Position numbers and translations under genes: made by a program | From: Paenisporosarcina sp. HGH0030 | GTDB taxonomy: Bacteria > Bacillota > Bacilli > Bacillales_A > Planococcaceae | Assembly: GCF_000411295.1 (NCBI RefSeq) | Contig: NZ_KE150421.1 | Coordinates: 69,265 to 133,264, forward strand | Length of the DNA stretch: 64,000 bases | Reading direction: 5' to 3' | The notes under the pieces: generated by a model | Told to the model about the DNA's origin: nothing | The model's database searches: none | Seen by the model: only the letters and a program-made list of their open reading frames with translations | Shown here: one piece after another, positions 1-64,000 of the stretch | Layout: each line of letters opens with the position of its first letter | Position numbering within the stretch: position 1 is the first letter of the stretch

Positions 1-1692
1 CAAGGAGATTATTTACTCCAAAACTACGACGAAACTGCAGCCAATTTCGATTGGAAAGAGGCAGAAAAGGCGTTTAGTTGGCATGTGACAGGTCGTATGA
101 ACGTGGCGCACGAAGCCATTGACCGTCATGCAAATTCAGACAGAAAAAACAAAATCGCTCTTTATTACAAAGATGCAATTCGTAAAGAATCTTATACGTT
201 CAATGAAATGAAAAAATGGACAAACAAAGCAGCAAATGCCTTGAAAGCCCATACAAATCTTGAAAAAGGTGACCGTTTATTTATCTTCATGCCGCGCTCG
301 CCTGAATTGTATTTTGCGTTAATCGGTGCTCTTAAAATGGGTGTAATTGTTGGACCATTGTTCGAGGCATTTATGGAAGGTGCAGTCTATGATCGTTTAG
401 CGGATAGTGAAGCAAAAGCGATTGTGACGACCCCTGAGTTGTTAAATCGTATTCCGGTAGATAAATTACCTCACCTGGAAACAATCCTTTTAGTCGGCGA
501 AAACGTGGAAGAAGATAATAAAACAGTAGATTTTATGAAACATTTGAAAGCTGCGTCTCAGTATTTCCAAGTGGAGTGGCTCGATAAAGAAGATGGATTG
601 GTTCTTCATTATACGTCTGGTTCAACTGGCAAGCCTAAAGGTGTATTACACGTACAGGAAGCCATGGTACAACATTATCAGACTGCAAAATGGGTGTTGG
701 ATTTAAAAGAGCAGGATATTTATTGGTGCACAGCAGATCCAGGTTGGGTAACAGGGACCTCTTATGGAATTTTTGGTCCATGGTTAACTGGAACAACAAT
801 GGTTGTGTTAGGAGGACGTTTTTCTCCTGATGCATGGTACCAAGCGATTGAAGACTTCGGTGTAACGATTTGGTATAGTGCGCCAACCGCTTTCCGTATG
901 TTGATGGGAGCTGGCGATGCTTTAGTGAAGGAATATGATTTATCTTCGCTGCGTCACGTTTTATCTGTCGGTGAACCATTGAATCCAGAAGTAATCAGAT
1001 GGGGAGCAGAAGTATTCCGCCATCGCATACATGATACATGGTGGATGACAGAAACAGGCGCTCAGATGATTTGTAACTATGCGTGCTTGCCAATTCGCCC
1101 TGGATCAATGGGCAAACCAATTCCAGGTGTGAAAGCAGCTATCGTGGACGATCGTGGGGTTGAGTTGCCTCCATATCAAATGGGGAACTTGGCACTTAAA
1201 AAAGGCTGGCCATCAATGATGCGTCAAATCTGGAATAATCCTGAAAAATATCAATCGTATTTCCTTAACGATGAATGGTACGTTTCAGGAGATTCTGCTT
1301 ACATGGACGAAGACGGGTATTTCTGGTTCCAAGGGCGTATTGACGATGTCATCATGACTTCTGGCGAACGCGTAGGACCATTTGAAGTGGAAAGCAAACT
1401 TCTCGAGCATCCATCAATTGTCGAAGCGGGTGTAATCGGAAAACCGGATCCAGTTCGTGGAGAAATCATTAAAGCATTCGTAGCATTAAAAGAAGGTGTT
1501 GAACCTTCAGACGAATTGATTGCTGATATACAACAATTCGTGAAAAAAGGATTAGCTGCACACGCTGCTCCGCGTGAAATTGAATTTAAAGACAAGCTAC
1601 CGAAAACACGCAGTGGGAAAATCATGAGACGTGTGTTAAAAGCGTGGGAACTTGATTTACCAACAGGCGATTTATCTACAATGGAAGATTAA
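1..1692 (+). CDS. acsA: Acetyl-CoA synthetase (5' end outside window)
   Basis: Activates acetate to acetyl-CoA through acetyl-AMP in the cytosol. The frame is open from base 1 (QGDYLLQNYDET...), so about ten N-terminal residues lie outside the window; the internal GTG at 85 is not the start. Visible are the AMP-binding loop YTSGSTGKPKG (about visible residue 204), the WYVSGD and GRIDDVIMTSGERVGP motifs, and the C-terminal PKTRSGKIMRR, whose Lys is the usual acetylation control site. The length (563 visible residues against about 572) and the sequence agree with B. subtilis AcsA almost throughout. A strong terminator follows at once. In B. subtilis acsA also lies beside tyrS, so this is core chromosome. 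Confidence 0.97.
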   Translation, partial: QGDYLLQNYDETAANFDWKEAEKAFSWHVTGRMNVAHEAIDRHANSDRKNKIALYYKDAIRKESYTFNEMKKWTNKAANALKAHTNLEKGDRLFIFMPRSPELYFALIGALKMGVIVGPLFEAFMEGAVYDRLADSEAKAIVTTPELLNRIPVDKLPHLETILLVGENVEEDNKTVDFMKHLKAASQYFQVEWLDKEDGLVLHYTSGSTGKPKGVLHVQEAMVQHYQTAKWVLDLKEQDIYWCTADPGWVTGTSYGIFGPWLTGTTMVVLGGRFSPDAWYQAIEDFGVTIWYSAPTAFRMLMGAGDALVKEYDLSSLRHVLSVGEPLNPEVIRWGAEVFRHRIHDTWWMTETGAQMICNYACLPIRPGSMGKPIPGVKAAIVDDRGVELPPYQMGNLALKKGWPSMMRQIWNNPEKYQSYFLNDEWYVSGDSAYMDEDGYFWFQGRIDDVIMTSGERVGPFEVESKLLEHPSIVEAGVIGKPDPVRGEIIKAFVALKEGVEPSDELIADIQQFVKKGLAAHAAPREIEFKDKLPKTRSGKIMRRVLKAWELDLPTGDLSTMED

Positions 1693-1695
1693 TGA

Positions 1696-1744
1696 AAATG
1701 CCAACAGTTTGCACTACTGCAGTGCTAGCTGTTGGCATTTCTTT
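1696..1744 (+). terminator. Terminator of acsA
   Basis: Arms AAATGCCAACAG and CTGTTGGCATTT enclose a second small hairpin (GCACT/AGTGC) and lead into CTTTATT. It starts four bases after the acsA stop. Confidence 0.85.
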
Positions 1745-1770
1745 ATTGAAAAGCGTATCACGTCATTTTA

Positions 1771-1857
1771 TCTAGACACTTTGAAATGTGAAGCTGGCCA
1801 CGCTACCTGACTCCAACCGAGTGAAGCGGAGGCGTGGGCTGGCGCTTGAAGCTAGAT
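1771..1857. repeat. Dispersed intergenic repeat, copy 1
   Basis: Bounded by TCTAGA and CTAGATA, with a core GAAGCGGAGGCGTGGGCTGG then CTTGAAGCTAGA. The same core occurs inverted at 5173-5267 and in this orientation at 43132-43242. It lies between two terminators and has no reading frame. Family name not known to me. Confidence 0.6.
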
Positions 1858-1863
1858 AAATAG

Positions 1864-1908
1864 AAAAGCAGTAAAACTTATCGATGCTGATAAGTTTCAC
1901 TGCTTTTT
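1864..1908. terminator. Bidirectional terminator between acsA and pbp
   Basis: Long inverted repeat AAAAGCAGTAAAACTTATC / GATAAGTTTCACTGCTTTTT with one mismatch. It is A-rich on one side and T-rich on the other, so it can stop transcription from both convergent genes. Confidence 0.85.
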
Positions 1909-1912
1909 AATT

Positions 1913-4831
1913 TTATGCTCCTTCACCATCTCCAGGAGGTGGTTCTACTGGAGGTGGTTCTACTGGAGGTGGCTCTACTGGAGGCGGCTTAGGTTTCGGA
2001 TCCGGTTTAGGTTTTGGATCTGGCTTCGGCTTTGGTTCTGTACCAGGTTTAGGTTCTGGTTCAGGTGCTGCTACATTTACCATATTGGATGCGGGAGATT
2101 GGTTCCCTGTAATATCCACAGCAACCACGAAGTATGTGCCTGGGCTGCTCAATTGATACGAGTTGCCACTTGCTTCTTTGACGGAAGTTAACAAAGCATT
2201 GCCACCAGTACTTTTGAACACTCGGTATCCAACGACATCTTTGGAAGCGGAATTCGACCAAGTTAGAGTTCTTCCTGAAATGGAAGCAGAAACTGATCCC
2301 GGTGAAGCCCCATCAGCATCGAATGTATCTTCAGATACTACCCGGTCTGCAAAACTAGAATTTTGAGGAAAAAGCTTACTTGCATCACCGTTGATATTGC
2401 CAAACATACGATTAATAAAGTCTTTGTTCACACCAACTCCACCACTGACTACAAATTCGCTAGGTGTTGACGAAAGTGCGCGATAACGTTTGCCATCGAT
2501 CATGACGTAAGATGATGAGACGAAGCTATCATCTGCTTTCCTTGGTACGTAAGTGTTGGCATTGAATAAATCAGATCTAACAAGACCTGCACGAGAACAT
2601 TCTTCTGATGGAGACATTCCTGAAATTGCACAGAATGAACGAGAGACAACGCCTTTAGGCTGCTTGAATCCGGCAGCTGGGTCCACCAGTTCAGGATTCA
2701 CATCATATGAACTATTCATCAATCTAGCCCATAACATATTGACGCGAGTTCCTGGTTGTTGATAAGTACCATTCGAAATATTTAAATTGGTTGGAGTATC
2801 GTAACCTAGCCATACACCAAGTGTAATAGAAGGGTTATATCCCATGAACCAAACATCGTGTGCATTATTTGTTGTTCCCGTTTTAGCTGCAAAATCAGAA
2901 TTGAATTTCAATTCCGATTGCGCCCGTCTACCAGTACCCTCAGATAACACATCTCTTAGCATATCAGTTACGATATATGATGTTTGTGGAGAGTAGACAG
3001 GTACAGCTTTTGATTGATGCTTGAAAATAATATTGCCATCAGCATCTTCAATTTTCTCAATCATATATGAATCGATAAATTGACCACCATTCGCCAAAGT
3101 GGCATAAGCATTTGTGTTTTCTTCAATTGTGACACCATTTCTAATACCACCAATTGAAGCGGAAAGGTTTACATAATCCTCATCTATTAAACGAGAGAAT
3201 CCGAGTTTTTTTAAAAATTCGGCTGGACGTTTTTCGACAATTTGATTATACAATCTTAAAGCTGCCAAGTTTTGTGAAGTTGCCAGTGCCTGTCGGGCAG
3301 GAATGATACCAAGTTCTTGCTCTTTATTGAAGTTTCCAGGTGAGTATGGATTTCCACTGCCGTCTACATAGTCTTTGAATGCAACATCGACGACCGGACT
3401 TCCAGCACCGATCACACCATACTCAATGGCAGGAGCATAAATTAATAAAGGCTTCATGGTTGAACCATTTTGACGATATCTTTGTGTTGCATGATTTGAT
3501 GCTTCAATTTCATAACTACGTCCACCGATAAAACTTAAGATTCTGCCCGTACTATTTTCCATCAGCACACTGCCTACCTGAACAGGTTCTTCAACCCATT
3601 CATTTTTTTGTGATTCAGCATTGTATTTTTCAACCTTGATAGATGGGCCATAGTTTTTAAATTCATCTTTAACTTTTTGATGAGCGTCATACATTTCTTT
3701 GTCTATGGTTGAATGTATTCGGTAGCCGTTATTACGCATTGCACGATCGGCCATAATTGTATATTTTTCATTTAATTTTTCTTCATCTTTTAAACGAGAA
3801 GGGTCAATGCCGTCTTTTTCAGCTAACAATTCCGCTATAATCTGTTTTGCTTGGCGTTCCAATTCATATGTTAAGAAAGGGTATCTTTCCTGAGGTAATA
3901 ATTCAGGAGAACGGAAATCTTTTTTAATATCGTAAGCAATCGCTCCGTTATATTCTTGTTCCGTTATGTAGCCGGTTTCTTTCATACGATACAGAACTGT
4001 CAGCATCCGATCGATTCCTGGTTTCAGACCATCATCATCTTTCAATAAACCTCCAGAAGTGAATGGTGTATGAGCGAAAGGTGCTTGCGGAATGCCCGCT
4101 ATAAAAGCAGCCTGAGGTAAATTTAAATCTTTTGCTTTGACATTGAAAATTCCTTCTGCGGCGGTTTCAATCCCTGCAATATTGGCACCAGAAGCGTTGC
4201 GGCCGTAGGGGATGATATTTAAATAAGCTTCCAGAATTTCATCTTTTTCCATGAATTTTTCAAGGCGCATGGCAAGAAGAATTTCTTTTGCTTTGCGTTC
4301 ATAGGAAACTTCATTTGTGAGAATCTGATTTTTGATTAACTGTTGTGTAAGTGTGGATCCACCTGTCTGGCTATCAGAATTCGTTACATCCTGCAGTAGC
4401 CCACGGAAAATAGCCTTTGGCACGATTCCATCATGTACTGGGAAATATTCATCTTCCGTTGCATACACTGCATCAAGGACATAAGGAGAGACTTCCTCAA
4501 GCTTCGTTTCACGACGCTGTAAATCTGTTCTTATTTTCCCTAAGTACACATTGTTCGCAAAATATACTTCTGAGGTCTCTTCATAACTGAAGATGGATGC
4601 GCGCATATCCGCTTCTTCACGAAGTGGTTCCTGATCGACTAGTGAAGCGAAATATCCAGCTGCCACCGATCCTGCAAATGCGCCGCCTACCAAAAGGACA
4701 ATAAGCAAAATTAATGCGAGATTCCAGATGACCCCTGAGGTAATGCGCAAGCCTTTAGCCCACTGTGCATTCGTCCACCTATCCCATGTTTCGTTTATTT
4801 TTTTCAACCAGTTTTTTACTTGATCATTCAA
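1913..4831 (-). CDS. Class A penicillin-binding protein (transglycosylase/transpeptidase)
   Basis: Bifunctional peptidoglycan polymerase anchored in the membrane. The start is a TTG at 4831 preceded by AGGAGG; the upstream in-frame ATG has no such site. A cytoplasmic tail and one membrane helix (about residues 35-58) lead into a GT51 domain with the GGSTLTQQLIKNQIL signature. The transpeptidase domain has GSTMKP (active Ser near 455), SQN and KTGTTN (near 650). A fibronectin-III-like module and a Pro-rich tail (EPKPKPDPKPK and repeated PPPVE) end the 972-residue protein. The tail resembles that of PBP1 (PonA), but the neighbourhood is not that of ponA, so I give no symbol. The gene converges on acsA and diverges from tyrS. 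Confidence 0.93.
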   Translation of the reverse strand: MNDQVKNWLKKINETWDRWTNAQWAKGLRITSGVIWNLALILLIVLLVGGAFAGSVAAGYFASLVDQEPLREEADMRASIFSYEETSEVYFANNVYLGKIRTDLQRRETKLEEVSPYVLDAVYATEDEYFPVHDGIVPKAIFRGLLQDVTNSDSQTGGSTLTQQLIKNQILTNEVSYERKAKEILLAMRLEKFMEKDEILEAYLNIIPYGRNASGANIAGIETAAEGIFNVKAKDLNLPQAAFIAGIPQAPFAHTPFTSGGLLKDDDGLKPGIDRMLTVLYRMKETGYITEQEYNGAIAYDIKKDFRSPELLPQERYPFLTYELERQAKQIIAELLAEKDGIDPSRLKDEEKLNEKYTIMADRAMRNNGYRIHSTIDKEMYDAHQKVKDEFKNYGPSIKVEKYNAESQKNEWVEEPVQVGSVLMENSTGRILSFIGGRSYEIEASNHATQRYRQNGSTMKPLLIYAPAIEYGVIGAGSPVVDVAFKDYVDGSGNPYSPGNFNKEQELGIIPARQALATSQNLAALRLYNQIVEKRPAEFLKKLGFSRLIDEDYVNLSASIGGIRNGVTIEENTNAYATLANGGQFIDSYMIEKIEDADGNIIFKHQSKAVPVYSPQTSYIVTDMLRDVLSEGTGRRAQSELKFNSDFAAKTGTTNNAHDVWFMGYNPSITLGVWLGYDTPTNLNISNGTYQQPGTRVNMLWARLMNSSYDVNPELVDPAAGFKQPKGVVSRSFCAISGMSPSEECSRAGLVRSDLFNANTYVPRKADDSFVSSSYVMIDGKRYRALSSTPSEFVVSGGVGVNKDFINRMFGNINGDASKLFPQNSSFADRVVSEDTFDADGASPGSVSASISGRTLTWSNSASKDVVGYRVFKSTGGNALLTSVKEASGNSYQLSSPGTYFVVAVDITGNQSPASNMVNVAAPEPEPKPGTEPKPKPDPKPKPDPKPKPPPVEPPPVEPPPVEPPPGDGEGA

Positions 4832-4924
4832 CCGAATCGACCTCCTAAAATCTTGTCCTATTATATCATAAAATGGTAGATGCCTAATATATTTATTGAC
4901 AACGAACAATAAAAGCGTACAATG

Positions 4925-5171
4925 AAAAAATATATATTATTTTGAGTGATGAAAAGTCCGAAGTAATGAATGCAAGTGCTGTTTAGAGAGCCAGCGGGTG
5001 GTGAAAGCTGGTCAGTGTGCATACATGAATTACAGGCTGGGAGCTTAAACGTCAACACAACGATACTGTGTCTGATGAGCGGAAGGACTGGTTCCTTCAA
5101 GCTGGGTGGTACCGCGCAAATTGTATTTAGCGTCCCTGCATGATTTTTATTAATCGTGCAGGGACTTTTTT
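4925..5171 (+). promoter_or_regulatory. Tyr-specific T-box leader of tyrS with antiterminator and terminator
   Basis: The invariant T-box GGGTGGTACCGCG is at 5104-5116. The AGAGAG element of stem I lies near 4985, and TAC (Tyr) codons at 5031-5033 and 5022-5024 are specifier candidates. The terminator hairpin CCCTGCATGAT / ATCGTGCAGGG plus T-run ends at about 5171. T-box leaders bind uncharged tRNA, which favours read-through. Here that would raise tyrosyl-tRNA synthetase when Tyr-tRNA is uncharged. Which TAC is the specifier was not settled by folding. Confidence 0.93.
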
Positions 5172-5172
5172 A

Positions 5173-6576
<1,404 letters not shown>

Positions 6577-6585
6577 CACAAGAGG

Positions 6586-6620
6586 AAAGACCGTTTTATT
6601 ATAAAAACGGTCTTTTTTAT
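6586..6620 (+). terminator. Terminator of tyrS
   Basis: GACCGTTTT / AAAACGGTC hairpin followed by six T. Confidence 0.9.
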
Positions 6621-6689
6621 TAAAAGAATGACATGTTTCCAACGAACCACCATTCACCGTTAAACTGTGATGATTTTTGCCTTAAAAGT

Positions 6690-6733
6690 AAAGCTGCCTT
6701 GATGACTAATATCGTCATCAAGGCAGCTTTTTT
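6690..6733. terminator. Terminator of the cobalamin-binding-like gene
   Basis: AAAGCTGCCTTGATGAC / GTCATCAAGGCAGCTTT is a near-perfect 17-base inverted repeat with T on both outer sides. It lies immediately downstream of the minus-strand gene ending at 6739. Confidence 0.85.
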
Positions 6734-6738
6734 CGTAA

Positions 6739-7554
6739 TCACTTATTTTCAGTAATCCATGTAGGTAATTCTAAATCGGCATAAATATCTGGATGTAGGA
6801 TATTGGCGAGCTTAAACGCACCTTCCAAAAGGCGCGGGGAGGGACGGCAATACAATTCTTCTTCCATTATATGTACATTGTTCTTTTGTAAATCTGTTAG
6901 ATTCTCATAACCAGACCGTTTTTCAACAACTTTTTTATTCACTTTAGATAGCTGAACGCCAACCCAAGCAAGGAAAATATAGTCCGGATTGCGACGCATT
7001 ACATCATCCCAATCTGTCTGAACACTTGCCAATTCAACGTCACGAAAGACATTGCGCCCACCAGAAACTTCACTGACTTCAGTTAACCAATTTACCTGTC
7101 CTGGTGTAAAGATTGGTTTCGGCCACCACTCCCAATATAATTCGGGATAAGTGGAAACAAGGGTAGCGCGAATCTTCATTTCATCAACAAATTTTCTGTA
7201 TTCCAAGACGATCTTTTCAGCCTCAACAGAAATACCACATGCGTGACCAACAATCAGTAAATCCTCTGCAATATCGTTTAAACTTTGAGGATTCAACACA
7301 AGATGGGGAATACCACGATCTACTAATTCGTTCACATTTTTCTCCATACCAGGAACACTGAGTGAAGCCAATACAAGATCAGGCTCTAATGCCTCTAGTG
7401 CATCGATATCAATTGACAAATCCGGACCTAATCGAGGTAAATGTTGAACTGAAGAAGGCCAATCAGAAAAGTCGTCGAGTCCGACAAGCTGATCCGTTAA
7501 GCCTAAATAGGCAAGAACTTCAGTATTGCTAGGGCATATAGAAATGAGTCTCAT
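6739..7554 (-). CDS. Periplasmic-binding-protein fold, cobalamin/siderophore-type, without signal peptide
   Basis: 271 residues starting MRLISICPSNTEVLAYLGL, the opening typical of BtuF/TroA-type binding proteins (class III, two lobes joined by a helix). LEPDLVLAS and RNPDYIFLAW are the usual lobe-end strands. There is no signal peptide or lipobox, and no permease or ATPase gene adjoins it. It therefore resembles the cytosolic 'cobalamin-binding protein' homologues found in many Firmicutes, whose ligand is uncertain. AAAGGAG precedes the ATG. It is the first gene of the insertion between tyrS and rpsD. Confidence 0.75.
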   Translation of the reverse strand: MRLISICPSNTEVLAYLGLTDQLVGLDDFSDWPSSVQHLPRLGPDLSIDIDALEALEPDLVLASLSVPGMEKNVNELVDRGIPHLVLNPQSLNDIAEDLLIVGHACGISVEAEKIVLEYRKFVDEMKIRATLVSTYPELYWEWWPKPIFTPGQVNWLTEVSEVSGGRNVFRDVELASVQTDWDDVMRRNPDYIFLAWVGVQLSKVNKKVVEKRSGYENLTDLQKNNVHIMEEELYCRPSPRLLEGAFKLANILHPDIYADLELPTWITENK

Positions 7555-7596
7555 ACAAAAACTCCTTTTAATTTTTATATAAGTGTATCATAGGCA

Positions 7597-7622
7597 CAAA
7601 AAAAGAGCCCCAACTGGGACTC
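7597..7622 (-). terminator. Terminator downstream of the collagen-like gene
   Basis: On the minus strand, GAGTCCCAGTTGGGGCTC is followed by seven T. Confidence 0.7.
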
Positions 7623-7656
7623 TATTGAAACTAACAAGAGTAGTACTCAATAGTCA

Positions 7657-7692
7657 AAATGCCTGGGCATCGAAAGTGCACAGGCATTTTTT
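7657..7692. terminator. Hairpin just after the collagen-like gene
   Basis: AAAATGCCTG / CAGGCATTTTTT with a GC-rich inner stem. Flanked by A and T runs, so it could act in either direction. Confidence 0.6.
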
Positions 7693-7695
7693 ATT

Positions 7696-8415
7696 TCACC
7701 CTACCTGGATAATTTGCAGGGTGGCCAATTTGTAGCTAAAATGCTCCTGTAATTCTGCTTGGATTTTAACAATATCTCCTTCTAGCAATGAAACTAAATC
7801 AGAAGAGGACAGGGAGGTAGCAGTGGTGGATTCGGTGAACGACGATACTACCGTAATGGCGTCATTTATCTTTACGTGAAATGTCGATGGCGAACAAGTT
7901 ATTGTATTTGATGCCAATATGATTTTATAGCTAATTTGATAAATCCCTGATTTCAATACTTTCAGGCCGTCTTGCATTAACTCTACATCTTGGAGTGGTC
8001 CAGGCATGATAAATCTAACAGCCCCAGACGCTTTGCTCATTACATTGCAAATGCCGAAACCATGAGCTGCTTGCAATATACCTGGTGGTCCAGGAGGGCC
8101 TTGATCCCCTTTAGGTCCTTGTATTCCTTGTAGACCTCTAATACCTTGATCACCACTGGGACCTGGGGGACCTTGATCCCCTTTTGGACCTTGTATTCCT
8201 TGTAGACCTCTAATGCCTTGATCACCACTGGGACCTGGAGGACCTTGATTACCTTTAGGTCCTTTTAAACCTTGTGGGCCCTGCTGGCCTTTTGGTCCAG
8301 GGGGGCCTTGTTCTCCTCTAAAACCAACGGGACCTTGATAGCCTCTAGGACCTCTAGGCCCACGTGCGCAATTACAATTATTCGATGATCCATTACATTT
8401 TGGACAGCGATCCAA
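7696..8415 (-). CDS. Collagen-like (Gly-X-Y) spore-surface-type protein
   Basis: A Cys-rich head ([15 protein letters not shown]) is followed by about 31 uninterrupted Gly-X-Y triplets. A roughly 120-residue globular C-terminal domain (from ILQAAHGF to [10 protein letters not shown]) has the look of the BclA/C1q/TNF-like trimerisation domains. Within the triplets a unit [20 protein letters not shown]... is present twice in tandem. I prefer the TTG start at 8415, six bases after GGAAGG; an ATG at 8475 in frame would add 20 residues but has only a weak site. By analogy with exosporium hairs of Bacillus it may form trimeric filaments on the spore, but no exosporium-targeting motif is obvious. 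Transcribed after the PKD-type gene, 77 bases apart. Confidence 0.8.
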
Positions 8416-8492
8416 TTTAATCCTTCCTTCCTTAATAAAGATGGCAATTGATTTGATGCGTTCGTACTTTTGCATCCCTGACCAATTGTTTT

Positions 8493-10532
8493 TTAATTGC
8501 GAATATTAAGTGGTATATTTTGGAGTGTCCCGCCCGAGCTGGATTGAATGGAAATAGCTCTCGTTTGATCTGGCAGCTGAGAGGAGCCTTCAACCCGATA
8601 CCCCCATTCCCCTAATGTATCCACAGGCACTTGGGCTAGGAGAGTGCCGTTAAGACTACTGCCGATATAGATAGAGATTGATGCCCCTGCTTGAAGCACA
8701 TTTGATGTCCCGGAAATACGCCATTCTGCATCCCCAGTACGATACTCCGCCCGAGTAACGGTCAAGGTTTCCGGAACCGATGTCACTTGGACAGTGTCTG
8801 AAGAAATGCCTCCAGGACCTTGGACTGTAAGTTGGAAAGTTAGTGTTGCTGGCTGTGCGGGAAATCTATATGTGGCTGTGGAGGTATTGGGATTGGTTAA
8901 TTGTACGGGAACTCCCGAGATTTGAGCCCATTGGTAAGATGTTGCAAGCCCTGTTGCGCTTCCTGCCAGCGTCACTAGTGCTCCTTGCTGGACGACTTGA
9001 TCTGGCCCTGCATCAGCAATTGGAGGTGGTGTGGAGTCAAGAACCGTAATACTTACGGAGTCGGTGGAAGGTCCGCCTTCGCCATCAACTGTCAACTCAA
9101 ATACTAGAGTCGCTTGAGAAGCTGGTGCAACAAAGGTAGGAGTTGCTGTAGTGCCACCAGTCAATGCAACAGTAGGTCCGGATAACTGAATCCAATTATA
9201 TGAGGTGATAGCACCCGTTGAATTCGTTCCGTTCAGAAACACGGTTGAATTAACGACAACTGTTTGGTCGGGCCCGGCATTAGCTTCTACAGGTATAGGA
9301 CCATCAGGAGAACCGGTCACTGATACATCTATAACCCTCTTGCCTCCCGCTGTCGATTTAATAGTTACCTGGGACGGTGCAAATGGGAGGCTTGTAGTGC
9401 TTAATCCGTTAGGCGGAATGATGATCTCGCCAACCCCAAAATCCTCTATGGATAAAGCCGGTGCTCCAATCAAATCACTGGATGAGGCAATGACATCCAA
9501 AGTTTGGGAATTCGTGTCATAGTTCGCCGTTGCCGTAATGAAATCAACTGGCCCGGCTTCTTTTATACTGTTCGGAACATCACTCAAGTTTGTAACAGTA
9601 ACGGAAGCAGGGGGGCGGTCACCTGTATAAGCGACTCGGGCAAAGTACCGTCCGTTTATTCCTTGAAGCAGGGTGGTCTCAATTCCGTTTCCAGAAGCGC
9701 TTATCGTCTGTGCAGTGTCATCTGAAACCGCAAAGACATCTAGCGGTCCGCCTGCGCTATCGGTTTGTGTATAGTTGGCTCTAGTCACATCGACTCCCGA
9801 AACGGTAGAGATTTTTCCTAGAACCGTAAAAAGTCTGGTTTCAATACAGTTATCGGAGTCAAGGCCAGGAGTTGTTGAGCGATCCGGGGATCCGATGCCA
9901 ATTCCTGGCCCTTCAATCCGAAAAATGTTTTGAGGCTGTCCGAATGAATCAACAAACACACTGCCTGTAATTAGATGGGGCACATTTGGATCGCCAATAT
10001 ATCCTTCTGGGGCAAGTGGTGCAACATTTGGATCCCATTTTAAAAATGGATGGACGCGGCTGTTAAGCGCAAGCTCGAATTCCCCGCCGTTCAATCCGCC
10101 AATATCCTCTGTAAAATTAATTTCCCCGGCTCCCTCACCATCAGGTTCAGCGATGAACGTGTCAGTTCCATATGGGTGTGTAACCGTATACTCTGCATTT
10201 GGCTGTAATCCAAAGATACGAATCCGCACTCTGCCAAATACAATTTGGTCTCCATCCCTAGGAACTTCGCTTACAAAAGCAGCTTCCAATGCTAAGACAA
10301 GCCTAGCTCTTTCGCCAGTACCAGTAGTCATTTCAGCTTCCGCCAGAAAATAAAATGCTTCCGATGGATAATTATCCGGGAATGACACGGGCAGCGTTGG
10401 GTTAGGCAAATCTGCAGGAGTAATCCCTGAGTAAGGATCAGTAGGATCGACATTCAATTGAAGACGCAATCTATTTTCATCTTTATACCATACAGGAAAA
10501 CCATCAAACGCATTAATTGGTCCGACTGTCAT
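8493..10532 (-). CDS. Large extracellular/spore-surface-type protein with two PKD/REJ-like domains
   Basis: 679 residues, start ATG 10532 behind AGGAGG. Two tandem Ig-like modules of about 90 residues begin [12 protein letters not shown] and [12 protein letters not shown] and contain [10 protein letters not shown] / [10 protein letters not shown], typical of PKD or K319L-type beta-sandwich domains. The N-terminal 330 residues are of unknown type (opening [19 protein letters not shown]). A C-terminal 90-residue beta module follows. There is no signal peptide or anchor. A protein that reaches the outside without export would fit mother-cell synthesis and coating of the spore. It is divergent from mnxA and probably in one operon with the collagen-like gene. 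Function unknown; a role with the Mn oxidase is inference from position. Confidence 0.7.
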
Positions 10533-10651
10533 GTATAGCCTCCTTTTTTTTGCAGAAAAAGTGATTCTACCAAATTTAACTGGAGATCAGGCGATTTCCT
10601 AATTTCTGCATATTTTTTCAAACTGTTATCAGTGTATGCAGAAAGGAATCC

Positions 10652-10660
10652 CATAGAGTA
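10652..10660 (+). promoter_or_regulatory. Possible sigma-K -10 element of the mnx operon
   Basis: CATAGAGTA fits the sigma-K -10 pattern CATANNNTA and lies 77 bases before the mnxA start, which leaves a normal leader. No clear -35 AC lies at the usual distance. A second match, CATATGTTA at 10713-10721, is too close to the mnxA ribosome site to serve mnxA. Its reverse strand also fits (CATAACATA) and could serve the divergent gene. Mother-cell sigma-K control is established for the mnx operon of Bacillus SG-1; here it is inference. Confidence 0.35.
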
Positions 10661-10736
10661 GGTAAATATACAACATTTTACAGTGGACAAAGTTCGTTCA
10701 TATTTGCTGGTACATATGTTATGTAGAGGTGGGGCT

Positions 10737-11156
10737 ATGGATAAAATTGCACATTTAATCATCTTTTATGTAGATGGCTGGATAGCTCTTTGTTTTTATT
10801 TTTATTTGCGAAGCTTTAAAAAGTTAATCGGGTTTCAGTTGGGGATGAACATTAGTGTGGCAATGGGCGGGATGGCAGCTCTGCTTTCTGGTGTTTTGCT
10901 TCAGCAGCAATTTCCATTCCATTTTACGTTGATTACGCTGATATCAACGGCCGTGGGGCTATTGGTTGGTGCGTTATTTGGGCTTCTGTTCGATTACCAG
11001 ACGTTTGTAACCGGATTGACCAATGGTGCGTTCATTGGGCTGATGTCCCCGATGATTGGAACTGTTGTAGAAATGCCTACCCTGTTCAGTTTGTTCGTGC
11101 ATGGGGTCTTTGCATTATGTTTACTCACCATTCTCATTTCTATTAAAAGGTCGTGA
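10737..11156 (+). CDS. mnxA: MnxA-like integral membrane protein
   Basis: First gene of the mnx operon. 139 residues starting MDKIAHLIIFYVDGW at ATG 10737 after AGAGGTGGGG; an in-frame GTG at 10683 has no ribosome site. Four hydrophobic segments are evident, the central ones rich in small residues (GMNISVAMGGMAALLSGVLL, AVGLLVGALFGLLF, LTNGAFIGLMSPMIGT). It resembles the neighbouring MnxB in this Gly-rich 'GAxxGxMxPMxGxV' pattern, so the two look like distant paralogues and possible partners. The symbol rests on operon position before mnxB-mnxG. No biochemical function is known to me. Confidence 0.65.
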   Translation: MDKIAHLIIFYVDGWIALCFYFYLRSFKKLIGFQLGMNISVAMGGMAALLSGVLLQQQFPFHFTLITLISTAVGLLVGALFGLLFDYQTFVTGLTNGAFIGLMSPMIGTVVEMPTLFSLFVHGVFALCLLTILISIKRS

Positions 11157-11164
11157 TGTAAACC

Positions 11165-11626
11165 TTGTGGCCCATTATATTGTTATTGATGTGGTGCTTT
11201 TTCGAAGCTTTTTTTGTTTACCGGATATTTATTAAGAAGCATTTCCTGTTTGATGATCGATTTACAAAGTCGATGTGTATGGCTATATCCATGATGTCTT
11301 CATTTGCCATGGCGTTTTACACTCGTTTGCTTCTTCCTGTCAATCAGCCTATTTTTTATTTGATTCCCTTGGTAATAGGACTTTGCATTGGCTGGAAGTT
11401 CGGGGCCATGATTAAAGCTCCTGCTTCCTTAAATGGAATTTATAATGGTGCAATTGGTGGAATCATGGGAATGATGTTTGGTGCAGTCCTGCAAAATCCA
11501 GCCCTGTGCAAGATCCCAATTGAAACGGAAGCCATGATTGCTGAAAACATGTATATTCTGGCCTTTTTCATTGCCTGCCTTCATGCACTCGTATGCCAGC
11601 TCGTTCGCTATTCATTTAGGGTGTAA
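11165..11626 (+). CDS. mnxB: MnxB-like integral membrane protein
   Basis: 153 residues, start TTG 11165, eight bases after the mnxA stop, with AAAGGTCGTGATG in front; ATG 11189 is an alternative. Four or five membrane helices are visible, including a Gly/Met-rich segment (GIYNGAIGGIMGMMFGAVL) similar to the corresponding segment in MnxA. Shared length class, topology and motif suggest an ancient duplication of mnxA. The adjacent Cys/Met residues (PALCKIP, MIAENM) could be of interest for copper handling, but that is speculation. Role within Mn oxidation unknown. Confidence 0.6.
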   Translation: MWPIILLLMWCFFEAFFVYRIFIKKHFLFDDRFTKSMCMAISMMSSFAMAFYTRLLLPVNQPIFYLIPLVIGLCIGWKFGAMIKAPASLNGIYNGAIGGIMGMMFGAVLQNPALCKIPIETEAMIAENMYILAFFIACLHALVCQLVRYSFRV

Positions 11627-11664
11627 TGGAGCTCGTTCTCATGAAAAAACCAAGGAGGAGTTAA

Positions 11665-12252
11665 ATGAAATTTTTTGCATTCACCATTTTATTGATTGGG
11701 GGAATTTTGGCCATCTACTTCTTTTGGCCCGAATCAACCAGCTTGCCTAAGATGGGTACCGTAACTGATTGGGAACTGACAGAAGTGGGAACAGAGGAAG
11801 TGCCTGCCCATGATAAGCCAAAACTTATCACATTTTTCTATACAAACTGTCCAGATATTTGCCCTACCACTATGATTGATCTGCAAAATCTGCAGCAATC
11901 GATGGAGGACGAAGGGATAACTGAAGATCAATATCTTATTGTATCGGTGACGCTGGACCCGGCCTACGATACAGAAGAAAGAATTCTCCAATATAAAGAA
12001 GCTTTTGGAATCTCAAGTGACAATTGGCTGTTTTTAAGAGGCTCTGAAAAAGAAATCAGAGGGTTTACCAAGTCCTTCAACTTTGTGTATGAAAAGAATA
12101 AGGATGGGTTCCTAACCCACTCCACATCGATGTATATTGTGGACTCAAAGAACCAAATCAGATCCATCCACGACATGGCGGTGGGAGACAAAAAAGTGAA
12201 TACCGAGGAAATTCTCCACCATTTCATGCAATTGATAAAAGAAGCAGAATAG
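11665..12252 (+). CDS. mnxC: Sco1/SenC-like copper chaperone or thiol oxidoreductase
   Basis: 195 residues with an N-terminal signal-anchor (residues 1-22), then a thioredoxin-fold domain facing outwards. The Sco Cu site is present: Cys62 and Cys66 in NCPDICPTTM and the distal His152 in THSTSMYIVD. Also visible are the Sco-family strands ITFFYTNC and IVSVTLDPAYDT. Sco proteins carry Cu(I)/Cu(II) or reduce Cys ligands for copper assembly; in this operon the client is presumably the multicopper oxidase MnxG. It has a good ribosome site (AAGGAGGAG). MnxC of Bacillus SG-1 is likewise Sco-like. Confidence 0.85.
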   Translation: MKFFAFTILLIGGILAIYFFWPESTSLPKMGTVTDWELTEVGTEEVPAHDKPKLITFFYTNCPDICPTTMIDLQNLQQSMEDEGITEDQYLIVSVTLDPAYDTEERILQYKEAFGISSDNWLFLRGSEKEIRGFTKSFNFVYEKNKDGFLTHSTSMYIVDSKNQIRSIHDMAVGDKKVNTEEILHHFMQLIKEAE

Positions 12253-12339
12253 TTTGGCTGGTCTAGTCTTTTTATAGTTCATAAAATTATGGGCTCAACA
12301 TAAATTATGGAAGAGATTTCAAAATGAAGGAGCCTGCAT

Positions 12340-13071
12340 ATGAAGGATCATTTTGAGGAAACGGGATCGTTAGGCCAGACAACGGACGATTTGAACAAAA
12401 ATCCTTCGTTTTCTTCACCAACCAGTGCGGTTTCCGAAGAAGAGACGAGAATTCTTTCCGAGTATATCGCCCAGAAAAACCTGTTTAAAGTGACGAGCCA
12501 AGACGAATCCCGCAGGAAAGTCCTTTTCTTGAAGCAGTTTTTTAAAATGAAGCGGAACCAGCAAGTTGTCGTTTCTTCTGTCATCGAAAAGGATATCCCT
12601 TTGACGACTGAGGGAAAAGTTGCAACGATTGGAAGAGATTTTGTCATGCTGACAGATCTGAAAAAAAGATTATGGATTCCCTACAGAGCGATTCAATCTG
12701 CAACCATCCCCTTTGGATTTCCCACTTACTCCAATACTCACCAACATTTTATTTATGATAATAACCTCCAGCAAAAGCTCGTTCTTCAATTCGGTGAAAC
12801 AGTAGCTAAAAAAGACGTCCTAATCCGCCAGTTTTTTGAAGAATCTCTTCAAACAAACCTTCACTCCTGGAAAGGAATCTGGGTTGAAACCAGAACAGCT
12901 GACAACATCTTTTTCGGGAAAATCGCGTCAGCCACAAAAGCAGATTTAATTCTTCAGCTGTCAAAGAAAAAAGAAAGCGTGATTCCATTAAATGAGATTC
13001 GCTTTGTTTCAACTATCGGGATAATCTCACTGTGGAAAAAGGTCCTGAAGTTATGGCTGGAAAAAGATTGA
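12340..13071 (+). CDS. mnxD: MnxD-like protein with two small beta-barrel repeats
   Basis: 243 residues, ATG 12340 after AAGGAG. The first 40 residues are Ser/Glu/Thr-rich and probably disordered. Two similar segments follow: TTEGKVATIGRDFVMLTD with RLWIPYRAIQSATIPFG (about residues 86-130), and DNIFFGKIASATKADLILQL with ESVIPLNEIRFVSTIGI (about 187-232). Each has the order strand - G-x-V/I turn - strand - 'IP..xI' strand seen in LSm-like DUF2642 spore proteins. The same order recurs in MnxE, MnxF and the two genes after mnxG. No signal peptide. Named by operon position. Confidence 0.6.
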   Translation: MKDHFEETGSLGQTTDDLNKNPSFSSPTSAVSEEETRILSEYIAQKNLFKVTSQDESRRKVLFLKQFFKMKRNQQVVVSSVIEKDIPLTTEGKVATIGRDFVMLTDLKKRLWIPYRAIQSATIPFGFPTYSNTHQHFIYDNNLQQKLVLQFGETVAKKDVLIRQFFEESLQTNLHSWKGIWVETRTADNIFFGKIASATKADLILQLSKKKESVIPLNEIRFVSTIGIISLWKKVLKLWLEKD

Positions 13072-13091
13072 AATAATAAGGGGGCAAATTG

Positions 13092-13382
13092 ATGGAACAA
13101 ACAGAGGATAATTTATATGAAGAGCTGAAAAAGCTTATTGGGGATGACCTAATTGTCATAACCCGGGCCGTCCAGCTGAACTTACTCGGCCAAGTATTCC
13201 GCCCCATTTTCTCTGGAACGGTTTCTGACGTTCAGCATGGTCATATGACGTTGTCACCAGTCATCATTAAAATGGTGAATGCTCCATTTTATAATTTTCC
13301 TTTCCCGATAAGCATTCCATTTGAGCAAATTGTATCTTACTCGACGGAAGTGCCTGTTGATGAAGTGTTCCCATTAGCATAA
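13092..13382 (+). CDS. mnxE: MnxE-like small subunit of the Mn oxidase complex
   Basis: 96 residues from ATG 13092, six bases after AAGGGGGC (a TTG one codon earlier is possible). The sequence runs from DLIVITRAVQLNLLGQVFRPIF to ISIPFEQIVSYSTEVP, a five-strand small-barrel pattern. In the purified Mnx complex of marine Bacillus, MnxE and MnxF form a small-subunit oligomer that binds MnxG and copper. The position directly before mnxF-mnxG and the size match. Two His (QHGH) lie in the loop near residues 48-51. Sequence similarity to known MnxE was judged from memory only. Confidence 0.7.
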   Translation: MEQTEDNLYEELKKLIGDDLIVITRAVQLNLLGQVFRPIFSGTVSDVQHGHMTLSPVIIKMVNAPFYNFPFPISIPFEQIVSYSTEVPVDEVFPLA

Positions 13383-13400
13383 TTGAGGAGAGATTATTAA

Positions 13401-13712
13401 ATGACTAACGAAAAAAGTGAATGCAGGCCGGTTAATGATACAAGAGAGGAAGCTCTTGTATTTTATTTCAAAAAAAATATAGGACGGCGGGCATTCATAT
13501 TGACTGAAGCCTTTCCATTTATGTTCATAGGCAAGATCAAAGGAATATTGGGAGATATCGTGACATTGTATGTACAAACCACATCCGTACCTGCCTTGGA
13601 AGGAAAGGTATGGAACATTCATATCGATTCCATTGATGTGTTCTACATTGAAACAGGCACCGGGGCAAAAATTCCTTATTTAAAAGATTATTCGGATGAG
13701 GAACTTGCATGA
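13401..13712 (+). CDS. mnxF: MnxF-like small subunit of the Mn oxidase complex
   Basis: 103 residues, ATG 13401 after GAGGAGAG. The core GRRAFILTEAFPFMFIGKI ... WNIHIDSIDVFYIETGTG has the same strand order and closing 'I.IDSI' strand as MnxE. Its stop overlaps the mnxG start (ATGA at 13709-13712), so it is translationally coupled to the oxidase, as expected for a stoichiometric partner. No signal peptide, in line with assembly in the mother cell and deposition on the spore. Confidence 0.72.
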   Translation: MTNEKSECRPVNDTREEALVFYFKKNIGRRAFILTEAFPFMFIGKIKGILGDIVTLYVQTTSVPALEGKVWNIHIDSIDVFYIETGTGAKIPYLKDYSDEELA

Positions 13713-16700
13713 CAAGAAGGTATGATGTAGCAGCAATTCCGATTCGTATTGTTCTGAATTCATTTGGAGACCACAACCCTAATGGGATGATGTACGTTCT
13801 GAAAGAAAATGAGCATAAAGTTAAAGACTTGGTCAAAAAGAATCCTTTCTCTCCTGTAGAGCTCGTCCAGCCTCTCGTAATCCGGGCAAATGAAGGAGAA
13901 ACGATTGAAATTCTTTTCAAAAATAAATTGGATTTCAATACAGGCATGCATTTTCAGCAAGCCGAATATGATGTATGCCAATCGGACGGAGCAAATGTAG
14001 GGTTCAATAAAGATACGACGGCTGCCCCAGGGGAATCTATTCTATATCGATTGCATGCGGTTAAAGAAGGAACGTATATCTTTTCTGATCTGGGCAATCC
14101 GGCAAGCGGTGAAAATGGTTCCAATTCCAATGGGTTGTTTGGGGCTTTATTGATCCAGCCCCGCTTTTCCTGGTGGACGGACCCAGAGACGGGCAAAACC
14201 ATGAATAGCGGTGTGTATGCTGATGTACATCATCCTTTGCTTCCTTCGTATCGGGAATACGCCTGGATATTCCATGATGAAATGGAGGTCGATGATTTAA
14301 CGGGAAACCGGCCAATCAATCATCTTACTAATCAGGAGGAGGAATCCTTTCATGGGGCTAACTACCGGTATGAACCGATCAACAGACGCCAGCAGCTCAT
14401 TGAAGAAGGGGTTGTAGGACCTAATACGGAAGGTGAAGAAGTCCATCATGACTCATGGGTATTTGGAGATCCATCAACCCCGATTTTGAGGGGATATGTA
14501 GGGGATCCTGCAAAATTCCGTGTGATACATGGCGGGGTGAAAGAGACGCACGTCTTTCATTATCATGTACATCAATGGTTGAGTGATCCGCAAGACCTCA
14601 ACTCGGAAATGCTAGATTCCCAAGCGATAAGTCCTCAATCCCACTACACAGTTGAGCCTCTTTACGGGTTGGGAAGCCTACAAGGCTCCTTTGGTGACGC
14701 CATTGTCCATTGCCATCTGTATCCGCATTTCGCAGCCGGAATGTGGGGCATGAACCGAATATTTGATACGCTTCAGGACGGTTGCCAGTGCTACCCGAAT
14801 GGTGTCCCTATAAAGGCTTTGCAGCCATTGCCTGACCGTAAAGCCCCGCCGAAGCCTACAAAATTGAAACCGGGGTTCCCGAATTTCATCCCAGGGAAGG
14901 TCGGTTACAAGGCGCCTCGTCCACCTCTGGGAATCAAGGGGGGACGGGGATTGACGGAACTGGAACGCAACGCAGCAGTGAAAAATCCAAGACCAGGGGC
15001 TGTATTTGTAAATCCATCACCTGAAGATGCAATCGTGAAGGAATTTAACGTCTCGGTAATCGAACTGCCCGTAACCTATAACAAACAGGGCTGGCATGAT
15101 CCGAAAGCCAGGATTTATGTGCTGGATGAAGACCTAGATGATGTATGTTCAGGCAAGAAAGAGCCTGAACCGCTCGTTTTCCATGCATCGGCACATAATA
15201 GCATCCGCATTAATTTTACAAACCGATTGCCCCATATTCTTGATGGCGATGCATTCCAGCTGGTGACGAGAGCGTACGAAACCGGTTTCCATATTCACTT
15301 TGTAAAATTTGATGTTCTGGTGAACGATGGGGCAAATGTCGGCTGGAACTATGATTCTTCGGTACTGCCAGGTGAAACCATCCAGTATGAATATTACGCT
15401 GATATCGAGTTGAAAGCCTGGTTCGTCCATGATCACTTATTTCCAGCCTCCCATCAGCAGCATGGTGTATTCGGATCTGGCGTTGTCCACCCGCGATTTA
15501 CGGAGATTCTCGATTCGGCTACAGGGGAAGAGGTTGCCCGCGGCGCCCAGGTCACTACCCGGAATCCCTTGATTCCTGATTATCGGGATTTTGTGCTATT
15601 CGCACAGGATTTCGCCTTGCTGTTCGATAAAGACGGCAAACCCCTTCAGCCCCCTGGGTTCCCAGGCTCTTTTGATGACCCGGGTTTATTCGGGGTGAAC
15701 TACAAAAATGAACCCCTTCAATTCCGATTAGGACCTGATTGCGATCCTGCCTATACATTCAGTTCTTATGTGAATGGTGATCCAATTACCCCGATATTGA
15801 AAGCATACGAAGGAGACACCATTCGGATCCGGCTCCTCCAAGGGTGTCAGGAAGAATCCCATAGCTTCAATGTCCATGGGTTGAGGTGGCTAAAGCAGCG
15901 AAAGAATTTGAATTCAAATGTCGAAGAGCAGCAGCATATTGGAATATCCGAATCTTTTACCATGGAAACTTTTATTCCCCGAGCGGGAGATTATTTCTGG
16001 GCATTTGAAACGGAAGAAGATCTATGGAATGGGCTTTGGGGATTGATTAGGGCATTTGATGAAAGAGTTCCGGGTCTTATCCCTTTATCTGACCGTCCAG
16101 CCCCTTTAAAGCGTTCAAGGCCACTCCCTGAATGTACGGGGAAAAAGCCTCCTAAAGCAGATGACCCTACTAAAGTTCCAGTCAAAAAAGGTCCAATCCG
16201 CTATTTCGATATCGTAGCTTTCCAAGTGCCACTTAGCTATAACAGTTTTGAAGATCACGATCCTCATGGGATCATTTTCACACTTAGGAAAGATATGGAT
16301 GCTATTTTAAAAGGAAAGAAAAATCCGGAACCGCTGGTCATTCGTGGAAACGTTGGAGATACAATTGAAATTGCTCTCACTAGCCTTTTGAAACTGGATC
16401 TATTCCCATTCAAGGATGGCATCTACCCTTATCCGGAAGTAAAGGAGCAGGCTTTCTATCCGCCATCTTTGAGAATCTCCATGCACCCTCAATTGATCCA
16501 GTATGATGTGAAAACATCTGCAGGGGAAACAGTTGGTTTCAATGGAGACCAAACGGTAGGGCCAGGTGAAAGCAGGAAATATCGCTGGTATGTTGATGCC
16601 CCAATGGGTGCATGCGGCATGTGGGATATGGCGGATATCCGCAACCATAAGTCCCACGGCGCATTCGGCGCATTTATTGCCGAACCAAGGGGAACAGAGC

Positions 16701-17353
16701 ATTTAGATCCCTATACGCTGAAGCCGGTCAAAACCGGAGCGAATGTGGTTCTACGTAACCCATTCCTTCCAAGCATAAGGGAATTCGTCATCATCATGCA
16801 TGACGGCGTAAGGCTGCTTGATAAAAAAGAACAGGTAATAGTCGATCCTCTTGCGGGGATGATTTTGCCACCTCCGGACATTGATGAAGACGAAGTCGAT
16901 ACGTATGACCAAGGTTCCAGAGGATTCAACTATCGAAGTGAACGTTTGGTCAACCGCTACCGCAAACATTCAGTGCTGCAAGACTTATTCAGTTCGTGTG
17001 TTTTCGGGGACCCAGCTACGCCATTGTTTGAAAGCTACTTAGGAGACCCGGTTACAATTCGATTGGTGACGCCAGCAGAAAGGCGCAGGACGCATACGTT
17101 CCATATTCATGGACATCGCTTTCGATTTGAAGTGAAAAATTTGAATTCGCGTACGGAATCATTTGCAGGATTGAACGTAGCGGGGGCAGCGCGCAATTTG
17201 GAATTGCTCGGCGGCGCTGGCGCTTATATGGGATTCCCAGGGGATTATATGTACCGTGCAGGAAATATACTCTGGGACATAGAGCAGGGTATGTGGGGGA
17301 TAATGAGAATTCACAAAGGGATTCAAGAACACTTGCCTCCATTAGAGAAATAG
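13709..17353 (+). CDS. mnxG: Multicopper Mn(II) oxidase MnxG
   Basis: A 1214-residue multicopper oxidase, far longer than laccases (about 500) and the same size as MnxG of Mn-oxidising Bacillus; repeated cupredoxin-like domains are expected. Copper motifs appear in a permuted order. HVFHYHVHQ (His281, 284, 286) is followed by HCHLYPHFAAGM (His334, Cys335, His336, His340, Met345). Then come FHIHF (His528, 530) and VHDHL (His574, 576). The second motif holds the type 1 site. Further His clusters at ESHSFNVHG (718, 723) and HTFHIHGHRF (1129-1136) lack an HCH partner. No signal peptide. MnxG oxidises Mn(II) by two electrons to Mn(IV) oxide on the spore surface. A direct-acting laccase-type enzyme is the only alternative, unlikely given size and operon. 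Confidence 0.92.
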   Translation: MTRRYDVAAIPIRIVLNSFGDHNPNGMMYVLKENEHKVKDLVKKNPFSPVELVQPLVIRANEGETIEILFKNKLDFNTGMHFQQAEYDVCQSDGANVGFNKDTTAAPGESILYRLHAVKEGTYIFSDLGNPASGENGSNSNGLFGALLIQPRFSWWTDPETGKTMNSGVYADVHHPLLPSYREYAWIFHDEMEVDDLTGNRPINHLTNQEEESFHGANYRYEPINRRQQLIEEGVVGPNTEGEEVHHDSWVFGDPSTPILRGYVGDPAKFRVIHGGVKETHVFHYHVHQWLSDPQDLNSEMLDSQAISPQSHYTVEPLYGLGSLQGSFGDAIVHCHLYPHFAAGMWGMNRIFDTLQDGCQCYPNGVPIKALQPLPDRKAPPKPTKLKPGFPNFIPGKVGYKAPRPPLGIKGGRGLTELERNAAVKNPRPGAVFVNPSPEDAIVKEFNVSVIELPVTYNKQGWHDPKARIYVLDEDLDDVCSGKKEPEPLVFHASAHNSIRINFTNRLPHILDGDAFQLVTRAYETGFHIHFVKFDVLVNDGANVGWNYDSSVLPGETIQYEYYADIELKAWFVHDHLFPASHQQHGVFGSGVVHPRFTEILDSATGEEVARGAQVTTRNPLIPDYRDFVLFAQDFALLFDKDGKPLQPPGFPGSFDDPGLFGVNYKNEPLQFRLGPDCDPAYTFSSYVNGDPITPILKAYEGDTIRIRLLQGCQEESHSFNVHGLRWLKQRKNLNSNVEEQQHIGISESFTMETFIPRAGDYFWAFETEEDLWNGLWGLIRAFDERVPGLIPLSDRPAPLKRSRPLPECTGKKPPKADDPTKVPVKKGPIRYFDIVAFQVPLSYNSFEDHDPHGIIFTLRKDMDAILKGKKNPEPLVIRGNVGDTIEIALTSLLKLDLFPFKDGIYPYPEVKEQAFYPPSLRISMHPQLIQYDVKTSAGETVGFNGDQTVGPGESRKYRWYVDAPMGACGMWDMADIRNHKSHGAFGAFIAEPRGTEHLDPYTLKPVKTGANVVLRNPFLPSIREFVIIMHDGVRLLDKKEQVIVDPLAGMILPPPDIDEDEVDTYDQGSRGFNYRSERLVNRYRKHSVLQDLFSSCVFGDPATPLFESYLGDPVTIRLVTPAERRRTHTFHIHGHRFRFEVKNLNSRTESFAGLNVAGAARNLELLGGAGAYMGFPGDYMYRAGNILWDIEQGMWGIMRIHKGIQEHLPPLEK

Positions 17354-17360
17354 AGCGAAC

Positions 17361-17390
17361 AGAAGAGAAGAATAATTTCTTCTCTTTTTT
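17361..17390 (+). terminator. Terminator of the mnx operon
   Basis: AGAAGAGAAGAA / TTCTTCTC followed by six T, eight bases after the mnxG stop. The next gene has its own ribosome site 35 bases on and may use partial read-through. Confidence 0.75.
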
Positions 17391-17425
17391 CTACATAGAA
17401 TTACTTTCGGGAAGGGGGTGAGAAA

Positions 17426-18148
17426 ATGAAAAAAGAAAACCATGAGGAAATATCATCTGATGAAAAGGTACAAAAAAAGTTTGATAAAGAAAGTTATTTC
17501 TTTATACCCGTACAATGCTGTCCCGATCGGTACCCATCCCCAAATATTCCTTCCCCTACGAGCTGCCTTCCGCAAGAAGATTTGGAACGAGTAATTGAAA
17601 AGATAAGGGCTGCAAATGAATTGCTTCTTGATCTGGCTCTGGGCGAGGAGCGGCTGCCAGATGAAACTTATCAGAAAGTTTTTGACGGTTTAATTGGACT
17701 GCGAGTTGAGATTACCGCTCTATCAGGAGAAACCTGTGAGGGGAAAGTCTCCCTGTCAGGCTATGATTTTGTTGTGCTTCGCAATGAAGAAAAGGTATTC
17801 ATCTACCCATATAGTCAAATCGATATAGTTAAGCCTTTTGGGCGTTTTGCGGATCCTTACGATGACCCTGAACTAAGGGAAATCGATCCTTGCTTTCGCC
17901 GGGAATTGACCTTTAACTTCGGGGATGTCGTTTCATCTTCGCCAGAATTAATCCATCTGTTTTTCAGGATGAGGCTGAACATCTATTTACTTGTATATGA
18001 AGAAAAACATATACAAGTACAAATTGATGGCCAAACAATTGAAGGACAAATGAAAAAAGTAGATAAAGAATCAATTAGTCTAGAAGTGGCTGGACAACTG
18101 ACAACCATTTCAATAGTTAAAATCAAATTGTTTACCTTAAACAATTAA
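17426..18148 (+). CDS. Spore-coat-like protein with two LSm/DUF2642-like repeats
   Basis: 240 residues, ATG 17426 after AAGGGGGTGAG. A charged head and a short Cys/Pro segment (FIPVQCCPDRYPSPNIPSP, PTSCLP) come first. Then GLRVEITALSGETCEGKVSL with FIYPYSQIDIVKPFG (about residues 90-140), and NIYLLVYEEKHIQVQIDGQT with ISIVKIKLFTL (about 185-235). Both segments have the strand pattern of DUF2642 spore proteins and of MnxD/E/F. The place directly after mnxG makes a role in the oxidase layer plausible, but none is known. Not part of the classical mnxA-G set. Confidence 0.65.
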   Translation: MKKENHEEISSDEKVQKKFDKESYFFIPVQCCPDRYPSPNIPSPTSCLPQEDLERVIEKIRAANELLLDLALGEERLPDETYQKVFDGLIGLRVEITALSGETCEGKVSLSGYDFVVLRNEEKVFIYPYSQIDIVKPFGRFADPYDDPELREIDPCFRRELTFNFGDVVSSSPELIHLFFRMRLNIYLLVYEEKHIQVQIDGQTIEGQMKKVDKESISLEVAGQLTTISIVKIKLFTLNN

Positions 18149-18154
18149 ACAAAA

Positions 18155-18202
18155 AAAGTCAGCTTTTTGAAGGAAACCTTCATAATAGCTGACTTATTTT
18201 TT
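18155..18202. terminator. Bidirectional terminator between convergent coat-like genes
   Basis: AAGTCAGCTTTTTGAAGG / CCTTCATAATAGCTGACTT hairpin with A-run before and T-run after. Confidence 0.8.
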
Positions 18203-18233
18203 AACTGGTGAGGTACTTGATAGAACTCTTTAT

Positions 18234-18725
18234 TCAATCTTTAGATATAGCTGTTTCAACGGTTACGATCCTATCAATGGAAAAAATCAGTGTTCTGCCT
18301 TTCATATGCTCCCTATTTCCATGAAGCTCCGATTTTTCCTCAAAATCTTTTTGAGTTAATTCTTCCTCTTCCATTTCTTCTTCAACTGGTTCTCCGTCAA
18401 CTAACGGCAGAAGCAATTCAACAAAATTGGACCCCACATAAATGATTTTACCAAACGCTGAATGGCCATTCTCCAGTTCTATATTGACGTTGAACCAAAG
18501 AAGTTGATACAAGCGGTAATTTAGACCCTCCGTCAATCCTGCTAATCGAATACTGAAATCATCATCACACAAATTCCTGCGGCAACGATTTCGACAGCAA
18601 TTGCATCCAATTCCATACCCACATCCACAACTTGAAGGACAACATGCCCAATAGGAGCAATTTCTGAAGTCTAAATCAAAATCGCGGGTATGGCACCCGC
18701 AGTCCGTGTCTTTATGCTTTTCCAA
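18234..18725 (-). CDS. Cys-rich spore-coat-like protein with one LSm-like domain
   Basis: 163 residues from TTG 18725; AAAGGAGG overlaps the upstream in-frame ATG at 18746, so the TTG is the better start. The first 50 residues hold twelve Cys (SSCGCGYGIGC, NCCRNRC). This is unusual outside metal-binding or cross-linked coat proteins. The rest, NVNIELENGHSAFGKIIYVG ... RTLIFSIDRIVTVETA, matches the small-barrel pattern of MnxE/F, interrupted by an acidic Glu-rich loop. Probably a spore-coat protein linked to the mnx cluster; metal binding is inference. Confidence 0.65.
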   Translation of the reverse strand: MEKHKDTDCGCHTRDFDLDFRNCSYWACCPSSCGCGYGIGCNCCRNRCRRNLCDDDFSIRLAGLTEGLNYRLYQLLWFNVNIELENGHSAFGKIIYVGSNFVELLLPLVDGEPVEEEMEEEELTQKDFEEKSELHGNREHMKGRTLIFSIDRIVTVETAISKD

Positions 18726-18746
18726 AATAACACAACCTCCTTTCAT

Positions 18747-19095
18747 TTTATTATTGATATATGAAATTTTTTACATTAGTTTTGGTCTGGAACCTAAAAA
18801 GATAGAAAGTAAATTATTAAACCAATAGATTTTACTATTAGTGTTTTGGGTGATGAACGAATTTATGGATAGGGGAGGTCGAAGATACGAGTTTATTACA
18901 GAATTAAATAAGGGGAAATTAGAGGAATTGAGATGAAAAATCTTAATCCCTCTTTTTTAAATTGTCTGATTTATGAAGAATTGCTACGGATGTTCCTTAA
19001 AGAGATTTCAAAGCATCTGCAAATGCGGTCTGTTTCCAAGGCACTATGAAAACCCAATTCTATTTAATGATTATAAAAAACAGATACAAAGCAAA
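18747..19095. other. Intergenic stretch after the mnx-associated genes
   Basis: AT-rich, 349 bases. A 27-codon reading frame at 18853-18933 (MNEFMDRGGRRYEF...) follows no ribosome site and may be a gene relic. No terminator or RNA recognised. Confidence 0.4.
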
Positions 19096-20307
19096 TTATA
19101 AATCTGATTTTGCGTTCCTAAATCTGTTTGGGGTTATGCCGGTATATTTTTTAAATACTGTTTGAAAATGACTTTGCGAGGAAAACGCCAGATGTAATGC
19201 AATTTCAGCATTACTTTTGTTAGTAAACTGCAGTAAGCGCTGAGATTCTAAAATTTTTTCTTGCAAAATATATTGTGTTAAGGTAATACCGGTTTGCTTA
19301 TGAAACTGATTACTCAAACGAGAGCGTGATATTCCGAATTCGGTAGCTATTTCTTCAATCTTGATATTGTTAAACAAATTTATGGAAACATAATTTGCAC
19401 ATTTTAAAAATAATTTAGAAGAGCTATTGAAATTATATTTTACTTGTTTTGTACGTTCGGCAAACTCTAATAACATTTGCTTGATTAATGGGTATATGGA
19501 TGCAGCATTGCGAAGCATTTCCAACTTTTGAATATACAAATCAGATAAATAGAATGCAGTCTGGACATTTAATCCCCCTTCGATTGAGGACCGAGAAGCT
19601 ACGGTAGCGCAAGAAATTCCCATGTTCTTAAGTTGGCGCAAGGTATCATTGGCCATTGTTCCGGCCTTTATTTTTGGAAAGGCACTGAATAATTCTTTTA
19701 AAGCTTCAGGCTGACCATTTTTTATATAGAACAATAGCATTTTTTCATTTTGATAGTTATCGATAAAAAGAGTACTGGATTCTTTTTCACCAGAAAAAAA
19801 TAATGTATTCTGCATACTGCTATTCATAATATCATCTTGATGATTTTCTGATTTTGTTTCTACAAATACGTCTTCTACAAAAAGTGGATTCTTATTGATA
19901 GTGGAAGCAATAAAGGAAAGGAGCCATCCTATACGTTCGGCAGAAATAGAGGGGGCGCACTTCAGTTTACCTATATATTCTTCATGATATTTTTCTTTTA
20001 CATCCAATAAAAATAAAAGGTTATCTAATTTATTTTTGTCTTTCGTTAAAATGGAAGATGGACCTATCACAATTCGATAATCATCATCCAATGAAACATA
20101 ACCATAAAATTGAAACAAGTCGGTAGTAATGATACCGGCAATATGCTCAGACTGTAGCATGTTATTCTCATAAAGCAGAAAAGGATCCGGATTCATGGGA
20201 TATATCGAGTAGTAGTAGACTTGATTTTCTCTTTGGTAGAGTCTGACAGAAGCACTTGTGGATTTGGCAAGTGCTTTACTTAAATATCTTAATTCATTTA
20301 AATTCAT
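19096..20307 (-). CDS. AraC/XylS-family transcriptional regulator
   Basis: 403 residues. The C-terminal 100 residues are a double helix-turn-helix AraC domain: IKIEEIATEFGISRSRLSNQF is the first motif and NAEIALHLAFSSQSHFQTVFKK the second, ending in YTGITPNRFRN. The N-terminal 290 residues are an unrecognised sensing region without membrane helices. It is divergent from the GH3 beta-glucosidase gene with 134 bases between starts, so it probably senses a sugar and activates that gene. Ribosome site AAAGTGGGT is moderate. Confidence 0.88.
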   Translation of the reverse strand: MNLNELRYLSKALAKSTSASVRLYQRENQVYYYSIYPMNPDPFLLYENNMLQSEHIAGIITTDLFQFYGYVSLDDDYRIVIGPSSILTKDKNKLDNLLFLLDVKEKYHEEYIGKLKCAPSISAERIGWLLSFIASTINKNPLFVEDVFVETKSENHQDDIMNSSMQNTLFFSGEKESSTLFIDNYQNEKMLLFYIKNGQPEALKELFSAFPKIKAGTMANDTLRQLKNMGISCATVASRSSIEGGLNVQTAFYLSDLYIQKLEMLRNAASIYPLIKQMLLEFAERTKQVKYNFNSSSKLFLKCANYVSINLFNNIKIEEIATEFGISRSRLSNQFHKQTGITLTQYILQEKILESQRLLQFTNKSNAEIALHLAFSSQSHFQTVFKKYTGITPNRFRNAKSDL

Positions 20308-20441
20308 GTATATTACCCACTTTCTAAAGGGGCGTGCCTTTTATATAATTTTTAAAACAAATTTGAAATACAAGTATTACTTTATCGTATAAAATTTAAT
20401 TATTCAAAAAATATATCGCGCGCATAAGGGAAGGAGTTAGC

Positions 20442-22880
20442 ATGGAAAAAGTCAATCATACGTTAAAAAGTGTTTTACCAAGAGCAAAGGAACTTGTAAA
20501 GAAGATGTCTCTTGAGGAAAAAGCCAGTCTTTGCTCGGGAAAGAATTTCTGGAATACAAAAGAAATAGAACGTCTTGGAATAAAATCAATGATGGTAACG
20601 GATGGTCCCCACGGTTTACGTAAACAGGCAGGAGATTCCGATCACTTGGGTATTAATAATTCGGTATCAACTACTTGTTTCCCTACGGCTGTAGCAACAG
20701 CCTGCAGCTTTGACCGTGATTTATTATATGAAATGGGTATTGCACTTGGAGAGGAATGTGTACAAGAGGAGGTTGCTGTGATTCTGGGACCGGGAGCCAA
20801 TATAAAGCGCAGTCCGCTTTGTGGCCGTAACTTTGAATACTTTTCAGAAGATCCGCTTCTGACAGGAGAAATGGCTGCTGCACTCATTGGTGGGATACAG
20901 AGTAAAAACATAGGTACCAGCCTGAAGCATTATCTTGCGAACAATCAGGAAAAAGCGCGTCTTATCTCAAATTCGGTAATTGATGAGCGGGCATTGAGAG
21001 AAATATATCTTACCGGATTTGAAATAGCGATAAAGAAAGCGCAACCTTGGACATTGATGTGTTCATATAATAAGATAAACGACATTTATGCTTCTGGACA
21101 CAAACTTCTTATGACAGACATTCCTCGCGGTGAATGGGGATTTGAGGGAGCCATAGTAACGGACTGGGGAGCTATGAATGACAGGGTTGAAGGTATCCAG
21201 GCGGGACTTGATTTGGAGATGCCAGCTTTTGATGGAGCTTCGGACCGATTGATTGTTGATGCGGTTCGAGCAGGGAAATTGGACGAAAAACTTGTTGATC
21301 TTAGTGCTGTGCGAATGACGGCTATCGCACTACAGGCAGAGGAAACACAGGCAACACATTATGATGCAGAAGCACATAATGAATTGGCACGACGTGTTGC
21401 ACGTGAAAGTGCAGTGTTGTTGAAGTTAGGAAATGTACTGCCGGTAGATAAACATAAGAAGATTGCTTTAATAGGTGAATTTGCCAAGGTTCCCCGTTAC
21501 CAAGGGGCAGGAAGCTCAAAGATATCTCCAAACCGGATCACTTCCGTAAGTGATGCCTTTGATGCGGAAAATATAAGCTATTCTTTTGCACCAGGTTATT
21601 CGGCCACAAGTGATGAACCGAATGAAGCTTTGATTACCGAAGCAATTGGAGTAGCAAAAGAAGCGGATGTGATATTTGCTTTTGTTGGATTACCGGATAG
21701 CTATGAAAGCGAGGGATTTGACCGTACTCATTTAAATATGCCAAAGGCACACACTAGATTGATAGATGAACTGGTTGCTACCGGAAAAAAGATAGTGGTT
21801 GTCATAAGTGCAGGGGGAGTTGTAAATATTCCGTGGCGTGACAAAGTTGATTCAATACTTTTGATGAATCTTTCGGGACAAAACAATGGTTACGCCGCAT
21901 ATGATTTGCTTTTTGGGGATTATTCTCCAAGTGGTAAACTAGCAGAAACTTATCCGTTAACACTTACTGAAACCCCTAGTATTGCTCATTTTGGTACAGG
22001 AGGCAATATTGAATACCGGGAAAGTATCTATGTGGGATATCGTTACTATGATAAAGCGCAAAAACAGGTGATGTATCCGTTTGGACACGGGCTTTCCTAT
22101 ACAACATTTACCTATTCGGGATTAAAGCTTAGTGCAATGAAGATTGGAGACAGAGATACACTTCAAGTAGAGGTGGTCGTTACCAATACCGGAAAGCAGG
22201 CTGGAAAGGAAATTGTTCAGTTGTATATTTCAGCACCCGAAAGTACTATATATAAACCTATGCGTGAACTTAGAGATTTTGCAAAAGTGGAATTGCAGAT
22301 GAATGAAAGTAAGACGGTTACATTTACATTAGAAAGGCGTGCATTTGCTTACTATAATATTAATGTGAAAGACTGGTTTGTGGAAAGCGGCGATTATAAG
22401 ATTGAAATTGGTGCATCGTCAAGAGATATACGATTGAATGATACGGTTACTGTTGATAGCAGTCAAGAGGGAGCGATACCTGATTATCGTACAGCAGCAC
22501 CGGGCTATTACAATCTTTTACAACCAGGAACTTATGATGTCCCAAAGGAACAATTTGAGGAAGTTTTAGGAAGAAAAGTACCGGAAGAGCGTATCCTAAG
22601 ACCCTTTACGCCCAATTCTACGCTAGGAGATATCAGAGTTCACTGGATTGGACGTATGATGAATAAGCAAGTAGAAAAGTCGACAATGAAAATATTCGCA
22701 GGGGACGAGGGTGATTCAAGTGACATTGTGAAGATGATACAGGAAATGGCAGTAGATATGCCACTGCGTCAGCTGGGTATGTTGTCACAAGGCACGTTAT
22801 CAGTTAAACGGATAGAGGGACTCATAGATATAATGAATGGACATATTCTAAAGGGAATCCGTGGATTGATGAAAAAATAG
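20442..22880 (+). CDS. Glycoside hydrolase family 3, beta-glucosidase type
   Basis: 812 residues, ATG 20442 after GGAAGGAG. GH3 layout: (beta/alpha)8 domain to about residue 300 with DGPHGLR, GRNFEYFSEDP and KHYLANNQE; nucleophile Asp241 in VTDWGAM; alpha/beta sandwich domain to about 560; fibronectin-III-like domain about 570-660. A 100-residue C-terminal extension includes a repeated RxL-rich helical part. No signal peptide, so it acts in the cytosol on imported oligosaccharides, although no sugar transporter adjoins it. Its substrate (glucoside or xyloside) cannot be read from sequence. Probably under the divergent AraC regulator. Confidence 0.9.
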   Translation: MEKVNHTLKSVLPRAKELVKKMSLEEKASLCSGKNFWNTKEIERLGIKSMMVTDGPHGLRKQAGDSDHLGINNSVSTTCFPTAVATACSFDRDLLYEMGIALGEECVQEEVAVILGPGANIKRSPLCGRNFEYFSEDPLLTGEMAAALIGGIQSKNIGTSLKHYLANNQEKARLISNSVIDERALREIYLTGFEIAIKKAQPWTLMCSYNKINDIYASGHKLLMTDIPRGEWGFEGAIVTDWGAMNDRVEGIQAGLDLEMPAFDGASDRLIVDAVRAGKLDEKLVDLSAVRMTAIALQAEETQATHYDAEAHNELARRVARESAVLLKLGNVLPVDKHKKIALIGEFAKVPRYQGAGSSKISPNRITSVSDAFDAENISYSFAPGYSATSDEPNEALITEAIGVAKEADVIFAFVGLPDSYESEGFDRTHLNMPKAHTRLIDELVATGKKIVVVISAGGVVNIPWRDKVDSILLMNLSGQNNGYAAYDLLFGDYSPSGKLAETYPLTLTETPSIAHFGTGGNIEYRESIYVGYRYYDKAQKQVMYPFGHGLSYTTFTYSGLKLSAMKIGDRDTLQVEVVVTNTGKQAGKEIVQLYISAPESTIYKPMRELRDFAKVELQMNESKTVTFTLERRAFAYYNINVKDWFVESGDYKIEIGASSRDIRLNDTVTVDSSQEGAIPDYRTAAPGYYNLLQPGTYDVPKEQFEEVLGRKVPEERILRPFTPNSTLGDIRVHWIGRMMNKQVEKSTMKIFAGDEGDSSDIVKMIQEMAVDMPLRQLGMLSQGTLSVKRIEGLIDIMNGHILKGIRGLMKK

Positions 22881-23169
22881 GTGAAAAAGCGTCAAAACTT
22901 GACTTGAAAAGTGTGGAAAGTGGGATTTTTAGCATGCTTCATTATAACGGGCAATGAGGCAATGCAGGTTTGAGGGGTGAAAATAATTAAGTAATCAGAA
23001 TAGTGATTAATGACGATAGATAGTGCAACTGCATTGGTAGATGGGGTAGATTACCCTTTAAGGGTTTCGATGAGAAAAAGACTCCAAAACTGAGTGGTTA
23101 AAACTCAGGGCGACTTATTTTCTTCTTTTATAATATATAAAAGATGATCTAAAAAAAGGGTGTATAGTT

Positions 23170-24273
23170 ATGGAAAGAAGGTACTCAAAAGAATTATTAG
23201 ATAAGCTTGTTGAACGTGAAGAAACCATTATGCTGAAGGGTGTAGAGGTTCTAGTTAAAAACTTGCCAGACAGTGATGAAAAAGGTGCAATGGATCCACG
23301 TCTGTATAAAGATATGAAAAATCAGCTTTTTTTAATGAAATATATGCCGAAATTTTTAATGAAGATGGACATTTCACCAAAAGGAATTAAAAGGCTTCGG
23401 AAAATGTTTAATGGGATAAAAAGTAATCCTATCGTTCAAAAGAATATTGAAATAGAACATAGACATGTGACAGGAGAAGACGGGAATCAGATTCCGATAA
23501 GAATTTATACATCAGAAACAATGAGAAAAAATGCCCCGGTTTTATATTTCATCCATGGTGGAGGATTCTTTGGAGGTTCTCCTGATGTTGTAGAGGAGTT
23601 TGTTAAGTTAATAGTAGAGAATACAGATATCCTTGCAGTGTCAGTTGATTATAGGCTTGCGCCAGAGAATCCATACCCAGCAGGTCATAAAGATTGTTAT
23701 TCTACTTTACAATGGATTTATAATAATGCAGAAAGTTTAGGTGGGGTTAGGGGTAATATTTTTGTTGCAGGGGATAGTGCAGGAGGTAATTTAACACAAT
23801 ATTGTACAACCAGGGATATGGAAGATGGATTAGGAATGGTAAAGGGACAACTGTTACTTTATCCGACAGTAAACATGGCTGGAATTGAAGATGAGTATTA
23901 CAAATGGAGTATTGATGAATATGAGATGTCGCCTAAACATAGATCAGGTATTAAAACGATGTTAGACATGTTTGGCTCACTAGAATCATTAGGGAATATA
24001 TTAGGGACTACAGAAATAGATAATGAATATTTAACGCCATATAAGAGAAATCCTAAGGGCTTACCGCCAACCTTTATTACAGTAGGTGAACATGATTATC
24101 TCAAGGTAGAAAGCCTAGCCTATGCAGTAAAGTTGGCTAAGGCAGGGGTAGAAACGAAAACGGTTTTATATAAAGGTCTTGGACATGCGTATGCTGATAA
24201 TGTAGGAGTCTATCCTCAAAGTGAGGATTGTGCAATCGAAATGGGTAAATTTATTTTAGAAAATTCAAAGTAA
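23170..24273 (+). CDS. Alpha/beta hydrolase, hormone-sensitive-lipase (esterase) family
   Basis: 367 residues. Oxyanion motif HGGGFFGG at 129-136, nucleophile elbow GDSAGG with Ser203, acid Asp309 in GEHDYLKVE and His339 in GLGHAY make a full triad of the family IV esterases. The first 95 residues form a helical cap. Cytosolic, no signal sequence. AAAGGGTG lies before the ATG. It follows the GH3 gene by 289 bases without a recognised terminator. It may deacetylate sugars released by the glycosidase, which is inference from position only. Confidence 0.85.
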   Translation: MERRYSKELLDKLVEREETIMLKGVEVLVKNLPDSDEKGAMDPRLYKDMKNQLFLMKYMPKFLMKMDISPKGIKRLRKMFNGIKSNPIVQKNIEIEHRHVTGEDGNQIPIRIYTSETMRKNAPVLYFIHGGGFFGGSPDVVEEFVKLIVENTDILAVSVDYRLAPENPYPAGHKDCYSTLQWIYNNAESLGGVRGNIFVAGDSAGGNLTQYCTTRDMEDGLGMVKGQLLLYPTVNMAGIEDEYYKWSIDEYEMSPKHRSGIKTMLDMFGSLESLGNILGTTEIDNEYLTPYKRNPKGLPPTFITVGEHDYLKVESLAYAVKLAKAGVETKTVLYKGLGHAYADNVGVYPQSEDCAIEMGKFILENSK

Positions 24274-24958
24274 TAGGACAGGGATATTCGGCGGAAGAAA
24301 TAAAGAATTGCTAATTAAATTTATTCTTTTAAAGTATCCATATTATTGAGAACTTTGTTATGAACTTCAATTTTTTTTTATTAACCCTAAATGCTAACAT
24401 TTTGCTAACCCAATCCAGTGAACAATAGTAAATTCTCGTTAAAGACGTTACACCTCAGATTTCTCAAAATATTGAAATTTTCGCACACATCGTTAAAGAT
24501 ATTACACACTCTTACCTTACGGGCGGCATGATGTAATAAAAACACCACCAAATCATATGAATTGAACTTAATCAGGTGTTAATTAAAAAAGTATCATCTC
24601 CGAAGAGACGTATTGTGGAGAAGAAAATGATGTAAAATTGATGTGAAAATTGGTGTGAACCATTATAGATAACAATAGATGATTTGATGGATGTTTACTA
24701 AAAACTTATAAAAAGCTATCATACAGTGTTTTGTATAAAGTTGTGATTAAATGACGATCATACTGGCAGTGTGAAGGTCATTAAAGAAAAGAAGAGATGG
24801 AAACAATATAAAATCACACTCATTTGAGTGTGATTTTTTTTGATATTAAAAATCGCAACCCATATCTTTATTAATAGAAAAAGCACCATCTCGTAAGAGA
24901 TGATGCTTATTCGGGAACACCCTTGTTCCTAAAGGTTTCCTGCGTGTTTGGCACCCAA

Positions 24959-25005
24959 TGATCCCGACTGGGCTCGAACCAGTGACCTCCACCCTGTAAA
25001 GGTGA
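24959..25005 (-). pseudogene. 3' half of a tRNA (Val-UAC-like), 5' half missing
   Basis: On the minus strand: anticodon stem TCACC / GGTGG with loop TTTACAG (anticodon TAC), variable loop AGGTC, T arm ACTGG-TTCGAGC-CCAGT, acceptor CGGGATC and discriminator A. Upstream no D arm or matching acceptor GATCCCG is present, and no CCA follows. A tRNA cut at the anticodon arm is the usual duplicate left by element integration. Confidence 0.55.
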
Positions 25006-25118
25006 GAGTCATCTAAGGCCAGAATCGTACCGTGTCTATTAAAACCAAAAGAAAAACAGAAAACACTTGAGTTGCTTTAAATTACTTACACATTCCTGTA
25101 CATATGCCGCCATTTATA

Positions 25119-25175
25119 TTAATAATTAGCCCCATTTAGCCCCAAACTAACCCCAATAACCTGCTTTATCTTGCT
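25119..25175 (-). pseudogene. Possible integrase C-terminal tail
   Basis: A short frame ends KQVIGVSLGLNGANY-stop about 110 bases before the tRNA half. Tails of this Gly/Val/Leu/Asn-rich kind are common at the end of integrases that insert in tRNA genes. Only 18 codons remain, so the call is weak. Confidence 0.25.
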
Positions 25176-25196
25176 TTATATTGCATTTTAGAAAAA

Positions 25197-25242
25197 TGAA
25201 AAAAGCCTCAAAACCCTGGGTTAACAAGGTCTTGAAGGCTTT
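25197..25242 (-). terminator. Terminator of rpsD
   Basis: On the minus strand AAAGCCTTCAAGACC pairs with GGTTTTGAGGCTTTTTT around GTTAACCCA. Confidence 0.8.
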
Positions 25243-25269
25243 AAATACTACTTTTGCAAAGTATCTCGA

Positions 25270-25872
25270 TTAACGAGAGTAGAACTCAACGATTAATGAT
25301 TCGTTGATTTCAGCTGATAATTCGCTACGCTCTGGAAGACGAACAAATTGACCAACTTTTTTGTCTGCATCGAAAGATAAGTATTCTGGAACGAAGTTGT
25401 TTACTTCCATAGACTCATTAACGATATCAAGGTTTTGAGATTTTTCACGAAGTGAAATCTCTTGACCTGCTTTAAGACGGAATGAAGGAATATCAACGCG
25501 TTTTCCATCAACCATTACGTGGCCATGGTTAACTAATTGACGAGCTCCACGACGAGTGCGTGCAAGACCTAAACGGTAAACTACGTTATCAAGGCGAGTT
25601 TCAAGAAGAATCATGAAGTTTTCACCAGATTTACCAGGCATTTTAGCAGCTTTATCAAAAAGTGTACGGAATTGACGTTCGTTTACACCATACATGTGAC
25701 GAAGCTTTTGCTTCTCTTGTAATTGTAAACCGTATTCCGAGATTTTTTTGCGTTGGTTAGGACCGTGTTGTCCTGGTGCGTAAGGGCGTTTTTCTAATTC
25801 TTTACCTGTGCCGCTTAGTGATAAACCAAGACGACGAGACAGTTTCCATGCTGGACCTGTATAACGAGCCAT
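25270..25872 (-). CDS. rpsD: 30S ribosomal protein S4
   Basis: 200 residues, [33 protein letters not shown] opening, S4 RNA-binding domain at about 92-155 ([33 protein letters not shown]). Primary 16S rRNA-binding protein that starts 30S assembly; length is normal for Bacillales. It has a strong AAAGGAGGAG site. In B. subtilis rpsD is next to tyrS; here an insertion of about 18 kb separates them. Confidence 0.98.
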
Positions 25873-25999
25873 GAGAGACTCCTCCTTTAAGTGGTTTTAT
25901 TTTGTTGTAAAATAAGACCAGATGTATCAATCAAACTGTCATTTTATTTTCATGTATCCTCGCCCTCGCAGCCAAGGGTTACACGATACCCCATCCAAA
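25873..25999 (-). promoter_or_regulatory. rpsD leader, candidate S4 autoregulatory RNA
   Basis: The B. subtilis rpsD mRNA leader is known to fold and bind S4 for feedback control. The corresponding stretch here has GGGGTATCGTGTAACCC, GGCTGCGAGGGCGAGGATAC and a stem around TTATTTTACAACAAAATAA just before the ribosome site. Not folded in detail. Confidence 0.4.
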
Positions 26000-26212
26000 A
26001 AGTTTGGAGGAATAAAATGAAACGAATAAGACCATACAACTGCTGCTTTTATTTTACACATCCTCCATTGTATCGATTTCCTATACTTATGTCAAGACGT
26101 TACCTTGACAATTTAATGATTCGATTGGGTAGTTGACCTTTTCAAAAAAGATGGAATCGAGTAGGATAGGTATGAATGGTATGAAAGCGTTTACATAAAA
26201 GGGGTGCTTATT

Positions 26213-27430
26213 ATGGAAAACAAAAAGATGAAAAAAGAAACGGCAGTCGTTCATAAAGGATTTGACACTTCAATTCATCACGACAGTTTGTCCGTACCTT
26301 TATATCAAACATCTACATTTGCTTTTTCAACGGCGGAACAAGGAGAAAAACGTTTTGCTGGTGAAGAAGTGGGCAATATCTATTCACGGTTAGGAAATCC
26401 AACTGTAAGAGTTTTGGAAGAGCGCATGGCTGAACTTGAGAATGGACAAAGCGCATTGGCATTTGGGTCCGGGATGGCCGCTGTCAGTGCAGTGTTGATT
26501 CATGTTACGAAAACAGAGGATCATATCCTTTGTTCGAGAGGGATATATGGTTGTACGTTTGGGTTACTTGAAATGATGAATGAAAAATACAATATTTCAC
26601 ATAGTTTCAGTTCGATGTCGAGTGAACAGGAAATTGAAGCGGCGATTCGTCCTGAAACAGTTTGTTTATATGTTGAGACACCAATCAATCCAACAATGGA
26701 AATTGTGGATTTGGAACTGGTTGGGAGAGTCGCTCGAAAACATGGATTGAAAGTAATTGTGGATAATACATTTTCATCGCCTTATTTACAAAATCCTATC
26801 GATTTCGGTGCGGACTATGTGTTGCATAGTGCAACCAAATACATCAATGGCCACGGGGACGTGATTGCAGGATTGTTGGTTGGAAAAGATGCAGAGGATA
26901 TGATGAATCTTCGTATGACGGTCCAAAAAGACGTTGGTGGAATTATCTCACCGTTTGATGCTTGGCTGATCATCAGAGGATTAAAAACGCTTCATGTTCG
27001 AATGGATCGCCATTCAGACAATGCATCGAAACTGTTGTCATTCTTTAAATCTTCACCAATTGTGAATGAGATTTATTATCCGTTTGATCCAGACCACCCA
27101 CAATACGAAATTGCTAAGAAGCAAATGAAAGCCGGTAGTGGGTTGATTTCATTTACAATTCACGGTGGGAAAGAAGTTGCTCAATATTTAATGAATTCTC
27201 TTAAGCTTATCAAGATTGCTGTAAGTTTGGGAGACGCGGAAACATTGATTCAGCACCCGGCAACCATGACTCACTCAGTCATTCCTGAAATGGAACGTGA
27301 AAAGATGGGAATCACTCATTCCTTACTACGTTTGTCTGTTGGACTTGAGCATTCAGATGATTTAATAGAAGATTTACAACAGGCATTTGCAAAAGTGGAG
27401 ACCCACTTTACGCAATCGCTTCAAAAATGA
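26213..27430 (+). CDS. Methionine gamma-lyase (Cys/Met-metabolism PLP enzyme)
   Basis: 405 residues from ATG 26213, nine bases after AAAAGGGG. Fold type I PLP enzyme: SRLGNPT (58-64), PLP Lys209 in SATKYINGHGD. The active-site loop reads IYGCTFGLL with Cys114; this Cys in place of Gly marks methionine gamma-lyases, which split methionine into methanethiol, ammonia and 2-oxobutanoate. Cystathionine gamma-lyase or gamma-synthase is the alternative, less likely because of the Cys. Monocistronic, between rpsD and the variable zone; not in this place in B. subtilis. Confidence 0.85.
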   Translation: MENKKMKKETAVVHKGFDTSIHHDSLSVPLYQTSTFAFSTAEQGEKRFAGEEVGNIYSRLGNPTVRVLEERMAELENGQSALAFGSGMAAVSAVLIHVTKTEDHILCSRGIYGCTFGLLEMMNEKYNISHSFSSMSSEQEIEAAIRPETVCLYVETPINPTMEIVDLELVGRVARKHGLKVIVDNTFSSPYLQNPIDFGADYVLHSATKYINGHGDVIAGLLVGKDAEDMMNLRMTVQKDVGGIISPFDAWLIIRGLKTLHVRMDRHSDNASKLLSFFKSSPIVNEIYYPFDPDHPQYEIAKKQMKAGSGLISFTIHGGKEVAQYLMNSLKLIKIAVSLGDAETLIQHPATMTHSVIPEMEREKMGITHSLLRLSVGLEHSDDLIEDLQQAFAKVETHFTQSLQK

Positions 27431-27700
27431 ATGCTCCGTTAACTTGCTGTTGTATATCGTACCTTTGCGCTAGCCACATGTTCGCATGAGCCAACAGAAA
27501 GGGCGAGGTGATTTATCATTATCCCGTTCAGTTTACTGGTACAAAAGTTTAAATAACTCGGCAAATAGCTTCATATTAACATACAAATTAGCATTGCTTT
27601 TAGCAGTGCTTTTTTCTTGCTCGATTTTAATAATAAAAGGATTTATATCAAATATATGGTAATGTGTTAAATAGATAAATTGATTAAGTTGGTTCTTTTG
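27431..27700. other. Intergenic stretch with terminator
   Basis: Contains a terminator at 27590-27615 (AGCATTGCT / AGCAGTGCT with T-run). Otherwise no gene seen before the first palindromic repeat at 27701. Confidence 0.5.
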
Positions 27701-27732
27701 TTATTCAACTTACGGGGCAGTTAATTGAATAA
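27701..27732 (+). repeat. Cassette palindrome, B type, degenerate
   Basis: TTATTCAA and TTGAATAA arms around ACTTACGGGGCAGTTAA. The B-type core is GGGGCAG. It precedes the small gene at 27759 by 26 bases. Confidence 0.7.
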
Positions 27733-27758
27733 CTTTAAAAAGTGAATGGAGGGTCATT

Positions 27759-27949
27759 ATGAATAGAAATACCAAATTCGCAGTATTTGTTTCATTAATA
27801 ATTTTAATAGGATTTCCAGTTCTTTTTTCCTTCATATCATTGTTTACAGGGAATTGGAACTATCTTATGTGGAGCATTCCTCCTTCCTTTACAGCAGGGG
27901 TTTGATAATAACTCTTCGACAATTAAAAAAGGAGGGAAAAAGTGTGTAA
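27759..27949 (+). pseudogene. Small membrane protein gene, frameshifted
   Basis: Starts MNRNTKFAVFVSLIILIGFP after GGAGGG; frame one stops at 27905 after 48 residues (two hydrophobic segments, ...PPSFTAGV). In the next frame the reading continues LIITLRQLKKEGKSV to a stop at 27949, just as a membrane protein with a basic tail would. A single base lost near 27900 explains this. If the short form is real it is a 48-residue peptide. First cassette of the repeat-bounded series. Confidence 0.55.
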
Positions 27950-27978
27950 CGTTGCACTTTTCAAAAAACGGTGAGTGG

Positions 27979-28013
27979 TTCTTATTGAACTAACGGGGAA
28001 GATTTCCTTAAGA
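27979..28013 (+). repeat. Cassette palindrome, decayed
   Basis: TTCTTATTGAACTAACGGGG then AAGATTTCCTTAAGAAG: the left arm is intact, the right arm altered. Precedes the gene at 28045. Confidence 0.6.
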
Positions 28014-28044
28014 AGCTAAAGAGATAATTGATGGAGGTTATTAC

Positions 28045-28293
28045 TTGGAAGGAATTATAGGCGTCTTGTTGGGTACATTAGGTCTGTTTTATCCATTACT
28101 TCTAGCATCAGTCATTACTTTTGTCTATGCACTTATAAAACGTTCTTGGATTTGGATGTTGATAAGTGCAATTTTACTGTATCCCGATGCTTGGTTTTTT
28201 AGTGGTTATCCGCCATTTCCTTGGGCAAAATTTGTTCCCTTAATTCAGGTAATATTGGCTATAATTTTTTATCTTTTGAAAAGAAAGAGATAG
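28045..28293 (+). CDS. Small three-helix membrane protein, function unknown
   Basis: 82 residues from TTG 28045, eight bases after GGAGG. Three hydrophobic stretches (GIIGVLLGTLGLFYPLLLAS, WIWMLISAILLYPDAWFF, VPLIQVILAIIFYLL) and a basic C-terminus (KRKR). Bounded by cassette palindromes on both sides. Not recognised. Confidence 0.7.
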   Translation: MEGIIGVLLGTLGLFYPLLLASVITFVYALIKRSWIWMLISAILLYPDAWFFSGYPPFPWAKFVPLIQVILAIIFYLLKRKR

Positions 28294-28319
28294 TCACAAG
28301 TGCTTTACGGGTTAAGTTT

Positions 28320-28352
28320 TTCTTCTTGAACTAACGGGACAGATTAGTTAGA
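28320..28352 (+). repeat. Cassette palindrome
   Basis: TTCTTCTTGAACTAACGGGA then CAGATTAGTTAGA, a variant of the B type (GGGACAG core). Last element of the first repeat cluster; no gene follows on this strand. Confidence 0.65.
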
Positions 28353-28476
28353 CGTTCACTTTGACAATTAAGAATTGTGCTTCATGAAATTATGCTATGT
28401 TGGTAAGTAAACTGTAATACCAAGTTTATGAACTCATGAACAGCAGCTAATTTTGTTCTAAAGTATATTTATCCAT

Positions 28477-28527
28477 AAAAAACTACACCTCCAATTGATA
28501 GATGTGTCTAAAAATTGGGGTGCAGTT
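28477..28527 (-). terminator. Terminator of the ytbD-ytbE operon
   Basis: On the minus strand AACTGCACCCCAATT pairs with AATTGGAGGTGTAGTT, followed by six T. Confidence 0.75.
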
Positions 28528-28582
28528 CATTTATTAGAGGAAAAGTGTCTGTTTTTTAATGTTATCCTATGCCCTTTTTTAT

Positions 28583-29425
28583 TTAAAAATCAAAGTTGTC
28601 AGGGTCTGGTCCTACTCGATGATTTTGATTTAGCTCATCAATTCGCTGCATCTCTTCTTTTGTTAGTTCGAAGTCAAATACAGTTGAGTTCTCAACAATT
28701 CGATATTCTTTCGTGGATTTTGGAATGGTTACAACACCATTTTGTAAATCCCATCGTAAAATAATTTGGGCAATGGTCTTGTTATACTTATTTGCCATTT
28801 CTTGTAATACTAGATTATCTAATAATTGACCTTGCATTAAAGGTGACCAAGCTTCTAACTGAATTCCATGTTCTTGACAAAAGGCTTGAATTTCTTTCTG
28901 AGTTAAACGTGGATGGTATTCTACCTGGTTAACCATCGGTTTAATTTCAGCATCGTTCATTAAGTCCTCCAGATGGTGGACTTGGAAGTTACTTACTCCA
29001 ATAGCCTTTACTCTTCCTTCTTTATAAAGAGTCTCTAATGCACGCCAAGCTTCCTTATATTTACCTTCTACTGGCCAGTGAATAAGGTATAAATCTAAAT
29101 ACTCAAGATTAAGTTTCTTTAGGCTTGTTTCATAAGCTACTATAGTTGATTCGTAACCTAAGTCAGAATTCCAAACTTTCGATGTTATAAATAGTTCTTC
29201 TCTTGGGATACCTGCTTCATTTATCCCTTCTCGAATAGCTTGTCCAACTCCTTCTTCATTTTCATAAATAGCTGCTGTATCAATACTACGATACCCATGT
29301 TTGATTGCAAATTTAACGGCATTAACCAGTTCAGGGCCTTCTTCTACTTTAAACACCCCAATTCCAAACCAAGGCATTTTTACACCATTATGCAAAGTAG
29401 TTGTATCTTGTATGTTTTTAATCAT
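28583..29425 (-). CDS. ytbE: Aldo/keto reductase
   Basis: 280 residues with the complete AKR tetrad: Asp49, Tyr54, Lys83 (ITSKVWN) and His116 (LIHWP), plus the NADPH site IPKSTKEYRI. It belongs to the AKR5 group of small-aldehyde and methylglyoxal reductases. Gene order (MFS transporter then reductase, divergent HxlR regulator) equals ytbD-ytbE/ytcD of B. subtilis, hence the symbol. TTTGGAGG ribosome site. Substrate not determined. Confidence 0.87.
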   Translation of the reverse strand: MIKNIQDTTTLHNGVKMPWFGIGVFKVEEGPELVNAVKFAIKHGYRSIDTAAIYENEEGVGQAIREGINEAGIPREELFITSKVWNSDLGYESTIVAYETSLKKLNLEYLDLYLIHWPVEGKYKEAWRALETLYKEGRVKAIGVSNFQVHHLEDLMNDAEIKPMVNQVEYHPRLTQKEIQAFCQEHGIQLEAWSPLMQGQLLDNLVLQEMANKYNKTIAQIILRWDLQNGVVTIPKSTKEYRIVENSTVFDFELTKEEMQRIDELNQNHRVGPDPDNFDF

Positions 29426-29499
29426 TATAAATAAACCTCCAAATTTTTATTATGAGAAATGAGATCGTTCTATATTTGGTGATTTCACACATTTATTAC

Positions 29500-30711
29500 T
29501 TAGGAAACCACCTCCTTCAATTTATCCCCTTTTTGGTCTTTTCTTTCAAGGAATGCACTCCAACCTGCAAGGATGGCAGCTATCAGTACCATAAGTGCTC
29601 CTACCCAAGAGGTGTGAATCAGTCCAATAGAGTCTGTGATAATACCACCTAAGTAGGATCCAATTGCAATTCCAGCGTTAAACGCAGCAATATTGATGGC
29701 CGACGCCATATCTACTCCAGTAGGTACAAATCGTTCTGCTAACATGACCACATACACTTGTAATCCCGGCACATTCATAAAAGCTAGAACCCCCATTAAG
29801 AAAATGGTAATCAATCCTGCTATTTTAAATGGTGCCGTAAACATCAGGATAAATAGTATCACCGCTTGTACAATAAACATGTAAAATAATGCTCTAATCG
29901 GATTGTGATTAGACAGCTTTCCACCCACCATGTTGCCAATAGCGATCGCAATACCATAAACAAGAAGAATCACAGCAACTGTTCCTTCTTTATATCCTGT
30001 TATTTCCTGTAGTATCGGTGATAGATAAGTAAAGACAACGAATGTTCCTCCATAACCTAAGGCAGTAATCATAAATAAAAGTAATAAGCGACCATTTGTT
30101 ACTAATTTGAACTGATCACGAAACGTTGTACGAGTACCTTTTCGTAAACTAGATGGAATCAGGATACTATTCGCGATTAAGGCTATAACTCCGATGACAA
30201 TGATGATGATAAAGGCCATTCTCCAACCAAATTGTTGTCCAATTAATGTTCCCAATGGTACACCTGTTACAGTTGCTACCGTGAGTCCTGAAAACATAAT
30301 GGATATGGCACTAGCTCTTCGATTTTCCGGTACTAAATCTGCAGCGATGGTAGAGCCAATGGACATAAAAACTCCATGTGAAAAGGCAGAAATAACACGA
30401 GCAACAAGTAACACACCAATGCTTGTCGCACTAGCAGCAATACTATTGCCTATAATAAAAATAACCATAATCCAAAGTAGTAATGATTTTCGTGACATAC
30501 TAGAGGTAATGGATGTTAGAATAGGTGCCCCAAATGTTACTCCTAATGCATATAAGGAAACTGTTAAGCCTGCTGTCGTAACAGATATTTGTAAATCATT
30601 CGCTATTAATGGTAATAGGCCTACACTGATAAATTCTGTTGTTCCTATTGCAAATGCACTAATAGCTAAGGCTAACAGTGCTAATGTACTTTGTTTTTTA
30701 TCTAAAGGCAT
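29500..30711 (-). CDS. ytbD: MFS efflux transporter, DHA1/AraJ type
   Basis: 403 residues, twelve hydrophobic segments. The opening LALLALAISAFAIGTTEFISVGLLP is the signature of the AraJ/YdhP-like sugar or drug exporters. AAGGAGGAG ribosome site. Followed after 74 bases by the reductase gene, in one operon. Likely exports the same class of compounds that the reductase detoxifies, under the divergent HxlR regulator. Confidence 0.87.
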   Translation of the reverse strand: MPLDKKQSTLALLALAISAFAIGTTEFISVGLLPLIANDLQISVTTAGLTVSLYALGVTFGAPILTSITSSMSRKSLLLWIMVIFIIGNSIAASATSIGVLLVARVISAFSHGVFMSIGSTIAADLVPENRRASAISIMFSGLTVATVTGVPLGTLIGQQFGWRMAFIIIIVIGVIALIANSILIPSSLRKGTRTTFRDQFKLVTNGRLLLLFMITALGYGGTFVVFTYLSPILQEITGYKEGTVAVILLVYGIAIAIGNMVGGKLSNHNPIRALFYMFIVQAVILFILMFTAPFKIAGLITIFLMGVLAFMNVPGLQVYVVMLAERFVPTGVDMASAINIAAFNAGIAIGSYLGGIITDSIGLIHTSWVGALMVLIAAILAGWSAFLERKDQKGDKLKEVVS

Positions 30712-30839
30712 TTTTCTCCTCCTTAATAATTTGGTAATGTATGAACGATCTTGTTTTAAGTAAACTAAATAATAATTACATTAAAACTCAACCGATAAAT
30801 GCTATTATGGTACATATGAATTAAATAGAGAAGTACGCA

Positions 30840-30866
30840 CTTAAAAGTACTATAGGTACTTTTAAG
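30840..30866. promoter_or_regulatory. Probable HxlR-type operator
   Basis: Perfect inverted repeat CTTAAAAGTAC / GTACTTTTAAG with a five-base spacer TATAG, 26 bases before the ytcD start in the divergent ytbD-ytcD region. Size and symmetry fit a dimeric HxlR regulator site controlling both directions. Confidence 0.65.
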
Positions 30867-30892
30867 TTCCTATGCATGAGGAGAAATTATAT

Positions 30893-31264
30893 ATGAAGAA
30901 AAAGAAATACAATATTTCAGTAGAAGCGACGCTAGAAGTGATAGGAGGAAAGTGGAAATGTGTGATTCTATGCCATTTAACACACGGTAAGAAACGAACA
31001 AGTGAATTGAAACGTCTTATGCCAGATATTACACAGAAGATGTTAACCCAACAATTACGCGAATTAGAGGTAGATGGAGTCATTAATAGAATTGTTTATA
31101 ATCAAATTCCTCCAAAAGTGGAGTATGAGCTAAGTGAATATGGATGGAGCTTACAAGGTATCTTAAATTCACTATGTACATGGGGAGAAAAGCATATTAT
31201 CAAAGTGTATGGCGATACATTTGATGTCCTGGAAGAGAACGTTCTAAATGAACATCTAAAATAA
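30893..31264 (+). CDS. ytcD: HxlR-family transcriptional regulator
   Basis: 123 residues from ATG 30893 with TGAGGAG in front. Winged-helix HxlR fold: TLEVIGGKWKCVILCHLTHG, TSELKRLMPDITQKMLTQQLRELE (recognition helix) and the wing YNQIPPKVEYELSEYG. Divergent from ytbD-ytbE as in B. subtilis. It usually represses its neighbours until electrophiles such as quinones or aldehydes act. A single Cys (Cys22) follows the WK pair, where some members sense oxidants. Confidence 0.88.
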   Translation: MKKKKYNISVEATLEVIGGKWKCVILCHLTHGKKRTSELKRLMPDITQKMLTQQLRELEVDGVINRIVYNQIPPKVEYELSEYGWSLQGILNSLCTWGEKHIIKVYGDTFDVLEENVLNEHLK

Positions 31265-31779
31265 TGAACTAGGGAATTTGAAAATATTTCTTTCTTATTC
31301 TGTATATAACAACCTATCAGAGGCTGCTGTATCAGAATTGTTACTTGCTTTGCTATCCTTCTATGGTTCAGAAGCGATCCTGATAAACATATGATTCGGA
31401 AAAATTGTGCTACCAATAGGAAAAACGTTTAGGGTTTTTAAAAAAGGCTGTTTTCTAAATGATTGTTGTTTTTGGATGGGGTAGAAGCCTGAATCAAGGA
31501 AAAAGAGCAAAAGCGGCAACTTTAATGGGTTTAAGTGACCGAAATCTGAAATGGAGACGAACCGGTCACTGTTACTTTATACTATATTTCTTAAATGAAT
31601 AAGAAAAACCTCAATTAGATATATCACGGAGAACCGTACCATAAGTAAGTGCGGTTAGAGGAAAGGGACTTTTAGCAGCCTAACATAATAAGGTCGGCTT
31701 TTTATGAACTTAAAGGGATTGGACACATCCAATCCCTTTAAATGTATGCCACAGTAATACATCGCTATTAGTCACTAGA
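31265..31779. other. Intergenic stretch with relic sequence
   Basis: No credible gene. A 47-codon frame from 31459 (MIVVFGWGRSLNQG...) has no ribosome site. GAACCGTACC...GTGCGGTTAGAGG at about 31630 recalls conserved 3' parts of group II introns or IS elements but is too short to assign. A terminator (AAAGGGATTGGA / TCCAATCCCTTT) at 31712-31740 serves the VanZ-like gene. Confidence 0.4.
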
Positions 31780-32700
31780 TTACTCCCACCAATGCTTTAG
31801 TTCTGTGAAGTCTACATCCCATAGTTTTATGTTACCAGTAATAACTATGGTCATTTCTTTCGTCTCGTAAAATAGTGGGATTTCTAATGGCATTTCCAAT
31901 GTTCCTGGTTCTGTTAAGTATTCCTCATCTATTTGAATTCTTACACCATCATCCGTATATATGGTTACTTTACCCTTAAATTCCTCAGTATCTGGAATGC
32001 CAAGGTTTAGATAAAAAATTAGCTCTTCTTTCCCTTCAACATTATAAGTATAGGTTTGGCTAGTATTCCCTTCATTACTGTACAAGTTGAATTGGGGTTC
32101 TATTGTATCGCCAGCTATAGTGAAGTGTGGAATATCTTTCATTAGTGGCTTCTTCCCCTTCGTTTCCTCGATATGCTGTAAAGGTTGTTTAGAACTTACG
32201 CGCTTATCTAAAATCTCAGAGACGCACATTACACAAACTAACAGTAGAATAGCAGCTGAGCAAGAGGCAATGAGCTTCCTACAAGTCAATTTTGATGTGA
32301 AACCAACTTTGTAGACAACATAGCCTATTATTGCACCTATTGTATTTGAAATAATATCGTCAGCATCAAAGGTTCCGAGATACATTAAAGGTTGTAGTAT
32401 TTCTAATCCAAGAATTACGATAATAAACCAGCCTATAAATTTTCCAAAGTTAACTTGTTTTAATAAAGGAAACAGGATACCAAAGGGGATGAATGCCGCT
32501 ATATTTCCAAAGTCGTACAACCAAGAAAACCGGAAACTAGGGAAATTTAAAGGGACGCTTGATGGAATAATTAGAAATTCATAACCTGCATCCATGTAAT
32601 TACTTCTATGATCTAGGCGATTAAAATAGAAAAACATAAAATATAAAGTAAGAGCCGTATACATAATTGTAATCGTGGTAATTAAATGTTGCTTTTTCAT
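31780..32700 (-). CDS. VanZ-family membrane protein with extracytoplasmic C-terminal domain
   Basis: 306 residues, GGAGGAAAG site before ATG. The VanZ core spans about residues 1-165: four or five helices with FNRLDHRSN, GNIAAFIPFGILFPLL and the motif LQPLMYLGTFDADDIISNTIGAIIGY. VanZ homologues give low-level teicoplanin resistance in enterococci; most family members have no known function. The C-terminal 140 residues form a beta-rich outer domain (DTIEPQFNLYSNEGN...). Flanked by gene-poor DNA. Confidence 0.8.
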   Translation of the reverse strand: MKKQHLITTITIMYTALTLYFMFFYFNRLDHRSNYMDAGYEFLIIPSSVPLNFPSFRFSWLYDFGNIAAFIPFGILFPLLKQVNFGKFIGWFIIVILGLEILQPLMYLGTFDADDIISNTIGAIIGYVVYKVGFTSKLTCRKLIASCSAAILLLVCVMCVSEILDKRVSSKQPLQHIEETKGKKPLMKDIPHFTIAGDTIEPQFNLYSNEGNTSQTYTYNVEGKEELIFYLNLGIPDTEEFKGKVTIYTDDGVRIQIDEEYLTEPGTLEMPLEIPLFYETKEMTIVITGNIKLWDVDFTELKHWWE

Positions 32701-33738
32701 TTACTTTCCTCCGCGTAAAATAGAATAATAAATATCATTGTAGCTGTTTAAAATGACTTTTGAGTGACAATTTAAGGTGTTCAGTGGATAACTATAAATA
32801 TATTAACACTGTCTAAAGACAAAAATTGAGCTTAAAGAGGAGTTTGTCATCTCCATTATTCAGATAACAAACTCCTTTTTGATTACTTTATTTAGTGATT
32901 AGCGTAACTTAATTAAAGCTAGCAATCAGTTTTCCAGTGACCTCTCTATAGTATGGAATATATAAAAATTAAAGGTTTTGATTAAACTTTTTTCAAAAGA
33001 CAAAAATTAGTCGTACTGATATATCAACGTTCTTACCATATTTTTAATCAAACTTTTTTATAAAGCTACATAATGAGATAGAAAAAGCACCCACAATTTG
33101 TGAGCGACTAAATGTTTCATTCTCCTGTTTTCATGAACGTTCGTATTTCTTCAATTCATTTTTCAAGACAATAAAAAGCACCTCCGAAGAGATGCATTAG
33201 TTCAAATAAGTATTCACGGATAGTAGCCATGTCCATTATTAGTACATTCAGGTCTAGGACCATTACTTCGTGTTCGTCTTGAGCACTTGCTCCCGTAGCA
33301 AAAGATAAACTCAATAGTAATAGAGTTCCTGTAGCTACTTACAATAATCTCTTTTTCTTTTTCATAATTTCCATCCTCCGTTTTTAGAAATTATTGTGTT
33401 ACATTATACAATATTTTCTAAATACCTTTTTATTTATTAGAATTTTTAAACTTTTATAAAGGAAACTTAGAAAGTAGTCTGTAGTTTTGAAACAAAGTTG
33501 CGATGTTTTGTTAACAGGCAGACGTAATCTAGCAAAGGGGTAGCGTCAGGGAAATGCGGATTTACAACGTTAAGGAAATCCTCATATTAAAAAACCTAAT
33601 TTCTCAATAAATGCTGGGAAATTAGGCTTTTTTCGTTACTACATTAAAGCGCCCTTTTATTGAATAAGAATTTTCTTCAAATATTTTTACTTCAGTAATG
33701 TATATTTCAGCAAAGGCTTTTTATAAAACGTCACTTAC
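32701..33738. other. One-kilobase stretch with a dead peptide gene and terminators
   Basis: Apart from the pseudogene at 33156-33365 I see two terminator-like hairpins. One is at 32836-32881 (GAGTTTGTCATCT / AGATAACAAACTC with T-run) and one at 33587-33636 (AAACCTAATTTC / GAAATTAGGC with T-run). The rest is AT-rich without frames. Confidence 0.45.
33156..33365 (-). pseudogene. Secreted small-peptide gene, inactivated
   Basis: After GGAGG, ATG AAA AAG AAA AAG AGA TTA TTG is followed by an in-frame TAA (33339-33341). Beyond it the same frame reads VATGTLLLLSLSFATGASAQ, an ideal signal peptide with an Ala-x-Ala site. In the next frame the region after it reads RSNGPRPECTNNGHGYYP-stop (33214). 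So the ancestral product was probably a secreted 15-25-residue peptide, now broken by a nonsense codon and a frameshift. Confidence 0.5.
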
Positions 33739-34191
33739 TTATTTGTTACCGAGTTGTTCCGCCAAACCGATTAGAAGTCCTTCGATTCCACGAATGTAGC
33801 AGAGCCGATACGAGTCCTCGTACTGAACCACTTCGCCAACGAGCTGAGCACCATACTTAGTGAGTCTGGATACCATTTCGTCAATGTCTTCAACGGTGAA
33901 CATGACGCGTAGATAACCGAGGGCGTTTACAGGAGCAGTCCGGTGATCTGATATAGTAGCTGGGGTGAGAAATCGCGAAAGTTCAAGTCGGCTGTGGCCA
34001 TCTGGGGTAACCATCATAGCAATCTCTACGCACTGAGAACCCAATCCGGTTACGCGACCAGCCCATTCACCTTCGACAGTGGCTCGCCCTTCGAGGTTCA
34101 AGCCAATCTCCTCGAAGAAAGAGATTGCGTCATCAAGGGATTCTACAACGATGCCGACATTGTCCATTCTTAGTAATTTGTTTTTTGCCAT
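33739..34191 (-). CDS. VOC-family (glyoxalase/bleomycin-resistance-like) protein
   Basis: 150 residues, AAGGAGATAAG before ATG 34191. Two beta-alpha-beta3 modules: MDNVGIVVESLDDAISFFEEIGL ... and YLRVMFTVEDIDEMVSRLTKYGAQLVGEV ... IRGIEGLLIGLAEQL. Conserved metal-ligand positions of VOC enzymes (first-strand His, last-strand Glu) are only partly met: Asp replaces the first His. It may therefore be a non-glyoxalase member. Substrate unknown. Confidence 0.8.
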   Translation of the reverse strand: MAKNKLLRMDNVGIVVESLDDAISFFEEIGLNLEGRATVEGEWAGRVTGLGSQCVEIAMMVTPDGHSRLELSRFLTPATISDHRTAPVNALGYLRVMFTVEDIDEMVSRLTKYGAQLVGEVVQYEDSYRLCYIRGIEGLLIGLAEQLGNK

Positions 34192-34654
34192 AGTCTTATC
34201 TCCTTATGTGTAAAAATTTATTATCTGATCATCTTCATAATTATTCTATTAAAAAGTTACAAATTCCTTCCAAACAAAAAACACCTTGTCACAGTATAGG
34301 AAAATGTGAAATTGGGTTTTGGTGTATGTCATATAACATCTTGTTAACGAACAACACTTCGTAAACCCTCTACTATTGGAATAATCGCGAACCTTATTTC
34401 GTGAATGCCATCATATTCGATACCGTAGTTGCTATTCGATAAAACAACTTCGACTTCCCCACAAAATATTCCTACCCTGTACTCCATTAAATGGCCCTTT
34501 AATGGAATAAGGAACGATTATTGTTTCTCTTTGGGGTTGCTTAGGCAACTCTTTTTTCTAATTAAACTAACGGGGCAGGTTACTGCAATAAGAAGGAGTA
34601 ACCTATTCACATCTCGAATTAATTAAATGGATAAAAAAGAAAGAGGGGAAATAT
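34192..34654. other. Intergenic run-up to the cassette array
   Basis: Short hairpin around 34260-34330 only. The first composite repeat of the array starts at 34484; no gene seen. Confidence 0.4.
34484..34592 (+). repeat. Composite cassette boundary 1 (A palindrome, terminator, B palindrome)
   Basis: A-type hairpin CCATTAAA / TTTAATGG in a diverged form, terminator GGGTTGCTTAGGCAACTC plus T-run, then the B palindrome AAACTAACGGGGCAGGTTAC with TTATTGCA-type outer arm. Directly precedes the gene at 34655. Confidence 0.65.
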
Positions 34655-35032
34655 GTGTTTATTATTCTTGTAAAGTTTCTATTACCTGCTATTTTGTTGT
34701 TTTACCTTCTTCTTAGAATTTTAGATAAAAAAGATAGTAAATCAAAATCGACACTTGTTTTATTAATAACATCATTGGTCTTTAATACAGCATTAGCACA
34801 AAACTATAATCACAGCTTAATTCCATACCCAGAAAGGGATGGCTAGTCTGTTTCCAACTCGTTGGCATATTATGTTTTTGGTGAAGACCATTTTGGACAC
34901 TGGAACTCCGATTTATTTAGGACTGGATATGAAATTTCAATCAACGTTTCGATGATATTGTTGGTTATATATATTGGTTGTTTAATATTTGAACGTAGAA
35001 AAAAAGGCAAAGAGTACATCCTTTACAATTGA
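34655..35032 (+). pseudogene. Cassette gene for a two-helix membrane protein, in-frame amber stop
   Basis: GTG start 34655 after GAGGGGAAA. The frame has an N-terminal membrane segment and stops at TAG 34844-34846 after 63 residues (...SLIPYPERDG). Without that stop it runs a further 61 residues in the same frame, SVSNSLAYYVFGEDHFGHWN ... MILLVIYIGCLIFERRKKGKEYILYN, ending at 35032, with a second membrane segment and a basic tail. So the original product was about 125 residues. Not recognised. Either dead or read through. Confidence 0.65.
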
Positions 35033-35043
35033 ATTGAAATTCC

Positions 35044-35135
35044 TTATTCAACTAACGGACGCTTTAGTTAAAGATCGTGGAGTTGCTTGGGCAGCTCTTT
35101 TTTCTTATTAAACTAACGGGGCAGGTTAGCAAAAG
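35044..35135 (+). repeat. Composite cassette boundary 2
   Basis: A palindrome TTCAACTAA / TTTAGTTAA around CGGACGC (35044-35074), terminator GAGTTGCTTGGGCAGCTC with six T, B palindrome TTAAACTAAC / GGTTAGC around GGGGCAG (35104-35135). Confidence 0.8.
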
Positions 35136-35192
35136 AACCGATTCATGATTATAAAAAACGTAGTTAGGTTTTATCTTAGAAAGGAATTTTAA

Positions 35193-35414
35193 ATGGAAAG
35201 TATTTTATTATTAATTTTCGGTGTAGGATTTATTGCTTTTGGGATTAGACACAATAAAAATATTCACAAAGAAGAAGGTTTTGGTCATAGTGGTTCAATT
35301 ATTCTTGAATTTATTACAAGTTGGACAGATAAATTACCATATTGGTTTACAAAAACAATTTATTTATTGATTGGGCTTGGGTGTCTGATTGGCAGTTCTC
35401 TTACATATTATTAA
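35193..35414 (+). CDS. Cassette gene: small membrane protein, unknown
   Basis: 73 residues, GAAAGGAA before ATG. Two hydrophobic segments (SILLLIFGVGFIAFGI at 3-18 and TIYLLIGLGCLIGSSLTYY at 55-73) join a short soluble loop with HKEEGFGHSG. Single gene between two composite repeats. Family not recognised. Confidence 0.7.
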   Translation: MESILLLIFGVGFIAFGIRHNKNIHKEEGFGHSGSIILEFITSWTDKLPYWFTKTIYLLIGLGCLIGSSLTYY

Positions 35415-35430
35415 GGAGATTGTGAAGGAT

Positions 35431-35525
35431 TCTACTTAAACTAACGGGTGCTTTAGTTAAAGATCATCGGGTTGTTATGCAGCCCTTTTTCTTATTAAAC
35501 TAACGAGGCAGGTTAGTTGAAGAAG
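35431..35525 (+). repeat. Composite cassette boundary 3
   Basis: A palindrome AAACTAA / TTTAGTTAA around CGGGTGC, terminator GGGTTGTTATGCAGCCC with T-run, B palindrome AAACTAAC / GTTAGTTGAAGAA with core GAGGCAG (one base off the usual GGGGCAG). Confidence 0.8.
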
Positions 35526-35585
35526 AATCAAGATGTAATTTAATTAAAAGGAAAAAATACACGTCAATAGGAAAGTGGTGTTCAG

Positions 35586-35993
35586 ATGTCTCGTGCAGGG
35601 TTAGATAAGCTGAGGATTTTAGAGATATCCAAAGATAAAATAGGTAGATATGTGAAATTCAGGGCAACTCTTGCTGATGGCACATTAGATTTTCGATGCG
35701 AATTAGATGCTTTAACATATAAACACTTAAGAGAATCAGTTTCAAAAAAGTATTTTGACTCACTTGCTTCAGGTTACCAATACGATTTAATTCTTAATAT
35801 TCAACAAAATCTAAATGATAATCCTGATTTACCCTTTAAAGGAAAAATAAGATGTACACAAGGCAATCGAGCAATTCAAGTAGAATTTCCTTGCTCCGAA
35901 AGATTTGCCGGAAATATAAATTGGTTTACAATGGAAGTTAAAACTACAAAAGACATTCAACATTTAGAATGGACAAGGTTTTCTTTAGATTAA
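35586..35993 (+). CDS. Cassette gene: soluble protein, unknown
   Basis: 135 residues, ATG 35586 after GAAAGTGGTG. Opens MSRAGLDKLRILEISKDKIG; alternating hydrophobic pattern and pairs such as KGKIRCTQGNRAIQVEFPC suggest a beta-rich fold. No signal peptide. One of two genes in this cassette; the only array interval with two. Not recognised. Confidence 0.7.
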   Translation: MSRAGLDKLRILEISKDKIGRYVKFRATLADGTLDFRCELDALTYKHLRESVSKKYFDSLASGYQYDLILNIQQNLNDNPDLPFKGKIRCTQGNRAIQVEFPCSERFAGNINWFTMEVKTTKDIQHLEWTRFSLD

Positions 35994-36076
35994 AAGGACC
36001 AGTAAGAGTGTCAAATAAAGCGAAGTATTTTTGGATGATCTAGCTTTTTACAATAACCGTTAAAGAGGTGAATTTA

Positions 36077-36505
36077 ATGAGTGAGTGTATTTATATTAAT
36101 AATATTGATTCTACTCCGGAATGGAAGAAGATTTTAACTACAGTTATCGAATATAGTGATGAATTTGCAATTGTGTTTCCGAATGGTGAATATGATGCAG
36201 ATAACCCTTTATTAGCAGGAATGCTTGATTTTAAAAATCTTCCTAATATCAGCGTTTCTCCTTGGCCTAATATGAAAGACAGTAGTGTCTATAGAGCGGA
36301 ACTTAATGATACTTCAAGGAACTTAATTCTTAATTACACACTAAATGATACGTTTGATTCCCTTTGGAATTTCAGCTTATACAAAGGAGATTTAGAAGTC
36401 TTAAACGTAGCAGATTTCAGTGAATGCTTCATATACCCTGATCCTGAAGTGATAATGTTGGTAACCCAAAATGGTATAGATTTGAGCCGATTTGACAAAT
36501 GGTAA
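36077..36505 (+). CDS. Cassette gene: soluble protein, unknown
   Basis: 142 residues, ATG 36077 seven bases after AAAGAGGTG (an in-frame GTG at 36068 lies inside that site). Acidic, with WNFSLYKGDLEVLNVADFSE near residue 98. It begins 84 bases after the previous gene without a palindrome between, so the two probably share a transcript or came in as one unit. Recalls immunity or Imm-type small acidic proteins in composition, but no motif supports that. Confidence 0.7.
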   Translation: MSECIYINNIDSTPEWKKILTTVIEYSDEFAIVFPNGEYDADNPLLAGMLDFKNLPNISVSPWPNMKDSSVYRAELNDTSRNLILNYTLNDTFDSLWNFSLYKGDLEVLNVADFSECFIYPDPEVIMLVTQNGIDLSRFDKW

Positions 36506-36528
36506 TCAGGGATTATGATTATTTTTTC

Positions 36529-36619
36529 TTCTTCAACTAACGGGTGCTTTAGTTGAAGAACATCGGGCTGCGTAAGCAGCTTTTTCTTATTGAACTAACG
36601 GGGCAGGTTAGTTGAACAA
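36529..36619 (+). repeat. Composite cassette boundary 4 (most complete)
   Basis: A palindrome: perfect 12-base arms TTCTTCAACTAA / TTAGTTGAAGAA around CGGGTGCT (36529-36560). Terminator GGGCTGCGTAAGCAGC plus T-run. B palindrome: arms TTGAACTAAC / GTTAGTTGAA around GGGGCAG (36590-36619). Best example of the repeat unit, 91 bases end to end. Confidence 0.9.
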
Positions 36620-36690
36620 AAAGGTGAGAATTCATCTCTCTATTATGTCGAATTTGATTCATATTGTGAAAGAATGAGGAGGGGTTATAA

Positions 36691-36903
36691 TTGGCTAATA
36701 AATATTGTCCTATATGTGGAGAGGAAAACGAATGTATGACAGGAAGAGTAGAACACGGTAACTGCTGGTGTGATACAGAAGGCGTATTTCCTATTGGAAT
36801 CTTTGAGTTAGTTCCTACAGAGAGTATAAGGAAGAATTGTATATGTGAAAAATGTGTAAATAAATATAGGGACGAAGCGAAAATAAAGAAAGATATGTTG
36901 TGA
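36691..36903 (+). CDS. Cassette gene: Cys-rich CWC-family small protein
   Basis: 70 residues from TTG 36691 after GAGGAGGGG. Motif CPICGEENEC ... GNCWCDT ... CICEKCVNKY gives eight Cys arranged as in the 'cysteine-rich CWC' family, probably a zinc-binding fold. Role unknown. Complete, with its own boundary repeats. Confidence 0.8.
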   Translation: MANKYCPICGEENECMTGRVEHGNCWCDTEGVFPIGIFELVPTESIRKNCICEKCVNKYRDEAKIKKDML

Positions 36904-36940
36904 ACAATACGAAGAATTTATGCAATATAAGAAAATGTGC

Positions 36941-36973
36941 TTGTTTAACTAAACGGTAGCTTTAGTTGAAGAA
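36941..36973 (+). repeat. Cassette A palindrome
   Basis: TTTAACTAAA / CTTTAGTTGAA arms around CGGTAG, followed by terminator CGGCTGCCTTTTACAGGGCAG and seven T. The B palindrome is not adjacent here but comes 145 bases later. Confidence 0.75.
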
Positions 36974-37118
36974 CCGGCTGCCTTTTACAGGGCAGTCTTT
37001 TTTTATGAACCTAGTTAGATACTTCCCAATCGGGATGTATGTCAACCTAGGATGTATACGTGATACAATCCAGTTGAGTAAGTGAATCGAGCTTTAACGG
37101 ACGGATCATCTAGTTTCT

Positions 37119-37150
37119 TGTTCTACTAACGGGGCAGGTTAGTTGAATAA
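37119..37150 (+). repeat. Cassette B palindrome
   Basis: TTCTACTAAC / GTTAGTTGAATAA around GGGGCAG. Precedes the gene at 37198 by 47 bases. The 145 bases before it hold a remnant A-like string (GAGCTTTAACGGACGG), suggesting loss of a cassette here. Confidence 0.75.
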
Positions 37151-37197
37151 GGATTCTTTATTGAATAAATATATAACATTTAGGAGGATTAAATAGA

Positions 37198-37737
37198 GTG
37201 AAAAAAACAGCAGTGTTAATATACCCTCAATATAGTGAGTATGAGCTAAGTGTTGCATTATCCATTCTTATGCAGGGAGAGAAACCTGTCATAACTATCG
37301 GTCTAAATAATTTGCCTATTAGAGGCGAATCTGGACTAACTTGTTTAACTGATACTACAATTGATGAAGTAAACCTTGAGGAGATAGATAGTCTTTTATT
37401 AACAGGTTGTATGGATATATTAGCATTAGAAGGTAAGAAAGAAATATTTGAGTTTATAAGTCGAATAGAGAGTAAAGCAACTGTAATTGGAAGCATTTCA
37501 AGTTCTCCGTATCTTTTAGCAAATGCAGGGCTTTTAAACGGCAAAAAATATACTATTGGTATGACAGAAGAAAACCGAGAGAAGTCTGGTGTTTTTGAAA
37601 AGGAAAACTATAGTGAAGAACTTGTAGTCCAAGATGGAAAGCTGATAACTGCAAGGGGCAGAGGGTTTATAAGATTCGGGGTATGTTTTGGAAAAGCATT
37701 AAACCTGAAATTTGATGAAAATTGGTATAAGGAATAG
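37198..37737 (+). CDS. Cassette gene: DJ-1/PfpI-superfamily protein
   Basis: 179 residues, GTG 37198 after TAGGAGG. Opens KKTAVLIYPQYSEYELSVALSIL and runs through LLLTGCMDILAL and VIGSISSSPYLLANAGLLNGKKYTIG to VVQDGKLITARGRGFIRFG, the pattern of DJ-1/PfpI proteins. The nucleophile Cys is missing: the elbow reads GSISSSPY where family enzymes have AICHG. So it is probably not a protease or deglycase; a binding role is possible. Largest but one of the cassette genes. Confidence 0.75.
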   Translation: MKKTAVLIYPQYSEYELSVALSILMQGEKPVITIGLNNLPIRGESGLTCLTDTTIDEVNLEEIDSLLLTGCMDILALEGKKEIFEFISRIESKATVIGSISSSPYLLANAGLLNGKKYTIGMTEENREKSGVFEKENYSEELVVQDGKLITARGRGFIRFGVCFGKALNLKFDENWYKE

Positions 37738-37741
37738 GGTC

Positions 37742-37864
37742 TTCTTCAAGTAACTGGGGGCTTTATTTAAAGTACATTGGGCTTGCTTTGGTAGCTCTTT
37801 TTTCTTATTGAACTCCCATGAAAATTAATCTTATCCAACTAACGGGGCAGGTTAGTTCAATAAG
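37742..37864 (+). repeat. Composite cassette boundary 5 (rearranged)
   Basis: Decayed A palindrome (TTCTTCAAG / CTTTATTTAAAG), terminator GGGCTTGCTTTGGTAGCTC with T-run, a truncated B start (TTCTTATTGAACT) and, 25 bases on, a full B palindrome CCAACTAAC / GTTAGTTCAATAAG around GGGGCAG. The half copy suggests recombination between repeats. Confidence 0.75.
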
Positions 37865-37926
37865 CAAAATTTTTCGAAACTAATATGTCATCAAATACGT
37901 ATAGTTGATGGAGGAGGAATCCCATC

Positions 37927-38634
37927 ATGTTGTATTTATTCATTTTATTTCTAGCTACTCAATTAGGTATTTGGATTAGGTACTTTGTAAAAGGGTTTAT
38001 TGAACTTTCACAATTGGGTCTTAGCTGTTTGTTTTTAGTAGCTGCGGTAGTATTTTTTATTATTGAAATTCTTCAAAGTAAAAAAGATGCACAGTTTAAA
38101 CCAAAATCAGAAGATCTTTGGCAAACAAGATTAACAGAACGTTCTAAAACGACGGAAAAGAAACTTACAAAAGGCAATCAACGTATTTTTCGCTATAGGC
38201 GGTATTATCCTACTTTTTGGCAACGTTTATTTGTTGAGTTGGTAAATGCCTCCGATAAATATATCCATCTGGCTTTTTTTAATGAAACCAAGCGAGTAGA
38301 GTGGCAAGAGTATAGTAAATTTACTTCTAACAAAGTTGTTTGGAAAGTAATAGAGAATGGCATAGAAATCGCGGAAGCTCGTTATACCCCGAAGATAAAA
38401 GATAAACTAAATTTTGAGGATAAGTTAGCCATCCATATTCAAGACGAAACCTATCAATTACTATCCTATAAAGTGAGTAATCAAGTTTTGGTTTATAAAG
38501 ATTCACAAAAGATTAGCGAAGCCGATTTGTCAAAATTAGTGATGGGAAATTTAGAGTTTCGCATACATGATACGAATGAAGAACTATTAGCCATGGCAAT
38601 TGTGCTATTTCAATATTTACATAAAAGTGGCTGA
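37927..38634 (+). CDS. Cassette gene: membrane-anchored protein, unknown
   Basis: 235 residues, ATG after GGAGGAGGAAT. Two membrane helices in the first 55 residues (LYLFILFLATQLGIWI and LGLSCLFLVAAVVFFIIEIL) are followed by a basic linker. The soluble domain of about 150 residues is rich in beta strands (KVIENGIEIAEARYTPK, DETYQLLSYKVSNQVLVYKD), resembling tubby- or PH-like phospholipid-binding folds only loosely. Not recognised. Confidence 0.7.
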   Translation: MLYLFILFLATQLGIWIRYFVKGFIELSQLGLSCLFLVAAVVFFIIEILQSKKDAQFKPKSEDLWQTRLTERSKTTEKKLTKGNQRIFRYRRYYPTFWQRLFVELVNASDKYIHLAFFNETKRVEWQEYSKFTSNKVVWKVIENGIEIAEARYTPKIKDKLNFEDKLAIHIQDETYQLLSYKVSNQVLVYKDSQKISEADLSKLVMGNLEFRIHDTNEELLAMAIVLFQYLHKSG

Positions 38635-38765
38635 ATAGTTGAAGGTGCACATAGAAAGTACATAATAAATAGTTTTATCTGAAGCCACTACTTTACTTGA
38701 TTTATGGAATTTCCGAAATGTTGGAGATTCCCTGATAGTGATAAATAATTAAAGGTAAAAGATTC

Positions 38766-38859
38766 TTCTTCAAATAACGGGTGCGTTAGTTAAAGATCAT
38801 GGATTGCTTAGGCGGCTCTTTTTTCTTATTGAACTAACGGGGCAGGTTAGTTCAATAAG
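38766..38859 (+). repeat. Composite cassette boundary 6
   Basis: A palindrome TTCAAATAAC / GTTAGTTAAAGA around GGGTGC, terminator GGATTGCTTAGGCGGCTC with T-run, B palindrome with perfect 14-base arms CTTATTGAACTAAC / GTTAGTTCAATAAG around GGGGCAG (38825-38859). Confidence 0.9.
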
Positions 38860-38918
38860 AGAAGGTGAAGTTTTATATCGTATTTGACACAAAATGCGTA
38901 ACAGAAAGGGTGTTATTA

Positions 38919-39152
38919 ATGCTTTGGAATTATAGAGTATTGAAAAAACAAATAAGTGAAAAAGAAGTTGTCTTTGATATTTGCGAGGTTTATTACAAAG
39001 ATGGTGAACCTAATGGTTGGGTGTGGGATGAGAACATTCTAAAACAAGAATCATTAGAAGATTTAAAAGATGCTTTGATTGGAATACAGGAGGCTTTGAA
39101 GCAACCCGTACTTGAAATCATTGGTGATGATGAAGGATTAAGAGAGATTTAA
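38919..39152 (+). CDS. Cassette gene: small hypothetical protein of a widespread family
   Basis: 77 residues from ATG 38919 with AGAAAGGGTG nine bases before; the in-frame GTG at 38865 has no site. MLWNYRVLKKQ ... FDICEVYYKDGEPNGWVWDE ... LEDLKDALIGIQEALKQPVLEI. I recall similar 'NYRV..k....' small proteins in many bacterial phyla, including integron cassettes, without known function; that is from memory. Complete. Confidence 0.75.
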   Translation: MLWNYRVLKKQISEKEVVFDICEVYYKDGEPNGWVWDENILKQESLEDLKDALIGIQEALKQPVLEIIGDDEGLREI

Positions 39153-39194
39153 TGCGTCACATTACGACCATAATGTGTAATAAAAGAAAAAGTG

Positions 39195-39229
39195 CTTATT
39201 GAACTAACGGGGCAGGTTAGTTCAATAAG
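39195..39229 (+). repeat. Cassette B palindrome (identical copy)
   Basis: Same 35 bases as 38825-38859, followed by the same AGAA. No A palindrome or terminator precedes it, so the 3' boundary of the previous cassette is missing. Confidence 0.9.
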
Positions 39230-39285
39230 AGAAATTAAAAATAATGTTTAACTGAAAGTAAAACCAATAAGGGAGTAATTAATGA

Positions 39286-39621
39286 ATGATAAAAAAACTG
39301 AACCAATTTACATTAGTTGATGTAATTGAAAGGAAAATTCATTTCACAAATACAAATACTATATACGATAAAATAGATTTTGAAGATATGAATGAAGGTG
39401 AATTGCAGGCTTATCATGAAATGTTGGCGGATGTTAAAGAAATGAATGAAAGTGAATTTGTAAGTAAGTACCTAAATATTATAAATAAACTTACTGTACA
39501 GTCCGAAAACGAAGAACTTACGGACAAGAGAGAGATAGAAAAAATGTCTGGATATAATAATGCCATAGTATCTATCTTAGAATGTATAAACCCGATTTAT
39601 GAGTATGATTTAGAGGAATAG
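39286..39621 (+). CDS. Cassette gene: small acidic protein, unknown
   Basis: 111 residues, ATG 39286 ten bases after AAGGGAG. Mostly helical and acidic: MNEGELQAYHEMLADVKEMN, TDKREIEKMSGYNNAIVSIL, ending NPIYEYDLEE. No membrane segment. Last gene of the array. Small acidic cytosolic proteins can be antitoxins or immunity proteins, but no partner is seen. Confidence 0.7.
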   Translation: MIKKLNQFTLVDVIERKIHFTNTNTIYDKIDFEDMNEGELQAYHEMLADVKEMNESEFVSKYLNIINKLTVQSENEELTDKREIEKMSGYNNAIVSILECINPIYEYDLEE

Positions 39622-39630
39622 TCCATCATG

Positions 39631-39666
39631 TCTTATTGAACTAACGGGTGCTTTAGTTTAATAAGA
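39631..39666 (+). repeat. Cassette A palindrome, end of the array
   Basis: Arms TCTTATTGAACTAA / TTAGTTTAATAAGA (one mismatch in 14) around CGGGTGCT. Closes the last cassette; nothing but a terminator follows before msrC. Confidence 0.88.
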
Positions 39667-39955
39667 CTTATAAATATTAGGTACGAACACTCAGCCTTTT
39701 TGACTGGATGTTTAAACGTTCGGTATTTACATTTACTATCTTTTTTTATATTTCCATTCAAGCAATTAGCAGACATTTAGCAACACTTTTAGCGTACATA
39801 TTAACAAATAACAATTAATATAGTAAGTATTAATCAATAACAAAGCCTGAATTTAGGCATTTTAAAAGAGCCCAATTCATATGCGAATTTGGGCTCTTTT
39901 TGTATGTTTAATTTAGATTTTGTACCAGATAACTGAACGGGTTAACCTCGTCCTT
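39667..39955. other. Stretch between array and msrC with terminator
   Basis: Holds the bidirectional terminator AAAAGAGCCCAATTC / GAATTTGGGCTCTTTT at 39863-39901. Otherwise no gene or repeat. Confidence 0.6.
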
Positions 39956-40435
39956 TTAAATGTGTTTCATTAATATAGAAACAAACTGTTCAAGTCCTTG
40001 TCGATCTTCCTCATGGAATCGATCTTTTTCCGGACTGTCGATGTCTAAAACACCAATTACTTCACCATTTTTAATCATTGGTATTACAATTTCTGATTGG
40101 GAAGCCGCATCACAAGCGATATGTCCTGGAAAAGCGTGTACATCAGGTACAACCATCGTTTCTTTCTTTGCAACTGTAGTTCCACAAACTCCTCGACCAA
40201 CAGGAATTCTGACACAAGCAGGCAAACCTTGGAAAGGTCCTAAAACAAGCTCTCCTTCATCCATCATATAAAACCCAACCCAATTGATTCGATCGAAAAA
40301 TTGGTTCAGTAATGCTGAAGCATTGCTTAAATTAGCCATGACATTCGACTCTCCGCTTAGTAAAGCGTCCAGTTGTTTTCCTAACATGTTGTATTGTTGT
40401 TCTGTATTCCCTGCATATGCTGCTTTTTCAAACAT
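39956..40435 (-). CDS. msrC: Free methionine-(R)-sulfoxide reductase (GAF domain)
   Basis: 159 residues from ATG 40435 after AAGAGGTGA. A single GAF domain with Cys74, Cys84 and Cys108 in LPACVRIPVGRGVCG ... GHIACDAASQSE, the three catalytic or resolving Cys of the fRMsr family at the same spacing as in E. coli (84, 94, 118). Reduces free methionine-R-sulfoxide. Known as ytsP in B. subtilis, where it also lies next to rpsD. It is the second gene of an operon after hisJ (26 bases apart). Confidence 0.92.
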   Translation of the reverse strand: MFEKAAYAGNTEQQYNMLGKQLDALLSGESNVMANLSNASALLNQFFDRINWVGFYMMDEGELVLGPFQGLPACVRIPVGRGVCGTTVAKKETMVVPDVHAFPGHIACDAASQSEIVIPMIKNGEVIGVLDIDSPEKDRFHEEDRQGLEQFVSILMKHI

Positions 40436-40460
40436 GAAATCACCTCTTAAAATTAGAAAC

Positions 40461-41258
40461 TTACGAATCAGTATAAACTTTCTCATAATATTGATGCAAA
40501 TCTTGGACCCTGTGTGCATCGGACCCGAACACAAGAGGAATTCCCATATCTTTTGCAGTTGTTACGTAACGTTGTGGGGGATAGGGTTCCAAACAATATT
40601 CTTTAGCCAGTCCTGCACTGTTGAGGTCCATTTCATAACGATGTTCTTTCATTAATTGTAATGTCGACATAATGAAATCATGGTCATCGACTTTGAATCC
40701 ATGAGCATGTTGGAACTTATGAATTAATGTCGGATGTCCAATTCGTTTCGATTTATATTTTCCTAAATCAGCTAGTATGGAGGCCTGGAGAGTTTTGTAA
40801 TAAAGCTCATAGACATATTCAATAGAACCTACTTGCCCTGAAAACTCAATAAACGATTCTGCCGAGAAATCTATACAAGTATATTTATTTTCAAAAAGCA
40901 GGAAATGGACAGATAAAATAGAATCATCTAAGGTAGGACCAATTTCATTGAGCATCCGAGCAGTTGCTTTTTCGTATCCTTCAATATAATCGAACTCAAG
41001 ACCAATGTTGATCGAGATATCGGAAGCGTATTGTTTTTTTAATTGGCGCAGTTTGTTTATATAAGGTTCAAGTGAGTTTACATCTAGGAAACTATCCCTA
41101 GTAGGGACAGTATCAATAAATCCTTCAGGAGCAGGTGCATGTTCTGTGAATGAGATATCGGTAAAGCCGTTCTTTATCGCTTTTTCTATATATAATTCAA
41201 ATTCATCTTTCGTTCCATGGGGGCAAAAAGGACTGTGAATATGCGCATCTCTTTTCAT
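40461..41258 (-). CDS. hisJ: Histidinol-phosphatase, PHP family
   Basis: 265 residues from ATG 41258 after GGAGGTG; the frame reaches 41375 but without a site. PHP-type metal ligands in KRDAHIHSPFCPHG, SFTEHAP, GLEFDYIEGYE, LSVHFL and FGSDAHRVQDL. Converts histidinol phosphate to histidinol in histidine synthesis. In B. subtilis it also lies next to ezrA. The gene diverges from ezrA. Confidence 0.93.
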   Translation of the reverse strand: MKRDAHIHSPFCPHGTKDEFELYIEKAIKNGFTDISFTEHAPAPEGFIDTVPTRDSFLDVNSLEPYINKLRQLKKQYASDISINIGLEFDYIEGYEKATARMLNEIGPTLDDSILSVHFLLFENKYTCIDFSAESFIEFSGQVGSIEYVYELYYKTLQASILADLGKYKSKRIGHPTLIHKFQHAHGFKVDDHDFIMSTLQLMKEHRYEMDLNSAGLAKEYCLEPYPPQRYVTTAKDMGIPLVFGSDAHRVQDLHQYYEKVYTDS

Positions 41259-41405
41259 TAATATAGGCACCTCCAACGTGTAAATCGGACATTTTACATA
41301 ATTTCGGCAAAATTCTTCGATTTTCGGCAACATTATCGATTGTTTCATGGTAGTATTACATATATAAACTGGCATAGACCGTGATTTTGGAACAGGGGGC
41401 TTACG

Positions 41406-43109
41406 ATGACTAAGTATATCATCATTGCAATCATCGTACTAATTGCATTAATTGTAGTCGGATTTATGATCCGTCGTAAACATAACAGTGAAATTGAAAG
41501 ACTTGAACATGAAAAACATCAAATTCAAAACAAACCGATATTAGAAGAAATGACAAAAGTTAAGCAGCTAAATATGAATGGTCAAACGGAAGAATTGTTT
41601 GAAAGCTGGCGAAACAGTTGGACGCAAGTTATGGATGTCCATATGCCGAAAATCGATTCATTGCTGTTTGATGCTGAAGATAGTATTGATAAATTCCGTT
41701 TCAAACGTGCTACAGCGATAGAAAAAGAAATTCAAGAACGTATTCAGCAAAGTGATGAACAAATGTCCCGAATTTTAAAAGAGCTTGAGCAACTGATTGG
41801 AAGCGAAGAGAAAAACCGAGTGGAAATGGATAGCTTGAAAGAGCAGTATCGTGCAGCACGTAAAACTTTACTCGCGCATCAACATTCTTTCGGAGCGGCG
41901 GCTGTACCACTTGAGAAGAAATTGGAGCAATTCGGTCCTCAATTTGAAGAATATGATCGACTAACTGAAAACGGCAACTATTTGCAAGCACGTGAAATTG
42001 TCATTGGACTGGATCAGGAAGCCCAGCATGTATTTAACTTATTGCAAGATATTCCTTCGCTGTTAACGGACGTACAAAACAAGATTCCCTCAAGTATTCA
42101 TGATCTCCGTAGTGGACAACGTGAAATGGAAGAACAATCCTATTATTTAGAGCATCTTGAAATGACGGATCAATTGGACAAATTGGATGACGAATTGGTA
42201 CAAATGAAAGAATCAATCATTCAGCTTGAGATTGAAGACGTGAAAATTCGTGTTGAGCAAATGAAGGATGAAATTGAAGCGTTCTATGACATGCTGGAAA
42301 AAGAAGTAATGGCAAAACGTTATGTTGATAAACATCGTCACCCTACTGAGCGTCGATTGGCTGAAGTTACGACCATCACACGTCAAACAAGTGATGAAGC
42401 TGCATATGTTCAACAAAGTTATCGTTTACCAGAGAAAGAAGCAGAAATTCCTCTTGTGTGTCTGAAGCAAATCGAAACCTTGCAAAAACGTTATGATTTA
42501 CTCGCACATCGTGCAAGTGAAGATCAATTAGCTTATTCAAGCCTTCAGGATGAACTTACACTGATTTCGACTGATTTGGAAAGCTTATATGAAGAGCAAG
42601 ATCGTTTCTCTAATAGCCTGAAAAATTTACGTATTGATGAAAACCGGGCTCGAACTAATTTAGATGAACTGAAGCGTTTGCTGCATGAAACCGACCGTAT
42701 GGTACATAAAGCGAATATGCCGGGGATTCCTGAAGAAATGGATGTTCGTTTGGAAGAAGCCGAAGAACATATTTACTTGGTGATGCAAAGCTTGCAAGAA
42801 GTACCACTGAATATGAAATTGGTAGACAATTATTTGGCAAAAGCGGATAAATGTATCCATGAAGTACATGCTAAATCAAAAGAAATGCTTGAAAATGTAT
42901 TGTTGATTGAACGTATCATTCAATACGGCAACCGTTATCGTGCGAGTCATCCACGGATGAATCAGCGTTTATTGGAGGCTGAAGCGGCATTCCGTCAGCT
43001 TCGATATTCCAAAGCGCTTGAAGAAGCAGCTACTGCTGTAGAAGAAGTGGAACCGGGTGCGATGAAGCGAATTGAAGTTCTTGTCAAAGAGGACGCGTGG
43101 CGTTCATAA
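41406..43109 (+). CDS. ezrA: Septation ring regulator EzrA
   Basis: 567 residues: one N-terminal membrane helix (TKYIIIAIIVLIALIVVGFMI), then long coiled coils of spectrin-like repeats to the end (for example EKEVMAKRYVDKHRHPTERR and NRYRASHPRMNQRLLEAEAAFR near 500). Negative regulator of FtsZ ring formation at the cell membrane, also linked to PBP1 movement. Length and gene context equal B. subtilis (562 residues). Start ATG 41406 after GGGGGC. Confidence 0.96.
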   Translation: MTKYIIIAIIVLIALIVVGFMIRRKHNSEIERLEHEKHQIQNKPILEEMTKVKQLNMNGQTEELFESWRNSWTQVMDVHMPKIDSLLFDAEDSIDKFRFKRATAIEKEIQERIQQSDEQMSRILKELEQLIGSEEKNRVEMDSLKEQYRAARKTLLAHQHSFGAAAVPLEKKLEQFGPQFEEYDRLTENGNYLQAREIVIGLDQEAQHVFNLLQDIPSLLTDVQNKIPSSIHDLRSGQREMEEQSYYLEHLEMTDQLDKLDDELVQMKESIIQLEIEDVKIRVEQMKDEIEAFYDMLEKEVMAKRYVDKHRHPTERRLAEVTTITRQTSDEAAYVQQSYRLPEKEAEIPLVCLKQIETLQKRYDLLAHRASEDQLAYSSLQDELTLISTDLESLYEEQDRFSNSLKNLRIDENRARTNLDELKRLLHETDRMVHKANMPGIPEEMDVRLEEAEEHIYLVMQSLQEVPLNMKLVDNYLAKADKCIHEVHAKSKEMLENVLLIERIIQYGNRYRASHPRMNQRLLEAEAAFRQLRYSKALEEAATAVEEVEPGAMKRIEVLVKEDAWRS

Positions 43110-43131
43110 CAAGAAAAGCGTAAAGCACTAC

Positions 43132-43242
43132 TTTAGCCTGACATATGCGATGGAAGAACCAAGAAAAAGCCTGCATTTGCTTAGGTAGGAAGGCATCCTG
43201 TGGGCCTAAGCTGAGGTGCGGGCTATTGCTTGAAGCTAGACA
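43132..43242. repeat. Dispersed intergenic repeat, copy 3
   Basis: TTTAGCCTGACATATGCGAT and CTGAGGTGCGGGCT ... TTGAAGCTAGACA match the copies at 5173 (reverse) and 1771. Lies between ezrA and nifS. Confidence 0.6.
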
Positions 43243-43341
43243 TTAAAGAATATCAGTATGGTATACTTTTATGTAATAAGGGCAATTGAAACCACCGCAC
43301 ATCACGTGCTGGTGGTTTTCTAATGAAAAGGAGTACGACCC

Positions 43342-44475
43342 ATGTATTATTTCGATCATAGTGCAACGACGAAACCACATAAAGAAGTATTGGATACTTT
43401 TGTAAAGGTAAATGAGGCGTATTATGCAAACCCTGCATCTTTGCATGAAATGGGCGTGGATTCACATATGCTTCTTTCCCGTGCCCGAAAGCAAATTGCA
43501 GATATGTTAAAGACAGAAGAAAACAAAGTGATTTTCACTTCAGGCGGAACAGAATCCAATCATTTTGCCATCAATGGTCTTGCTAGAAACCTGCATTCTC
43601 GCGGAAGACATATCATCACTTCAAATATTGAACATCCCTCCGTGTTGGAATCGATGAAACAATTGGAGAAACAAGGCTTTGAAGTCGATATTATACCAGT
43701 AAATGAAAAAGGTATTATTTCAGTTGAAGATGTAAAAGAGCGATTGCGTAAAGATACGATTTTGGTAAGTGTGATGCATATCAATAACGAGATTGGAAGC
43801 ATTCAACCAATTGAACAATTAGCAAAAGTCATTCATCAACATAGTCGAGCATTATTTCACGTAGATGCAGTTCAAAGTTTTGGTAAATATCCAGTGTCGT
43901 TTCCCATTCTTGGAGCAGATGTACTGACACTGTCAGGGCATAAATTCAATGGCTTAAAAGGAACCGGGATTGTCGCTTGGACAGGTCATGTTTCATTTGA
44001 ACCGACCATTGTGGGTGGTGGACAAGAGTTTGGGTTAAGAAGTGGGACGGTACCTGTTCCTCAGGCAGTTGCTTTCGCTAAAGCCATGAGAATGGCATTC
44101 GAAAATCAAGCATCCATGCATACGACATATAAAATGTGGAACGAAAAGTTGAGAAACTTTATTAGTGGTTTCAAGGATATACGTATATTATCCCCAGATG
44201 ATGCTGCGGCACACATCCTGACAATCAGTGTCCGGAATATTAAAGGAGAAGTGCTGGTCAATGCCTTGCAAGCAAGGGACATCATTGTAACAACATCGAG
44301 TGCTTGTTCTTCTAAACAAACGAAAATCAGCCATGTAATAAAAGCAATCGGTTTACCCGATGACTATACAAAAGGTGTGATTCGCATAAGTATGGGAACC
44401 AGCAATAGCAATGAACAAATTGATCATTTTATAGAAAATTTCACGGCAATCATCAAGCAAGTTAAAGGAGATTAA
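43342..44475 (+). CDS. nifZ: Cysteine desulfurase partner of ThiI
   Basis: 377 residues. PLP Lys201 in SGHKFNGLKG, His in SNIEHPS, catalytic Cys322 on the mobile loop SSACSSKQ. Provides persulfide sulfur to ThiI. It is followed by thiI after four bases, so the two are translated together, as in B. subtilis nifZ-thiI. AAAAGGAG site. Confidence 0.93.
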   Translation: MYYFDHSATTKPHKEVLDTFVKVNEAYYANPASLHEMGVDSHMLLSRARKQIADMLKTEENKVIFTSGGTESNHFAINGLARNLHSRGRHIITSNIEHPSVLESMKQLEKQGFEVDIIPVNEKGIISVEDVKERLRKDTILVSVMHINNEIGSIQPIEQLAKVIHQHSRALFHVDAVQSFGKYPVSFPILGADVLTLSGHKFNGLKGTGIVAWTGHVSFEPTIVGGGQEFGLRSGTVPVPQAVAFAKAMRMAFENQASMHTTYKMWNEKLRNFISGFKDIRILSPDDAAAHILTISVRNIKGEVLVNALQARDIIVTTSSACSSKQTKISHVIKAIGLPDDYTKGVIRISMGTSNSNEQIDHFIENFTAIIKQVKGD

Positions 44476-44479
44476 AAGC

Positions 44480-45685
44480 ATGTTGGAATGGAAAGAAATA
44501 TTAATCAGATATGGTGAGTTATCTACAAAAGGAAGAAACCGAAGCTCGTTTACAGGTCGATTAAGAGACAATATTCGTTACGCGTTTGCTGATTTACCCA
44601 AATTTCAAATTGAAACAGAACGGGATCGTATGTTCATTCGACCAAATGAACAGGAAACCATGAACCAGTTAATAGAGCGACTGCCACAAATTTTTGGCAT
44701 TCAGTCTTTCAGTCCAGTTGCATCTTGCAGTCACGACCTGGAAGATATCAAACAAACAGCCATTAAAGTAGTGGAGTCAATTGATCGCAAAGATAAAACG
44801 TTTAAAGTAACTGTTAAACGCTCATATAAGCCATTTGAGATGGAAACAAATGAACTGCAACAGTTCGTTGGAGCCAATGTGCTTCGTACATTCCCTGAAA
44901 TTCAGGTTCAAATGAAGAAACCGGATATTGAACTACGTGTAGAAGTACGAAGAGATGCTGTTTATATGATGGCAGAAGTCATTCCTGGTGCAGGCGGTTT
45001 ACCGATTGGATCTAACGGAAAATCACTCTTGATGCTTTCGGGTGGTATTGACAGTCCTGTTGCTGGTTACCAAATGTTAAAGCGTGGCGTACGCCTGGAT
45101 GCCATTCATTTTCACAGTCCTCCATTCACAAGTGAACGTTCGAAGGAAAAAGTTATGGATTTAGCTGATAAATTAAGTCGCTTTGGTGCTTCTGTGAAAT
45201 TGCATATCATTCCATTCACTGCGATACAGCAAGAAATTCAAAAACAAATTCCAGACAATGTATCAATGACGACAACTCGGAGAATGATGTTAAAGATTGC
45301 AGATTTAGTACGTGAAGAAACGCAAGCTTTGGCAATTATCACTGGTGAAAGTCTTGGACAAGTGGCAAGTCAAACTTTAGAAAGCTTGACAGCTATAAAT
45401 GCCGTGACGAATACGCCTGTATTACGTCCACTTATTTCATATGACAAGCAAGATATTATTGAGATTGCCCAACAAATCGATACTTATGAAGTCTCGATCA
45501 GACCGTATGAAGATTGCTGTACAATTTTCACTCCTGCAAGCCCAAAAACAAAACCAAAGCTTGAAAAAGTGGAGTATTATGAAAGCTTCAAAACATTCGA
45601 TGATATGATAACTGAAGCAGTCAGTGAACGTGAAATTATCATGTTCCCTAAAAAGAAACAAGATAAATTCTCCGACCTATTATAA
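44480..45685 (+). CDS. thiI: tRNA 4-thiouridine synthase / thiamine sulfur transferase
   Basis: 401 residues: N-terminal ferredoxin-like and THUMP domains (about 60-165), then a PP-loop ATPase domain with SGGIDSP at about residue 187 and the AAIITGESLGQVASQT-type segment. No rhodanese domain, normal for Bacillales; CCTIF near residue 346 retains a Cys pair. Makes s4U8 in tRNA with sulfur from the upstream desulfurase. AAAGGAG site. Confidence 0.95.
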   Translation: MLEWKEILIRYGELSTKGRNRSSFTGRLRDNIRYAFADLPKFQIETERDRMFIRPNEQETMNQLIERLPQIFGIQSFSPVASCSHDLEDIKQTAIKVVESIDRKDKTFKVTVKRSYKPFEMETNELQQFVGANVLRTFPEIQVQMKKPDIELRVEVRRDAVYMMAEVIPGAGGLPIGSNGKSLLMLSGGIDSPVAGYQMLKRGVRLDAIHFHSPPFTSERSKEKVMDLADKLSRFGASVKLHIIPFTAIQQEIQKQIPDNVSMTTTRRMMLKIADLVREETQALAIITGESLGQVASQTLESLTAINAVTNTPVLRPLISYDKQDIIEIAQQIDTYEVSIRPYEDCCTIFTPASPKTKPKLEKVEYYESFKTFDDMITEAVSEREIIMFPKKKQDKFSDLL

Positions 45686-45815
45686 AAATTAACGTTTGGA
45701 TTATATACGCACAGCTGTTTTTGAATAAAGATAATCCCATATATTACTACTTCTTGTGAATGCATGAATTTGTCCATCCGGCACATTCTATATTCAACAA
45801 GGAGGTGACACAGAC

Positions 45816-46019
45816 ATGGCAAATCAAAGTTCAAATCAACTAGTCGTTCCAGGTGTTAAACAAGCTTTAGACCAAATGAAATATGAAATTGCACAAGAGT
45901 TCGGTGTACAGCTTGGACCAGATGCTACAGCGCGTGCTAACGGTTCCGTTGGCGGAGAAATCACTAAGCGTTTAGTGCAAATGGCAGAGCAACAATTAAA
46001 CGGCGGTTACCAAAAATAA
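45816..46019 (+). CDS. Alpha/beta-type small acid-soluble spore protein
   Basis: 67 residues, [65 protein letters not shown] contains the GPR protease cleavage site and the GGEITKRLV helix the DNA contact of the family. Coats and protects spore DNA. Strong AAGGAGGTGA site. In the position of sspA after thiI in B. subtilis. Clear proof that the host forms endospores. Confidence 0.96.
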
Positions 46020-46032
46020 TTTAAAATAAAAC

Positions 46033-46062
46033 GAACCGGTAGCGAAAGCTGCCGGTTTTTTT
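46033..46062 (+). terminator. Terminator of the SASP gene
   Basis: AACCGGTAGC / GCTGCCGGTT with loop GAAA and a T-run. Confidence 0.88.
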
Positions 46063-46268
46063 GTGTTATGAAGAGCGATAAGATTTCACTCAGTCTGAGT
46101 TTTTGTCGTGACGTCTGAAAAAATGGGACTTCACGACTGAACAGAAAACAGAGGGATAATAATCATCAGAGACTAATTAATTGACTGAATAAAAACTTCT
46201 TTTTGAAAAATCAGTATTATGTAGCTATAATAAAGAGGGATGGCTCACTGAACAAAGGGGGAACTAAA

Positions 46269-47840
46269 TTGAATCGTGAAAATTTATTGGCACCGTCAAC
46301 GTATAATTTGGTCCAGGAATTCGAAAAATATGCAACCGATGAAAATCGTTTAGCATTGATTTGGAAAAGTGAAAAGGACGAGACGAAAAAAATTACATAC
46401 AAAGAATTGATGCAACTGGCAAATCAGGCAGCAAATGTTTTTACAAATAGTGGATTGAGACAAGGTGATGTTGTTTTGGTCATGGTACCAAGATTAATTG
46501 AAGCTTATGTCACTTACATAGGTGCCTTAAAAGCTGGGCTGGTCGTTATTCCAAGCTCGGAAATGCTGCGAGCAAAAGATATTGATTACCGTTTAGTTCA
46601 TAGTGAAGCGAAAGCGATAGTGGCATATGAACCATTCATCAGCCAATTTGATCAAGTTGAAAAATTGGATGGACTGACTCAATTCGTTATCGGAGAAGGA
46701 AAAGGAAAATGGGTTTCATTGTCTGAAGAACTTACCAAAGCTTCTACTGAATTTACTGGCGCAGACACAAATAACACGGACATCGCTTTTTTGTCATACA
46801 CGAGTGGTACGACAGGCAATCCTAAAGGTGTAGTTCATACACATGGTTGGGCATACGCGCATTTACGTACATCAGCTGAACATTGGTTAGGCATTCATGA
46901 AGGTGATGTTGTATGGGCAACTGCAAGCCCAGGTTGGCAAAAATGGATTTGGAGTCCATTCGTTGCAACTCTCGGAAGTGGGGCGACAGGTTTTGTCTAT
47001 CACGGAAAATTTGATCCGAAAACGTATTTATCACTGCTTGAGGAATATCAAGTAAACGTTCTTTGTTGTACACCAACCGAGTATCGGATAATGGCGAAAG
47101 TAGAGGGACTATCAGCGTATAATCTTACTTCACTGCATAGTGCGGTGTCTGCTGGAGAACCGTTAAACCGTGAAGTTATCGATACATTCAAGCGGGAATT
47201 CGGTTTGGAAGTGCGTGACGGATATGGACAGACCGAGAATACATTGTTGGTAGGAACAATGAAGGGCATGGAAGCACGTCCAGGATCAATGGGTAAACCT
47301 ACGCATGGCAACCAAGTGGACATCATTAATGAATTCGGCGAAGTTTGTGCACCAGGAGAAGTTGGTGATATTGCCGTTCATACCGATACACCTGCTTTAT
47401 TTAAGTCATACCTAAAAGACCCGGAACGAACAAAAATGCAATTTAGAGGAACTTACTATATTACCGGAGATAAGGCTTCAAAAGATGAGGACGGGTACTT
47501 CTGGTTTGAAGGCCGTGGTGATGATATTATCATTAGTTCTGGATACACAATAGGACCGTTCGAAGTAGAAGACGCTTTGGTCAAACATCCAATGGTTAAA
47601 GAATGTGCTGTAGTGGGCAGTCCGGATGAAATTCGTGGGCATATCGTCAAAGCATATGTTGTATTGGTTGATTCAGCGGTGGGATCACCAGAGATTGTAA
47701 AAGAACTACAGGACCATGTGAAAACTTTAACAGCACCGTACAAATATCCTCGTGATATAACGTTTATCGAAGAACTGCCAAAAACAGCTTCTGGTAAAAT
47801 ACGAAGAATTGAACTAAGAAATCAGGAAATTTCTAAATAA
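46269..47840 (+). CDS. ytcI: Acyl-CoA synthetase (AMP-forming), MbcS/YtcI type
   Basis: 523 residues from TTG 46269 after AAAGGGGG; the longer frame to 46203 lacks a site. ANL-family motifs: SYTSGTTGNPKG, DGYGQTENT, YITGDKASKDEDGYF, and the C-terminal PKTASGKIRR. Close to but distinct from AcsA. B. subtilis YtcI at the same position is thought to activate short branched-chain carboxylates for branched fatty-acid synthesis. Second AMP-forming acyl-CoA synthetase in this window. Confidence 0.88.
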   Translation: MNRENLLAPSTYNLVQEFEKYATDENRLALIWKSEKDETKKITYKELMQLANQAANVFTNSGLRQGDVVLVMVPRLIEAYVTYIGALKAGLVVIPSSEMLRAKDIDYRLVHSEAKAIVAYEPFISQFDQVEKLDGLTQFVIGEGKGKWVSLSEELTKASTEFTGADTNNTDIAFLSYTSGTTGNPKGVVHTHGWAYAHLRTSAEHWLGIHEGDVVWATASPGWQKWIWSPFVATLGSGATGFVYHGKFDPKTYLSLLEEYQVNVLCCTPTEYRIMAKVEGLSAYNLTSLHSAVSAGEPLNREVIDTFKREFGLEVRDGYGQTENTLLVGTMKGMEARPGSMGKPTHGNQVDIINEFGEVCAPGEVGDIAVHTDTPALFKSYLKDPERTKMQFRGTYYITGDKASKDEDGYFWFEGRGDDIIISSGYTIGPFEVEDALVKHPMVKECAVVGSPDEIRGHIVKAYVVLVDSAVGSPEIVKELQDHVKTLTAPYKYPRDITFIEELPKTASGKIRRIELRNQEISK

Positions 47841-47846
47841 AAACTC

Positions 47847-47901
47847 AAAAAACTATTCTTATAGCCTTTGATAAAAAGGTTTATAAGAATAGTTTTTTGT
47901 C
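47847..47901 (+). terminator. Terminator of ytcI
   Basis: AAAACTATTCTTATA / TATAAGAATAGTTTT with T-run. Confidence 0.85.
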
Positions 47902-47969
47902 GTTTACTTTCTCTCAAAAGGATTCTATAATGAGATATATTTCGAGAGTCAAACTAATGAGGTGAAGCT

Positions 47970-48884
47970 ATGCTAGAAAAAGAACGTCAAGGTGTTATTT
48001 GGGCAATCGGTGCATATCTTGTTTGGGGAGTTCTCCCAATCTATTGGAAGTTGCTACATCATGTTCCGAGTGATGAAATCATAACAAGCCGAGTCCTTTG
48101 GGCATTTATATTTACATTACTATTCGTCCTGATTACACGAAACACCAAGCTTCTCATTGAAGATTTAATGACATTATGGCAAAATCAAAAAGCTTTCTGG
48201 AGCTTATTTTTTGCTTCGGCATTAATCTCAGGAAACTGGTTCTTGTATATCTGGGCAGTAAACAATAACCATTTAGTGGAAACCAGTTTAGGATACTATA
48301 TCAACCCACTGATTTCTGTTTTGCTGGGCATCTTTTTCTTAAAGGAACGTTTGACGACGGCTCAAAAAATTGCCTTTGTCATTGCGACCATCGGTGTTAT
48401 CATCTTAACCATTTCATATGGCCGTTTCCCATGGCTTGCTTTTTCTCTTGCCATCAGTTTTGCCATATACGGATTAATGAAAAAAACAATACCGTTAGAT
48501 GCAGTTCGCGGATTGACAATCGAAACATTGTTTATTGTGCCATTTGCGTTTATTTATTACATTTATTTATTTCTATCCGACCGTGCTGTCCTTTTTCATG
48601 ATTCATTCCAGACGGATGTATTGTTGATTCTTACAGGTGCTGCAACCGCTGTACCTCTCGTGCTATTCGCAAAGGGAGCGCAACAAATGCCGTTATACAT
48701 GATTGGGTTTTTACAATACATTGCTCCCACTTGTATGTTGTTCCTAGGTGTTATTATTTATGGAGAAACGTTCAATCCCATTGATTTACTGTCATTTTCC
48801 TTAATCTGGCTGGCGCTGATTCTCTTTACTGTCTCCAAGGTTATGGAAGCACGCACAAGAAAACTTAAATTGGCGAAATTATAA
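47970..48884 (+). CDS. rarD: EamA-type transporter of the RarD family
   Basis: 304 residues with ten predicted membrane segments. Opening GVIWAIGAYLVWGVLPIYWKLL and SALISGNWFLYIWAVNNNHLVETSLGYYINPL are diagnostic of RarD proteins. Substrate unknown (chloramphenicol sensitivity protein in older names). Start ATG 47970 after AGGTGAAG. Terminator GCAGACGAGA / TCTCGTCTGC follows at 48887-48917. Confidence 0.9.
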   Translation: MLEKERQGVIWAIGAYLVWGVLPIYWKLLHHVPSDEIITSRVLWAFIFTLLFVLITRNTKLLIEDLMTLWQNQKAFWSLFFASALISGNWFLYIWAVNNNHLVETSLGYYINPLISVLLGIFFLKERLTTAQKIAFVIATIGVIILTISYGRFPWLAFSLAISFAIYGLMKKTIPLDAVRGLTIETLFIVPFAFIYYIYLFLSDRAVLFHDSFQTDVLLILTGAATAVPLVLFAKGAQQMPLYMIGFLQYIAPTCMLFLGVIIYGETFNPIDLLSFSLIWLALILFTVSKVMEARTRKLKLAKL

Positions 48885-48917
48885 AAAGCAGACGAGAAGA
48901 ATATCTCGTCTGCTTTT
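48885..48917 (+). terminator. Terminator of rarD
   Basis: AAAAGCAGACGAGA / TCTCGTCTGCTTTT hairpin. Confidence 0.85.
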
Positions 48918-48976
48918 ATTGAATTGAATAGGTTGATTTTTGTTATTGTCCAGTTGAAGGTTCTAACGAGTCCAAA

Positions 48977-49786
48977 TTAAAGATACGTGCGTTTCACTTT
49001 TTCCCAGAAAGAATTGTTTTTCAACTTAACGGTCTTCACGATGCGGTTACTCAACTCGATATTAACTGATTGTACATGTTGAATACTTAGCGATTCATTG
49101 TCCATGCCCATTGTCGGGAAGTCATTTCCGTCTTGCTGCAGGCGTAATGTTAATTGACGCTGACCGCTTAAAATGAATGAAGAGCCAAGAGTGCGGTATT
49201 TGTTGCTGTTCACAGATGCCAGTTCAGATACTTGGAAACAAGGGAGGAGAGGATCCACCACTGCACCATTGACCGACTTATTGTAAGCCGTGCTACCAGT
49301 TGGGGTAGCGATGATCATGCCATCTCCCCGGAATGTTTCAAAATGCAATCCATCAATTTCTACATCAAGAACAAATGTCTTAATAATATTTGAACGGATA
49401 CTAAATTCATTCAAGCAATAAAAAGGTGGATTGTCATCCACTATAACTTGTAAAATAGGATAACGACGTACTTCAATTTCCGCATGTTGAACAGCCTGAA
49501 TCACTGTATCCATGTCATTGAAATGAAAATCACAATACATACCCAGCGAACCAGTGGTAGAAATTCCGGCATACAAACAATCTTGACGAAAACCGGTTTT
49601 GCGAACGGCTTGAAGGAAAGATCCGTCTCCCCCCAAGCTTACGATAATGTTTGCATTTTTCGCATCATCTACCGTAGTGAATCCATGTTGTGCAATCATT
49701 TCCGTAAGAATTGATTTTTGTTGCAAGGAGCTTTTATCGTGTTTGGAATAAATAAAAATGTGTGTACGCTCGGACAATACTGTCAC
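48977..49786 (-). CDS. ytdI: NAD kinase (second Bacillus-type paralogue)
   Basis: 269 residues: GGDGSFLQAV near 51, the TGSTAYNKSVNGAVVDP nucleotide site near 165 and the NE(F/Y)SIR segment. Makes NADP from NAD and ATP. Matches NadK2/YtdI, which in B. subtilis also lies before sppA. Start GTG 49786 has GGAAAGG only two bases away, so the TTG three codons on is a real alternative. Confidence 0.93.
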   Translation of the reverse strand: MTVLSERTHIFIYSKHDKSSLQQKSILTEMIAQHGFTTVDDAKNANIIVSLGGDGSFLQAVRKTGFRQDCLYAGISTTGSLGMYCDFHFNDMDTVIQAVQHAEIEVRRYPILQVIVDDNPPFYCLNEFSIRSNIIKTFVLDVEIDGLHFETFRGDGMIIATPTGSTAYNKSVNGAVVDPLLPCFQVSELASVNSNKYRTLGSSFILSGQRQLTLRLQQDGNDFPTMGMDNESLSIQHVQSVNIELSNRIVKTVKLKNNSFWEKVKRTYL

Positions 49787-49885
49787 GACCTTTCCGTTAA
49801 TACTTGTCGTTATTTTAGCATGTTCTGAAACATTACGGCATGTTATTCGTATTACGTTAAGAGTAGAAAAAGGAGGAACATCAAA

Positions 49886-50899
49886 TTGAATGCAAAACGT
49901 TGGATTGCTTTAGGTGCTGCAGCACTATTATTGGGTTTGTCTACCATCATTAATATGGCATTTTTTGCTTTTAGCAATGATTGGACATCTAATTTTGAAA
50001 ACATGCTGGCTTTGCCAGAAAGTGAATATTCCGAGAGCGTACTGGAAGTTGGGGATACATCTAAACGTATCGCTGTATTAACAGTGGACGGAGTCATTCA
50101 GGATACTGGCGAGGCTACTTCACTTTTTGGAACAGCCGGTTACGATCACCAGTTTTTCATGGACCAACTGGAAATGATTAAAGAAGACGATACAATCAAA
50201 GCCGTGGTATTGCAAGTGAATTCGCCAGGTGGCGGGGTTGTCGAGTCTGCGCAAATTTATGATAAAATTAAAGAAGTGCAAGAAGAAGTTGGCATACCGT
50301 TTTACGTGTCGATGGGTAGCATGGCTGCATCAGGCGGATACTATATCTCTGCGCCTGCAGATAAAATTTTCTTGAATAAAGAAACACTGACAGGTTCCAT
50401 CGGCGTCATTATGGAAAGTGTCAACTACGGCAAACTGGCTGAAAAATATGGTGTTGATTTTGTTACGATTAAAACAGGACCGTATAAAGATATTATGAGC
50501 CCAACCCGTGATATGACGGAAGATGAGCGTGCGATGCTACAGGACATGATTAATGAATCGTATGAATCATTTGTAGATATTATTGAAGAAGGCCGTGGCA
50601 TGACAGAAGCTGAAGTGAAGAAAGTGGCAGACGGACGCATTATGAATGGGCGTCAGGCAATTGAAGCCGGTCTTGCGGATGAATATGGATATTTGGAAGA
50701 CGTAATTGAAGCTGTTCGTAAAGACTTTGATTTAGAAGATGCAGAAGTGATTCAATATGAATACCCTCAAGGCTTCTCCAGTCTATTTTCTATGAAAGCT
50801 CAATCGTTGTTAGGTGGAGACGCGGAGTCACAATTGATTGGCCGTTTACTTTCGGATTATAACGCACCTCGTATGATGTATTTATACGGTGAGAAGTGA
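49886..50899 (+). CDS. sppA: Signal peptide peptidase SppA
   Basis: 337 residues from TTG 49886, nine bases after AAAGGAGG. One N-terminal membrane helix, then a single peptidase S49 domain with Ser149 (GSMAASGGYYIS) and Lys201 (GPYKDIMSP) forming the Ser/Lys dyad, two residues shifted from B. subtilis SppA (147, 199). Degrades leftover signal peptides and acts in resistance to some bacteriocins. Followed after 13 bases by yteJ, as in B. subtilis. Confidence 0.95.
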   Translation: MNAKRWIALGAAALLLGLSTIINMAFFAFSNDWTSNFENMLALPESEYSESVLEVGDTSKRIAVLTVDGVIQDTGEATSLFGTAGYDHQFFMDQLEMIKEDDTIKAVVLQVNSPGGGVVESAQIYDKIKEVQEEVGIPFYVSMGSMAASGGYYISAPADKIFLNKETLTGSIGVIMESVNYGKLAEKYGVDFVTIKTGPYKDIMSPTRDMTEDERAMLQDMINESYESFVDIIEEGRGMTEAEVKKVADGRIMNGRQAIEAGLADEYGYLEDVIEAVRKDFDLEDAEVIQYEYPQGFSSLFSMKAQSLLGGDAESQLIGRLLSDYNAPRMMYLYGEK

Positions 50900-50912
50900 G
50901 GAGGAATAGTAA

Positions 50913-51506
50913 ATGACTGATCGATATGATCCGAATGAACATGAATCATCAATTAAGGAAGCAGTGAATCCTGTTTCACCGAATCCAAAATATACAGTTC
51001 AGAATAGTGAAGAGTTTATCCTGAAACCTGCTGGCTTTTGGATTCGATTCTGGGCATATTTAATAGATTTACTTGTCATTTCATCCGTTACTTCAATTGT
51101 CATTTATCCGTTGTTCCATATATTCGGATGGGATGTTCAAGGGGCAACATGGTATGCACCGATAGGGTTCATCACAGGGTTTATTTTCTATTTATATTTC
51201 GTATTAATGATGAAGTTTTTCAATCAAACTGTAGGCAAAATGATTTTTGGGTTGCGTGTCATCGCATTGCAAAGCGAATCACTGTCTTTAAGCACCATTT
51301 TGTTCAGGGAATGGATTGGCCGCTTTTTCTCGGCAACAATCTTGCCATTGTACTGGGTAGTCGGTTTTACACCTAAAAAACAGGGGTTGCATGACTTCAT
51401 AGCAGATACGATGGTTATCCACGAGCAAACGTATGAAAAGAAGGTTATCACTACTTACCAGCCTGTTTCCGAATCAAGTCAGTTGCAACCGCCAAATGCA
51501 TTCTAG
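50913..51506 (+). CDS. yteJ: RDD-family membrane protein
   Basis: 197 residues, GTGAGGAGG before ATG. Three membrane segments with the RDD pattern: GFWIRFWAYLIDLLVISS (Arg and Asp in the first helix) and HDFIADTMVIHE. The partner of SppA in B. subtilis, where YteJ inhibits SppA activity. Co-transcribed with sppA. Confidence 0.9.
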   Translation: MTDRYDPNEHESSIKEAVNPVSPNPKYTVQNSEEFILKPAGFWIRFWAYLIDLLVISSVTSIVIYPLFHIFGWDVQGATWYAPIGFITGFIFYLYFVLMMKFFNQTVGKMIFGLRVIALQSESLSLSTILFREWIGRFFSATILPLYWVVGFTPKKQGLHDFIADTMVIHEQTYEKKVITTYQPVSESSQLQPPNAF

Positions 51507-51543
51507 TAAGATGTAGGAGTATGAAGGAAAGGGAGGCGTTATC

Positions 51544-52050
51544 ATGGCACAAATTACATTTAAGCAAAACCCAGTAACATTACTTGGCAAAGAAGTAACA
51601 GTAGGTGACACGGCGCCAAATTTCACAGTATTAGCTAACGATCTTAGCCCGGTTACATTGGCAGATTCAAAAGGGAAAACAAGATTAATCAGTGTGGTAC
51701 CATCTTTGGACACAGGTACATGTGATACACAGACGCGTAAATTCAACGAAAGCGCTGCTGAACTTGGAGACGATGTTGTCATTCTGACGATCTCGAATGA
51801 TTTGCCATTCGCTCAAAAACGCTGGTGTGCAGCTGCTGGAATTGATTCAGTACAAACACTTTCCGATCACCGTGATTTATCGTTTGGTGAAGCATATGGA
51901 GTGGCAATAAAAGAATTAAGATTGTTGGCTCGTTCAATCTTTGTAGTAGATAGCAATGACAAAGTAACATATGTTGAGTATGTTTCTGAAGCAACTGAAC
52001 ATCCTGATTATGAAAAAGCAATTGCCGCTGTTAAAGCAGCACAAAAGTAA
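51544..52050 (+). CDS. tpx: Thiol peroxidase (atypical 2-Cys peroxiredoxin)
   Basis: 168 residues with peroxidatic Cys60 in [11 protein letters not shown] and resolving Cys95 in RWCAAAGI. Reduces peroxides with thioredoxin. Full length for Tpx; AAAGGGAGGCG site. Terminator GAAACCCACTC / GAGTGGGTTTC at 52057-52087. Confidence 0.96.
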
Positions 52051-52056
52051 AATCCA

Positions 52057-52087
52057 GAAACCCACTCGATTATAGAGTGGGTTTCCC
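52057..52087 (+). terminator. Terminator of tpx
   Basis: GAAACCCACTC / GAGTGGGTTTC hairpin followed by CCCATTT. Confidence 0.75.
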
Positions 52088-52159
52088 ATTTGCTCAAAAA
52101 AATATTATTATTTTGCGCCAGCATACGTGCAAGATATCTTTGTCTAAAAGGAGAACTTC

Positions 52160-53089
52160 ATGAACAGTTCGATGGAACAGTTATTTACATTTATCGATGA
52201 ACATGCAAAAAAAATGCAAACAACAGAAGACTTAACGTATATTGAAGGTGTTTTGGAATCGACAGAAATGTGGTTGGATGGTGATATAGAACCGAAAATC
52301 CCGACCCTCCAAAAAGAAGACATCCGAAAAGCGATTCAACTTGCTATTTTAAAAGGCATGAAAGAACATGTTCAGGCACATCATCAAATGACCCCTGATT
52401 CGCTTGGTCTGCTTGTTGGCTATTTCGTAGATCAATTGACGAAGGATAAACAGCAAGTCACGATTTTGGATCCAGCGGCAGGAACGGGCAATTTATTATT
52501 TACTGTAATGAACTTTTTGCAGGATAAAGCCACAGCAACTGCTGTCGAAATTGATGATATGTTGATTCGTCTCGCAGCTTCTACTGGTGACTTGTTGCAG
52601 CAACCTGTAACTCTATACCGACAAGATGCGTTACAACCTTTATTGATTGATCCATCCGATGTTGTCATAAGTGATTTGCCGGTGGGATACTATCCCGATG
52701 ATAAAACTGCTGCGGGTTATGAGTTGAAAGCGAAGGAAGGCATGTCTTTTGCACATCACTTAATGATCGAACAATCTATCAGACACACGGTTGACGGCGG
52801 ATACTTAGTATTCCTTGTTCCTCAAGGGATTTTTGAATCACCACAAGCGAAAGAACTTCACGCTTATTTTGCCAACCATGCTTGGATTAAGGCAGTTGTG
52901 CAATTACCTGTGAACTTATTCAAAAATGAAGCTCATGCAAAGAGTCTATTGGTGCTCCAAAAGAAATCAGCTGACTTGAAACAGCCAAAAGAAGTGTTAC
53001 TGGCAAAAGTTCCAAATATGTCAAATAAAGAAGCCATGGCTTTGTTCTTCGAAAAAGTTAAAATGTGGCATCAAGAAAATACGAACTGA
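52160..53089 (+). CDS. ytxK: YtxK, degenerate class I DNA-methyltransferase-like protein
   Basis: 309 residues. N12-type methyltransferase fold with AdoMet motif ILDPAAGTGNLLFTVMN near 106-122, but the catalytic NPPY is replaced by SDLPVGYYP near 172. It therefore may not methylate DNA, as is usual for YtxK proteins. In many Bacillales it precedes ackA as here. Target unknown. AAAGGAGA site. Confidence 0.88.
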   Translation: MNSSMEQLFTFIDEHAKKMQTTEDLTYIEGVLESTEMWLDGDIEPKIPTLQKEDIRKAIQLAILKGMKEHVQAHHQMTPDSLGLLVGYFVDQLTKDKQQVTILDPAAGTGNLLFTVMNFLQDKATATAVEIDDMLIRLAASTGDLLQQPVTLYRQDALQPLLIDPSDVVISDLPVGYYPDDKTAAGYELKAKEGMSFAHHLMIEQSIRHTVDGGYLVFLVPQGIFESPQAKELHAYFANHAWIKAVVQLPVNLFKNEAHAKSLLVLQKKSADLKQPKEVLLAKVPNMSNKEAMALFFEKVKMWHQENTN

Positions 53090-53152
53090 TAGTTGTTCGC
53101 CTCTTTTTTCACCTGTACAATGACTGTATAAGTGGAAAAGGGGCGTTTTTTT

Positions 53153-54352
53153 ATGACTAATATATTGGCAATCAATGCTGGAAGCTCATCGTTAAAATTC
53201 CAATTGCTTCAAATGCCTGAAGAACATGTTGTGGCTAAAGGATTAATCGAGCGTATCGGATTGAAAGAACCTATCTTTTCCATGACAACGAATGGGCAGA
53301 AAGTCGAATTCATCGAAAAGATTACAAATCACCAGGACGCAGTTCAATTACTCCTGCACCATCTGATAGAACAGAAAGCAGTGAATTCTCTACAGGATAT
53401 CGACGGCATCGGACATCGATTGGTACATGGTGGTGAAGAGTATAGCGATTCCGTATTAATTGATGATGAAGCCCTTATAGCATTTGAAAGACTATCGGAT
53501 TTGGCACCACTCCATAATCCTGCAAACATTGCAGGTATCATCGAATTTAAAAAAGCATTACCACATGTGCCTGCCGTGGCAGTTTTTGATACAGCATTTC
53601 ATCAGACCATGCCGGAAAGTTCTTTTTTATATTCAATTCCTTACGATTACTATAAGAAATACGGCATCAGGAAATATGGTTTTCACGGAACTTCGCACAA
53701 ATATGTAACAGGACGAGCTGCAGAATTGCTAAATCGTCCAGTAGAGACCATTCGACTGATATCCTGTCATTTAGGTAACGGAGCCAGTATCGCGGCAATC
53801 GATGGGGGACGCTCAATTGATACATCAATGGGGTTCACACCTTTAGCGGGTGTCACGATGGGGACCCGTTCAGGAAATCTGGATCCAGCGCTTATTCCTT
53901 TCTTGATGGAAAAGACCGAAAAAAGTGCAGAAGAAGTATTGGATGTCTTGAACAAAAAGTCTGGAATGCTTGGTGTATCAGGATTTTCAAGTGATTTGCG
54001 CGACATAGAAATGGAAGCTTCGAAAAATAATCCGCGTGCTCAATTGGCTCTCGACGTGTTTGCAAACCGCATTCATAAATATATCGGTTCCTACGCAGCA
54101 CGCATGAATGGAGTCGACGCCATCATTTTCACGGCAGGCATCGGAGAAAACAGTGAAATAATCCGTGCAAAAGTATTAGCGGGTCTTCAATTCATGGGCG
54201 TCTACATGGATCCAGACTTGAACAAAATTCGCGGAAAAGAAGCATTTATCAGCTTCCCACATTCCCCGGTAAAAGTTATTGTCATCCCGACGAACGAAGA
54301 AGTAATGATTGCAAGGGATACAGTGAGATTGTCTGGTTTACAAGGTTTTTGA
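53153..54352 (+). CDS. ackA: Acetate kinase
   Basis: 399 residues from ATG 53153 after AAAAGGGG (frame open to 53132). ASKHA motifs: [26 protein letters not shown] (catalytic Asp), [21 protein letters not shown] and FTAGIGENS. Converts acetyl phosphate and ADP to acetate and ATP. Last of the core genes in the window; the island begins 126 bases later. Confidence 0.97.
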
Positions 54353-54478
54353 CACGCTAAACTGAAAAAGTCGTTACATTAGACTTCGATGTGAAACCAT
54401 AACCGAAATTTTATTTAAACTGTGCTGATATTGACCTTTCTTCATGTTCTAATCCAACGTGAAGGAAGGTTATTTTTT

Positions 54479-55492
54479 ATGGCTCCGCGAAAGAGGAAAA
54501 CACAAGTAGTTAAACAAGTTTCGGGTTTGTCATTCCAACGTGCAAGAGAAATTGTAATAAACATTAAAGCCGTTGAAGGAAAAGCGGATAATACAATTGA
54601 GAATTATCACAAACTGTTCAATGACTTTGACCGATTCTTTATGCACAGAAAGCTTATATCTAATGTTACTACTGAAGACGCAAGAAACTTCATCAAATGG
54701 CAACTAGAAGAAAAAACACAATTTCTCAATGCACGTTTTCGAACGAATAAGAAGAAGGGTGTAACTGTTACATCGGCTAATTCGTATCTAAGATTAGCAA
54801 AAGCGGCATTTGAAACTCTTGTACGAGACGGCTCATTAGAAAATAACCCATTTTCTCCGTTGACTAAAATTAAACAGCAGACAAAGCAAATAGAAGTTCT
54901 GACGATTGAGCAAGTCAAAACAATCTTCAAGGCTTTTGATAAAACTTGGTATGCAGATTTTCGTGACTATGTTGTGTGCAATGTTATGTTAGACACATTT
55001 GGAAGAATAGATGAGATATGTAACTTGAAAAAAGCTCATGTGGATTATTTAAATGGAGTAGTTACTTTTAATGAAACAAAAAATGGTCGATTTCGTCACG
55101 TGCCAATTTCTCGTAAAGTGGTTAGAATGATTGAGGATTTAAATTTGGAAACAGAGGATTTTTACAGTGAATACATTTTTGTCAGTAATCATGGTACAAC
55201 TTTAAGACCAGACGCTTTCAGAAAGCATTTAAAAGAGGTTATAGGACGTACAAATATTAAAACAAGGGTATATCCACATTTATTTCGTCACACGGCTAGT
55301 ACCTTGTTTTTAGCGAATGGTGGAAGTGTAAGAGCCTTACAAAAAATACTAGGACATGCACAAATTGAAACGACTATGATTTATTCTCACATGCTGGATG
55401 AAACTATAAAGACCCAACATGAACTATTCAACCCATTAAAAATGATAAATGAAAAAACTACAATTAAAACTAAAAGAAAAACCTACACTTAA
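54479..55492 (+). CDS. Tyrosine recombinase (integrase)
   Basis: 337 residues from ATG 54479 after GAAGGAAGG; 126 bases after ackA. SAM-like N-terminal domain (33-120, TIENYHKLFNDFDRFF) and catalytic domain with Arg176, Lys201, His267-x-x-Arg270, His293 and nucleophile Tyr302 (MIYSHMLDE), all present. XerC/D-like mobile-element integrase, not the integron IntI type since no extra helix insertion is seen. Marks the left end of the accessory island. Its attachment site is not visible by eye. Confidence 0.9.
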   Translation: MAPRKRKTQVVKQVSGLSFQRAREIVINIKAVEGKADNTIENYHKLFNDFDRFFMHRKLISNVTTEDARNFIKWQLEEKTQFLNARFRTNKKKGVTVTSANSYLRLAKAAFETLVRDGSLENNPFSPLTKIKQQTKQIEVLTIEQVKTIFKAFDKTWYADFRDYVVCNVMLDTFGRIDEICNLKKAHVDYLNGVVTFNETKNGRFRHVPISRKVVRMIEDLNLETEDFYSEYIFVSNHGTTLRPDAFRKHLKEVIGRTNIKTRVYPHLFRHTASTLFLANGGSVRALQKILGHAQIETTMIYSHMLDETIKTQHELFNPLKMINEKTTIKTKRKTYT

Positions 55493-55789
55493 ATCTTACC
55501 TCTGTTTAGGATAAGGAACATTAAAACAAAATTATTGTGTTACAGCCAACCATCTTGTTAATTAACTCACACGTGTGAGCGTTTAAAAAATGCACTCAAA
55601 TCTCCTCAACAAACAGGTTTTTTACGTGTGAAAAAAAGAATAGATATTTAGAGAGATAATGTATGATATCGGTCAGTGGGAAAATTTTTGAATAATTAAA
55701 AATATCAAATTAAATTTACTTTTATTGTATATATTTCCTTGAGATAGTGTGTTAGATTGAAATTAAAACAGTATTAAAGGAGTGGGGAA
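55493..55789. other. Gap after the recombinase with a palindrome
   Basis: CTCACACGTGTGAG, a perfect 14-base palindrome, at 55566-55579 and a further ACGTGTGA at 55635. They may be a regulatory or recombination site. No gene. Confidence 0.45.
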
Positions 55790-56437
55790 ATGGAATTACT
55801 TTTTATCTTAGGAGCAGTATTTATTTTTTGTGTAATCGGAGTGTTTTTTATTGGGCAACTTGAAAGTGGATGGGATGATAAAAGAAAATTGAGAGTAGAA
55901 GAAATAATTAAGGAAAATGAAATTAATGTTGACAAGAGACATAATAGTAACCATTTCAATAATGTACTAATCCACGATTCTATAAATCAGAATATTTGGT
56001 ATATAGAATTCCCAAAACATGATACGGCAAATCTTGAAACAAAAAATCTAATAAAGAAAATTAGCTATAATGATATTATTCAAGTTGAATTAATGGAGGA
56101 TGAAGAATCTCTTATTGTTACATCTAGAGGAAGTCAATTGGGTGGTGCTCTTGTAGGTGGGATGTTGGCTGGAGGCGTAGGTGCTCTCATAGGGGGACTA
56201 AGTGGTAAACAGAAGCAAAAACGAGAAGTGAAGAAGATTCAATTATTAGCGACATTAGACGATTTAGAGACACCGTATTTAAAAATGGTAATAGAGGAGT
56301 TCGATAAACCTACTCCCACTAATTTCTATCCATATCCCTCAAAATATGAAGAAGCATTAAATTGGTTCAAAATGATGGAAGTTATTATCAAGAGAAGTGA
56401 AGGTCAAAAGAATATACATGAAGTTAAAACATCGTAA
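55790..56437 (+). CDS. Membrane-anchored island protein with Gly-rich hairpin, unknown
   Basis: 215 residues, AAAGGAGTGGGG before ATG. N-terminal helix (LLFILGAVFIFCVIGVFFIG), a soluble domain with DIIQVELMEDEESLIVTSRG, then a Gly-rich hydrophobic hairpin GGALVGGMLAGGVGALIGGL and KREVKKIQLLATLDDLETPY. I have seen this layout in many phage- or island-borne Bacillales proteins, but the function is not known. Alone on its transcript. Confidence 0.7.
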   Translation: MELLFILGAVFIFCVIGVFFIGQLESGWDDKRKLRVEEIIKENEINVDKRHNSNHFNNVLIHDSINQNIWYIEFPKHDTANLETKNLIKKISYNDIIQVELMEDEESLIVTSRGSQLGGALVGGMLAGGVGALIGGLSGKQKQKREVKKIQLLATLDDLETPYLKMVIEEFDKPTPTNFYPYPSKYEEALNWFKMMEVIIKRSEGQKNIHEVKTS

Positions 56438-56540
56438 TAAAATGAATGTAATGAATATGATTCGTTAAAAAATAGTTGGGGTATAAACCTAACTGTTTTT
56501 GTTATTTAAGACATGTAAGAGAAGCGGGTGAGTGTTGATT

Positions 56541-56789
56541 ATGATTTCTGATGCACTCATGAACAAGCACAAAATACAAAAGGTTTGGTCATCTTCGAAA
56601 AGAGAAGATGGACTCGCAATTGGATTCCTTCGAGCTTATCTAGGTGAATGTACCGATGGGAAATGGTTAATAGTTATATTGGATAAGTCGTGGAAAGAAT
56701 CTGAAGTGTTATTAATGAATACTAGAGATACAGCTGTGAAACGAATAAGAGAGCGTGGGTTTTTGACTAGAATGTGCAAAATTAATTAA
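56541..56789 (+). CDS. Small island protein, unknown
   Basis: 82 residues from ATG 56541 (in-frame GTG 56532 possible) after GCGGGTGAG. SDALMNKHKIQKVWSSSKRE ... LIVILDKSWKESEVLLMN ... VKRIRERGFLTRMCKIN. Basic, no motif recognised. Confidence 0.6.
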   Translation: MISDALMNKHKIQKVWSSSKREDGLAIGFLRAYLGECTDGKWLIVILDKSWKESEVLLMNTRDTAVKRIRERGFLTRMCKIN

Positions 56790-56858
56790 TGATACTTACT
56801 AAAGTAATTAGGAGGATACTTCCAAACTACTGACGCAGGAATAGGATGATGATGGAAT

Positions 56859-57236
56859 ATGTTTGTGAAGCTAAAAGAGAACATAGCTAATATAGGTAAC
56901 ATGGACAAAGCATTAGAAGGTATGAACACTATTCATGGTGAGAACGCTCAGAAGCTATTGATTGAAGGTGAAGAAGCACTACAGTGTTATGGTCTGCTAC
57001 TAGACTTTGCATGTATCACAAACAAACGGTTATTCTTTGTGGATGTTAAACTAACCAATAAGAAGAAGGTAGTCGTATCAATCCCATTCAATCACATTGT
57101 AGAAGTTTCATGTGACTATGGCTATGCAAGTGATGAAATAGAGGTTACTACTACTCATAAGACATATGAACTTAAGATGGGTGTAGGGTTAGCTGAACGC
57201 TTTGCCAATGACGTTTTGACACAGATGTTTAAATAA
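56859..57236 (+). CDS. Bacterial PH-domain (YvlA/bPH-type) protein
   Basis: 125 residues. GEEALQCYGLLLDFACITNKRLFFVDV ... KKVVVSIPFNHIVEVSCDYG ... EIEVTTTHKTYELKM is the sheet pattern of bacterial PH domains, which may bind lipids or stress signals. Start ATG 56859 has a poor site (TAGGATGATG). Leads a run of three closely spaced genes. Confidence 0.7.
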   Translation: MFVKLKENIANIGNMDKALEGMNTIHGENAQKLLIEGEEALQCYGLLLDFACITNKRLFFVDVKLTNKKKVVVSIPFNHIVEVSCDYGYASDEIEVTTTHKTYELKMGVGLAERFANDVLTQMFK

Positions 57237-57300
57237 CCTTTATACTACAGACATCTCATAAAATGGTAGAATTATCATATCAATATGGAGGTGAAGAACA

Positions 57301-57486
57301 ATGACTAAATATCATTATAAATGCAGTTGTGGTCAGCCATACAATGTTGAGTCAGAAGGTAAGTCTCCAATAAAAGATAAATTCATAAGTTACTGCCCAT
57401 CATGCAAGAAACAACTTACAATCAAATTCTCTTCAATGGATGCTAAATGGGAGTTTGATGAGACTTGGAAGGCGGTGGAAAAGTAA
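57301..57486 (+). CDS. Small zinc-ribbon-like protein
   Basis: 61 residues, TGGAGGTGAAG site. Two Cys pairs CSCG and CPSCKK spaced by 24 residues, typical of a zinc ribbon. Stop overlaps the start of the next gene (TAATG at 57484). Function unknown. Confidence 0.7.
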   Translation: MTKYHYKCSCGQPYNVESEGKSPIKDKFISYCPSCKKQLTIKFSSMDAKWEFDETWKAVEK

Positions 57487-57749
57487 TGGCATACTACACA
57501 ATTGATAGAGGTAAGAACTACATAATTGACGATGTATCTAAGTTTGAAACTGACAGTGGCATGATAATCAAGGCTGATTCTGTTGCGGATTTACTTATAC
57601 AGTTGGCTACTAAACACCCTGCATTCCTTATGGATTATGATGGACTCCTATGGAATGAGATAACCAAGTCAGAAGCGGATATCATGCTTGGTATAGATGT
57701 TGATGAAGTGCTTGGTGTCTTTGAAGAAAACAGCAACAAACTGAATTAA
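57486..57749 (+). CDS. Small acidic island protein, unknown
   Basis: 87 residues from ATG 57486 coupled to the previous stop. Acidic (ADSVADLLIQLATKHPAFLM, GIDVDEVLGVFEENSNKLN). No motif recognised. Confidence 0.65.
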   Translation: MAYYTIDRGKNYIIDDVSKFETDSGMIIKADSVADLLIQLATKHPAFLMDYDGLLWNEITKSEADIMLGIDVDEVLGVFEENSNKLN

Positions 57750-58260
57750 GAAATGGTGCTCATAGCTGACAATAAGTCGGGTATTACCTACAGTTAAATA
57801 GATAGGACTTTTCTGCAACATGGGAAGTCCTTTTTGCAATGGAGCAGGGTACTACGCTAAAGACCATTCAGTACCTATATTGAGGAATTTTGGTTTAGAA
57901 TGAGCATAATTTGCAATAGTTTGAAGAAAGAAGAACTACAAATGAAACGGATATATTACTATTGAATGATATAGCTGCTCAAAACAAGGATAACAACATA
58001 CAGGATAAAAATACCTCTGAATGTTTTGTAACGGAAGAGCTACATAAAAAAGACTACTATCATGTTCATGAAAGTAGTCTTTTTTTGCATATATAAATAA
58101 AGAGTTGTTGACAATAGTGAAAATTAATAGTATAATTATAAAATCTATTTTTGTCATTATGTATACAGTTATATCAATTATAATTTAATTGTACATGGTG
58201 TCAATATCGTTTGTCAATAGATTAATAAAAAAGGGAGAAAAAATTTATGTGGAGGTATTA
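57750..58260. other. Gene-poor stretch in the island
   Basis: Contains a strong terminator at 58048-58085 (AAAGACTACTATCATG / CATGAAAGTAGTCTTTTTTT). Only short unsupported frames otherwise. Confidence 0.5.
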
Positions 58261-58365
58261 GATGAGCATGATTCTATTAATCAAAATTGAACAATATCTA
58301 GAAGAAGAAGGAGCAATAAAATTGAAGGATAAGGTAGGTGTGCGTAACTATGAAAACAATTACTA
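58261..58365 (+). CDS. 34-residue peptide overlapping the GIY-YIG gene
   Basis: ATG 58261 six bases after TGGAGGT; MSMILLIKIEQYLEEEGAIKLK..., ending 16 bases inside the next gene. It could be a leader peptide coupling translation of the nuclease or a chance frame. Confidence 0.35.
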
Positions 58366-58970
58366 GGATTGAAGCAGTTGAACATTATGGAAATGATATT
58401 TGTAAGAGGCATTTCAAGAAAAATAAGACTCTAACAAATAAAGATATTGAAAATCCACTCATTAGAACTATGCTACAACATTACGAAAGCGTTGAAAGAG
58501 CAGGTTTTGGAAAAGGTGTCTACTATATTTTAGGGGATGAGCGTCCAGAACGGATTGCGTGGCACGAAGTAAAAATAAGTGCAATCATTAACGCTACGAA
58601 AAAAAGGAGTAGAACTTATGCGGACGACTTTTACAAAACCGATACTTGTACTATTTATCTTGCAACTAATATTGTTACCAATGAAAGCTATGTAGGAAGC
58701 ACAACAAGGGCACTAGCAAGAAGAATTAGTGAACATAAATCACATGCTTATAGTGAAAATAATGCTAACTATAAGACACACATTTCACAAGCAATAAGGG
58801 AATATGGATTCAATGCTTTTACATGGAAGGTAATACAACATTGGGATGATGAGAAAACATTAAGAGATGCTGAGGATATATGGATAATAAATTGCAAAGC
58901 ATTTACGAAAGGATATAATTCGAAATTCAACCATAATAAATTAAAAGTGATTAGAGAAAAAGCTTTATAG
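58350..58970 (+). CDS. GIY-YIG endonuclease
   Basis: 206 residues from ATG 58350 after AAGGTAGGTG. The C-terminal half is a GIY-YIG domain: CTIYLAT, ESYVGST, Arg124 in RRISEHK and catalytic Glu175 in DAEDIWI are all present. The N-terminal 95 residues (KTITRIEAVEHYGNDICKRH) are of unknown type and may bind DNA. Looks like a free-standing homing-type nuclease of phage or plasmid origin. Confidence 0.85.
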   Translation: MKTITRIEAVEHYGNDICKRHFKKNKTLTNKDIENPLIRTMLQHYESVERAGFGKGVYYILGDERPERIAWHEVKISAIINATKKRSRTYADDFYKTDTCTIYLATNIVTNESYVGSTTRALARRISEHKSHAYSENNANYKTHISQAIREYGFNAFTWKVIQHWDDEKTLRDAEDIWIINCKAFTKGYNSKFNHNKLKVIREKAL

Positions 58971-59245
58971 AAAAATTTTTCAATACATATAGAGGTATCG
59001 TATAAGAAGATTACGGGGGAAACTGATTCCAATTTGAATGTTTGGAGAGAAACGGAAAACTTTGCAACTTGACAGTTTTCTCCACTAGTGAAAAAACTAA
59101 AAAGGGATGATATCAAGTGAAATTATAAAATATTAACAGTAGTTGATTCTATTATGAGTAGTAGTAAAACATCAGGGAAAGGAGTATATGAAGCGACAGG
59201 ATTGCACAAGAATAGGTAAGACATTTAGAGGGGAATAAAAATACA

Positions 59246-60220
59246 ATGGCAAAGTACACTAAAAAAGAGTTGAGATATTTATTAGAGTTTGATAGTAAGT
59301 ACCAACAGAAAGTAGGGATTCCAAATGACATATTTGAAATCCTTTCGCAGGATGAGGAATTGAATGTTGCAAAAGCACCGCATGTTGCATACGCCTATGC
59401 TTATGTCTTTATAACTGCTTGGTTTTATAAATACGCAAAGTATAATCTTCCATTTGAAGTAACAGATGTAAGTAGTATAAAAGAAATTATTGGTCTTTCA
59501 CCGATAGAAAAGCGATACAACTACATCTTTAAAAAGGGTGGCGTGTTAGACCGCTTAGGAATTACTAAAACAGTTAATTTTAAAGAAGCATCATATGAAT
59601 ATGTGTGGGAGAATGGAGATTTTTGGGGATTCGTAAAGTATGAGGAATGGTTGGCGAAGCGAGATAGCAGAGACATAGATGAAATGAAAGCAGTGGGTGT
59701 CAATTTGAATACTAAGAGAAAACAAATTAAGTACCCAATTTTCGGTTTAGATAAAAGGATAGTTAATGAAGAAGAGATTGAAGGTACATTCTATGAGTGG
59801 GGTAATTCACATGCAGTACCAATGGATGTGTTTATCGAATGTATGACTAACGACAATCTAGGAGCAACCGCTTTTTACATCTATGCTTATCTTAATAGTC
59901 GTTGTGGAATGAACGATGGAAGCATTGAGGTGTCTTTAGACCGAATGAAATCAGTAACAGGAATTAGACACACAACTATTAATACCGCTTTAAACAATCT
60001 AAAAGCATACAACTTAATAATATGTTATCCTGCTACATTCGTAGTTAATAAGGGGAATATTGAAACAGGGGCAAGCGTATATCAAGTTGTGGAGGAAGAG
60101 TATCTTTTCAATCAAACACCGACAGATTTTCAAAAGAGAGATGTAATATACATAGAACAGTACGAAAAGAAATTAGCACTTATGAAAGAAATCGAAAATA
60201 CGCCATTATGGATTCAATAA
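59246..60220 (+). CDS. Winged-helix protein of plasmid/phage replication type
   Basis: 324 residues, GAGGGGAATAAA before ATG. IEVSLDRMKSVTGIRHTTINTALNNLKAYNLIICYP (about 235-270) is a winged helix like those in plasmid or phage replication initiators and DnaD-like proteins; the N-terminal half is helical and unrecognised. It could be the replication or control gene of a former plasmid, but no origin repeats (iterons) are seen nearby. Confidence 0.6.
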   Translation: MAKYTKKELRYLLEFDSKYQQKVGIPNDIFEILSQDEELNVAKAPHVAYAYAYVFITAWFYKYAKYNLPFEVTDVSSIKEIIGLSPIEKRYNYIFKKGGVLDRLGITKTVNFKEASYEYVWENGDFWGFVKYEEWLAKRDSRDIDEMKAVGVNLNTKRKQIKYPIFGLDKRIVNEEEIEGTFYEWGNSHAVPMDVFIECMTNDNLGATAFYIYAYLNSRCGMNDGSIEVSLDRMKSVTGIRHTTINTALNNLKAYNLIICYPATFVVNKGNIETGASVYQVVEEEYLFNQTPTDFQKRDVIYIEQYEKKLALMKEIENTPLWIQ

Positions 60221-60840
60221 AGGTTACGTATACATACTAATAATATATATAATAGAGTATGTTTCTATAATAATAGAAGATAAGAAACCTTTTATAACAT
60301 CTTGATAATCTAGTACAAATACATAACCTTTATAAAAATGAGCAAGCAAACTAAATTAATCAAGACTCCATATGTTTATGGAGTCTTTTTTGGTGTATAA
60401 AAGTGTAGTTTTAACTACATTTATAACTGCTTAATACTCGTTTATATCCAACCTTTGTTAAAATTTTTAATACATGTAAAGTGCCTTAAAAAGCTTGGTT
60501 TCTAGTTCCTTGTATTATCGGAATCTGTAAGTATTTGGATGAAGAATCTAAAGTATCACTTATAAGTGTTTAATTATTATATTATTTTACCGACAGTATT
60601 TACTGAGTAGAAAATAATGGTAAAATTAATACTCGAACAATCAAAAACCAAGGGTACCCATAGATAAAGAAAATTATATTGGGAAATGAAAATGATTCTA
60701 AAATTAGTCAATGCAAATAGGTTTCTTTTATTGGGAAAAATGACCTTTATATAAAATGGTAGAAGTATATGATGCTGATGAGAAAACCCTTCTAATGATT
60801 TACAAAATACTAAAATCAATCAAAAACAGGGGGAAAGCAA
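60221..60840. other. Gene-poor stretch in the island
   Basis: Terminator AAGACTCCATA / TATGGAGTCTT plus T-run at 60362-60393. The rest is about 75 percent A+T by eye with no credible gene. Confidence 0.5.
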
Positions 60841-61074
60841 ATGATTTTAACTGATGTTATTTGGCAATCTAAAAATGGTTTATGGGAAGTTACACTTGAA
60901 AAGAATGACATGTTTCTTTATTTCAAAAAGGATTTAACAAAGTACAGCATAGTTATTAAAAACGATGGGTTTTGGCAGACATATGTTAAGTCAACAGAAG
61001 AAGTACCCGCTTACGTGAAAACGGCCATAGAGAGAAACTATATAAAACTAAAACTTGAAGGTGAAATTATGTGA
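60841..61074 (+). CDS. Small island protein, unknown
   Basis: 77 residues, AGGGGGAAAG site. MILTDVIWQSKNGLWEVTLE ... MFLYFKKDLTKYSIVIKNDG. Beta-rich, no motif. 182 bases before the DUF262 gene. Confidence 0.6.
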   Translation: MILTDVIWQSKNGLWEVTLEKNDMFLYFKKDLTKYSIVIKNDGFWQTYVKSTEEVPAYVKTAIERNYIKLKLEGEIM

Positions 61075-61256
61075 CAGGGAAACCCTGTCTTTTTCTTGAA
61101 ATCTATGCCTTTAAACCAACCAGAGAATAAAGACTTTTTATGAAATAATACAGACGGAAGAATTAAAAGAAGGAATTTTATACATGAAATTAAGCGGTTA
61201 ATGTAGATTTTAAAACGAAGTAATACAATATAAGTCTTATTTTGAGGAGCTTTAAA

Positions 61257-63002
61257 ATGGCATTTGAAAGACCACTTACTATTAACGAAGTAGTTAATGA
61301 TATACATCGTAAGAAATATTTACTTCCATCTATCCAGAGGGAATTTGTATGGGATACTGAACAGATTGAAACTTTATTTGATTCACTGTTAAGGGGCTAT
61401 CCTGTTGGAGCATTTTTGCTGTGGTATGTAAATAAAGAAAATATCAATAAATTCAAATTTTATGAGTTTTTAAGGAACTATCACGAACGTGAAAACACGC
61501 ATAACCTTGAAGCTAATATTAATGGAGAAGAAGATATAATTGCTATTCTAGATGGGCAACAACGTCTAACATCTTTATATATCGGTTTAAAAGGGACTTA
61601 TGCTTATAAATTGCCACGCAAAAGAGTGGGAAATGATTCTGCATATCCAACCCGTAACTTATATCTAAATCTATTAAAGCCGTCAGAAGAAATTGACATG
61701 TTATATGATTTTAAATTTCTTACTGAGAAAGAAGCACTAATAAGAGATGAAGAATCCTTTTGGTTTAAAGTAGGAGACATTTTGAACTTTAGTGAACAAT
61801 TTGAAATAAACGATTACATATACCAAAATGAATTAAATACAGTAGAAAAAGAAAAAGCACGATATGCTAACAAAACCTTATTTGACCTTTACAAAGCAAT
61901 ACATGTTACACCAAGTATTAATTACTATCTTGAAAGGTCACAATCGCTTGATAAAGTTTTGAATATATTTATAAGAGTAAATAGTGGTGGAACACAACTA
62001 AGCTATTCAGATTTATTATTGTCAATTGCAACTGCACAATGGAAACAGAGAGATGCAAGAAAGACGATTACCTCTTTTGTTGATGAAATAAACAGCACTG
62101 GAGACTATTTTGATTTTGATAAAGATTTGGTACTTAAGACTTGTTTGGTTCTGTGCGATTTTAATGATATTGCCTTTAAAGTTGATAACTTTGATTCTGA
62201 TACGATGGGTAAAATTGAAACAGAATGGGATGAAATAGCACAGGCAATTCGGCTTGCAGTTCAACTTGTAGCTAGTTATGGTTTTAACCATAAAACTCTA
62301 ACTGCAAATTACGTGATTATACCAATCTCATATTATTTATATAAAAAGGGAAATCCTCATAATTTTGTTGAATCTTATAAGTATATTCAAGAAAGAAAAG
62401 ACATTCATAGGTTCACCATAGTAGCTTTATTAAAAAGGATATTTGGCGGACAACCAGACAATGTTTTAAAACCGATAAGGGAAATTATTAAAAACAACTT
62501 AAATACTTTCCCTTATGTGTTAGTAAAACAAAATTTAAAAGTAACAAATAAAACCCTAAAGTTCACTGAGGAAGAAGTAGAAAATCTATTATGGACAAAG
62601 TATGGAAATAGATATGCTTTTCCAATTTTATCTTTGCTATATCCTAACCTTGACTATAAAAATAATTTTCATCAAGACCATATCTTCCCTAAAAGCATAT
62701 TAAAGTCACGTACTAAGCTTAAGAGGGAAGGCGTAAGTCAAGATACAATAGAATATGCTGTAGAGAACTATGATTATGTAGGTAATTTACAGTTAATAGA
62801 GGGTATTCCTAATTTAGAGAAGTCGGATAAAAAATTCGACGAGTGGCTAAATATTATCTGTCTAAATGACAAAGAACGGGATATGTATAGAGAAAAACAC
62901 TTAATACCAAACGTTGATTTGAGTTTAGTGAACTTCGAAGATTTCATGGCAAAAAGAGAAAAATTAATCAGAGAAAAGCTGACAAGAATATTAATTAATT
63001 AA
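61257..63002 (+). CDS. DUF262 + HNH (DUF1524) protein, GmrSD-type nuclease
   Basis: 581 residues from ATG 61257 after GAGGAG. The DUF262 domain shows PSIQREFVW (24-32), GYPVGAFLLWY and the nucleotide motif AILDGQQRLTSLY (96-108). The HNH-like DUF1524 domain has HQDHIFPKS near 473 and YVGNLQLIEGIPNLEKSDK. In GmrSD and related type IV restriction enzymes these two parts hydrolyse NTP and cut modified DNA; BrxU and SspE are similar. A phage-defence role is likely, target unknown. Good terminator at 63006-63045. No methyltransferase adjoins it, in line with a modification-dependent enzyme. Confidence 0.87.
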   Translation: MAFERPLTINEVVNDIHRKKYLLPSIQREFVWDTEQIETLFDSLLRGYPVGAFLLWYVNKENINKFKFYEFLRNYHERENTHNLEANINGEEDIIAILDGQQRLTSLYIGLKGTYAYKLPRKRVGNDSAYPTRNLYLNLLKPSEEIDMLYDFKFLTEKEALIRDEESFWFKVGDILNFSEQFEINDYIYQNELNTVEKEKARYANKTLFDLYKAIHVTPSINYYLERSQSLDKVLNIFIRVNSGGTQLSYSDLLLSIATAQWKQRDARKTITSFVDEINSTGDYFDFDKDLVLKTCLVLCDFNDIAFKVDNFDSDTMGKIETEWDEIAQAIRLAVQLVASYGFNHKTLTANYVIIPISYYLYKKGNPHNFVESYKYIQERKDIHRFTIVALLKRIFGGQPDNVLKPIREIIKNNLNTFPYVLVKQNLKVTNKTLKFTEEEVENLLWTKYGNRYAFPILSLLYPNLDYKNNFHQDHIFPKSILKSRTKLKREGVSQDTIEYAVENYDYVGNLQLIEGIPNLEKSDKKFDEWLNIICLNDKERDMYREKHLIPNVDLSLVNFEDFMAKREKLIREKLTRILIN

Positions 63003-63005
63003 AAG

Positions 63006-63045
63006 AAAAGACAGTTGTATATCCTTTGCAACTGTCTTTTTTTAT
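63006..63045 (+). terminator. Terminator of the DUF262 gene
   Basis: AAAGACAGTTG / CAACTGTCTTT plus T-run. Confidence 0.88.
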
Positions 63046-63145
63046 AGAAAATGTTTAATTATGTTACATAACAGTTGATTGTTAATCCCAAAAGATTGGA
63101 GAGATAAAGATTAAAATGCTATTATTCAAGACTGAAACTCAATGT

Positions 63146-63186
63146 AAACAACAAACCCCATATTTTGATTATGGGGTTTGTTGTTT
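63146..63186. terminator. Terminator of the HNH gene
   Basis: CAACAAACCCCATA / TATGGGGTTTGTTG, a 14-base stem; lies between the convergent DUF262 and HNH genes. Confidence 0.8.
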
Positions 63187-63223
63187 GAAAAATCGAGGAA
63201 TCGATTCTTAACTCTATATACAA

Positions 63224-64000
63224 CTACTTCATAATGAAAGTCTCGGTTGGTTTCCATGTAAACAGTAATTGGGTAAGAGCCAAATTGTATACTTCGTTTA
63301 AAAATTGTTTTCTTTGATAAGAATTTTTTCCGAGTTGATTAATTAGTGTCTCCCTTAATGGGTGATGGCTCATAATAAAGTATTCATTCCTCTCATACAA
63401 TTTTTCCAAATACTCTAGAATAGGAAGTAGGGTGAACTTTCCGTTCTCTCCACGATTACAGGTAGTGCAACTTAACACCAAATTCCAGACTCCATCTAAA
63501 TTATGGTTTAAGGAAGGTTGTAAAAGATGTGGAATAAAGTGGTCAACATCGGTAAGTTCTGGGTGATGCTTATTAATGCTTATATCTCTAACACAATAAA
63601 AACACTTTCCTTTTTGATATCCATTTAAAGCTGAACGTGAAGAGGTAATATCTATTCTTTTATATGAGTTGTTCCCCGCAATAAATAAAGATTTATTTGA
63701 TACATCATACTTAACATTCAAAAGACTTGGGTTCATTTTTAAAGACCATGCCACTTCAACAAGTCTCCAACGACCCTCAATCTCCTCAATTATATTTTCT
63801 AAATGATTCATTTCTTGAAGTTTAAAAATATTATCAGTTATGACAATTCCTTTAATCCCGTTTTTCTGTGTTCGTTCATAAAAAGTAGTAGGTGATTGCT
63901 GTGAATTTATTGTATGGAAGCGGTCAATCACATTTTTAAAGGGGTTACTTAAGGTTAGACTGACCATCTCATCTAAAGAAACGTGTTGCTTGTTATAGGA
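63224..64000 (-). CDS. HNH endonuclease-domain protein (5' end outside window)
   Basis: The frame stays open to the last base (…NKQHVSLDEMVSLTLSNPF), so the ATG at 63967 need not be the start. HNH motif: CFYCVRDISI, DVDHFIPH, LVLSCTTCNRGENGK, that is a zinc-bound HNH with two CxxC pairs. The rest is helical. HNH proteins of this kind with unknown N-terminal parts occur as effectors in defence islands. It is convergent with the DUF262 nuclease, so the two are not in one operon. Confidence 0.78.
   Translation of the reverse strand, partial: SYNKQHVSLDEMVSLTLSNPFKNVIDRFHTINSQQSPTTFYERTQKNGIKGIVITDNIFKLQEMNHLENIIEEIEGRWRLVEVAWSLKMNPSLLNVKYDVSNKSLFIAGNNSYKRIDITSSRSALNGYQKGKCFYCVRDISINKHHPELTDVDHFIPHLLQPSLNHNLDGVWNLVLSCTTCNRGENGKFTLLPILEYLEKLYERNEYFIMSHHPLRETLINQLGKNSYQRKQFLNEVYNLALTQLLFTWKPTETFIMK

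Follow-up and report, generated by a model that had tools for sequence, protein, structure and literature searches.

The row of small genes described here very probably belongs to a mobile system of gene cassettes in Bacillales, in which a dedicated XerA-like recombinase acts on sites of 20–21 bp. The array lies in a 64,000-nucleotide stretch of Paenisporosarcina sp. HGH0030 (hereafter the window), where the original prediction, made from the letters alone, had seen single-gene units bounded by palindromes of two types, B and A. Scanning with the B pattern AACTAACGGGGCAGGTTAGTT and the A pattern AACTAACGGGTGCTTTAGTT, each with up to two mismatches, we found eight B sites in the array plus a lone B site upstream, five A sites and two degenerate ones, all on the + strand (Table 1); neither pattern appeared in any of 100 shuffles of the window. 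Each B site precedes a gene, as foreseen, at a distance of ~35–110 nt rather than the 35–75 nt first proposed. An A site closes seven of the eight units that begin with B, in keeping with the claim that most units end there; the exception, the unit at 38832, runs directly into the next B site. The ORF from 34655, suspected of being broken, does contain an in-frame stop, and the gene of unit 4 recurs, nearly identical, in two further arrays of the same genome.

Table 1. Sites, units and strain differences of the array (window coordinates)
Feature	Position	Strand	Basis
Lone B-type site, 6.2 kb upstream of array	28329..28349	+	pattern scan
B site, right arm degenerate	34565..34585	+	pattern scan
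Unit 1 gene: membrane protein ORF, broken by in-frame TAG	34655..35032	+	
A site	35050..35069	+	pattern scan
B site	35111..35131	+	pattern scan
Unit 2 gene: membrane protein, 73 aa	35193..35414	+	
A site	35439..35458	+	pattern scan
B site	35498..35518	+	pattern scan
Unit 3 gene a: 135 aa, no known family	35586..35993	+	
Unit 3 gene b: 142 aa, no known family	36077..36505	+	
A site	36535..36554	+	pattern scan
Linker with intrinsic-terminator hairpin; typical A-to-B spacer	36555..36592	+	
B site, perfect consensus	36593..36613	+	pattern scan
Unit 4 gene: cysteine-rich CWC protein	36691..36903	+	
Degenerate A site	36947..36967	+	
B site	37124..37144	+	pattern scan
Unit 5 gene: DJ-1/PfpI family	37198..37737	+	
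Degenerate A site	37748..37768	+	
B site	37837..37857	+	pattern scan
Unit 6 gene: Tubby C-terminal-like domain	37927..38634	+	
A site	38772..38791	+	pattern scan
B site; left breakpoint of strain difference	38832..38852	+	pattern scan, strain comparison
Units 7 and 8 segment; another unit with another gene here in G141	38853..39638	+	strain comparison
Unit 7 gene: 77 aa	38919..39152	+	
B site separating units 7 and 8	39202..39222	+	pattern scan
Unit 8 gene: 111 aa	39286..39621	+	
A site at array end; right breakpoint of strain difference	39639..39658	+	pattern scan, strain comparison

The array so predicted is borne out genome-wide: the source genome (Paenisporosarcina-like) holds 131 B sites at up to three mismatches, against none for the reversed-pattern control. 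At up to five mismatches there are 632 sites in 39 array regions, 12 of which contain 180 sites versus 2 after shuffling (all site counts are from Hamming scans; a fuzzy regular expression caught only about half of the sites). The uniform orientation noted in the window extends to these regions, where adjacent sites lie on the same strand in 536 of 560 pairs and on opposite strands in 24. A CRISPR array, already discounted in the original prediction, does not fit: regular repeats with near-constant spacers are absent, and the gap from B to A spans 263–2175 bp (5–95%), with whole genes inside. The step from A to the next B is usually ~40 bp and encloses an intrinsic terminator; among the 178 such linkers of all regions, the mean MFE is -8.3 (-4.05 when shuffled) and 82% contain a T run. 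When the B half was searched for a built-in promoter, no -10 box recurred at a constant spacing from the site, and none of the sites matched Rfam. Arrays occupy both chromosomes and plasmids; their hosts are soil and marine relatives of Bacillus. Phages contained no array DNA, and their recombinases are only distantly related (<40% identity).

The original prediction had also remarked that no IntI is visible. That remains so, but a 279-aa XerA-like tyrosine recombinase does exist outside the window, within arrays, antisense to the genes and between an A and a B site. At 78 named loci, 726 sites are antisense to the recombinase and 22 sense, and array units stand on both sides of it; many loci have a B-like site, in the place of a possible attI platform, ~70–81 bp upstream of its start, and an A site ~38–52 bp beyond its stop. 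Its assignment to the XerA type follows from a family score above the cut-off (NF040815, 224.2 bits against 220) together with the catalytic R-K-H-R-H-Y: R138, K162, H228, R231 and Y263 are invariant, and H254 nearly so, in an alignment of 39 sequences. The closest sequence family, XerA/XerC/XerD (PDB 4a8e, 1a0p; NF040815), is also alike in size (~280 aa). On the other hand, the array recombinase is only 28–33% identical to host XerC/XerD-type proteins, forms one clade (support 100/99) apart from the XerC and XerD of the same genomes, and is tied to cassette arrays rather than to one dif site. It occurs in many Bacillales genera. An AlphaFold model of it was set aside for its low confidence (pLDDT 67).

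The arrays have much in common with integrons: their units mostly hold one gene, share a single orientation and form rows that run divergently from a tyrosine recombinase; the accessory cargo is hugely diverse; large chromosomal arrays occur with no integrase nearby (as in CALINs); orientation tracks replication, as it does for 98 of the 100 sites listed for the complete genome G037; and one array contains a group II intron. The chromosomal super-integron of Vibrio likewise consists of arrays of >100 sites with mostly unknown genes; here, however, several arrays per genome lie on both sides of the terminus, and both site and enzyme differ. These likenesses, the GTTAG cores and the divergent integrase beside a site would suit a true but divergent integron, whose IntI lineage recombines, as single strands, attC-like folds made of A, terminator and B. 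We consider this unlikely. The recombinase lacks the IntI-specific domain (against TIGR02249 it scores 95.9 bits, split over two pieces, where the cut-off is 265), and IntI was found in 0 of 261 genomes of the order, although control genomes were also without it, so that this search alone proves no absence. Whereas attC is a folded single strand of 57–141 bp (R''-L''-L'-R'), the site here is a simple 20–21-bp palindrome: arm, ~6-bp centre, arm, with conserved flanks to ~14 bp. To read A-terminator-B as attC-like was attractive by eye, but neither long-range folding nor flank covariation gave support: an attC-like fold was best in just 24% (top) and 17% (bottom) of 186 junctions, and covariation between the flanks at the two ends of a unit had z values of 2.5–3.2 in a first set and ~2 in a larger one. 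The pairing to be expected between a unit's two ends is therefore weak in the larger set, which counts against our own model, and we left the covariation out of our support because of that fall in z. The resemblance to attC, called loose at the outset, is superficial. Furthermore, crossovers take place at sites of both types, the recombinase sits mid-array within a unit, with units on either side, and intrinsic terminators follow the units; since these terminators stand between units, they argue against a common promoter Pc driving promoterless cassettes. Judged by these tests, with no IntI domain and no attC-like site, the system is not an integron. Integrons are also nearly absent from Bacillales, where the present system is found, and from Firmicutes at large, in which Limnochorda pilosa has the only complete one reported (PMC9024848).

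Strain comparison, the test that the original prediction had set for single-unit movement, revealed units replaced and relocated singly at sites. Against a same-species genome, 65 of 128 rearrangement ends fell in sites (random mean 11.0, maximum 22), about six times chance; about half of the strain breakpoints were not at recognisable sites. In the window, the stretch 38853–39638 with its two genes gives way in the same-species genome G141 to a single unit with a different gene; both breakpoints fall exactly within the B and A sites on either side, and the flanks are 99.8% and 99.0% identical. G141 also has a 2.76-kb run of units inserted at the lone B site; the left end of this insert is within the site, and its right end is not at a clean site. 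Among same-species strains, single units turn up in different arrays, and identical site-bounded units recur in new contexts (e.g., L119:17659–18339 equals L125:10289–10969, 100% over 681 bp); plasmid strain pairs of Peribacillus frigoritolerans gave a rough example only. The first differences between copies cluster at offsets 8–10 from the left arm, and the same gene end adjoins an A half in one copy but a B half in another. The exchange is placed within the 20–21-bp core, with cleavage predicted at its offsets 8 and 14. Because the crossover falls within one palindrome, A and B are distinguished by what comes after them and not as left end and right end.

Could these exchanges arise by RecA-dependent homologous recombination or transformation across the ~100-bp A-terminator-B repeats, with no site-specific enzyme? 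The junctions of neighbours do resemble each other, and double crossovers in such repeats could exchange single units. We nevertheless judge this distinctly unlikely: breakpoints concentrate in the 6-bp core instead of spreading over the repeat, the sequence of relocated units just beyond the core is unrelated, lone sites are too short for RecA, and the recombinase within the arrays would be left unexplained. The recombinase block itself moves as an A-to-B unit, with copies 98–99% identical in two arrays of G000 and in two of G037, which might suggest that A-recombinase-B is a small transposable element, that A-terminator-B represents internally deleted derivatives and that the genes are bystanders. 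Such an element is very improbable, given that B-to-A gene units also move independently and that, between strains, the sites stay while the gene content changes.

A recombinase that co-occurs with the arrays, which the original prediction had proposed to look for, is present and co-localised; the association with sites is strong both in 261 genomes (Fisher p = 6.6e-19) and in a set of 101 (p = 2e-9). In most relatives without the recombinase, sites are few, absent or near-absent. G141 has 147 sites yet no recombinase match at E<=1e-70; therefore arrays either outlive the recombinase or have been served otherwise. Recombinases of 60–68% identity also turn up in genomes where such sites are few or absent. 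A dispersed intergenic family of the usual repeat or terminator kind (REP/MITE-like), with genes as mere neighbours, is hardly credible, even though the palindromes are short, enclose a terminator between A and B and have many copies per genome: sites cluster in arrays of foreign single genes and are few or missing in most genomes without the recombinase (hence not a general terminator family beside core genes, the outcome that the original prediction had named against itself), different half-sites follow the same gene end, breakpoints favour the sites sixfold, and an antisense recombinase is embedded in the arrays.

In our preferred reading, each unit, usually one gene, runs from the right half of one palindromic site to the left half of the following one. 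The XerA-like enzyme carried in the arrays is probably the one that acts on the 20–21-bp sites. With every site facing in one direction, a crossover between two of them would release the intervening DNA as a circle, the putative intermediate; this circle could re-enter at any other site, and arrays would therefore acquire units, lose them and change their order. B-type right halves would begin gene units, and A-type right halves would begin either the recombinase unit or short terminator units (~60 bp). Units of ~60 bp are too short for a double-stranded circle, which speaks against the circle model; the reaction itself presumably proceeds on double-stranded rather than folded single-stranded DNA.

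Modules of the Acinetobacter dif type have 28-bp sites with two 11-bp arms, alternate between C/D and D/C and have no recombinase of their own (PMC12907356, PMC11705084). These XerCD-dependent dif/pdif modules share with the present system a row of gene modules, short arm-centre-arm sites (~6-bp centre) and a presence on chromosome and plasmids. Their orientation alternates, whereas here 536 of 560 neighbouring pairs agree; because the sites share one orientation, the system is not an Acinetobacter dif module. Two types of right half and a dedicated recombinase in the arrays distinguish it further. The suggestion of a separate cassette system of Bacillales is thus supported by site-specific strain exchange and a co-localising recombinase. 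With moderate confidence, we go further and propose a second, independently evolved bacterial system of cassette capture, with its own recombinase lineage, simple two-type sites and a recombinase that is itself a mobile unit. This system would occur across the chromosomes and plasmids of Bacillales, and the catA unit of pC194 would probably derive from it. The open-access literature yielded no description of the system; subscription papers and preprints were outside this search, and an earlier description is possible.

If correct, this reading provides a route by which small accessory genes spread among Firmicutes. It suggests that cassette arrays do not require folded attC sites but can evolve from a plain Xer-type enzyme, and this makes the origin of integrons testable; a searchable site motif would permit the cataloguing of thousands of small unannotated mobile genes. 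The array cargo, rightly described as unrelated genes, comprises 471 proteins that fall into 357 families, of which 285 are single, and includes acetyltransferases and proteins of chloramphenicol acetyltransferase, APH and metallo-beta-lactamase folds. PADLOC, which detects defence systems, matched only 4 of 74 cargo proteins. In the Staphylococcus aureus plasmid pC194, catA has a B site on one side and an A site on the other, so the sites flank a clinically known resistance gene. Eight open-access papers contain the site motif, and in those examined it stands in laboratory primers for cat or for a cat-bearing vector.

All eight B palindromes behind the original prediction, and its A palindromes, are present as claimed, far above chance level. 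The window corresponds to C1:69265-133264 of the 3.52-Mb source genome, which shares its genus with Paenisporosarcina sp. OV554. This genome contains 131 B sites (≤3 mismatches), as compared to none for the reversed pattern, and long arrays lie outside the window (Table). Across 39 array regions from seven genomes, a single order recurs: B, gene, A, about 40 bp, and B again, with median gaps of 578 bp from B to A and 41 bp from A to B; 536 of 560 neighbouring sites point in the same direction. The A-to-B linkers are intrinsic terminators. Apart from a 566-bp A-to-B unit (Table), linkers fall into size classes of ~30, 38-41 and ~85 bp. Sites were detected by consensus in genomes that are partly draft; because this search misses diverged sites, family-wide counts are lower bounds. 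At the array's left edge is a palindrome unlike A or B (CCATTAAATGGCCCTTTAATGGAATAAGG), possibly an additional site type; the stretch that holds it has a ~92% match in Listeria plasmids, and similar palindromes occur within the arrays of G037, a complete genome. The array query matched 22 Listeria records. A third site-like motif, TTCA(A/G)CAATCGGGCCAGATT...TTGAATAA, was seen at unit ends in three loci.

Table. Coordinates of arrays, recombinase genes and accompanying features
Feature	Location	Strand	Remark
Long site arrays, source genome	C1:0.495-0.501, 0.569-0.659, 0.985-1.040, 1.366-1.440 Mb		also elsewhere
Recombinase (279 aa), two copies	C1:499450-500286, 587943-588779	antisense to array genes	inside arrays
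Left-edge palindrome	window 34484-34513		
Stretch matching Listeria plasmids	window 34484-34531		
Third site-like motif	L277 ~7370; L263 ~10720; L264 ~4635		unit ends
566-bp A-to-B unit, two copies	L063:5271-5836; L064:5110-5675		one genome, 98.8% identical
Four different tyrosine recombinase genes in succession	G037:C1:2606937-2611116 (L156, L160)		array region
Group II intron reverse transcriptase gene	L263:5258-6586		Peribacillus plasmid array
pC194 catA unit (L311, NC_002013.1)	B 934-954; A 1806-1825	cat antisense to sites	1 mismatch in each site
Region with B site and gene, plasmid pNY3A (CP079755.1)	L315:4001-4607		gene start 57 bp after site
Phage-type tyrosine integrase (357-aa open frame)	window 54896-55399	+	not an array recombinase
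T-box leader RF00230	window 4940-5140	+	sole Rfam match within window

Whether units move singly between strains had been set beforehand as the comparison that could refute the cassette idea, and its outcome favours that idea. G141, a complete genome of the same species, aligns with the window at 99.8% as far as 38866 and again, at 99.0%, from 39632 onwards. In the interval, one different gene takes the place of those at 38919 and 39286, and the joints fall in the B site at 38832 and the A site at 39639. G141 also carries a 2.76-kb run of units at the lone B site at 28329; the right joint of this run is unclean. Over all arrays, 65 of 128 aligned-block ends lie in a site, as compared to 11.0 for random positions (maximum 22 in 2000 draws); about half of the strain breakpoints are left without explanation by sites. 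Some ten units (96.5-99.6% identical) occupy different positions, with both ends in sites.

An all-against-all comparison of arrays yielded units 95-100% identical in unrelated contexts and bounded by sites, for example 681 bp that are 100% identical in two arrays of G037. In two pairs, an identical gene end (in one pair, TTGAACTAACGGG) runs into an A right half in one member and into a B right half in the other. Each site is therefore divided between its neighbours, the left half being part of the unit before it and the right half part of the unit after it. At right ends, the first differences pile up at offsets 8-10; at several left ends, they fall at 9. These positions fit a core that would comprise a left arm AACTAACG, a 6-bp overlap repairable either way, and a right arm GTTAGTT.

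A candidate enzyme emerged from a scan for tyrosine recombinases. Both copies sit in a 1273-bp block (99% identical) that begins in A and finishes in B. The top curated family is NF040815 (XerA/integron-type), narrowly over its cut-off, and the array recombinases form one clade (support 100/99) apart from XerC and XerD of the same genomes (28-33% identity). The named genome collection contains relatives in 489 stretches or more. Nearly all of the 78 best-matching loci carry a Bacillales label (Paenisporosarcina, Psychrobacillus, Sporosarcina, Lysinibacillus, Neobacillus, Peribacillus, Virgibacillus and others); in these, units flank the recombinase on both sides, 726 surrounding sites are antisense to it versus 22 sense, and in many loci a B site is found ~70-81 bp upstream of the recombinase start, with an A site ~38-52 bp past the stop. 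Presence of a recombinase tracks the sites: one at least 75% identical is present in 27 of 38 genomes with ≥20 sites versus 12 of 223 others (p=6.6e-19, a value from hand-tallied tables that treats the 261 genomes as independent despite kinship). A 49% identical member from a more distant family (genome G085) lies amid variant sites (CTAACGGGAAACGTTAG, terminator, CTAACGGGCAGGATA), and the architecture is therefore older than the sequence. Some genomes in which such sites are rare or absent (G044, G208, G278, G282-G284) also have recombinases, 65-67% identical; these may act on different sites or serve a new role for the host.

The recombinase most likely binds the inverted arms in an Xer-type manner; strand exchange around the 6-bp centre would then delete or insert whatever lies between two sites in direct repeat. 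A and B have the left half and the first bases of the centre in common and so could also exchange partners, giving hybrid junctions. The B half opens gene units and the A half those holding a terminator or the recombinase, so that a terminator tends to come after each captured gene. We infer that this enzyme is the catalyst, with circles as the route.

The system works like an integron; by the IntI domain and attC features tested, it is not one. The integron integrase model gives the recombinase 95.9 bits, in two pieces, where 265 are required, and IntI was found in none of 261 genomes searched. A dif-module island is ruled out by site orientation and by the system's own recombinase; CRISPR array and plain repeat family were rejected as identities. 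Since testing showed a hallmark of each of the two closest kinds to be missing, we rate the array system, judged against the open-access literature, as a new kind; it would instead be a new variant if all recombinase-driven cassette rows count as one kind.

Site direction also follows replication. In G037 (dnaA at 670), GC skew flips sign at ~2.02-2.04 Mb, and 98 of 100 listed sites obey one pattern, pointing forward as far as 1.78 Mb and backward beyond 2.07 Mb; thus, cassette genes lie on the leading strand of both arms. Such placement is expected of Firmicutes genes, but the bias here is stronger than usual. In integrons, the same orientation rule reflects strand use.

Among 608 B units, the longest ORF shares the strand of the site in 492 out of 583 cases, with medians of 74 nt past the site for its start and 146 aa for its length. 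The 471 cargo proteins form 357 families, 285 of them single-member. One Peribacillus plasmid array includes the reverse transcriptase gene of a group II intron; group IIC introns likewise sit inside integrons.

The sites also bracket catA of S. aureus pC194, the classic chloramphenicol-resistance plasmid. A terminator hairpin follows the A site; only 6 of 2000 shuffles of pC194 gave any site at ≤4 mismatches. Published primers for the pC194 cat marker terminate in these palindromes. The unit is also on pLS20, and its B end is in 18 plasmid records in all. Judged by the positions of the sites, pC194 cat looks like a unit escaped from the array system. A B site in the record of a Gram-negative plasmid, Klebsiella grimontii pNY3A, reflects either cross-phylum transfer or a mixed assembly.

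Follow-up and report, generated by a model that had tools for sequence, protein, structure and literature searches.

The boundary at positions 36529–36619 of the analysed window, a stretch of 64,000 nucleotides from the genome of Paenisporosarcina sp. HGH0030, raises the question of what is inherited between the small genes of an array: the single palindromes or, as proposed in a first-pass annotation, the entire composite in which an A-type palindrome, a terminator hairpin and a B-type palindrome follow each other. In agreement with the arm lengths described there, the A core (36535–36554, AACTAACGGGTGCTTTAGTT) carries arms of 12 bp as read from the sequence, and the B core (36593–36613, AACTAACGGGGCAGGTTAGTT) arms of 10 bp with one mismatch, of 7 bp if pairing has to be perfect. 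On folding as single strands, the A core forms a DNA hairpin of -9.5 kcal/mol with a z-score of -7.1, and the B core reaches a z-score of -2.7. Between both, folding predicts an intrinsic-terminator-like hairpin (GGGCTGC-GCAGCTT) with a T-run at 36565–36587, whose RNA hairpin at 36565–36582 together with the T-run amounts to -10.4 kcal/mol (z -3.3). The same order is found, as claimed, in five places of the window (35050–35131, 35439–35518, 36535–36613, 37748–37857 and 38772–38852), each unit being about 80–110 nt long. Our analysis suggests that the earlier reading was half right, in that the order is real but the composite appears to consist of two junctions around a terminator segment of about 40 nt. 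We consider it highly probable that the window contains one array of an integron-like cassette system of Planococcaceae and relatives, in which a tyrosine recombinase termed YR1 most likely exchanges half-sites.

All features of the array are located on the plus strand. A degenerate B-type site at 27707–27726 defines its left edge and is followed by a B-type site of the GGGACAG variant at 28329–28349 and by another B-type site, read from the sequence, at 34565–34585 after a terminator hairpin at about 34534–34554. Further downstream, an A-type (35050–35069) and a B-type site (35111–35131) with a terminator predicted between them (35078–35098) precede an ORF for a small membrane protein of 73 amino acids without a Pfam match above cut-off (35193–35414), whereas two ORFs without a Pfam family match, encoding 135 (35586–35993) and 145 amino acids (36068–36505), follow on the next A-type and B-type sites (35439–35458 and 35498–35518) and extend up to the unit under study. 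The gene beyond this unit (36691–36903) encodes 70 amino acids of the Cys_rich_CWC family (PF14375), of which two more copies reside in other arrays of the genome, and it is succeeded by an A-type site with a subsequent terminator (site at 36947–36967), a B-type site (37124–37144), a DJ-1/PfpI family protein of 179 amino acids (37198–37737), an A-like site (37748–37768), a B-type site (37837–37857) and a Tubby_C_like protein of 235 amino acids (37927–38634). The array ends with an A-type (38772–38791) and a B-type site (38832–38852), an ORF of 95 amino acids (38865–39152), a B-type site without upstream A or terminator (39202–39222), an ORF of 111 amino acids (39286–39621) and an A-type site at the right edge (39639–39658). 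Two palindrome-like repeats near the array, AAAGCGCCCTTTTATTGAATAAG at 33644–33680 and CCATTAAATGGCCCTTTAATGGAATAAGG at 34481–34515, resemble sites of other types and are perhaps remnants of related systems.

Both types of sites share a common layout, where the arms YTTNTTNAACTAA and TTAGTTNAANAAR surround a spacer with the sequence CGGGTGCT in A and CGGGGCAG[G/T] in B (a pair that can also be written as CGGGTGCT and CGGGGCAGG), resulting in a length of about 21 bp, or 35 bp with arms. The left half is common to A (AACTAACGGG-TGCTTTAGTT) and B (AACTAACGGG-GCAG[G/T]TTAGTT), while the spacer differs. Within the explanation that we favour, and with the same strong confidence, A and B would constitute two spacer variants of one recombination site. 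With up to three mismatches allowed, the B core is present in 131 copies in the 3.52-Mb genome, grouped in about ten clusters, compared to none for a reversed-pattern control, which excludes an origin by chance. Neither type corresponds to a family in Rfam, whose sole match in the window is a T-box leader (RF00230) at 4940–5140 upstream of an ORF at 5269–6576, and a search of the text of papers for the site motif returned unrelated primers only.

The order of both site types is reflected in the distribution of neighbours located less than 130 nt apart, which in this genome comprise 38 A-B pairs, no B-A pair and one each of A-A and B-B, and in other genomes 132 A-B, 2 B-A, 4 A-A and 4 B-B pairs. 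The fixed order of the annotation is thus strongly non-random, with the correction that B sites without an upstream A are common. If all neighbours are counted, 30 B-B pairs are found versus 49 A-B pairs in this genome and 144 versus 203 elsewhere, with 17 and 68 A-A pairs, respectively. A and B also differ in what comes next. A T-run within 75 nt follows 60 of 81 A sites but only 29 of 99 B sites in this genome (p = 3e-9), and 251 of 348 compared to 136 of 475 in other genomes (p = 7e-36). Conversely, a ribosome-binding site and an ORF directly follow B in 68 of 100 cases and A in 20 of 94; the next site is less than 130 nt away for 42 of 94 A sites. The right halves of A usually lead into a terminator and those of B into a gene, and it is for this difference that the composite can be described as a terminator segment flanked by two junctions. 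The abundance of T-runs after A compared to B makes the suggested insulation of a cassette from the transcript of its neighbour plausible, with the hairpins acting as putative terminators.

The location of the join was mapped on 1015 distinct sites, taken from the genome of the window and from others, using pairs that share one neighbour only and long flanking regions. In copies of a cassette residing in different arrays, identity ends inside the A or B palindromes, within a repeat of 21–35 bp. Position -1 matches in 86% (28% at random) of 43 independent pairs that have their left cassette in common, while the last base of the spacer (43%, random 45%) and position +4 (37%, random 33%) stay close to the random level. 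The opposite is found in 40 pairs that share their right cassette, where the agreement is 42% at position -1, 76% at the last spacer base and 90% at position +4. Mixed A/B types are accordingly found in 8 of the 43 same-left pairs but in only 1 of the 40 same-right pairs. Since the left arm tracks the left cassette, whereas the end of the spacer and the right arm track the right one, the join falls inside AACTAACGG, which makes each palindrome a hybrid of two half-sites, with the left half belonging to the upstream cassette and the right half, together with its spacer of type A or B, to the cassette that follows. In the A-type site at 36535–36554, AACTAACGGG is thus the contribution of the upstream cassette and TGCTTTAGTT that of the following element. 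In the strict set of pairs, spacer bases 2–3 do not clearly side with either neighbour, and the exchange point is for that reason placed to about 8–10 bp only; a sharper join inside AAC-TAA-C, obtained in a map with 100-nt flanks, was discarded as this map was dominated by shared terminators. In comparisons within the genome, 14 of 72 match ends fall at a site in both copies (p = 6e-7, for ends that are not fully independent). As expected from the shuffling of left and right arms, there is no excess of complementarity between them (92 of 306 compared to an expected 104.6 ± 7.9; 123 compared to 117.3 ± 7.1), and without such co-variation it is less likely that the site has to adopt a long hairpin with perfect pairing.

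With breakpoints located inside single A and single B palindromes, the proposed inheritance of the whole composite in place of the single palindrome is not supported. This is illustrated by one upstream gene that leads directly into B in one genome (G000, L033:16219) and into an A-type terminator in the sister strain G061 (L202:11128), with the two sequences diverging right after AACTAACGGG. The unit can move together with its gene, as the region 36529–36878 of the window recurs at L031:5666–6015 with 96.6% identity including the CWC gene, whereas in a third copy of this cassette (L033:3211) B stands straight after another gene without an A-terminator segment.

The sister strain, which is assigned to the same species and is 97–99% or more identical in shared DNA, differs in the contents of its arrays, with many of the junctions located at sites. 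Where the window carries two cassettes of 95 and 111 amino acids (38832–39639), G061 lacks both and instead contains a different single cassette of 690 bp, with both joints at sites, B on the left and A on the right. In the comparison of both genomes, 8 of 25 match ends coincide with a strict site in both, while such sites cover 3.9% of the array bases (p = 3e-6, again for ends that are not fully independent), and many match ends are located away from any recognisable site. At the single B site at 28329–28349, G061 carries an extra 2.76 kb with further sites (L194:4698–7476), a difference that probably originates from a deletion in the lineage of the window; this place was dropped as a clean example of an empty site, as the right joint of the difference is not a site.

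A candidate for the enzyme is found among the eight tyrosine-recombinase matches of the genome, which include two identical copies of YR1, a protein of 279 amino acids. Both intact copies (C1:499450–500286 and C1:587943–588779) are located outside the window, inside arrays and on the strand opposite to the sites, and decayed copies are found in other arrays. YR1 contains a PF00589 domain (136.8 bits) with an R-K-H-R-H-Y active site, whose residues R138, K162, H228, R231, H254 and Y263 are invariant or nearly so among 36 sequences, R138 and H228 being spaced by 90 residues. Its score of 224.2 exceeds the cut-off of 220 for XerA_Arch, whereas the 95.9 bits for integron integrases (TIGR02249) remain far below the cut-off of 265. 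A structure model (pLDDT 78, pTM 0.56) has its best fold matches in 4a8e, 1a0p and 5hxy (Z 17.9, 17.4 and 13.3), and in an alignment of its residues 2–260 with residues 2–299 of IntI4, the latter is about 39 residues longer over the same span. By sequence and predicted fold, YR1 is thus XerA/XerD-like. A separate phage-type tyrosine integrase gene at 54422–55492 of the window is about 24% identical to YR1.

The relationship between YR1 and the sites is reflected in their co-occurrence. Among genomes of the family, relatives with about 80% identity or more are encoded in 24 of the 33 that contain five or more B sites, compared to 10 of the remaining 167 (Fisher odds ratio 42, p = 5e-16, a value that is optimistic since the genomes are related). 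At 23 distinct YR1 loci, a site is located 75–78 nt 5' of the start in 19 cases, and an A-type site 39–48 nt (typically about 43 nt) 3' of the stop in 21. On the start side, conservation covers the stretch between gene and site up to and including the left half of the latter (..AGACATAGGGTGTATTTT[T/G]ACTAAC), with unrelated sequence beyond, whereas on the stop side it starts in the right half of the A-type site and runs into the terminator. Because conserved sequence reaches the half-sites at both ends, the YR1 gene with the adjoining half is itself flanked by half-sites, and the site about 76 nt from the start, where a conserved left half beside a divergently oriented recombinase gene is combined with a variable right half, has attI-like properties. 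Together, these observations point to a platform of recombinase and site, and to YR1 as the most likely catalyst of cassette exchange. G061 contains 95 sites without a full-length YR1, and 9 of the 33 site-rich genomes lack a close relative, which requires that the enzyme was lost or acts in trans.

Sites were detected in 80 of 200 sampled genomes of the family and in 101 of 261 of the order, including the genera Paenisporosarcina, Psychrobacillus, Viridibacillus, Solibacillus, Sporosarcina and relatives, and are nearly absent in the rest of the class, where six genomes contain one or two. All sites within an array share one orientation, and this orientation extends to the level of the chromosome. 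In the complete genome of G061, 94 of 95 sites, in 13 separate clusters, are co-directed with replication: with dnaA at 331, the first half of the chromosome contains 41 of 42 plus-strand sites, and the second half all 53 on the minus strand. Similarly, all listed sites of another genome (G128, whose dnaA lies on the minus strand at 3.19 Mb) are directed away from the origin. A similar preference of chromosomal integrons was explained by strand exposure (PMC11023631); here, the cause may also be a strand bias of genes or the harm done by inversions between sites in opposite orientation.

The 118 cassettes of the genome's own arrays have a median length of 551 bp and usually contain one small gene, with the largest ORF directed along the array in 92 of 115. 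Ordinary genes may be part of the longer site-to-site intervals. Seventy cargo proteins match 59 Pfam families, few of them more than once, among them DinB, GNAT, chloramphenicol acetyltransferase, APH, HAD, SUKH, DJ-1 and many DUFs. Genes predicted to encode a chloramphenicol acetyltransferase and an APH-family protein are located between sites at L037:8046–8645 and L033:8201–9097. PADLOC returned three weak matches only for the 70 proteins, and by that test the arrays are thus not defence islands. On the plasmid pSP10-266k of Sporosarcina psychrophila (NZ_CP146247.1), a YR1 relative of 84.6% identity is flanked by an A-type site and an attI-like one, and a mercury-resistance cassette, a merR-merA-NUDIX segment (L264, locus 4108–6829), is bracketed by a B site and an A site.

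In the mechanism that we propose, YR1, itself encoded in an array cassette, would join half-sites at AACTAACGG. Incoming cassettes, perhaps in the form of circles, would enter at the attI-like site beside its gene or elsewhere in an array, at any of its sites, and could be lost between direct repeats. An A-type half-site would usually be followed by a terminator at which transcription from upstream stops. The exchange looks polar, because A and B have different spacers and the spacer is kept by the right-hand neighbour; one strand might be exchanged at the left edge with the rest settled by replication, on sites that could be either duplex or folded single strands.

The junctions at palindromes could also originate from ordinary REP- or MITE-like terminator palindromes, by homologous recombination or the copying activity of an unrelated transposase. 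Such an origin would account for the short length of the sites, their large number, their proximity to terminators and the presence of arrays in genomes without YR1. However, it appears unlikely in light of cassette identity that stops within a repeat of 21–35 bp, which is shorter than homologous recombination usually needs, the shuffled left and right arms and the strong co-occurrence with one recombinase, whose gene is located at fixed distances between two sites. IS200/IS605 elements and PATE/REP palindromes share subterminal palindromes and a strict strand orientation with the described sites; their junctions are outside the palindromes and not inside as observed here, and a derivation from IS200/IS605 was rejected for this reason. 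Nor was a Y1 (HUH) transposase noticed in linkage with the sites.

attC sites of integrons contain R and L boxes, are recombined as a folded bottom strand and are joined at G/TTRRRY. The array could thus be conceived as a true IntI/attI/attC integron of unusual sequence, in which the composite would be the attC, its tip the terminator and its R'', L'', L' and R' boxes the four half-palindromes. The divergent recombinase gene, the attI-like site, the co-oriented cassettes with small genes and the orientation to replication are all in line with this assignment, and the region 36529–36619 is able to fold like an attC, giving a single long hairpin (-34 kcal/mol, z -5.0) that is capped by the terminator. 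This fold was given no weight, since palindromes in tandem would pair up anyway, and it is the single palindromes of 21–35 bp that are the junctions, with A and B each also occurring alone and B commonly without A. Combined with the low integrase score of YR1 and the additional residues of IntI4, this renders a true integron very improbable. We assign even less weight to a mobilisation of modules by the XerC/XerD proteins of the host at dif-like sites, despite the presence of XerC/D-like genes in the genome (28–29% identical to YR1) and a modular gene content that is similar in kind to dif modules, because Xer-like genes are general whereas the sites follow YR1, and because all sites of an array point in one direction, while those of dif modules alternate.

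The favoured system of YR1 and its half-sites thus appears integron-like in layout and behaviour, with a recombinase that is not of the IntI type and sites that do not look like typical attCs. It shares with integrons the recombinase gene oriented against the cassettes, one special adjoining site, long co-oriented arrays of small genes, turnover between close strains, the presence on plasmids and the strict orientation to replication, but differs in its XerA/XerD-like enzyme without the extra IntI segment, its short sites of about 21 bp (35 bp with arms) joined in the left part of the palindrome, the many separate arrays per genome, the location of the recombinase between two sites and the terminators between sites. 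The closest matches of YR1 in sequence and fold, archaeal XerA and bacterial XerD and XerH (4a8e, 1a0p, 5hxy), act on a single dif site per chromosome, in contrast to dozens of sites and a gene that resides in a cassette. In the dif modules of Acinetobacter plasmids, small modules often containing accessory or resistance genes are bounded by short Xer-type sites (PMC6449649, PMC13141974). The modules of XerC/XerD and pdif are similar in this arrangement, but the dedicated recombinase, the one-way sites, the long chromosomal arrays and the attI-like site are distinct, and it is the own recombinase combined with co-oriented sites that sets the system apart from them. In Firmicutes, where integrons are reported to be almost absent, IntegronFinder 2.0 detected only one complete integron, in Limnochorda (PMC9024848). 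Since current integron software seeks IntI and attC, it would probably miss the YR1 system, and the open papers searched, with preprints and most subscription journals outside this scope, contain no prior description of such a cassette system in these genera. We incline, with some reserve, towards the wider view that it represents an integron analogue of Bacillota with an origin separate from that of IntI integrons, in which a XerA-type recombinase travels as a cassette and hybrid sites of lox size are joined at a single polar point (perhaps through single-strand exchange), with terminators gained and lost like parts of a kit, and with resistance cassettes on plasmids. If true, gene capture by cassette arrays would have evolved, or was rebuilt, more than once, and the system would provide a two-part testbed consisting of one enzyme of 279 amino acids and one short site, account for the wealth of small uncharacterised genes in these soil bacteria related to Bacillus, and offer a route for mer or acetyltransferase genes on plasmids of Gram-positive bacteria.

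A second clade of recombinases, YR2, which is 61–68% identical to YR1, is found in genomes with few or no B sites (L231–L240, L242; L251, L255). A count of 14-mers around YR2 genes revealed no common repeat, whereas a targeted pattern identified the different but similar repeat GAAAGCGCCCGATTGTTGAGTAA adjoining these genes, with 18 copies in G197 and 17 in G142, which are clustered, and none in a control. YR2 and GAAAGCGCCCGATTGTTGAGTAA probably form a sister cassette system. Elsewhere in the window, direct repeats of 72 nt at 8087–8365 encode collagen-like Gly-X-Y repeats on the minus strand.
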